From contig CALCMV010000199.1 in the NCBI GenBank assembly GCA_937967535.1, positions 1 through 32,440 of the forward strand: a DNA stretch of 32,440 bases, given 5' to 3'. This DNA is from an uncultured Saprospiraceae bacterium. GTDB lineage: Bacteria; Bacteroidota; Bacteroidia; Chitinophagales; Saprospiraceae. The notes under the pieces were generated by a model that saw only the letters and a list, made by a program, of their open reading frames with translations, ran no database searches and was not told the origin of the DNA. A program made the translations under genes and the position numbers. Shown here piece by piece: positions 1 to 32,440 of this stretch (positions within the stretch are counted from its first letter, which is position 1; every line of letters begins with the position of its first letter).

Positions 1-111
1 TTCTTCTTGTGAAAGATTTTTGTAATGTTGTGCGCCAATATTTGTAGCGAACATTCCTAATAAAATAAGACAAAAGCCTCTAAAAAACCATTGATTGATT
101 GTGATTTTCAT
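1..111 (-). CDS. N-terminal fragment of a secreted protein, truncated by window start
   Basis: Reverse strand from 111 reads MKITINQWFFRGFCLILLGMFATNIGAQHYKNLSQEE, a signal-peptide-like N-terminus, open to the window edge. Confidence 0.7.
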   Translation of the reverse strand, partial: MKITINQWFFRGFCLILLGMFATNIGAQHYKNLSQEE

Positions 112-200
112 AATAAATCTTAAATTTGTATTCTAAAACCCCCCGTATAATGTGTGCAACATCCTTGGGTGGTTTTAAAATTGTTTGTAAAAAAGTAATT

Positions 201-271
201 GCAGTCTGACTAAGCTTAGGCTGCGAAAGCTTTGCCGTGTGGCTTTCTAGCGAAGGCGGCACGGCTTTTTT
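201..271 (+). ncRNA. candidate small structured RNA ending in an intrinsic terminator
   Basis: Hairpin gcagtct..aggctgc (201-224), then GCCGTG (234-239)/CACGGC (260-265) followed by a T-tract. No ORF is supported on this strand. Confidence 0.35.
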
Positions 272-940
272 GTTTTTGATTACATAACAAATATTTTATT
301 ATTTTACAATAAATATACCATGTCCGTTAACATTCAAACTAAATTGATATGCTTTCGGTAGTGGTATCGAAACTGTTGTTGGTGTAGTAGCTAAAAAATG
401 ATAAGACCGTTCTTTAAGTTATTTTAGTGGATCTTTTCATTTTGGTGTATTGTCTTGTTCTATTGATTAATTTGTTCGTTTACAATGCAATTTACAAAAA
501 AAAAAAAACTAATTGACCAAATTTTTCGGAGTTTTTTTATTTTTATTTATAAAATTTAACATATTATAAAATTGTTTTTTGTGACAAAAAATTACTCAAA
601 ACTCTCCAAAAAGAACTATCTTTCCATTATGCAATTTCAATAAATAAAAAAATATATACTACTATTTTTCTTATTTATTTCAGTTCAATTTGTAGCTCCC
701 CGACGATTGTTACCAAACCACAGCGCACCGTAGCGTAATGCCTCCGGCTTGCGCCGAGTACTATTTGCTTATTTAATAATTTTACAAAAAACAAAAAAAC
801 GTTCTATTCACGTTAATTTAGCATTTGCAAAATAAAAAAATATGCGAAATTTCCGCAAGAGATATGATGAATGAAATAGGATTAGAAATAGAATAGGCAC
901 AATAAAAAAGAGTGGGATTTGAGATATTTGTTAAAGTAAA

Positions 941-1056
941 AGCAAGCGCCATTTCGCAACTCAATGTAGGATGGCGGTTTTTTTATGGAGAATTTGCACG
1001 CTCGCTTATCGTGATTTTCAGCTTTTTATGGTAATTTTAGGCATTTAAATGGAAAA
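941..1056 (+). repeat. direct repeat copy 1 (~115 bp) containing a terminator-like hairpin
   Basis: Nearly identical to 2201-2316 (about six mismatches by eye), constant offset of 1260 nt. Confidence 0.9.
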
Positions 1057-1101
1057 TTATTGCGGCTATGCGAGAGCGTTCTCTCAATTAAAAAGAAAAA
1101 A

Positions 1102-1689
1102 ATGAACAGAATACAAATAGTAATATTTTTGGCATTGACAATAAGTACAATCGCCTGCGTACAAACAAAAGTAATTGAATCAGAAAGCCAAACTAAAAAG
1201 ATAATTGAATCAGAAAGCCAAACTGAAAAGATAATTGATTGGGAATCTCTAACTGAAGATAAATATGCGATAAAGTATCCATCCAATTGGGAAGTCAATA
1301 AAAGTGGGCAAATGGGAACAAGTTTTATTTTGTTCAGCCCATTATTAAATGAATCCGATAAATTCAAAGAAAATGTAAATTTATTAATTCAAGACTTAAC
1401 AGACTACGATTTGAATTTAGACCAATATGTAGAAATATCAGAAGGTCAAATCAAAACTATGGTGACGGAAGGAAAAATCATTTCAAGTGAAAGAAAAAAG
1501 AAGGATGAGCGAGAATATCAAAAGATGATTTATACAGGAAAACAAGGAATCTTTAACTTGAAAATTGAGCAATATTATTGGGTAATTGATAATGAAGCAT
1601 TTGTACTTACATTAACAGGTGAAAAAGAGGAATTCGATAAATATCAAGACATCGGTGAAAAAATTCTAAACAGCTTTGAAATAAAATAA
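1102..1689 (+). CDS. putative lipoprotein, PsbP/DcrB-like fold possible
   Basis: Internal Met at 1102 gives MNRIQIVIFLALTISTIAC (lipobox-like), then an N-terminal tandem repeat (IIESESQT) and a YPSNWEV motif. Confidence 0.7.
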   Translation: MNRIQIVIFLALTISTIACVQTKVIESESQTKKIIESESQTEKIIDWESLTEDKYAIKYPSNWEVNKSGQMGTSFILFSPLLNESDKFKENVNLLIQDLTDYDLNLDQYVEISEGQIKTMVTEGKIISSERKKKDEREYQKMIYTGKQGIFNLKIEQYYWVIDNEAFVLTLTGEKEEFDKYQDIGEKILNSFEIK

Positions 1690-1724
1690 AAATCGGCTTA
1701 AATTATAAAAACAAAGTTTGAAAA

Positions 1725-2117
1725 ATGGATTATAATTTCATGCAAAATATTCAAATTGAAAAGTGTTTAAAGTATAGCAATAAAGATAGATTTGAACGTA
1801 TTGAAAACGGAATATATCTCGACTCAGAAGATGAAGACGACACAAAATATAGGATGACAATTTCTTATGAATTAGTAAATGAAACTGAAGGAAACAACAA
1901 TCAGTACCCATTAGAAGATATTTTAGATAAATATTTCATTTATGTTTCTGATTTTTTAGAGGCTGAAAATGAAAAAGAATCAAACAGATATAAATACGAA
2001 TTAGGAGGCGAATTAGAAGATTTGAAAAAAGCACAAGAAATAATTGGTAAAAAAGTATTTAATCGAGAGTTCAAAGATGAAGACGGACAAACACGAGTAA
2101 AATTAGCAATTGAATAA
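1725..2117 (+). CDS. hypothetical acidic protein
   Basis: 130-aa ORF directly downstream of the lipoprotein on the same strand, with similar composition. Confidence 0.6.
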   Translation: MDYNFMQNIQIEKCLKYSNKDRFERIENGIYLDSEDEDDTKYRMTISYELVNETEGNNNQYPLEDILDKYFIYVSDFLEAENEKESNRYKYELGGELEDLKKAQEIIGKKVFNREFKDEDGQTRVKLAIE

Positions 2118-2200
2118 AAAAACTACACACAATAAATAAGACTTCATGCGGTACACCCTGCCAAGCAAGAAGCTAATGCAATACAAAAAACAAATTCAAA

Positions 2201-2316
2201 AGCAACCGCCATTCCGCAACTCAATGTAGGATGGCGGTTTTTTTGTGGAGAATTTGCACGCTCGCTTATCGTGATTTTCAGCTTTTTATAGTAATTTTAG
2301 GCATTTGAATGAAAAA
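2201..2316 (+). repeat. direct repeat copy 2 (~115 bp) containing hairpin AACCGCCAT/ATGGCGGTT plus T-tract
   Basis: Matches 941-1056. In this copy the 9-bp stem is perfect. Confidence 0.9.
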
Positions 2317-2368
2317 TATACGTAATCGTGTATTTTGAAGTTAGCAAACATCAAAGTAAAAAATAAAA

Positions 2369-3784
2369 ATGAACGAAATAAAATTGTACGGGGCGGATTG
2401 GTGTCCTGATTGCCGAAGAGCCAAGACATTCTTGAAAGAAAACAATGTTGCTTACGAATTTATTGATGTGGATTTAGATAAATCGGCGACAAGCTTGGTA
2501 GAATCTATCAATAAAGGCAAACGCATAATTCCTACCCTAATCATTAACGGGAAGTCCTATACCAATCCCGATAATGATGAATTGGCATCCGTATTGGGTA
2601 TCAATAAAAATCATCGGGTCATTGTATATGGGGCAGATTGGTGTCCTGATTGCCGTAAATCAAAAGCATTTTTGAAAGACAATAAAATCAATTTTCAGTA
2701 CATCGAAATTGACAAAAAAGAAAATGAATGGGCGATACCCATTATTACCAAAATCAATAATGGAAAACGAAAAATTCCAACGATTCTTATTAATGATGAT
2801 ATTGTCTTGGTCGAGCCTGAAAATGAAGAATTGCGTCAAGCACTTCAATTAGACCAAATCAAGGAGGAACATATATTCGATACCGTCATTATTGGAGGTG
2901 GTGCAGCAGGATTGACTACTTCAATCTATGCACAAAGGGATAGATTTGATACGCTTATTCTCGAAAAGAAAACCATTGGCGGTAATGCTTTTTTAACGGA
3001 GAAAATCGAAAATTATCCGGGTTTTACCTCTATTTCCGGCCCTGCCTTAATGGATAAAATGGAAGAACAAGCAAGGGTATATGGTGCAGTAATCAAAACC
3101 GGCGAAGATGTACTCGCCATTGAAAAAGAAAAAGGAAACTTCAAAATAAAGACGAAGAGCAATGAATATACAGGCAAGTCGGTTGTATTATCAACAGGTT
3201 CTACCTATCGTCAGTTGAACATTGCCGGCGAATCGGAATTGATTGGTTCAGGCGTACATTTTTGTGCTACTTGCGACGGGGCATTTTATAGAGACCGGGA
3301 TATTATCGTGGTGGGTGGTGGAAATTCTGCTTTAGAGGAAGGTATTTTTTTAGCAGGATTTGTTAAAAGTGTGAAAATCATCAATATAATGCCTGAATTT
3401 TCGGCATCAGCAACTTATATCGAAAAATTGCCTTCCATTAAAAATATCTCCACCTATATGAATAAAACTTCCGTTGAATTTGTGGCTGATGAAAATGGAT
3501 TGTTCAAAGGGCTGCTAATTGAGGATAATGAAACGAAGGAACAGGAGTTGATTAGCGCAGATGGTGCTTTCATTTTTATAGGCTTGATACCGAATACGGA
3601 GTCTTTCAAAAATTTAGTAGAGTTGAATGAACGAGGCTTTATTAAAACTAAGGGTTTGGCAGAAACTTCTGTTAAAGGAATCTTTGCAGCAGGAGATTGT
3701 CGGGAAGGGGCTATAGCCCAAGTAGCCGCTGCAACCGGTGAAGGCGTATTGGCAAGCTATGGGATTAGAAATTATTTGAAATAA
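2369..3784 (+). CDS. fusion of two glutaredoxin-like domains (each CPDC) with a thioredoxin reductase-like flavoprotein (CATC)
   Basis: Two YGADWCPDC domains, then VIIGGGAAGL, CATCDGAFYRDRDIIVVGGGNSALEE, and FAAGDC. Confidence 0.9.
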   Translation: MNEIKLYGADWCPDCRRAKTFLKENNVAYEFIDVDLDKSATSLVESINKGKRIIPTLIINGKSYTNPDNDELASVLGINKNHRVIVYGADWCPDCRKSKAFLKDNKINFQYIEIDKKENEWAIPIITKINNGKRKIPTILINDDIVLVEPENEELRQALQLDQIKEEHIFDTVIIGGGAAGLTTSIYAQRDRFDTLILEKKTIGGNAFLTEKIENYPGFTSISGPALMDKMEEQARVYGAVIKTGEDVLAIEKEKGNFKIKTKSNEYTGKSVVLSTGSTYRQLNIAGESELIGSGVHFCATCDGAFYRDRDIIVVGGGNSALEEGIFLAGFVKSVKIINIMPEFSASATYIEKLPSIKNISTYMNKTSVEFVADENGLFKGLLIEDNETKEQELISADGAFIFIGLIPNTESFKNLVELNERGFIKTKGLAETSVKGIFAAGDCREGAIAQVAAATGEGVLASYGIRNYLK

Positions 3785-3816
3785 AACGTTTACTATAATG
3801 TGTTCGCCAAATTTTG

Positions 3817-3834
3817 TCCCGATAATTATCGGGA
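3817..3834. terminator. 18-nt palindrome downstream of the TrxR fusion, possible terminator
   Basis: Perfect palindrome tcccgataattatcggga 33 nt after the stop codon. No strong T-tract. Confidence 0.35.
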
Positions 3835-4000
3835 TGAATGACAAATAAATTTAAATTTTACTTTGTTTTTACTGATAATTAATAATTAATAAATTAAACA
3901 TTTTTTATCATTCAAAATTTTTCATTCATCCCGATAAACTCCCGCTTTCAAGAAGCCCCCGTTAGCTAATCGGGGAAGAACAAAACAACCTCGTCGAATT

Positions 4001-4072
4001 GTTCTTAAACTTGTTCTTAAACTTGTTCTTAAACTTGTTCTTAAACTTAAACTTAAACTTAAACTTAAACTT
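4001..4072 (-). repeat. hexamer-type tandem array (TTTAAG/AACAAG on the minus strand) 3' of the M28 peptidase gene
   Basis: Plus strand reads gttcttaaacttgttcttaaacttgttcttaaacttaaacttaaactt. Confidence 0.9.
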
Positions 4073-4109
4073 ATTACCTAGTGGCTTATGAAAATTTAAA
4101 AGATTCCAT

Positions 4110-6029
4110 TTACTCCTGCGGCACATCCGACACAATTCGCTTTTCGCGTTCTGCCAATTCCCATGCAGTCAGGAAAACCAATCGGGCGATGCGTTCCATT
4201 TTTTTATAATCCAACTTATCGGGCGTATCGGTGATTTGGTGATAATCTTCGTGAACGCCACTGAAAAAGAAGGCAGAGGGAATACCTTTTTCCGCAAAAT
4301 TATAATGGTCTGAACGATAGTAAAAACGGTTGGGGTCATCTTTGGCATTGAAGGTATAATCAAGTTCTATTTTGGTATATTTATCGTTCATGGCTTTATT
4401 GATGACATTGAGTTCGGTACTGATGCGGTCTGCACCGATGACATAGACGTAGTTCGGATTGAGGTGGTTTTCATCTACTCTGCCAATCATATCAACGTTG
4501 AGATTGGCGACTGTTTGTTTTAATGGAAACACCGGATTATTGGCATAATATTCTGAGCCAAGCAAGCCTTTTTCTTCGCCCGAAACCGCCATGACGAGGA
4601 CGCTGCGGCGAGGTTGCGCGTTGGTTTCGGATGCTTTGGCGAAGGCTTCCGCGATTTCGAGTACAGCAGATGTGCCTGAACCATTGTCGTCTGCGCCATT
4701 GAAAATATCGTTTTCGCGTCTGCCCAAGTGGTCGTAGTGCGCGGTGATAACGACGACTTCATCGCTCAATTCGGGGTCAGAACCACGAATAAAACCCAAT
4801 ACATTTTCTGCCAAAATATCTTCCTGATTTTTCTGTTGGCGAATGACAATTTTTGTTTTCAATTTGACGGCTTCCGGCTCGCCGGTATCGCGTATTTTGT
4901 TGCGAGCTTTGGTGACTTTAGCCACTTTTTTTCCCATAATCGCCCGCGCTATATCGGTAGAAATGTAACAATTATTGGCATATTTACGCGCCGAATTTCT
5001 ATTGCCCAATACCAAATTGGGTTCGGTCAATTGATAAGCAAATTGTGCGGCATTGATGCGTACATTCGGCTCTATGATGAGCAGGGTTTTGACACCGTTT
5101 TTGCGGGCTGCCTGCAATTTTGACTGCCAATTTGTCGTCCATTCCGAAGGGCTTTGTGTACCGCTAATATGAAAATTGCCTGCGGCATCCTGCGGTTCGC
5201 CGGGATAGACCAAGACGACTTTTCCGTTGACATTTTGCCCCTTGTAATCGCTATATTTTGGGTCGTCGATACCATAACCAAGAAAGATAACTTCTTTCGC
5301 ATCCAATTTGGAACGACTACGATTGGAGGAAGGAAAGGCATAGAAATCTTCCAGATATTTGTAGGTTTTGCCGTTGACTTTTATCTTGATGCCATCTGCT
5401 TCCCAAGCTTCTCCTTTTAATGGATAGGTTTGAAAATAGGTGTTTTCCTCTCCCAAATCGGGTAGTCCGAGTGTTTTGAAATGATTGGCAATGTATTCGG
5501 CGGCTTTTTGTTGACCGCTTTTGCCTGTTTCGCGTCCTTCGTATTCGTCGGAAGCCAAAATCATAGCGTGTTTTTCCAAATCTGTTGCCATAATGGTATT
5601 GGCAAATCGGCTGGCTTCATCTATTACCGGGAAGTAATAATCACCCATTTTCGGTGCCGTCGGTACGATGACTTCTTCGTTTGATTTTACCTGCCCCGAA
5701 GGAATGACCGATACGCCAAGCCCGGATTTTGACGGCTGGTTTTCGACCATTGGCGGTCGGGTGCGGTTGGGTCTGTTGGCAGTGATGCGTCGCTCATTTA
5801 TGCGAGGTGCTTTTTTGTCTTTGAAAAGCAATTCCTCCGAAGCAATCGTTTCCTCTTGCTTGACATCGGTAACTTTGCGCCCGTTGACGGTCTTTTCGAC
5901 CATTGTTTTTTTGACAACTCGCACCGTAATCAAGGTGTCGTAAGTCACGCTTTCCATAACGAGCGTATCTGACTGCCCGTAAGCAATAGTGGAAATGAGG
6001 AGCAACAGTATGATAACTTGGTTTTTCAT
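4110..6029 (-). CDS. secreted M28-family metallopeptidase
   Basis: Signal peptide; VVITAHYDHLG, GADDNGSGTSAVLEIAEAF, AVSGEEKGLLGSEYYANN, DMIGR, RSDHYNFAEKGIPSAFFFSG. Confidence 0.92.
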   Translation of the reverse strand: MKNQVIILLLLISTIAYGQSDTLVMESVTYDTLITVRVVKKTMVEKTVNGRKVTDVKQEETIASEELLFKDKKAPRINERRITANRPNRTRPPMVENQPSKSGLGVSVIPSGQVKSNEEVIVPTAPKMGDYYFPVIDEASRFANTIMATDLEKHAMILASDEYEGRETGKSGQQKAAEYIANHFKTLGLPDLGEENTYFQTYPLKGEAWEADGIKIKVNGKTYKYLEDFYAFPSSNRSRSKLDAKEVIFLGYGIDDPKYSDYKGQNVNGKVVLVYPGEPQDAAGNFHISGTQSPSEWTTNWQSKLQAARKNGVKTLLIIEPNVRINAAQFAYQLTEPNLVLGNRNSARKYANNCYISTDIARAIMGKKVAKVTKARNKIRDTGEPEAVKLKTKIVIRQQKNQEDILAENVLGFIRGSDPELSDEVVVITAHYDHLGRRENDIFNGADDNGSGTSAVLEIAEAFAKASETNAQPRRSVLVMAVSGEEKGLLGSEYYANNPVFPLKQTVANLNVDMIGRVDENHLNPNYVYVIGADRISTELNVINKAMNDKYTKIELDYTFNAKDDPNRFYYRSDHYNFAEKGIPSAFFFSGVHEDYHQITDTPDKLDYKKMERIARLVFLTAWELAEREKRIVSDVPQE

Positions 6030-6118
6030 AGCTATGACAATGCTAAAATGTTGTAATGAAATAAGAGCCTGTTATTTTTCAAACTGCAAAAAACGTGCTT
6101 GTATTTGCAAAAAACGAA

Positions 6119-6562
6119 TCACGAGTTGCGAAGCGAACAAGCAATCTTGCCAACGCGACGTGCGTGTCGTCCGCCTTCAAATTGGGTATTGATAAATATT
6201 TCGACCATTTCTACTGCTTTTTCTTCTGAAATAAAGCGGGCGGGAATGGCAATGACATTTGCGTTGTTGTGCTGACGGGCAAGGGCAGCGAGTTCGGTGT
6301 TCCAACAGAGTGCAGCACGGATGCCTGCATGTTTATTGGCAGTGATGGCTACTCCATTGCCACTACCGCAGATAACGATGCCGAGTTGGGCAGTGCCGGA
6401 TTCTACATCATTGGCTACCGGATGTACAAAGTCGGGATAGTCTACCGAATCCAGAGAGTTCGTTCCATGGTCAAGTACGGCGATTTTTTTATTTTCTAAT
6501 AATGTTGTCACCGCCTTTTTGTAGGGAAATCCGGCGTGGTCGCAGCCTATGGCTATTTTCAT
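6119..6562 (-). CDS. rpiB: ribose 5-phosphate isomerase B
   Basis: MKIAIGCDHAGF, YPDFVHPVA, GIVICGSGNGVAITANK. Start set at internal Met 6562 rather than 6640. Confidence 0.92.
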   Translation of the reverse strand: MKIAIGCDHAGFPYKKAVTTLLENKKIAVLDHGTNSLDSVDYPDFVHPVANDVESGTAQLGIVICGSGNGVAITANKHAGIRAALCWNTELAALARQHNNANVIAIPARFISEEKAVEMVEIFINTQFEGGRHARRVGKIACSLRNS

Positions 6563-6693
6563 GATTATATATGTTGTGGTACTGTATGTGGTAGTGCTAT
6601 TGTTTTGTAGTGTGTGGTTAATTTCAACAAAATTAAACATTATTCCTCACTTTCGCTTATCATACATTATAAAATGTAAAAATATACCGCAAA

Positions 6694-6924
6694 GGGTGCA
6701 TCTCAAATTGTCGCATTTTTATTTTTACCAAATGAAAAATTATAGTTTTGTTTGGTAAAAATAAAAAATTCGACAAGAATCAAACTATGAAAATTGGTGA
6801 TAACATTCTGGTAATCAATTCTATAAGGTTTTCGAAAACCTTATAGAATTTGGGTGAAAGACCAAAATCATATCAATTGAAAATACTTTACACTTTTGTA
6901 TATGCGACAATTTGAGATGCACCC
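6694..6924. mobile_element. 231-bp MITE-like non-autonomous element, 23-bp perfect TIRs, 8-bp TSD
   Basis: GGGTGCATCTCAAATTGTCGCAT (6694-6716) inverted at 6902-6924; flanking direct repeat ACCGCAAA at 6686-6693 and 6925-6932; no coding capacity. Confidence 0.9.
6817..6850. repeat. 34-nt perfect palindrome inside the MITE
   Basis: aattctataaggttttc|gaaaaccttatagaatt. Confidence 0.9.
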
Positions 6925-6992
6925 ACCGCAAAAGTGTCGAATTTATTTAATTTCTTTCACTTAGGCAACTCGCAACAAATAATTGGTCAAAA

Positions 6993-7050
6993 CTACTTGT
7001 TCTTAAACTTAAACTTATTCTTATTCTTAAACTTAAACTTAAACTACTTA
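6993..7050 (-). repeat. hexamer-type tandem array (TTTAAG/AATAAG/AACAAG on the minus strand) immediately after the deformylase-like stop codon
   Basis: Plus strand reads tacttgttcttaaacttaaacttattcttattcttaaacttaaacttaaactactta and abuts the stop at 7051-7053. Confidence 0.9.
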
Positions 7051-7533
7051 TCATCTCCATTTAAAGGACTTTTCATCAATGGCTCGCATAGTGCAAAGTA
7101 CGCCATTGAGGTGGTCGTATTCGTGCTGAATGAGTTCGGAAATATCATCTTGAACGTGCCATGTTTTTGCTTGCCAATTTTCGTCGAGATAATGTAAGGT
7201 CAATGATTGATGGCGTTGGACTTTTACCAACAAATTCGGAAAACTCATGCAGTCGTCCCATAGCTCAAACATCTCTTGACTCGCCTCCCTGATTTCGGGA
7301 TTGATGATGATATAGGCTTTGTCCAGATTGAGATAAAACAGGCGTTTCATTATACCGATTTGAGGGGCAGCGATTCCACGACCAAATTGATATTTGCGCC
7401 GAATATCTTCCATTGCACTATGCAAATCTGCCACCCAATCGGCTAGGAGTGGCAGTTCTTCTCTGCGTATGGGAGCGCACTTTTCGTACAATCGCGGGTC
7501 GCCAAGCAGCAATATGTCGTTTACTGTTTTCAT
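7051..7533 (-). CDS. peptide deformylase-like protein
   Basis: GIAAPQIG (motif 1), WDDCMSFP in place of EGCLSxP (motif 2), HEYDHLNG (motif 3). Confidence 0.85.
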   Translation of the reverse strand: MKTVNDILLLGDPRLYEKCAPIRREELPLLADWVADLHSAMEDIRRKYQFGRGIAAPQIGIMKRLFYLNLDKAYIIINPEIREASQEMFELWDDCMSFPNLLVKVQRHQSLTLHYLDENWQAKTWHVQDDISELIQHEYDHLNGVLCTMRAIDEKSFKWR

Positions 7534-8181
7534 TATAATACGAATGTTTTTTGAAGATTTTTAGTGAAAATGGCTAGGACATTTACCTCGTATTTTGAAA
7601 ATTCAAGGTGGTTTTTTTGATACATTCAACAAATTTTTCTATTATATTATAGAGAAATATACAGCGTAAAACTAAGAATTTTCGTATTTTTTATAAAAAA
7701 ATAGCAAAAAAAATGCGCCTTTTTTTCAGTTACAAATTGGAGCAATATTTACAAAATAGCTTTGTATTAGTTTTAATTATCAATGTGTTATGCAATGTTA
7801 ATTTTAAATATAATAATTTGACTTTCTGATAGTTCTATCGTTTTTGTTTTGTTTTTGGAAATTTTGTGAATGATTTTTGCGTTCAAGAAAGCAATGGTGA
7901 AAAAAATCTTAAAAAGCAACTATTTTATGTAAAATTTTATCTACAAAACGTAACTACATAATAACAGTACTCAGGAAGCAAAGTTGTTCTGCAACTTAAA
8001 GTAATTATTTGTTAATTTAAAAATGTAATTATTTACCACTGAAAACACGGAGGACATTAAAACCAAATTGACAGAAAACTAAAATTTGTAAGAAAAGACT
8101 CTGTAACCCTTATGTTCTTCTAGGTTAGTTTTATTTTTACCCTTAGTCGTGATAAATAGTTACCTAAAAACAACCAAAACT

Positions 8182-8739
8182 ATGAAAAAGGCAAATGTTA
8201 ATTCGTTTGACAAGAACAAAGTACAAGTAAAATTGATGAAAAACAAAAACCTCAGAATCTCTGATGGTACAAAAAATTCCACTAAAATCGTTAATCTGCG
8301 AAAAACAGGCATCACTATCTGGACAGATGGTAATCATCTTAAAATCTTTCGTGGCGATCTGCTTAATGAAGTTATTGGGCGGAGTGCGTGTCGGGCTAAT
8401 CAGTTTCAGACAGTAGAGTTTGTGGTTACCGAAAGCGAACAGACATCGCAGGTAATCGGCGCGAGTAATATTCTGGAAGGGCGTTCTATTAAAGGTGAAA
8501 AGACATCACAGGTAATCGGCGCGAGCAATATTCTGGAAGGGCGTTCTATTAAAGGTGAAAAGACATCGCAGGTAATCGGCGCGAGCAATATTCTGGAAGG
8601 GCGTTCTGAAAGTGATGATATTTTAGTGATTAGTGCTAAAAATGGAACATCGGAAGGACGCTCAATAAAGGGAAATAGAGCTATTTCGATTAGCTTGAAT
8701 GAAAAAACTGTTATTATTAGGCATGGCAGTATTTCTTAA
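8182..8739 (+). CDS. hypothetical small protein with ~3 copies of a 20-aa repeat (TSQVIGASNILEGRSIKGEK)
   Basis: Start at internal Met 8182 (MKKANVNSF); repeat in protein and DNA; no signal peptide. Confidence 0.7.
   Translation: MKKANVNSFDKNKVQVKLMKNKNLRISDGTKNSTKIVNLRKTGITIWTDGNHLKIFRGDLLNEVIGRSACRANQFQTVEFVVTESEQTSQVIGASNILEGRSIKGEKTSQVIGASNILEGRSIKGEKTSQVIGASNILEGRSESDDILVISAKNGTSEGRSIKGNRAISISLNEKTVIIRHGSIS
8441..8607 (+). repeat. 60-bp tandem repeat, ~2.8 copies, nearly perfect
   Basis: agacatcgcaggtaatcggcgcgagtaatattctggaagggcgttctattaaaggtgaaa recurs at 8441, 8501, 8561. Confidence 0.97.
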
Positions 8740-8777
8740 AATATGTTTTAACTGAAATTTATCCCATAACAATATAT

Positions 8778-8826
8778 AATAGTTCGTGCGGTTTTTATTA
8801 TTTTAATAAAAATTGTACGGACTATT
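8778..8826 (+). terminator. 23-bp RNA hairpin (19 Watson-Crick plus 4 G-U) downstream of the repeat protein
   Basis: aatagttcgtgcggtttttatta (8778-8800), loop ttt, taataaaaattgtacggactatt (8804-8826). Confidence 0.6.
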
Positions 8827-8850
8827 GTATTTAGAGCTATCGGGATTCTC

Positions 8851-8943
8851 AGAGATGTTCGAGTGAAATAGGGAGTATTGCAAGGCGAATGTTTTTATGA
8901 AAAATGGCTGTCTAAATATTCAAATATCCACTTTTAACAAAGC
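8851..8943 (+). repeat. dispersed repeat, copy A
   Basis: TGTTCGAGTGAAATAGG..GGCGAATGTTTTTATGAAAAATGGCTGTCTAAATATTCAAATATCCACTTT resembles the reverse complement of 27614-27707. Confidence 0.8.
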
Positions 8944-9107
8944 AATTCGCCTAGCACAAAAGAAGCCTTCCAAATGCGGGAGTTATTATTTTATTTTTAC
9001 TTAAAACAAACTTATTCTAAAAAATTTTGTATCATTGGACTTCTTATTGATAATCAGACTATTAGAGCATTTGAAATTCACTCATTCAAATTTCAGTATT
9101 AAGTTTA

Positions 9108-10136
9108 ATGCAATCATTTCTCATCATTCAGACTGCCTTCATTGGCGATGTTATTTTGGCAACACCCATTATCGAAAAACTACACGCACATTATCCTTAT
9201 GCTGATATAGATTTTTTGGTCAGAAAAGGAAATGAAAGTCTTTTGGAAGAACATCCCAAGCTGCGCGACATCTTAATTTGGGATAAACAACAACAAAAAT
9301 ACAAACATCTGCTCCAACTTGCCCGTAAAATTCGCCGACGAAAATACGATGCAGTCATCAACCCTCACCGCTTTGCTGCCTCCGGTTTTTTGACGGCATT
9401 TAGCAAGGCAAACGAGCGTATTGGTTTCGACAAAAATCCTTTTTCTTTTTTTTATAATAAAAAAATAAAACACCAATTAGGAAACAGTACACACGAAGTC
9501 AACCGCAACCTCCAACTCATTGAGCATCTCACCAATAGCGAATTTGTACGCCCGGCACTCTATCCCTCCGACGATGATTTTGAAACGGTAAGTCCCTATC
9601 TGTCAGAAAATTACATTTGTATAGCACCCGCATCAGTATGGCATACCAAGCAATTGCCCGCCGAAAAATGGATTCAACTCACCCAAGCCCTGCCATTCGA
9701 CCTCAACGTTCTCCTCATCGGTAGTCCCGCCGACGGCTGCATTTGCGAAATGATAAAAACCACTTCCTATCATCCCAATATCCATAATCTCGCCGGAAAA
9801 CTCACCCTACTCCAATCCGCAGTCCTCATAAACAGTGCGCGGATGACTTATACCAACGATTCTGCACCCATGCACCTCGCCTCTGCCATGAACGCCCCCG
9901 TAACCGCAGTTTACTGCTCCACTATACCCGATTTTGGTTTTGGACCCCTCTCGGATGAGTCACACATCATCCAAAGCACCGAAAAACTCCCCTGTCGCCC
10001 TTGTGGATTACATGGCAAAAAAAACTGTCCCAAACAACACTTCAACTGCGCCAATACCATTGATATACAACAAATGGCAGACCTTTTACCCAATCAAAAA
10101 ACAAACACCCAAAAACTCGCAACCCACAACTCGTAA
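9108..10136 (+). CDS. glycosyltransferase family 9 (heptosyltransferase-like)
   Basis: FLIIQTAFIGDVILATPIIEKL, DFLVRKGNESLLEEHP, IAPASVWHTKQLPAEKW, TNDSAPMHLASAMNAPVTAVY. Confidence 0.9.
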   Translation: MQSFLIIQTAFIGDVILATPIIEKLHAHYPYADIDFLVRKGNESLLEEHPKLRDILIWDKQQQKYKHLLQLARKIRRRKYDAVINPHRFAASGFLTAFSKANERIGFDKNPFSFFYNKKIKHQLGNSTHEVNRNLQLIEHLTNSEFVRPALYPSDDDFETVSPYLSENYICIAPASVWHTKQLPAEKWIQLTQALPFDLNVLLIGSPADGCICEMIKTTSYHPNIHNLAGKLTLLQSAVLINSARMTYTNDSAPMHLASAMNAPVTAVYCSTIPDFGFGPLSDESHIIQSTEKLPCRPCGLHGKKNCPKQHFNCANTIDIQQMADLLPNQKTNTQKLATHNS

Positions 10137-10145
10137 CCGCAACTA
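10115..10145 (-). repeat. heptad array starting at the TPR-gene stop and running into the 3' coding end of the GT9 gene
   Basis: Minus strand: TAGTTGC GGTTACG AGTTGTG GGTTGCG AGTT, where TAG is the TPR stop codon. Confidence 0.75.
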
Positions 10146-11234
10146 TTTATCTGACTTTGCTCTTTTTCGGGCTGCTTTTAGCTCCTTTTTGCTCATACGC
10201 TCCGATGTGGGAATAGCAGCATCTTTCATACTTTCATCTTTGATAAATTGCCCTGAAATTTTCTCAATCGCCTTATCATAACCCAAGTCTGCCGACATAT
10301 CTATGTGCTGACGCGCCCGTGCCTCATTCCCTTTTTGCAAATAAGCGGCTGCCAGTAGATAATGCGCTTCACCATCCCGCGGTTGCTGCTCCAAATAGGC
10401 ATTGAACCCCGCAATAGCATCATCATAACGCTCTGCATAATAAGCCGAGCGACCTGCATGTTGTATCAATTCATAATCATTTTCGTCCAAATCCGATGCC
10501 TGGCTAAAGTGCTTATACGCCTCCGAATAATCCGATTTATTAAAATGCAATAAACCCAATCGAATGTAGGCATCCAAATAAGTATTGTCAAAGCCTACCG
10601 CCTTAAAATGCTCTTCAATCGCGGCATCTTTATCCTTCAATTTTTCATAACAAATCCCGCGCATATAAAACACCTTTGCATCCACATCCGAGGGACGAAT
10701 TTTGTGCGATTGGTCAATTGCTTGTTGAAACATGCCTTGCTCATACAAATCCACAACACTGTACAAATCAACATATTGCTCATTTGTTGTCCCCTCAAAA
10801 ACATCTCCATTCGCCTCGCCCGATTCACCTTCATACAAAGCCAATTGCTGCAAGGGTTTTTTATAATTCGGTGATAAAGCAACAGATTTTCGGAAAGCCA
10901 TCAATGCTTTATCTTTTTGATTATCAGATAGATATAAAAGTCCGAGATTGTATAAGGCTTTCTCATCATTTTTTTCTGCAACTACTTTTTCATAATTTTT
11001 AATCGCTTTTTTGACATCGCCATCTTCATCATAACACACCGCCAACATATGATAAGCATCCGTAAAATCGGGCGATGCCTCTATCGCCTCATGTAAATAC
11101 GGAATAGCAAAATCGTATTTTTCAGCATTATATTGATTCAAGGCTTTTTCATAAGAATGCCACGCTTCGGCAGTTTGGGCAATTGAACCGGATACGCAAC
11201 AAAATAGCAGGAAGAAAATTGTTATCGTTTTCAT
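10143..11234 (-). CDS. secreted tetratricopeptide repeat protein
   Basis: Signal peptide followed by repeated TPR patterns (AYHMLAVCYDEDGDVKKAIKNYEKVV, ALYNLGLLYLSDNQKDKALMAFRKSV). Confidence 0.9.
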   Translation of the reverse strand: MKTITIFFLLFCCVSGSIAQTAEAWHSYEKALNQYNAEKYDFAIPYLHEAIEASPDFTDAYHMLAVCYDEDGDVKKAIKNYEKVVAEKNDEKALYNLGLLYLSDNQKDKALMAFRKSVALSPNYKKPLQQLALYEGESGEANGDVFEGTTNEQYVDLYSVVDLYEQGMFQQAIDQSHKIRPSDVDAKVFYMRGICYEKLKDKDAAIEEHFKAVGFDNTYLDAYIRLGLLHFNKSDYSEAYKHFSQASDLDENDYELIQHAGRSAYYAERYDDAIAGFNAYLEQQPRDGEAHYLLAAAYLQKGNEARARQHIDMSADLGYDKAIEKISGQFIKDESMKDAAIPTSERMSKKELKAARKRAKSDK

Positions 11235-11538
11235 TTAAATAATTTGTATTAAAAATAAATAATTGTATGTGGTGGCAAATATCAGAAATGTTATTTTGAT
11301 ATTAGACGAAAAAAATAAAATTCCGTTGTCTATGACCTCTAAAGATATTTATTTTGACATATAGATTCACATCTAAAATAAAAAAACCTTAATTTTGCAT
11401 GAAAGATGTAAGACGGGAGACAGAAAATAAATAGTGCATCCAAAAAGTTTTTTTCGTCTTCCCTAATTTCCAAATTCCGAATAAAAACCACTAAAAATAC
11501 TTCCCTCTCTCGTCCAATGTCTTATTAAAATCTTTATT

Positions 11539-13026
11539 ATGAATACACTGACTAGACCTGAATTTGACTTAAAAAAACACTTTACGCACTTTCGCAAGAA
11601 TATCATTGGCCAGGATGTTGAATTTGATACACCATTCGGCAGAAAAAAAATCATATATGCAGATTGGATAGCCAGTGGTAGGTTATACGAAACAATTGAG
11701 AAAAAGATGCGTTATGAGGTCGCTCCTTTTATCGGCAATACACATACGGAGACTACTGTGACAGGCACATCCATGACAATTGCCTACCACGAAGCACGCG
11801 AAATCATCAAGCGACACGTCAACGCGACAGCGCATGATATTCTTGTGTCATCCGGGTCGGGTATGACAGGTGTGGTCAATAAATTTCAGCGAATCTTGGG
11901 TTTGAAAGTTCCCGAAAAACTCGAAAAACACCTCACCATTCCCCGCGAAAAACGCCCGATTGTCTTCGTCACACACATGGAACATCACTCCAACCAAACT
12001 TCGTGGATTGAGACTATTGCTGATGTAGAATGTATCCATCCCAATGCCGACGGCTTGGTTGATATGGTGCATTTTGATGAATTATTGGAACAATATAAAG
12101 ACCGCGAAATCAAAATTGCAGCCATTACTTCTTGCTCCAATGTGACAGGAGTGTTCTCCCCATATCGCCAAATTGCGCGACGCATACATCAGGAAGGAGG
12201 TTATTGTTTTGTCGATTTTGCTTGCTCTGCGCCTTACGTAGATATTGACATGCACCCCGCCGACCCGCTTGAAAAATTGGATGCCATTTATTTCTCTCCA
12301 CACAAATTTTTGGGTGGTCCGGGTACGCCGGGTGTCTTGGTTTTTTGTTCGTCTTTGTACACCAATAAAGTGCCTGACAACCCCGGCGGCGGTACTGTCA
12401 AATGGACCAATCCCTGGGGCGGACACCGCTTTTTTGAAGATATCGAAGCACGCGAAGATGGTGGTACACCTGCATTTTTACAGACCATTCGCGCAGCATT
12501 GAGCATCCAATTGAAGGAGCAAATGGGCGTACAAAACATCCTCAAACGCGAACACGAACTTACTCAACGTATTTTTACTGCTTTTCGGGAAATGCCTACT
12601 CTCCACATCCTCGCCGATAATATAGAAGACCGACTCGGCGCGATTTCATTTTATATAGACGACCTTCATTATAATTTGGGCGTAAAACTACTCAATGACC
12701 GCTATGGCATACAAGTGCGCGGCGGCTGTTCCTGTGCGGGTACGTATGGACATTATTTGTTGAATGTATCAGAGCATTATTCCAATAGTATTACCTGTAA
12801 AATAGATAATGGCGACAACTCCGAAAAACCCGGTTGGATACGCCTTTCACTCCACCCAACCATGACCGACGAAGACATCGAAACCATCATTGACGCAGTA
12901 CGCGCACTCGAAATTCACCACAAATCATGGGCGCAGGATTATCGCTATGATTGTAATACGAATGAATTTATACATGTTCAGGCAAATGATTCGGATAGAA
13001 AACGAGTGATGAGTTGGTTTGTGTAA
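11539..13026 (+). CDS. aminotransferase class V / cysteine desulfurase-like PLP enzyme
   Basis: HMEHHSNQTSW, CFVDFACSAPYVDIDMH, DAIYFSPHKFLGGPGTPGVLVF, QVRGGCSCAGTYGHYLL. Confidence 0.92.
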   Translation: MNTLTRPEFDLKKHFTHFRKNIIGQDVEFDTPFGRKKIIYADWIASGRLYETIEKKMRYEVAPFIGNTHTETTVTGTSMTIAYHEAREIIKRHVNATAHDILVSSGSGMTGVVNKFQRILGLKVPEKLEKHLTIPREKRPIVFVTHMEHHSNQTSWIETIADVECIHPNADGLVDMVHFDELLEQYKDREIKIAAITSCSNVTGVFSPYRQIARRIHQEGGYCFVDFACSAPYVDIDMHPADPLEKLDAIYFSPHKFLGGPGTPGVLVFCSSLYTNKVPDNPGGGTVKWTNPWGGHRFFEDIEAREDGGTPAFLQTIRAALSIQLKEQMGVQNILKREHELTQRIFTAFREMPTLHILADNIEDRLGAISFYIDDLHYNLGVKLLNDRYGIQVRGGCSCAGTYGHYLLNVSEHYSNSITCKIDNGDNSEKPGWIRLSLHPTMTDEDIETIIDAVRALEIHHKSWAQDYRYDCNTNEFIHVQANDSDRKRVMSWFV

Positions 13027-13028
13027 AT

Positions 13029-13068
13029 ACATTCCTGTCTATACTTGGGGTGGTACGGGCAGGAATGT
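13029..13068 (+). terminator. candidate terminator hairpin after the aminotransferase
   Basis: acattcctg (13029-13037) and caggaatgt (13060-13068). No clear T-tract. Confidence 0.35.
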
Positions 13069-13114
13069 CTGTATTACGTTTACCCTGTAAGTGTTTCTTG
13101 CGCTTATCTTATAA

Positions 13115-13225
13115 TTAATTTGTTAATGATTGTAAATCAATAAATTCTAAGTCAAGATGTGTGTCTTTGAGGTGGCTAAAATCTTTATCTGTAGTTAGTA
13201 GTTTTAGGTTAAAATTCGCGGCAGA
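13115..13225 (-). pseudogene. C-terminal remnant of a PIN-domain (VapC-like) toxin
   Basis: Reverse strand reads SAANFNLKLLTTDKDFSHLKDTHLDLEFIDLQSLTN*, typical of a PIN C-terminus; upstream in-frame stop at 13226-13228, no start codon. Confidence 0.6.
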
Positions 13226-13496
13226 TTAATTCTTCCAATGTTTGTTCCCATTCTTCTGCTTTAAACATTTTTTCTACTTCCTCAAAAGTCATTTTATGAA
13301 TGGTTTGTCTCTTTTCAATTTCTTGAAGCGAAACGCCAGATTCTATCGTAATCGTTTCTATTGATGTTCCATTAACATCATTATTCATCATGTTTTTTTC
13401 CTTGATAAAATCATGTATTTCAGATAGATGCAATTCACTATCCATCTGCATTATTGTATCAATTATATTGAATTTTAGTATTTCGGTATTAACCAT
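13209..13496 (-). CDS. small hypothetical protein, possible antitoxin-like partner of the PIN remnant
   Basis: 95-aa acidic ORF overlapping the PIN remnant in another frame. The antitoxin assignment is contextual. Confidence 0.5.
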   Translation of the reverse strand: MVNTEILKFNIIDTIMQMDSELHLSEIHDFIKEKNMMNNDVNGTSIETITIESGVSLQEIEKRQTIHKMTFEEVEKMFKAEEWEQTLEELICREF

Positions 13497-13529
13497 ATGT
13501 CTAACTTAATAACGTTTTTTATCACATAT

Positions 13530-13640
13530 AAGAATTAGATAATGCAAGATAAACGTAAAACGATTTTGTAAATCGTCAAGCAAAAACGAGCATTTCCGCA
13601 GAATGATTTACAAAATCGTTTTACGTTGCACTAAATTCTT
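13530..13640. repeat. ~110-nt imperfect palindrome with perfect 23-bp arms
   Basis: aacgtaaaacgattttgtaaatc (13552-13574) and gatttacaaaatcgttttacgtt (13605-13627), with outer aagaatt/aattctt similarity. Confidence 0.85.
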
Positions 13641-13694
13641 AGATGATCTCGATTTTTTTCAAAGATACATCATTTTTTATAAAAAAACATGTTC

Positions 13695-16364
13695 TTAATT
13701 CCCATCGCAATCCTCAATTTCCCCCGTAAAATTATTCACTGGATTCGTCGAAAAACCGCTTTTCAATTCTATCTCATCACCTGCCTTATAAATGACATCT
13801 GCATTAATCGTCGCATCCGAACTGACGGTTTGTGCGGCATGATGAATAGCATTTGTAGTGGCATTTCCTGTAAGATTTTCTATTGTCGGGCAGTTGGGAG
13901 AGGAGGAAGATATACAATCAACTTCCGACAAACTTACTTCACGCACATACACATCTGTTGAGTTATTTCCTACATTTAAATTGAAATAAGTATTGGTGTC
14001 GGTAGCATTATTCATCGTAAATTGATGCTCATAAAGGGTGGGTGTAGTGGTCAGCGATTGGGCAATGTAGGTGTATTGTGCGCCACCCGCTTGACTGATA
14101 ATTATCGGGCAGCTACGTGCCGCATCCGCATATGCCAAGAGTTTGATTTGATAGGTCTTGCCATTTTCTATGGTCAAACCCGTTTGTCGCAGGGCGAGAT
14201 GCCAACTACTTGTACCTGCATTGATGACATCAATTTTAGCATCACCATTTCCCAAAATAGAAAGATTGCCGATTGCCGAACTGTGTTGATACATCGTCCA
14301 ATCGGCAGTACCGTTATCAAAATTCCAATTTTGCACCAACTCACAATCGCCCAAACCGCAGTCGTCAGGATTGCAAGCGTCATTATCATCGGGGTCATTG
14401 GCGGCACAATATCCGTCACCGTCAGCATCCACGTAAGTGCCGATACAATTGCAAGTTGCATCATAGATGTCATTTATCGTGCAAGCATCGCCGTCGTCGC
14501 AAGTGGTATCTTGTGCCTCACTGATGCTGATATTATCAACATATACCGTCGTCGAATTAGTTCCTACATTCAAGCCAAAAACGGCATTGGCATCCGTAGC
14601 ATCATTCATTGTAAATTGATGCTCATAAGTGGTCGGTGTCGTCGTCAGCGATTGACCGATGTAAGCATATTGTGCGCCACCCGATTTGCTGATAATTATA
14701 GGGGCATCGCGCGGTGCATCTGCGTAGGCTTGCATACGCAAGTAGTAAGTTTTGCCATTTTCCAAAAATAAACCCGCTTGGCGTAGAGCCAAATGCCAAG
14801 TACTTGTACCCGCATTTGTGACATCAACTTTGGCGAAACTATTCGCTTCAATGGATAGATTACCGCTTGCCGAGCCAAATTGAAAAAGCGTCCAATCCGT
14901 AGTACCGTTGTCAAAATCGCCGTTTTGTACCAACTCGCATTGTGGCGGAATACAGGTGTCGGGATTGCAAACGTCATTATCGTCGGGGTCATTGGCAGCG
15001 CAATATCCGTCACCGTCAGCATCCACGTAAGTACCGATACAATTGCAAGTCGCATCATAGGCATCGTTGACGGTGCAGACATCGCCGTCGTCACAAGCCG
15101 TACCCGCCGGAATCTCGCTAATGCTGATATTATCAACATATACAGTTGTCAAATCAGTTCCTACATTCAAACCAAAAACGGCATTGACATCCGTAACATC
15201 ATTCATTGTAAATTGATGCTCGTAAACGGTGGGCGTAGTGGTCAGCGATTGACCGATGTAAGCATATTGAGAGCCATCTGATTTGCTGATAATTATAGGG
15301 GCATCGCGGGGTGCATCGGCATAGGCTTGCATACGCAGGTAGTAAGTTTTGCCATTTTCCAAAAATAAACCCGCTTGGCGTAGAGCCAAATGCCAAGTAC
15401 TTGTACCCGCATTTGTGACATCAACTTTGGCGTAACCATTCGCTTCAATGGATAGATTACCGCTTGCCGAGCCAAATTGAAAAAGCGTCCAATCCGTAGT
15501 GCCGTTGTCAAAACCGCCGTTTTGTACCAACTCACATTCTAGGGGAGGGCAGTTGCCCAAATCTTGATACACCCGCACCCAATCCACCTCCATTGTAGCG
15601 GGCAATTGGGCGATACCATTATTAGCATCGTCCCAGGGGGCATTCAGGAAAGTACCGCCTACCGCTACATTGAGTCGCAGATAAAAACCGATGTCGAAAG
15701 GTCCGGGATGCGTAGTGGCATTGGGTTCATCAAAGTTATTGATGGTGCCGTAATAATTGCCGTCAATATAAAAATCCAACTGCCCCAAAGACCATTCTAC
15801 GGTATAAATATGCCAATTGTCTGCCCCGTTTCCTGCCGGAAAAGTGTAGACTTGTTTGTCTTGTTGCCTATCTCCGGCATTATTGCCCCAGTGAGCATTA
15901 CCGTTGGATCTAGTCATGTCGTGACCTCTGACTTCCATGATGTCAATTTCGCCGCTTTGGGGCCAAGGTCCATATACAGCGTTTTGCGGACTCATCCAGA
16001 AGGCGGGCCAAGTACTGTTGGAAGCGGGCATTTTGATACGCGCCTCAAAGCGTCCGAAAGTCCAATCTATCCTGTTTTTGGTCTGTATAAAACCGGAAGT
16101 AAAATCTCTGGGCGAACCAAAGCAGTCAAAACCCAGCTCATGCTTTGCTTCGATGAGCAGCGAACCGCCCGAAACGGAAGTATTGGCAGGGTCGTAACAA
16201 TTTTGGACGTTTGAACCATTCCACGCACCATTTTGGTAAGTCCATTTGGTGTCGTCAACGGTTGTGCCGTTAAATTCGTCTTGCCAGACCAATTCGTAGC
16301 ATTGGGCATTTAGCTGAATATTGAGAAAAGTGATTATCAAGATGAGTGCAAAGATATTTTTCAT
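13695..16364 (-). CDS. secreted GH16 beta-glucanase (laminarinase-like) with three CBM4/9-like modules and a C-terminal sorting-like domain
   Basis: GEIDIMEVRG catalytic motif; three CELVQNxxFDNGTxDWTxxQ modules; DADGDGYCAANDPDD linkers. Start set at MKNIFALILIITF. Confidence 0.92.
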   Translation of the reverse strand: MKNIFALILIITFLNIQLNAQCYELVWQDEFNGTTVDDTKWTYQNGAWNGSNVQNCYDPANTSVSGGSLLIEAKHELGFDCFGSPRDFTSGFIQTKNRIDWTFGRFEARIKMPASNSTWPAFWMSPQNAVYGPWPQSGEIDIMEVRGHDMTRSNGNAHWGNNAGDRQQDKQVYTFPAGNGADNWHIYTVEWSLGQLDFYIDGNYYGTINNFDEPNATTHPGPFDIGFYLRLNVAVGGTFLNAPWDDANNGIAQLPATMEVDWVRVYQDLGNCPPLECELVQNGGFDNGTTDWTLFQFGSASGNLSIEANGYAKVDVTNAGTSTWHLALRQAGLFLENGKTYYLRMQAYADAPRDAPIIISKSDGSQYAYIGQSLTTTPTVYEHQFTMNDVTDVNAVFGLNVGTDLTTVYVDNISISEIPAGTACDDGDVCTVNDAYDATCNCIGTYVDADGDGYCAANDPDDNDVCNPDTCIPPQCELVQNGDFDNGTTDWTLFQFGSASGNLSIEANSFAKVDVTNAGTSTWHLALRQAGLFLENGKTYYLRMQAYADAPRDAPIIISKSGGAQYAYIGQSLTTTPTTYEHQFTMNDATDANAVFGLNVGTNSTTVYVDNISISEAQDTTCDDGDACTINDIYDATCNCIGTYVDADGDGYCAANDPDDNDACNPDDCGLGDCELVQNWNFDNGTADWTMYQHSSAIGNLSILGNGDAKIDVINAGTSSWHLALRQTGLTIENGKTYQIKLLAYADAARSCPIIISQAGGAQYTYIAQSLTTTPTLYEHQFTMNNATDTNTYFNLNVGNNSTDVYVREVSLSEVDCISSSSPNCPTIENLTGNATTNAIHHAAQTVSSDATINADVIYKAGDEIELKSGFSTNPVNNFTGEIEDCDGN

Positions 16365-16532
16365 AATTATAAATATAAGATTAATTTTGTCCATATACGT
16401 ATTGTAAATTTATGGAAAATATGTTGAGGATTCAAGTGGCTTGGATTTTACATTCTGTGTTGGGGCGTGGAACGGCGGTTCTTTTCGATTTTTTATTTAT
16501 TAAAAAAAATCGCTTATCGGAAAAATCGCAAC

Positions 16533-16563
16533 TTGGAAAATAGAAAGAAAATACTTATCTTTG
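16533..16563 (+). promoter_or_regulatory. Bacteroidetes-type primary promoter (TTGG, 19 nt, TATCTTTG)
   Basis: TTGG at 16533-16536, TATCTTTG at 16556-16563 (matches TAnnTTTG), 19-nt spacer. Confidence 0.75.
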
Positions 16564-16584
16564 CAGCAACTTGTATATAGGCAA

Positions 16585-16606
16585 GGGGACGAGTGTCCCC
16601 TTTTTT
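16585..16606 (+). terminator. intrinsic terminator shortly downstream of the promoter
   Basis: ggggac gagt gtcccc tttttt. Confidence 0.8.
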
Positions 16607-17059
16607 ATTTGTAAGTTGATTAAAGCAAGTGGTGTCAGTTGAGAAATTTTAGATTTTTTAATGGGTACTTGATATGTTTAATTTCTTTCAATTCTTTTAG
16701 ATGTAAGGTACAAACACATTGATAGTGAGCAAGTAAAACATTTTGTTATTTATGTTTTTTTTAAATGAAAACATAAAATTTGCTTGGTTAAGTATTGCGA
16801 AGAATAAAATCGACAACGTGCAGCACCACTCTTTTTTGAGTGAAAAATAGGCGCGGAAAAATGTTGATTTTATTTTTTTTTGACCTAATGGATTTAATTC
16901 TGAATTTCAAATGAATGAAGTCTGAATGTTTTTAATTAATTATCAACATTTATTTTTTGTGAAAAAAACAGAATTATCCTATCAAAAATCGTGTTTACAC
17001 AATTAAAAGGTTTTGATTGGAAAAAGTGAATATTCAAAATTCATTCATTCAACATTATC

Positions 17060-17539
17060 ATGAAAGAAATTATAGAGAACGTAAGGGGCTTGCTTGAAGA
17101 TAAATTTGAGGCAGAAGAGGAATATAAAGATTTTTTTATCGTAGACATCAAAATGACGACCCCCAACAGAATGGAAGTGTTCATTGAAAGCGACTCTAAT
17201 TTGTATATTGACCAACTCAAGCCCCTCAATCGCTACCTTCAGGAGCATATTGATGAGGCAGGTTGGATGGGCGAAAAATATACCTTAGATGTATCGTCGC
17301 CGGGAGTGGGTACACTCAAAGTCAAGCGACAATACTTCAAAAATATCGGCAGAAAGGTAGAAATCCGCCTCCACGAAGGTAAGCCCGAAACCGGCAAACT
17401 CATCGCCGTCAATGAACAAAGCGTCACCATAGAACAGGAAAAGACGAGTAAAGAAGGCAAAAAGAAAATCAAACAAATAGTCGAAACGGTCATCCCATTT
17501 GACCATATCAAGCAGACTATCGTAAAAATAAGTTTTTAA
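17060..17539 (+). CDS. rimP: ribosome maturation factor RimP
   Basis: LDVSSPGVGTLKVKRQYFKNIGRKVEIRL, followed by nusA and infB. Confidence 0.93.
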   Translation: MKEIIENVRGLLEDKFEAEEEYKDFFIVDIKMTTPNRMEVFIESDSNLYIDQLKPLNRYLQEHIDEAGWMGEKYTLDVSSPGVGTLKVKRQYFKNIGRKVEIRLHEGKPETGKLIAVNEQSVTIEQEKTSKEGKKKIKQIVETVIPFDHIKQTIVKISF

Positions 17540-17620
17540 TGAGTAACGAGCAGCGAGTAGCGAGTAAGGAGTGCATAAGGACAACTCTTACTCGCTACTC
17601 GTCACTCGCTACTCGCTACT
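17537..17620 (+). repeat. inverted pair of 7-nt arrays between rimP and nusA, forming a long hairpin
   Basis: TAATGAG TAACGAG CAGCGAG TAGCGAG TAAGGAG (17537-17571, starting at the rimP stop), then ACTCGCT ACTCGTC ACTCGCT ACTCGCT ACT (17590-17620). Perfect 13-bp core 17555-17567/17588-17600. Confidence 0.92.
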
Positions 17621-17629
17621 AATAAAATT

Positions 17630-18880
17630 ATGAGCATCAATTTAGTCGATTCGTTTTCCGAGTTTAAGGAAATGAAAAACATAGACCGCCCCACGATGGT
17701 GCGTGTTTTGGAAGATGTATTTCGCACATTGATTCGCAAAAAATACGGCTCTGATGATAATTTTCAGGTCATTGTCAATACCGACAAAGGTGACCTTGAA
17801 CTCTGGCGAGTGCGCGACATCGTAAAAGACGGTGCCGAAATTGAAGACGGCAACACTGAGGTACATCTCAAATATGCCCTCACCATTGAGGAAGACTATG
17901 AGGTAGGCGAGGAATGTTATGAACAACTCTTCCTCAAAGACTTCGGACGCAGAGCGATTATGGCTGCACGTCAGACACTCATTTCGCGGATTTTGGAATT
18001 GGAGAAAGATGACATCTATCGCCGCTACTCCCAACGGGTCGGCGATGTGGTACTCGGCGAGGTGCATCAAATCCTCAAACGCGACATCCTCGTATTGGAC
18101 GATACAACGGGCAATGAACTCGTATTGCCTCGAAATGAGACGATTAAAGGTGATTTTTTCCGAAAAGGTGAACTTGTACGCGCAATTATACGTAAAGTAG
18201 AGATGAAGAATAACAACCCTGTTGTTATCCTCTCTCGTACCGACAATACATTCCTCGAAAAACTCCTCGAACAAGAAGTTCCTGAAATCGAGGACGGACT
18301 CATTACCATCAAAAAAATTGTCCGTATGCCCGGCGAACGCGCCAAGGTAGCCGTCGAATCTTACGACGACCGCATTGACCCCGTAGGGGCATGCGTAGGG
18401 ATGAAAGGTTCGCGTATACATGGTATCGTGCGTGAGCTACGCAACGAAAATATTGATATTATCAACTATACTAATAATGAGGGACTGTTGATTCAGCGCG
18501 CGCTTACGCCCGCCAAAATCACCTCATTAGAACTTGACGACGAAGCACGTCGGGTAGCCGTCTATCTGCGCCCCGACCAAGTATCGCTCGCTATCGGAAA
18601 AGGTGGTTTGAATATCAAACTCGCCAGCCGATTGACCGAATACGAAATAGATGTATACCGCGATACCGACGAGGTGATTGATGATGTAGAGCTAAATGAA
18701 TTTAACGACGAAATTGACCAGTGGGTGATTGATGCCTTCAAATCTGTCGGATGCGATACCGCACGCAGCGTACTCGCTTTGAGCAAAGAAGAAATCATTC
18801 GTCGTACCGACCTTGAAGAAGAAACTATAGATGAGGTAATAAGAGTATTATCCTCAGAGTTTGAAGGAGATGTTGACTAA
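17630..18880 (+). CDS. nusA: transcription termination/antitermination factor NusA
   Basis: N-terminal NusA domain, S1 and KH regions (VGACVGMKGSRIHGIVRELRNENIDI, PDQVSLAIGKGGLNIKLASRLTEYEIDV). Confidence 0.96.
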   Translation: MSINLVDSFSEFKEMKNIDRPTMVRVLEDVFRTLIRKKYGSDDNFQVIVNTDKGDLELWRVRDIVKDGAEIEDGNTEVHLKYALTIEEDYEVGEECYEQLFLKDFGRRAIMAARQTLISRILELEKDDIYRRYSQRVGDVVLGEVHQILKRDILVLDDTTGNELVLPRNETIKGDFFRKGELVRAIIRKVEMKNNNPVVILSRTDNTFLEKLLEQEVPEIEDGLITIKKIVRMPGERAKVAVESYDDRIDPVGACVGMKGSRIHGIVRELRNENIDIINYTNNEGLLIQRALTPAKITSLELDDEARRVAVYLRPDQVSLAIGKGGLNIKLASRLTEYEIDVYRDTDEVIDDVELNEFNDEIDQWVIDAFKSVGCDTARSVLALSKEEIIRRTDLEEETIDEVIRVLSSEFEGDVD

Positions 18881-19150
18881 ATTATTTTATCCTTAGTCAA
18901 GCGGTTATTTTTTTTATTTTAATTAAAGTAAAAATTCGATAAAAATATTTTCTAATTATCGAAAATACAAATAACACAAATTCGCGTTTTTTTATTTTTA
19001 AATTAAAAAATATAATAATGCAAATGAAATACGCTTAACTTGAATGACAATATTTAGCAAAAATAAAATTTATCTATTTTTAAATTAATAAAAAATAAAA
19101 TTTATATGACGACTAAATATACTAAAGTCGTCAGTATGTATATCTAAAAA

Positions 19151-19206
19151 ATAGCGAGACAAAAAATAATCATGTCAACATTGTAAGGATATTTTTGTCT
19201 CACTAT
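19151..19206 (+). other. long hairpin in the nusA-infB intergenic region
   Basis: atagcgagacaaaaaat (19151-19167) and atttttgtctcactat (19191-19206), one mismatch. Confidence 0.6.
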
Positions 19207-19366
19207 GACCGCAAAAAAATAAGTCTGCGAAATGCAGGCAGTAGCCGTTTTTTAGTAAAGATTTTTATAAAACAGGAAATCACTACAATAATTTGGCAAT
19301 CAAACAATTTACTGGTTACTTAACAACCAAATTATCACTCAAAAAACGGCACAATAAAAAATAAAT

Positions 19367-22300
19367 ATGGCGAAACGTCTAGTCAAGGTTGCATCAGAAC
19401 TTAATGTTGGTATCGGCACCATCGTAGAGCATCTCAATGCTAATGGGTTCTCTATTGAAAATAAGCCAACAGCGAAAGTCACCAATGATATGTATTCCAA
19501 TCTCCTCGAAGAATTTAGCAGTTCTGTGGCTATCAAGGAGCAAGCCGACCAACTTATCATAGGCACACGTAACAAAACCAAAGAAAAAGAGGCGGAAGCC
19601 GAGCCCGAAGTTGCTGTAGCAGAGCCGGAACCTACACCCGAACCTGTTCAGGTAGCTCCCGAACCCCTAATCGAAGAAGAAATAGACGTTCCCGAACTAC
19701 TCGAAGAGGTTGATGTGCCGCCTATAATTGAAGAAGAACCTATTATAGAACCTACTCCCGAACCGATACCCGAACCGGAGCCTGCACCCAAGCCTAAAGC
19801 CAAAGCCAAACCTAAACCCAAGCCGGAACCTAAACCAGAGCCTAAACCGGAACCGGAGCCACAACCGGAAATATCCGAATCTGTAGAGGAGGTTCCTGTT
19901 GCCGTAAAGAAGAAAGATGCCGAGCCGGAAATGATAGAAACGCCCAAATTGGACGGACTCAAAGTAGTAGATAAAATGGACTTGAAAGAACTCAAAAGAG
20001 CAGGCAAGAAAAAGAAGAAAAAAACACCCCCGAAAAAAGAAACACCGGCAAAGAAAAAAGAACCTGTGGCAAAACAGAAGAAAGAAGCACCGAAAAAGGA
20101 ACAAGTCAAGCAGCAAAAACCGGAAGTTCCCAAAGAAAAACCCACAAAAACAACACAACAATACGTAGAACCCGAAATGTATCGCGCCGAAACTCCGACC
20201 TTAAAAGGCGTAAAAGTATTGGGCAAAATTGACCCATCCAAATTCAAAAAAGAACCATCCAGAAAACGTAAAGACAAGAAAAAAAGCGGTAATAATAACA
20301 ACAAACAAAATAACAATAACAATAATAATAACAACAACAACAACAACAACAACAAAGACGGCGAAAGCAAATCACAAAAACGCAGACGCAGACGCAAAAA
20401 AGTAGCTACCGGAAATAGCAGAGACAACAACAGAGGCGGTGGCAATAACAGTAATAATAATAGCAATAATAATAATAATAATAACAGAGACAACAACAGA
20501 GGCGGCGGCAATAGAGGCGGCGGTGGCAATAGAAGAGGCAACCGTTCTAATAATAAAGAAATCTCCAAGAAGGAGGTAGATGAAAAACTCAAACAAACTA
20601 TGATGCGCCTCCAAGGTGGAGGCAAAAACCGCCGACAAAAAATACGCCGGGAAGAACGCTCGCGCCGACGCGAAAAGCGCGAAATGATAGACCTCGAAAG
20701 CCAAGAAGCAGCACAAGTAATTCAAGTGACGGAATTTATCTCCGTTTCCGAATTTGCGAGCTTGATGGATGTATCCGCCACCGATGTGATTATGGTGTGT
20801 ATGAACATGGGAGTCATCGTAGCCATCAATCAGCGTCTGGATGCCGAAATTATCGAAATTATTGCCGAAGAATTTGGCAAAAAAATAGAATTCATCAGTG
20901 CAGAAGCGCAGATGGAAATGGAGGAAGAAGAAATCGTGGATGCCATCGAAGACCTCCAGCCGCGCGCACCGATTGTCACTGTTATGGGACACGTTGACCA
21001 CGGGAAAACTTCGCTTCTGGACTACATCCGAAGTGCCAAAGTTATCGAAGGCGAGGCAGGGGGAATCACCCAACACATCGGTGCATATGAGGTCAAAGTC
21101 GGCGAAGACGACCGCAAGATTACCTTCCTCGATACACCGGGTCACGAAGCCTTTACCGCCATGCGTGCGCGTGGTGCTAAGGTCACTGATGTTGCCGTTA
21201 TTATCGTAGCAGCAGACGATAACGTGATGCCACAAACCAAAGAAGCCATCAGTCACGCACAAGCAGCAGGCGTACCTATCATCTTCGCAATCAATAAGAT
21301 AGACAAAGACGGCTCAAATCCCGACCGCATCAAAACCGAACTTGCCCAACTCAATTTCCAAGTCGAAGAATGGGGCGGCAAATATCCTTCGCAAGATATT
21401 TCAGCTAAATTCGGACAAGGCGTAGACGACCTGCTTGAAAAGATACTACTCGAATCCGACATCCTCGAACTCAAAGCCAACCCCGACCGCGAGGCACAAG
21501 GCGTTGTACTCGAAGCATCCTTAGATAAAGGACGTGGTTACGTCTCCAAATTCCTAATACAAGCAGGTACACTCAAAATCGGTGATTCCATCGTAGCCGG
21601 TTCGCACTTTGGTAAAGTACGTGCCATGATTAATGAACGCGGTCAACGTATTGATATTGCAGGACCTTCTGCACCGGTACTCGTACTTGGTATGAAAGGC
21701 GCACCGCAGGCAGGCGAAAAATTCAAGGTGATGAAAGCCGAAAGCGATGCCCGCCAACTCGCCGCCAAACGCGCTCAAATCCAAAGCGAACAAGAACGAC
21801 GTGCCACCAAGCGACTCAGCCTCGAAGAAATTGGTCGTCGTCTTGCACTTGGCTCATTTAAAGAACTCAACCTCATCGTCAAAGGTGATGTGGATGGGTC
21901 TATCGAAGCCCTTGCAGACTCCTTGCTCAAACTCTCTACCGAAACCGTACAGGTCAATATCGTACACAAAGCCGTTGGTCAAATCATCGAATCCGACATC
22001 TTGTTGGCATCTGCATCCGATGCGATTATCGTTGGTTTCCAAGTGCGTCCATCTTCAATGGCACGCAAACTGGCAGAGCAAGAAGGCGTACAAATCAAGA
22101 CCTACTCCGTCATTTACAGTGCGATAGAAGAAGTCAAATCTGCCATCGAAGGCATGTTGGAGCCGACCAAAGAAGAGCGCATCACAGCTACCGTCGAAGT
22201 CCGTGAAGTCTTCAAAATCAGCAAAGTCGGTACGATTGCGGGTTGCTTTGTACAAGAAGGAAAAATCTCGCGCAACGACCACATCCGTGTCATCCGCGAT

Positions 22301-22492
22301 GGTATCGTTATCTACCCAATGAAAGAGGGCGTAGTCGGCGAACTTGCTTCGCTCAAACGCTTCAAAGATGATGTCAAAGAAGTCAAAAACAACTTTGAAT
22401 GTGGTATGAACGTCAAAAACTTCAACGACATCAAAGTAGGTGACATCATTGAAGGCTACGAAATCGTAGAAGTGAAACAGAAGTTGAAGTAG
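19367..22492 (+). CDS. infB: translation initiation factor IF-2
   Basis: [45 protein letters not shown]; long low-complexity N-terminus with PEP and poly-Asn tracts. Confidence 0.97.
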
Positions 22493-22523
22493 TGATTGGT
22501 GACTCGTGATTAGTGATTAGTTT
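22490..22523 (+). repeat. heptad array starting at the infB stop codon
   Basis: TAGTGAT TGGTGAC TCGTGAT TAGTGAT TAGTTT. Confidence 0.88.
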
Positions 22524-22545
22524 TCACTTCGTGAAATGTTTTTTT
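22522..22545 (+). terminator. infB terminator
   Basis: TTTCAC ttc GTGAAA followed by a T7 run. Confidence 0.7.
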
Positions 22546-22599
22546 GTATAACGAATTTGACTTATTTTTTTGTGCAAAAATAATTTTCAATATAAAATA

Positions 22600-22637
22600 G
22601 AAACGCCTGTGAGATTTTTAAATCTCACAGGCGTTTC
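22600..22637. terminator. bidirectional terminator between convergent infB and T9SS gene
   Basis: Perfect 18-bp inverted repeat gaaacgcctgtgagattt tt aaatctcacaggcgtttc. Confidence 0.75.
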
Positions 22638-22640
22638 AGA

Positions 22641-22667
22641 TTAATCATTAATCATTAATCATTAACC
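22641..22667 (-). repeat. heptad array (TAATGAT)n spanning the stop of the T9SS gene
   Basis: Minus strand GGT TAATGAT TAATGAT TAATGAT TAATC; the stop TAA is at 22655-22657. Confidence 0.9.
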
Positions 22668-23521
22668 AAAAACTGCGTTGTCAATACCTTATCCTCACTA
22701 CTCAATCGCAGCATATAGGTACCTGCATTAAGTTGACTCACATCAAATTGTGCCTGATTTGTACCTGTCGCCAAATCAAGCGGACGAGTAATCGCAATAC
22801 GTCCTTGCACATCCATAATCTCTGCCAGTACTATCCCCGAAAAATTACTTTCTACCCTGACATTCAGGTAGTTAATCGCCGGATTTGGAAATACCTTCAT
22901 CACAGCATCCAGAGCAGTCACATCAAAAATACCTACCGTAGCTTCCTGTAGCGTCAGTGAAATATTAGCACCACCATCACCACTATTGCCCGTAGCACGA
23001 TTGACTGATGTACCTGCGGCATAAAAAGTCACACTACCCGAGCTTTCCGCCGGTGCCGTCCATTTCACATCAAATTCGCCGGAATCTTGTGTGCCGGCTT
23101 GTTCAGCATAGCTTCTGCCGGTTTCATTTGCGGTAGCTATCTGTACGCCCGTACCCGGACTCGACCAGCCATTGGTATCGCTCAAATCATCATCTATTAG
23201 ATTCACTATCTGAAAGCCGTGTCCTGCTGCATCGCTATTTATATCCGACACCGTCACCCTCACATCGTAAGTTGCGCCCGGAAAATACTCCGTTACAGCC
23301 GTTGTAGTTCCCTCCTCAAAAACTTCAATCATAATTGTAGTTTCGAGTGGTCCATTGTGGCAAGTTTGGCAGACCCAAGGCACACCGGGCGATATTTCTT
23401 GGTCGCCGGGCGCACCCGTATTGCCTGCATTTTGGGCAGCTGCCCGTCCGCCCGAATTGCTCATCAGCAGGAATCCAAGTGCCAAAGCACTCATTAAAGT
23501 GTAAATAATTTTAAATTTCAT
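22655..23521 (-). CDS. secreted protein with CxxCH motif (choice-of-anchor V/reelin-like) and T9SS type A sorting domain
   Basis: Signal peptide; NTGAPGDQEISPGVPWVCQTCHNG; C-terminal FPNPAINYLNVRVES...GTYMLRLSSEDKVLTTQFLV. Confidence 0.85.
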   Translation of the reverse strand: MKFKIIYTLMSALALGFLLMSNSGGRAAAQNAGNTGAPGDQEISPGVPWVCQTCHNGPLETTIMIEVFEEGTTTAVTEYFPGATYDVRVTVSDINSDAAGHGFQIVNLIDDDLSDTNGWSSPGTGVQIATANETGRSYAEQAGTQDSGEFDVKWTAPAESSGSVTFYAAGTSVNRATGNSGDGGANISLTLQEATVGIFDVTALDAVMKVFPNPAINYLNVRVESNFSGIVLAEIMDVQGRIAITRPLDLATGTNQAQFDVSQLNAGTYMLRLSSEDKVLTTQFLVND

Positions 23522-23530
23522 ATCATTATA

Positions 23531-23566
23531 AGTTGAGAGTTTATCGGTTGCGGCTCACAAGTTGTG
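23531..23566 (+). repeat. weak heptad-periodic segment upstream of the T9SS gene
   Basis: AGTTGAG AGTTTAT CGGTTGC GGCTCAC AAGTTGT; shares words GGTTGCG and AGTTGTG with the 10115-10145 array. Confidence 0.5.
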
Positions 23567-23696
23567 TTATATACGAAAACCCACAACTTATAGTCTGCTA
23601 CCTAGAACCCAATTCTAAAATAAATTTCACTAAGGGAGTACAAAATACACTAAGTTTCATTAATTTCAAGTATAATTGCATCTTGAACTTAATTCA

Positions 23697-24254
23697 ATGT
23701 CCTTACCAACACCATACGGCGGTCAAAACCGTGTTCGGCTCTCCCGAAAAGAATACCTTATTTGGGGAAGTATTACTTTGATAATTACAGGTACAATATT
23801 GCTATTTGCTTTTGAATTGCCACATTTTAATAATACTTTTTATGTAGGGAGAATGTTTTTGTGTACAACGGTTGTTGCTATTCTGGTGGGTACATTTATT
23901 GTTTTCAAAATAAAAAACACCTTCAAAGATACTGTGGATGCCATCCGCGTTTCATTGATGATTTCTCTGGGGCTGATTGCATTGACCTTTCTAATCACAC
24001 ACATTCTAAATAGAAGTATAACACGCGGCGAAGCTTATACTGAAACCTATCCTTTTATCCAACATCAATTTTACAGAGTGAATGATAGCGAATTTGCAAG
24101 TGAAAATACTTTTTCGACTTACATTGAAGTCAATAACAATATGAAACGCCTCGTCAGTCGCGGACCACTCTATGATGAAACTTCTGAAAATCAAAAAATT
24201 ACCATTCCTGTAAAGACGGGCTTATTTGGTTTCAAAGTTGCAAAAATATATTGA
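23697..24254 (+). CDS. hypothetical membrane protein, DUF4199-like hydrophobic pattern
   Basis: Three hydrophobic segments, start MSLPTPYGGQ at 23697. Family assignment uncertain. Confidence 0.6.
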   Translation: MSLPTPYGGQNRVRLSRKEYLIWGSITLIITGTILLFAFELPHFNNTFYVGRMFLCTTVVAILVGTFIVFKIKNTFKDTVDAIRVSLMISLGLIALTFLITHILNRSITRGEAYTETYPFIQHQFYRVNDSEFASENTFSTYIEVNNNMKRLVSRGPLYDETSENQKITIPVKTGLFGFKVAKIY

Positions 24255-24259
24255 CAATT

Positions 24260-24300
24260 TTGGCTATCAAATTCATAGCTGCCGGTTCATAGTTCATCGT
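24260..24300 (+). repeat. heptad array (GTTCATA-type), copy 1
   Basis: TTGGCTATCAAATTCATAGCTGCCGGTTCATAGTTCATCG, six nt after the 24254 stop. Confidence 0.7.
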
Positions 24301-25016
24301 TTTTTATAACAAACTGAATTATATTGTTTTGTAAATAATTGATTATCAAATTTATATAAATGAACGGGTAGCCAAAGTTTTTATTAAACAATATCGAAAT
24401 TTTAAAATTTGAACTGAATAAAATGTCGCAGAATTGACTTATTTTGAATTATTCACAAAAATAAAAAATATATAATCATTTGTCAAGTGTATTGAGAAAA
24501 ATTCCAAATATGCTCTTAAATCAAGCCAAATGAAAAGTAATTTTTATCACGTATAATATGCTGATTTTTAGATTTCCCGAAAAATTTGCGGCTAGCCATT
24601 TAACTTTGCCTAAAGCGAATACTCGTCAGACGAATCCCTTTATTCAATGCGAATATTTTATGAGATAAATCACTACATTTCACAAAAACTTTCGTCAGAC
24701 GAGTACTATCCCACAAACAAACTTAAACGGCTATCCAAATTTGCTCGTCTGTCATTTGCAAAATGTCAACCGACTCAAGTTTATCCTCCAATTTCAAAAA
24801 AACACATTATAAAAAAATCTTTGCCATCCTTAGAACTTAATTAAAAAAATCCATTTTACTTTAGGAACGCGGCATAAATAAGTTGACCATCTTGGATAGC
24901 TTATTTTATACTTCCCTGATAGCTATTGGGGTCTTCTTGAAAAAGGGTTTCGGTTTAACCGAGAAGATAAATAACTATTTTTAAGGAGAAAATTAAGAAC
25001 AAACTTGATGTATTTA

Positions 25017-25074
25017 TTGGCTATCAGTTCATAGTTGCCAGTTCATGGTTCATAGTTCATGGTTCATAGTTCAT
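25017..25074 (+). repeat. heptad array (AGTTCAT/GGTTCAT), copy 2
   Basis: GGCTATC AGTTCAT AGTTGCC AGTTCAT GGTTCAT AGTTCAT GGTTCAT AGTTCAT. Confidence 0.9.
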
Positions 25075-25275
25075 TTTGCAATCTATTGAATAACAATATT
25101 TTATAAATTTTTTATTATAAAATTTGAGGAAACTTAAACGGGTAGCCTATTTGTTTTGCATTTACTTTGTTTTTAGGCTATTACAAATAAAATATTTTGT
25201 ATACGTATTATAAGCATTTTTACATTTAACAAATTAAGACCATATTTAAAATTTACCATTACCATTACAATTACT

Positions 25276-27612
25276 ATGAAAAGAAGAATCCAACTATTTA
25301 CAACACTCTTTGCGCTTTGCTTACTATTTCAGTGCGCTCCCACAAAGGTCACTGAAATATCAACGGCGAATGTAAAACCTACTGCGCCACTCACTGAAAC
25401 AGAAAGCAAAATACAGGCATTGCTCAAAAAAATGACGCTTGAAGATAAGGTCGGCGAAATGACCCAACTCTCTATTGATGCTATATCGGTCGGTAGCCCC
25501 TACAATCTTGAAAAGCCCAACCGCCTCGACCCCGACAAGCTAAAAAAAGTATTGCTCGACTATCGTGTAGGCTCTATTCTCAATTGTGGTGGCTATGCTT
25601 ACGAGCGCGAGTACTGGCACCAAACTATCAAAACCATTCAGGATATGGCGATGAACGAAAAAGCATCGGGCATTCCGGTCATTTATGGTATTGATGCCAT
25701 TCATGGAGCAAATTATACGATGGGTTCTACCTTATTTCCGCAGCCTATCGCACAAGCAGCCGCTTGGGATACCGACATGGCAGAGCGCATTGCCGCAGCT
25801 ACCGCTTATGAAGTACGCGCTTCGTGGATTCCCTGGAATTTTTCGCCTGTGCTGGATATGGGACGCGACCCGCGTTGGCCCCGAATATGGGAGACGCTTG
25901 GCGAAGATGTACACCTCGCTACCCGACTCGGCGAGGCAATTATCAAAGGCTACGAAGGTACAAATAATGAGCTTGACAAGCCTATGCGCGTGGCTTCCTG
26001 CATGAAGCACTTTTTGGGATATGGTGTACCCCGCAGTGGAAAAGACCGTACACCTGCTTACATTTCGGAGCGTCAATTGCGCGAATATCACATTCCGACT
26101 TTTAAGGCAGCTATCGAAGCCGGAGCGCATACGATTATGATTAATTCGGGCGAAATGAACGGTATTCCTACTCATGCTAATTATAATATCCTGACCACAC
26201 TCTTGCGCGACGAACTTGGTTTTGAGGGTATCGCAGTGTCGGATTGGGAAGACGTTGGCTATCTGGTTTCGAGACATCATGTAGCGAAAGATTATCGCGA
26301 AGCCACCAAACTTGCCGTCAATGCAGGTATGGATATGGCGATGGTGCCGATGGATTTTCAATTTAGTGATGCCCTACTCTCGCTGGTGCGTGACGGGGAG
26401 GTGCCGATGGAGCGAATTGATGAAGCGGTCGGGCGTATTTTGAAGGTGAAAATGGATTTGGGTTTGTTTGAAAATCCATATCCGAAAGATTATGATTATT
26501 CGGAATTTAATTCTGAAAAATACCAAACACTAAATTATAATGCGGCTAAAGATTGCGTAACACTTTTGAAGAATGAAAACGATATTTTACCCCTCGATAA
26601 AAATCAAAAAGTACTCGTTGTGGGATATACTGCCGACAATATGATTCACCTCAATGGCGGCTGGTCGCGTACTTGGCAAGGTACTGATGCTCAATGGAAT
26701 AATGAGGGCAAACAAACGCTTTTGGATGGCGTAAAAGATAAAATCGGTGAGGCAAATGTGCAGTATGTCAAAGGGATTGATTTTGATAAAACGGTGGATG
26801 TGGATGCGGCGGTGACTGCTGCCAATCAAGCGGATATTGTCATTGCTTGTTTGGGTGAAAATCCTTACACAGAAAAACCCGGCGACATCAAAAGTCTTGA
26901 TTTTCCGCCGACTGAAAACGGACTTTCAGCACAGCATGAATTGATAACAAAATTGGCAGCTACGGGCAAGCCGATTGTAGTGGTTTTGTTGGGAGGTCGT
27001 CCGCGTATTATCAGTACAATAGAGCCAAATGTGGGAGGAATCATACAAGCCTATCTGCCCGGCGACGAAGGCGGACGCGCGATTGCAGATGTCTTGTTTG
27101 GCGACCACAATCCTTCCGGTAAATTGCCTTACACTTATCCGAAATATGCCAACGACCTTGTCACTTACGACCACAAAAGTTCGGAAGCCTATGATAAGGA
27201 TTTTGGATGGAATGGTTTTACACCTCAATTTGAATTTGGACATGGATTGAGTTATACAGATTTTGAATACAGCAATCTGATTGCCGATGCTACGGGATGG
27301 TCGAAAGACGCGCCCTTAAATATTTCTATCAGGGTAAAAAATACGGGTGAACGAGCCGGAAAAGAAGTCGTACAACTCTATGTGACGGATGAGGTGGCGA
27401 GCATCACACCCTCTGTCAAGCGTTTGCGTGGTTTTGAGAAAATTGAACTGAAAGCAGGCGCAAGTCAAACGGTGAATTTCAAATTAAATCTGCGAGATGT
27501 AGCTTTCGTTGGTCTTGAAAATAAATGGACAACTGAACCGGGAGATTTCACGATTCGCGTGGGTGGATTGGAGGAGAAAGTGGAATATACAGGCATAATA
27601 CAGACTTGGTAA
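25276..27612 (+). CDS. GH3 beta-glucosidase lipoprotein (BglX-like)
   Basis: Lipobox LLFQC; YGIDAIHGANY, GMDMAMVP, AVSDWEDV nucleophile region, C-terminal fibronectin III-like domain. Confidence 0.95.
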   Translation: MKRRIQLFTTLFALCLLFQCAPTKVTEISTANVKPTAPLTETESKIQALLKKMTLEDKVGEMTQLSIDAISVGSPYNLEKPNRLDPDKLKKVLLDYRVGSILNCGGYAYEREYWHQTIKTIQDMAMNEKASGIPVIYGIDAIHGANYTMGSTLFPQPIAQAAAWDTDMAERIAAATAYEVRASWIPWNFSPVLDMGRDPRWPRIWETLGEDVHLATRLGEAIIKGYEGTNNELDKPMRVASCMKHFLGYGVPRSGKDRTPAYISERQLREYHIPTFKAAIEAGAHTIMINSGEMNGIPTHANYNILTTLLRDELGFEGIAVSDWEDVGYLVSRHHVAKDYREATKLAVNAGMDMAMVPMDFQFSDALLSLVRDGEVPMERIDEAVGRILKVKMDLGLFENPYPKDYDYSEFNSEKYQTLNYNAAKDCVTLLKNENDILPLDKNQKVLVVGYTADNMIHLNGGWSRTWQGTDAQWNNEGKQTLLDGVKDKIGEANVQYVKGIDFDKTVDVDAAVTAANQADIVIACLGENPYTEKPGDIKSLDFPPTENGLSAQHELITKLAATGKPIVVVLLGGRPRIISTIEPNVGGIIQAYLPGDEGGRAIADVLFGDHNPSGKLPYTYPKYANDLVTYDHKSSEAYDKDFGWNGFTPQFEFGHGLSYTDFEYSNLIADATGWSKDAPLNISIRVKNTGERAGKEVVQLYVTDEVASITPSVKRLRGFEKIELKAGASQTVNFKLNLRDVAFVGLENKWTTEPGDFTIRVGGLEEKVEYTGIIQTW

Positions 27613-27613
27613 G

Positions 27614-27707
27614 AGCAAGTTTGAAAATGGATATTTGAGTATTCAGACAGCCATTTTTCATAGAAATATTCGCCTCGCAACTATTTCCTATTTTACTCGA
27701 ACACCTC
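27614..27707 (-). repeat. dispersed repeat, copy B (inverted relative to copy A)
   Basis: Reverse complement: TGTTCGAGTAAAATAGG..GGCGAATATTTCTATGAAAAATGGCTGTCTGAATACTCAAATATCCATTTT. Confidence 0.8.
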
Positions 27708-27740
27708 CAAAAATTCTTTAGAATCAGGAAAATTTGAATT

Positions 27741-27791
27741 GAATAACTCACCTGAAATAGTGACATCATTTTGAGTGAGTTATTCATTTTT
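27741..27791 (+). terminator. terminator downstream of the GH3 gene
   Basis: gaataactcac (27741-27751) / gtgagttattc (27775-27785) followed by attttttc. Confidence 0.7.
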
Positions 27792-28236
27792 TCAAAAAAA
27801 AATAATTTTAACTAAAAAAATATTTGAATTTATTTTAACATAATTTAACAATAATAAATTTATTTTTTTTAAATTTTTAATACCTTAAAAAACATTATTT
27901 TATACACGAATATATTTTGCAAAAACATAATTTGCCATTTACGAAAAAAAATTATCACACCTAATTTATCTCACTAAAAAACATGTTCATTATTTGCATT
28001 TCTGAATTTTTCCCCTCACCTTTGTGACACAAAAGCTATCCAAAAAAGACGATAGCCACATAAAAAAATACTACTACCCGAACTAAGTACCAAAATAGAA
28101 TTATTGGAACCCATCCTTTACAATTCAATGCTCTTTTGAAAAAGAGAGCATAACTTATTTTGTATTCATCCTACGAGAAATACATTGGCAAACAATTGAT
28201 TATTTAACTTAATTCGTTTAACCAAAAATTAAATTT

Positions 28237-30201
28237 ATGTCAGAACAAACAAATTTGACAGGAACAGGTGGCGGCACCTTGGAGGAAAGGCTATCAGCCT
28301 TCCAAACTGCCCGCGAAGAAGCCACTAACTTGCAGTCCCAGGCAGAAGCTCAAGTTAACTACGACCCCGAATTCGACATTGAAGACCACTCTCAAAACAG
28401 TTCGGGCGATGAGGATATGTATGGCGACAATTTCCGATTCATCGGGTCTTTTACCAAACTCCTCGAACATGATGACCAAGGGCGATTAAAAGCAGACGCA
28501 GCTACCGGTGTTGATGCTATCGAAGAATATCGAAAGTTGATTGCCGCGATGCGATTTGACCCGGACCCCGATTCCACACAGACGAATGGCGACATCAACC
28601 ACGTCAAACGTGCCAATGAAGCACCCGGCGCACGGGTATGGGTCAATCCGCAATCTGCTTTTTCTTTCTCCTTGAAAGGTGGTGATATTTCATTTTTCAA
28701 GATGCGTAAAGCTCCCGCATTGAGGTCGAAAGAAAATGCAGCGGAGATGATTGAGGTCTATCTGCAAGCCTTGTGCAGAGATGTATCGTTCAACGATTAT
28801 GGTACGGGATTGCGGACGGATAAGTTGCGATTTCCTGATGGTACGTACCAATCTATCACCAATTTTGCCTGCGAAGTTCTCAATGATTTTGGCAGCGATT
28901 TTAGAGGTGCAAAAGAGGGCGGTCAAGTCACGCCAAGCACCTTGTTCAGAGGAGTAGCCCAGACCGATAATGGTCGAAGCAGCGACCTCATCGGTGATTA
29001 TATTTCACAATTTTTGTTGCAGCCACTATTTCCTTTGTTTCCGGCAGGTTGTGCGCCTTTTGTCGGTGGCTTGATTGGTGTGGGGAATCTCAACCAAGAG
29101 GCACTCGCCCGACCACAACATTTCCCGATTGCCGGTGAGCGTGAGTTTGGTATTTCGCTTGAAGAATTTGTACAAATTCAAAATGGTGAAATACCCCGCG
29201 AATATACGCCGAGAGATTACAACCAAGACTATGTACGCTACCTCAAAAATGGTCGTGATATGGGTAGCCTCGTACACACTGACGGTCCTTACGAAGCCTA
29301 CTATAATTCCCTTAATATCTTGGTGTACAATGATTGTCCGCGTTGCCCCGATTCACCATATTTCAATGGTGCGATTAGCACGCAGGGCGATGGACATACT
29401 TTCGGACCACCGGATATTTACTGCCTTATCGCAGATGTTTGCCTCGAAGCCTTCAAAGCTGCTTGGGCGCAAAAATGGAGATTGCACCGCAAACTTCGCC
29501 CGGAAGCAATGGGCAGAATTATGCACCGCCATTTGCGTGTCGAAACTCATGACGACCGCTTCTTGCATCCTTCGGCTTATAGCGGAAAAGCAGCTATGGT
29601 ACTCGATATGATTAATCTTCGTAATATATCGCAGGGAGAATGTTGCAGTATTTTGGCGCAAGGTGACCCCGATACGTTCTTGCTTCCGCAGATGTATCCT
29701 GAAGGTTCGCCGGCACACCCTGCGTACCCATCGGGTCACGCGACTGTGGCAGGTGCTTGTACGACGGTTATTAAGGCGATTTTCGACGACCAGTTGAATT
29801 TCCACCAATGGCTGGGCAGTGATGGTGATGGCAGAACGAAAATTTCGAGACCGAATCCGGAGAGCGAAACTCGTTTGGCTTCTATCGAGGAAATATTCGA
29901 CGGATATAACTTTAAGGATAGTAGCGACATCATCGCAAATATGACTGTCGGCGGAGAGTTGGACAAATTGGCTTCCAATATCGCACTTGGTAGAAACTTT
30001 GGCGGTGTACACTATCGTCAAGATGGTGATGAGGGTATCTTATTGGGCGAAAATGTGGCTATCAAATACCTCCAAGACCGCGTCCGCACCTATACCGAAA
30101 ATGCGAATGCCGGTTATACATTGACCAGAAGAAATGGTCAGCGAATCAGAATTACAGCTGATAGCATTGTACCCGTAGGTGGTTCGACTCCTGTGGTTTA
30201 A
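28237..30201 (+). CDS. vanadium-dependent haloperoxidase (PAP2 superfamily, bromoperoxidase-like)
   Basis: AAWAQKWRLHRKLRPEAMG, HPAYPSGHATVAGACTTVIKAIF, ALGRNFGGVHYRQDGDEGILLGENVAI. Confidence 0.92.
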   Translation: MSEQTNLTGTGGGTLEERLSAFQTAREEATNLQSQAEAQVNYDPEFDIEDHSQNSSGDEDMYGDNFRFIGSFTKLLEHDDQGRLKADAATGVDAIEEYRKLIAAMRFDPDPDSTQTNGDINHVKRANEAPGARVWVNPQSAFSFSLKGGDISFFKMRKAPALRSKENAAEMIEVYLQALCRDVSFNDYGTGLRTDKLRFPDGTYQSITNFACEVLNDFGSDFRGAKEGGQVTPSTLFRGVAQTDNGRSSDLIGDYISQFLLQPLFPLFPAGCAPFVGGLIGVGNLNQEALARPQHFPIAGEREFGISLEEFVQIQNGEIPREYTPRDYNQDYVRYLKNGRDMGSLVHTDGPYEAYYNSLNILVYNDCPRCPDSPYFNGAISTQGDGHTFGPPDIYCLIADVCLEAFKAAWAQKWRLHRKLRPEAMGRIMHRHLRVETHDDRFLHPSAYSGKAAMVLDMINLRNISQGECCSILAQGDPDTFLLPQMYPEGSPAHPAYPSGHATVAGACTTVIKAIFDDQLNFHQWLGSDGDGRTKISRPNPESETRLASIEEIFDGYNFKDSSDIIANMTVGGELDKLASNIALGRNFGGVHYRQDGDEGILLGENVAIKYLQDRVRTYTENANAGYTLTRRNGQRIRITADSIVPVGGSTPVV

Positions 30202-30241
30202 CTGTAGGAAGTTAAGTTGAGATTTCTCAATATTTTTATAT

Positions 30242-30279
30242 GGCGAATATTGGCAATATGCTGATGTTCGCCTTTTTTT
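30242..30279 (+). terminator. haloperoxidase terminator
   Basis: ggcgaatat...gatgttcgcc followed by a T-tract. Confidence 0.75.
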
Positions 30280-30394
30280 ATGTTATTTTTATTATGATTT
30301 AAAAATCCTTATTAACGTGATTTAATTCATTGATAATTAGCAGTTTATTTAAATTTTAAGCCCAAACAAAACATCCTCTTTTTCCGAATAGTCG

Positions 30395-30427
30395 TTTGTC
30401 ATGATCCTCCTCATTCCCCCATCTTTG
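30395..30427 (+). promoter_or_regulatory. candidate Bacteroidetes promoter for the 30491 gene
   Basis: TTTG (30395-30398), 21-nt spacer, cATCTTTG (30420-30427), close to TAnnTTTG. Confidence 0.4.
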
Positions 30428-30490
30428 TATTGAAATTATATGGGAAATTATTCACATAAATTTATTTAAATACATTAAAAACAAAATATT

Positions 30491-31042
30491 ATGAAAGCAT
30501 TGAAAATGACAATCAGCGTATTATCTCTTCTAATATTTGTCATGTATTTTGCAACGGCTGCGCCAATGGTGCAAGCGCAAAAAACAACACCTTCCGACGA
30601 AACGACTCATCAGGTCATTCCATCTTCCAAGCAAGGTAAAAAACTGAATTTCATCCAAAAATTTATCCTTAAAAAAGTAGGAAAAAAGATGAAAAAAAGG
30701 ACTGACGAAGACAAGTATCGCAAGTGGGCAAAGTTATCTGTTATCTTGGGTTCGTTGGCAATTCCTTCCCTTATTGGAATATCTATTTTGGGAAATACCA
30801 TCGCTCGGACTCTGAGCAAAACAATAACTTTTACGGCTTTTGGAAATATTTTGCTTGGTTTGGCGGCAATCACTTTTCTCACATTTATGATAGCGTCAAT
30901 TATTCTTGGTGCTAAGGCTGCAAAAAATACTAAAGACGAATCTACGAGAAAGAAGGCTATCATCGGTAAAAGAACAGGTGTATTTTTATTGGTTTTGACA
31001 ATTTTACTCGCATTTGCCATTATCATATTAGCTTCTATGTGA
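30491..31042 (+). CDS. hypothetical membrane protein
   Basis: Signal-like N-terminus, basic segment, then three hydrophobic helices. Confidence 0.7.
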   Translation: MKALKMTISVLSLLIFVMYFATAAPMVQAQKTTPSDETTHQVIPSSKQGKKLNFIQKFILKKVGKKMKKRTDEDKYRKWAKLSVILGSLAIPSLIGISILGNTIARTLSKTITFTAFGNILLGLAAITFLTFMIASIILGAKAAKNTKDESTRKKAIIGKRTGVFLLVLTILLAFAIIILASM

Positions 31043-31154
31043 CCGATTTGTTGGGTAATATTCGAATACTTGAAGTATTACAAATACCTAAAATAAATTA
31101 ATTTCAAATAGGCAGCTTACAAATAAAATTTTTAATTTTAAAATACATAATGAA

Positions 31155-32015
31155 ATGATTAACAATAACATAATAGCTCTTAGTGCAGCTTTAGCCCTAA
31201 TGATAATGTTGCTTTCGGGTTGTTCTATCAGTACCCATTCGGGTATTCTTAGTCCGGGTTTGGTGAATACTATTACATCTCCCGAGACTCCTACCTATCA
31301 AGGCAAACCCGAAAGTACAAACTATATCAGTGGTAAAGTGCTCTTCAGTGAGCCTCACACTCGACGAAAAGACCGGAATTTTGTGGGTAGTGTACGTTTT
31401 TATCGTGCCAAGACAAAGGAGTATCAAAGTGTGACTTACGGAGCGTTTGGGTATTTGGGAAATTACAAAAGTGGCAACTTCATTCCCGCTTCATTGTCAG
31501 GCAATCATATTTATGGGGGGCTTGGTTTGATGGGGGGCATCAATTGGCATGTACCTTTCGAGAAAATGGATTGGGAGGTATTCAAGCTCAATGCTCGTCT
31601 TTATAATGAGTTGGGCAAATATCCAAGATTAAAAAATGAATTGACCGATTATCGGAATAATCACGACGAGATGCTGCCCCCAATTTGTTCTGGTTTTATA
31701 TTTCCCAGTTGTCGTCCTGCTCCTTACTCTGATTTGTATTCAAGGCATATAGCTATGCTTGACACCTCAATAGGAATGGGCATCAAAATCAAGCATAAAG
31801 GCAGGCATAATACACAGATAGGTGCAGGGATAAATTTTCACCTCTTGGGTAGTTCCCGTAATTCGTTTAGTGTTGAAAACCCTGTGAAACCGATTAATAC
31901 CGCAGGGTTTTATCTTCAATTTAGCCACACACTTCGTGAGCGACTTTCGCTCAATATTGATTTGATAGGTGGTGGGATTACTACGGGGCTGAGTTATCAA
32001 TTTGGGAAAAAATAG
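31155..32015 (+). CDS. hypothetical lipoprotein / outer membrane-associated protein
   Basis: MLLSGCSIS lipobox; alternating beta-type C-terminus ending SYQFGKK. Confidence 0.7.
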   Translation: MINNNIIALSAALALMIMLLSGCSISTHSGILSPGLVNTITSPETPTYQGKPESTNYISGKVLFSEPHTRRKDRNFVGSVRFYRAKTKEYQSVTYGAFGYLGNYKSGNFIPASLSGNHIYGGLGLMGGINWHVPFEKMDWEVFKLNARLYNELGKYPRLKNELTDYRNNHDEMLPPICSGFIFPSCRPAPYSDLYSRHIAMLDTSIGMGIKIKHKGRHNTQIGAGINFHLLGSSRNSFSVENPVKPINTAGFYLQFSHTLRERLSLNIDLIGGGITTGLSYQFGKK

Positions 32016-32085
32016 CGAGTTACGAGTGTCAAGTAGTGGGAAATAAATCTCTTGTTACTCGGCACTCGCTACTCACTACTCCTTA
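32013..32085. repeat. inverted pair of heptad arrays between convergent genes, each beginning at its gene's stop codon
   Basis: + strand TAGCGAG TTACGAG TGTCAAG TAGTGGG; - strand TAAGGAG TAGTGAG TAGCGAG TGCCGAG TAACAAG. Confidence 0.92.
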
Positions 32086-32440
32086 ATACCCCTCATCATG
32101 CACATCATCACAGTGATAATGTTTTTCTTCTTTCTTCTTTGGTTTTTGGGTTTCTGCACCGCCGTGTTTTGCTGCAAGTAGTTTTTGAATCAGTCGTGCG
32201 CGTTCTGCTCGGATGGCTTTACGTTTTTCGAGGTCGTCATTTTTATCGTAAAATTTGATGCCATCTACAAAGGTCATTTCTGCCTGTGCATATACCGACA
32301 GCGGATTGTCCGACCAAAGGACAATATCCGCATCTTTTCCGGTTTTGATGCTGCCTACACGGTCGTCTATACGTAGGAGTTTTGCCGGATTTAGTGTCAC
32401 AAATTTCCATGCTTCTTCTTCGCTCATATCACCGTACATG
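32083..32440 (-). CDS. C-terminal part of an amidohydrolase, truncated by window end
   Basis: EEAWKFVTLNPAKLLRIDDRVGSIKTGKDADIVLWSDNPL is a typical amidohydrolase C-terminal motif. Confidence 0.85.
   Translation of the reverse strand, partial: MYGDMSEEEAWKFVTLNPAKLLRIDDRVGSIKTGKDADIVLWSDNPLSVYAQAEMTFVDGIKFYDKNDDLEKRKAIRAERARLIQKLLAAKHGGAETQKPKKKEEKHYHCDDVHDEGY

Follow-up and report, generated by a model that had tools for sequence, protein, structure and literature searches.

Between rimP and nusA in an uncultured Saprospiraceae bacterium, two facing arrays of heptads lie in the spacer, beginning at the rimP stop codon. This raises the question of whether they constitute a device specific to this operon, which encodes a factor acting on hairpins, or one copy of a more widespread element. 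The window, the whole stretch of 32,440 nucleotides analysed, is contig C199 of a Saprospiraceae draft genome (hereafter referred to as G000; 4.28 Mb, 70% complete).

A heptad hairpin starting at the rimP stop codon

The spacer and its flanking genes are organised as follows:

17060–17539, + strand: rimP (ribosome maturation factor; Pfam RimP_N and DUF150_C); its TAA stop, 17537–17539, is triplet 1 of the first heptad
17537–17571, + strand: 5' arm of the hairpin, heptads TAATGAG TAACGAG CAGCGAG TAGCGAG TAAGGAG (sequence, tandem repeat finder, stem 17541–17568)
17569–17586, + strand: hairpin loop, in which a few inner pairs are possible (stem search, fold)
17587–17620, + strand: 3' arm of the hairpin, inverse heptads CTT ACTCGCT ACTCGTC ACTCGCT ACTCGCT ACT (sequence, stem 17587–17614)
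17621–17629, + strand: short A/T-rich spacer outside the stem, ahead of the nusA start (sequence, fold)
17630–18880, + strand: nusA (Pfam NusA_N and NusA KH domains)
19367–22492, + strand: infB (translation initiation factor IF-2; Pfam IF-2 and GTP_EFTU), the next gene of the operon

A sequence-only reading had described these arrays, their start at the rimP stop, their end nine bases before the nusA ATG (17630) and a perfect 13-bp core (17555–17567, GAGTAGCGAGTAA, with 17588–17600, TTACTCGCTACTC), all of which were confirmed. Its claim that the facing arms pair into a long hairpin also held: the best ungapped stem (17541–17568/17587–17614) has 28 positions and an 18-nt loop, and the RNA fold of positions 17530–17640 reached -45.3 kcal/mol, versus -22.7 ± 3.1 for dinucleotide shuffles (z -7.3; 0 of 200 shuffles did as well). 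The hairpin is not followed by a T-run, and there were no Rfam matches at the gathering score across the whole window.

Other stop-anchored arrays in the window

The proposal that the hairpin belongs to a family of stop-anchored repeats seen at several loci holds in the window, at the infB stop and at the convergent stops at 32013–32085, and it extends further than first suggested, as units of 6 and 8 nt behave likewise. The features concerned are:

22490–22521, + strand: second stop-anchored array, TAGTGAT TGGTGAC TCGTGAT TAGTGAT TAG, in phase with the infB stop at 22490–22492 (sequence, tandem repeats)
22600–22637, no strand assigned: 17-bp perfect inner palindrome, between the infB-side and facing arrays (stem search)
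22640–22668, - strand: facing GATTAAT array, lying across the stop of the convergent gene 22655–23521 (- strand) (tandem repeats, sequence, fold)
32013–32085, no strand assigned: second GAGTAGC-type hairpin, TAGCGAG TTACGAG TGTCAAG TAGTGGG facing its own inverse and spanning the stops of two convergent genes (sequence, fold)

The fold of 22488–22660, at the infB-side and facing arrays, gave a z of -6.5, and that of 32010–32090, containing the GAGTAGC-type hairpin, a z of -3.1. An array near 25041–25074 lies away from stops, at a distance of 786 nt. The window also contains hexamer arrays with CTTAAA or CTTATT units (3999–4073 and 6995–7045), the first of which lies about 37 nt past the stop of the minus-strand gene 4110–6029; stop hairpins with an AGTTTA hexamer unit are also found at other places in the genome. 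Within the gene 8182–8739, positions 8437–8607 contain nearly three copies of a 60-bp in-frame tandem repeat.

Genome-wide scale and unit length

In G000, the GAGTARC unit had 75 + 72 matches, versus 2 + 10 for a reversed control pattern, often in facing pairs about 50 bp apart. A sample of 675 kb in 76 stretches, a few from contigs chosen for holding matches and most taken by number, contained 110 arrays of period 7, 101 of which were intergenic. Periods 8 and 6 were also abundant (75 and 55 arrays, respectively), period 9 was represented by 12 arrays, and periods 5, 10, 11 and 13 by one to three. The sequence-only reading had called for a comparison of the 7-nt repeats with shuffled intergenic DNA, which yielded 93 arrays in real spacers and one to three in shuffled ones. 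Array density per kb was 1.67 in convergent spacers, 0.36 and 0.86 in tandem spacers and 0.24 in divergent spacers.

Stems were then counted regardless of periodicity. In the 675-kb sample, 183 of the 406 stops had a strong stem within 150 nt, and for 80 of them the 5' arm started no more than 15 nt from the stop; 34 of these 80 stop-abutting stems (34/406 stops) were built from tandem units of 6–8 nt. About one gene in 12 in this sample ends in a 6–8 nt repeat hairpin starting at its stop. At gene starts, the 0–15 nt bin contained stems in 21 of 420 cases. Corresponding counts (within 150 nt, abutting and repeat-built) were 24, 4 and 0 of 221 stops for random stretches from other genomes of the family or order, and 35, 7 and 0 of 170 for stretches around nusA in other genera. 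The sample from relatives within the genus was enriched for orthologues of chosen sites, and the unbiased contrast is therefore that between G000 and random DNA of other genera, which was strong both for stop-abutting stems (80/406 versus 4/221, p 4e-12) and for repeat-built ones (34/406 versus 0/221, p 3e-7).

Several other repeats were noted in the course of this survey. Octamer stop hairpins (units GAGTTGTT, ATGCGACA and GTGTTGTG) occur at L165, L166, L176, L188, L195 and other loci, some with arms of 90 nt, and equal the heptad hairpins in frequency. Many hairpins have at their tip, between the arms, a small palindrome that recurs, such as TTTTCGCTACGCGAAAA or TTTTGCTTCGCAAAA (L157, L177, L182, L239 and L267). 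Separate dispersed elements include a palindrome GCCACAAAGACACGAAGACACAAAG ... CTTTGTGTCTTTGTGGC (L148, L155, L173 and L201), an element with ATTCAAAATTCATAATTCAAAATT (L147, L168, L193, L205 and L215) and a repeated palindrome AGGAAATTAGGTGGAA / TTCCACCTAATTTCC (L147 and L215).

Anchoring at the stop codon

Enrichment of 7-nt periodicity at stops had been set beforehand as a check on the family idea, and it was found: within array-bearing spacers, 37 of 74 stop ends were touched by an array, versus 15.7 ± 2.9 under random placement. The excess at start ends was not significant (12/52 versus 8.5 ± 2.7), and starts were less certain than stops, the genes having been called as our own hexamer-scored ORFs, without published annotation. 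In stop-abutting hairpins of period 7, the lag-7 match was 0.33 at the last sense codon, 0.48 at the stop codon and 0.72–0.81 over the next nine bases, and it is because the match rises at the stop codon that the array is placed as beginning there. In cases such as TAATGAT TAATGTA TAACGAT, TAACGAG TTACGAG TTACGGG and the TAATGAG TAACGAG of the window, the stop itself opens the first unit as its initial triplet. The triplet one period past the stop was also a stop in 10 of 49 cases, versus 17 of 196 at offset positions. Near stops, facing arms were the rule.

The rimP-nusA site in relatives

The NusA loci compared came from genus members and from 80 contigs in the genome collection. In other genera, the spacer between rimP and nusA was mostly 0–20 nt long, and longer in some, and no inverted heptad pair was seen between the two genes at the loci collected. 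Within the genus, heptads were present in all five checkable members (G000 and four other species with a nusA contig), with a different unit in each: GGGTTRC in G002, the NusA of which is 97% identical to that of G000, a 245-nt GAGTRGT double array in G005, GGTAAAT/GGTGATT in G003 and a short ATTAATC array in G001. Folding of the spacers (ViennaRNA, Markov shuffles) gave z values of -5.0 for G000, -2.4 for G002, -4.7 for G003 and -8.4 for G005, and of only -0.5 for G001. Given the strong folds formed by unlike units in G000, G002, G003 and G005, the structure has been kept in four of the five members, and the sequence has not. Conservation of the hairpin in close relatives, a second check set beforehand, was thus observed, strongly in three relatives and weakly in the fourth. 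The rimP-nusA hairpin is a single copy of a class that extends across the genus, that of stop-anchored inverted short-repeat hairpins. In this class, facing arrays of 6–8 nt units start at or within a few nucleotides of the stop and can fold into one long stem-loop; they are dispersed over many genes and enriched at gene 3' ends.

Turnover of sites and units

For a comparison of orthologous stops, 21 array-bearing and 14 array-free stops were sought in four members of the genus; two sites (L174 and L199:8357) dropped out. Orthologous 3' ends often carried a hairpin again, with another unit (GAGTAGC replaced by AGTCGAT; GATTTTT by GGTTAAT; GATTTTT by an 8-mer). Overall hairpin retention was nevertheless low, at 5 of 16 where G000 has a repeat hairpin versus 3 of 21 where it has none. 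Sites turn over fast, and rimP-nusA has been retained better than the average one, although it was also chosen because it had drawn attention.

The unit families are species-specific, each species amplifying its own. GGGTTRC had 442 matches in G002, 229 in G003, 108 in G004, 16 in G005, five in G000 and none in G001; GGTTAAY had 423 in G005, 229 in G000, 219 in G004, 103 in G002, two in G001 and none in G003; and GAGTARY had 347 in G005, 24 in G000, 14 in G004, seven in G002 and none in G001 or G003. The rimP-nusA unit of G002 and that of G005 are each abundant in the genome concerned, suggesting copying between sites within the genome. No agent for such copying was found; Y1 transposases were few, and 11 of 13 Y1 loci had no array of 6–8 nt units in the flanks read. 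The GAGTARY heptad has also been amplified in a few other genera (G072, G017, G148 and G143), with matches in 21 of 199 genomes of the family.

Arm composition and mismatches

The arms are polar, with 7% C in the 5' arm and 6% G in the 3' arm, and when the stop-anchored 5' arms were read from the stop, 32 of 66 had stop triplets in all three frames, versus 11 of 66 3' arms. On the sense strand, the mismatches of tandem hairpins comprised 55 G-U and 99 A-C (G-U fraction 0.36, bootstrap 0.27–0.46), contrary to the prediction of selection for pairing in the sense RNA, and those of convergent pairs were balanced (26 to 30). In the absence of a G-U excess, nothing points to selection for RNA wobble pairing. 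The arms did not clearly mirror each other in unit order (5 of 74 with p < 0.05, combined p 0.035, against shuffled unit order), and the in-register comparison of arms was not used in this context, because it is biased by the choice of the best stem. Mirror copying of the arms was considered and not retained, its support against shuffled unit order being only marginal. Arm polarity, the lack of a G-U excess and unmirrored unit order fit arrays that grow and are copied by DNA processes.

Comparison with known repeats

As a kind, these hairpins match the heptad hairpins of cyanobacteria. STRR (short tandemly repeated repetitive) heptad hairpins occur in cyanobacteria, for example between hupS and hupL, and have been proposed to stabilise transcripts or to couple translation (PMC2670836). 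They share with the Saprospiraceae elements arrays of 7-nt units in intergenic DNA, also within operons and near gene 3' ends, that are able to form hairpins, an ability indicated here by folds and stem searches. They differ in that the arrays described here have units of 6, 7 and 8 nt, start at the stop itself and occur in another phylum with other unit sequences; the available part of the STRR text describes no systematic stop anchoring (PMC2670836). The P6b stem of the Nostoc trnL (tRNA-Leu UAA) intron provides a second parallel: it is built from heptads of either class I (TDNGATT) or class II (NNTGAGT), and on several occasions the first class has displaced the second without loss of the stem (PMC4476775). 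Here too, a heptad stem is kept while the unit class is swapped, the G-richer units lie on the 5' strand, and the P6b units resemble those of the Saprospiraceae (GATTTTT, GATTAAT and GAGTARY); however, P6b is a single intron-RNA locus with two unit classes, whereas the present hairpins lie at many protein-gene stops and have many unit families. What links these hairpins to the cyanobacterial repeats is unit resemblance, for which convergent origin is as likely as common descent.

Direct repeats of the heptamer TAACTGA, known from Beggiatoaceae, cyanobacteria and five Bacteroidetes, lie mostly ahead of start codons (PMC4679880). They too are heptamers dispersed in intergenic DNA, but with one unit, in direct repeats before starts in the main genome studied and with one inverted case, whereas the hairpins described here are inverted pairs after stops with many units, and their arrays are concentrated at stop rather than start ends, as reported above. 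REP elements are placed at gene 3' ends and may supply the stop codon (PMC3733652), those of E. coli near stops can stall ribosomes (PMC12306157), and REP/BIME sequences have been associated with the stability of mRNA and with the stalling of ribosomes close to the stop (PMC3733652, PMC12306157). The Saprospiraceae hairpins are likewise dispersed palindromes at gene 3' ends that sometimes provide the stop, but their arms are tandem arrays, with units of 6, 7 or 8 nt that differ from stop to stop in place of a consensus palindrome with a GTAG or CGTC tag, and no RAYT (Y1 transposase) gene flanked by the repeats was found. No description of stop-anchored heptad hairpins in Saprospiraceae was found in the literature searched, most subscription papers lying outside it, and the stop-codon placement, genus-wide scale and mixture of 6-, 7- and 8-nt units appear to be unreported.

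Possible roles and origins

Our preferred reading, the chances of which we consider about even, is that these fast-turnover hairpins, where they act, do so in the manner of REP or STRR elements, as 3'-end or intercistronic stabilisers. The arrays would arise by slippage-type expansion and be copied between sites and arms, older units being replaced by the family currently abundant in the genome. Once transcribed, the stem-loop may halt 3'-to-5' exonucleases where the upstream cistron ends, much as a REP/BIME or cyanobacterial STRR hairpin would, and within the rimP-nusA-infB operon it could serve as an intercistronic stabiliser or spacer that leaves the A/T-rich nusA start region free. The hairpins lie at stops, are weakly represented at starts and persist at rimP-nusA, all of which suits a role at the 3' ends of mRNAs; low retention at orthologous stops, the weak G001 stem, the lack of a G-U excess among sense-strand mismatches and the unmirrored unit order speak against the preferred reading. 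A neutral or selfish by-product, in which replication and repair make 6–8 nt arrays and inverted copies that accumulate where harmless, with no selection for a hairpin function, is a tenable, if doubtful, alternative. Spacers would then fill up to the stop because coding sequence is the first place from which arrays are purged. Fast turnover, species-specific families, several unit lengths and the lack of a G-U excess all speak for such a process, and slippage is a known source of variation in long simple repeats with 7-nt units (PMC4679880); but arrays abut stops far more often than random placement in the same spacers allows, with no significant excess at starts, facing arms are the rule near stops, and the rimP-nusA hairpin has been kept across the genus.

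The sequence-only reading had proposed an attenuator, processing site or translational insulator between rimP and nusA, with autoregulation by NusA as a possibility. The hairpin does sit in the operon that encodes NusA, itself a factor acting on hairpins, and its location has been retained in the genus. However, the same kind of hairpin lies at many unrelated genes, and hairpins of this kind are absent before nusA in other genera; because the element is genome-wide, NusA autoregulation is rejected as its specific cause. In G000, a T-run follows only one of 34 repeat-built stop-abutting stems, versus 24 of 85 ordinary stems further downstream, and given this lack of T-runs, at rimP-nusA as elsewhere, the hairpin is not a canonical intrinsic (Rho-independent) terminator with a U-tract. 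With no preference for G-U over A-C mismatches either, attenuator, insulator and autoregulation are left unsupported, and we regard an attenuator or terminator here as very improbable. Spread of a REP/RAYT-type mobile palindrome by a Y1 transposase would account for palindromes dispersed at gene 3' ends, GTAG REPs often supplying a TAG stop (PMC3733652), and Y1 transposases are present in four of the six genus members. This identity was rejected after the Y1 search, in which most Y1 loci proved array-free within the flanks read. In addition, G004 (69% complete) has hundreds of repeats and no Y1 match, and the units vary in length and sequence, with no constant palindrome or tag; we give this origin scarcely any credence. 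Equally hard to credit is an element acting as DNA rather than RNA, as a cruciform or protein-binding site; mismatches unbiased towards G-U and the strong polarity of the arms would suit it, but a sequence-specific binder is hard to reconcile with units that are exchanged wholesale from one species to the next and from one site to another in the same genome.

Cyanobacterial intergenic heptad hairpins have been noted without a known function. In this genus, with about one gene in 12 ending in a hairpin of this kind that starts at the stop and carries a new unit in each species, the same stop can be compared in close relatives with unit A, with unit B or with no hairpin. This natural comparison set makes two questions testable: whether mRNA 3' ends are set by the repeats, and by what route the two facing arms end up with a common unit. 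It is conceivable, though on balance unlikely, that a dedicated process builds and renews 6–8 nt inverted hairpins exactly at stops, each species rewriting hundreds of mRNA 3' ends with its own unit while the structure is kept. If so, these bacteria would possess a concerted system for marking 3' ends that depends on structure and not on sequence.
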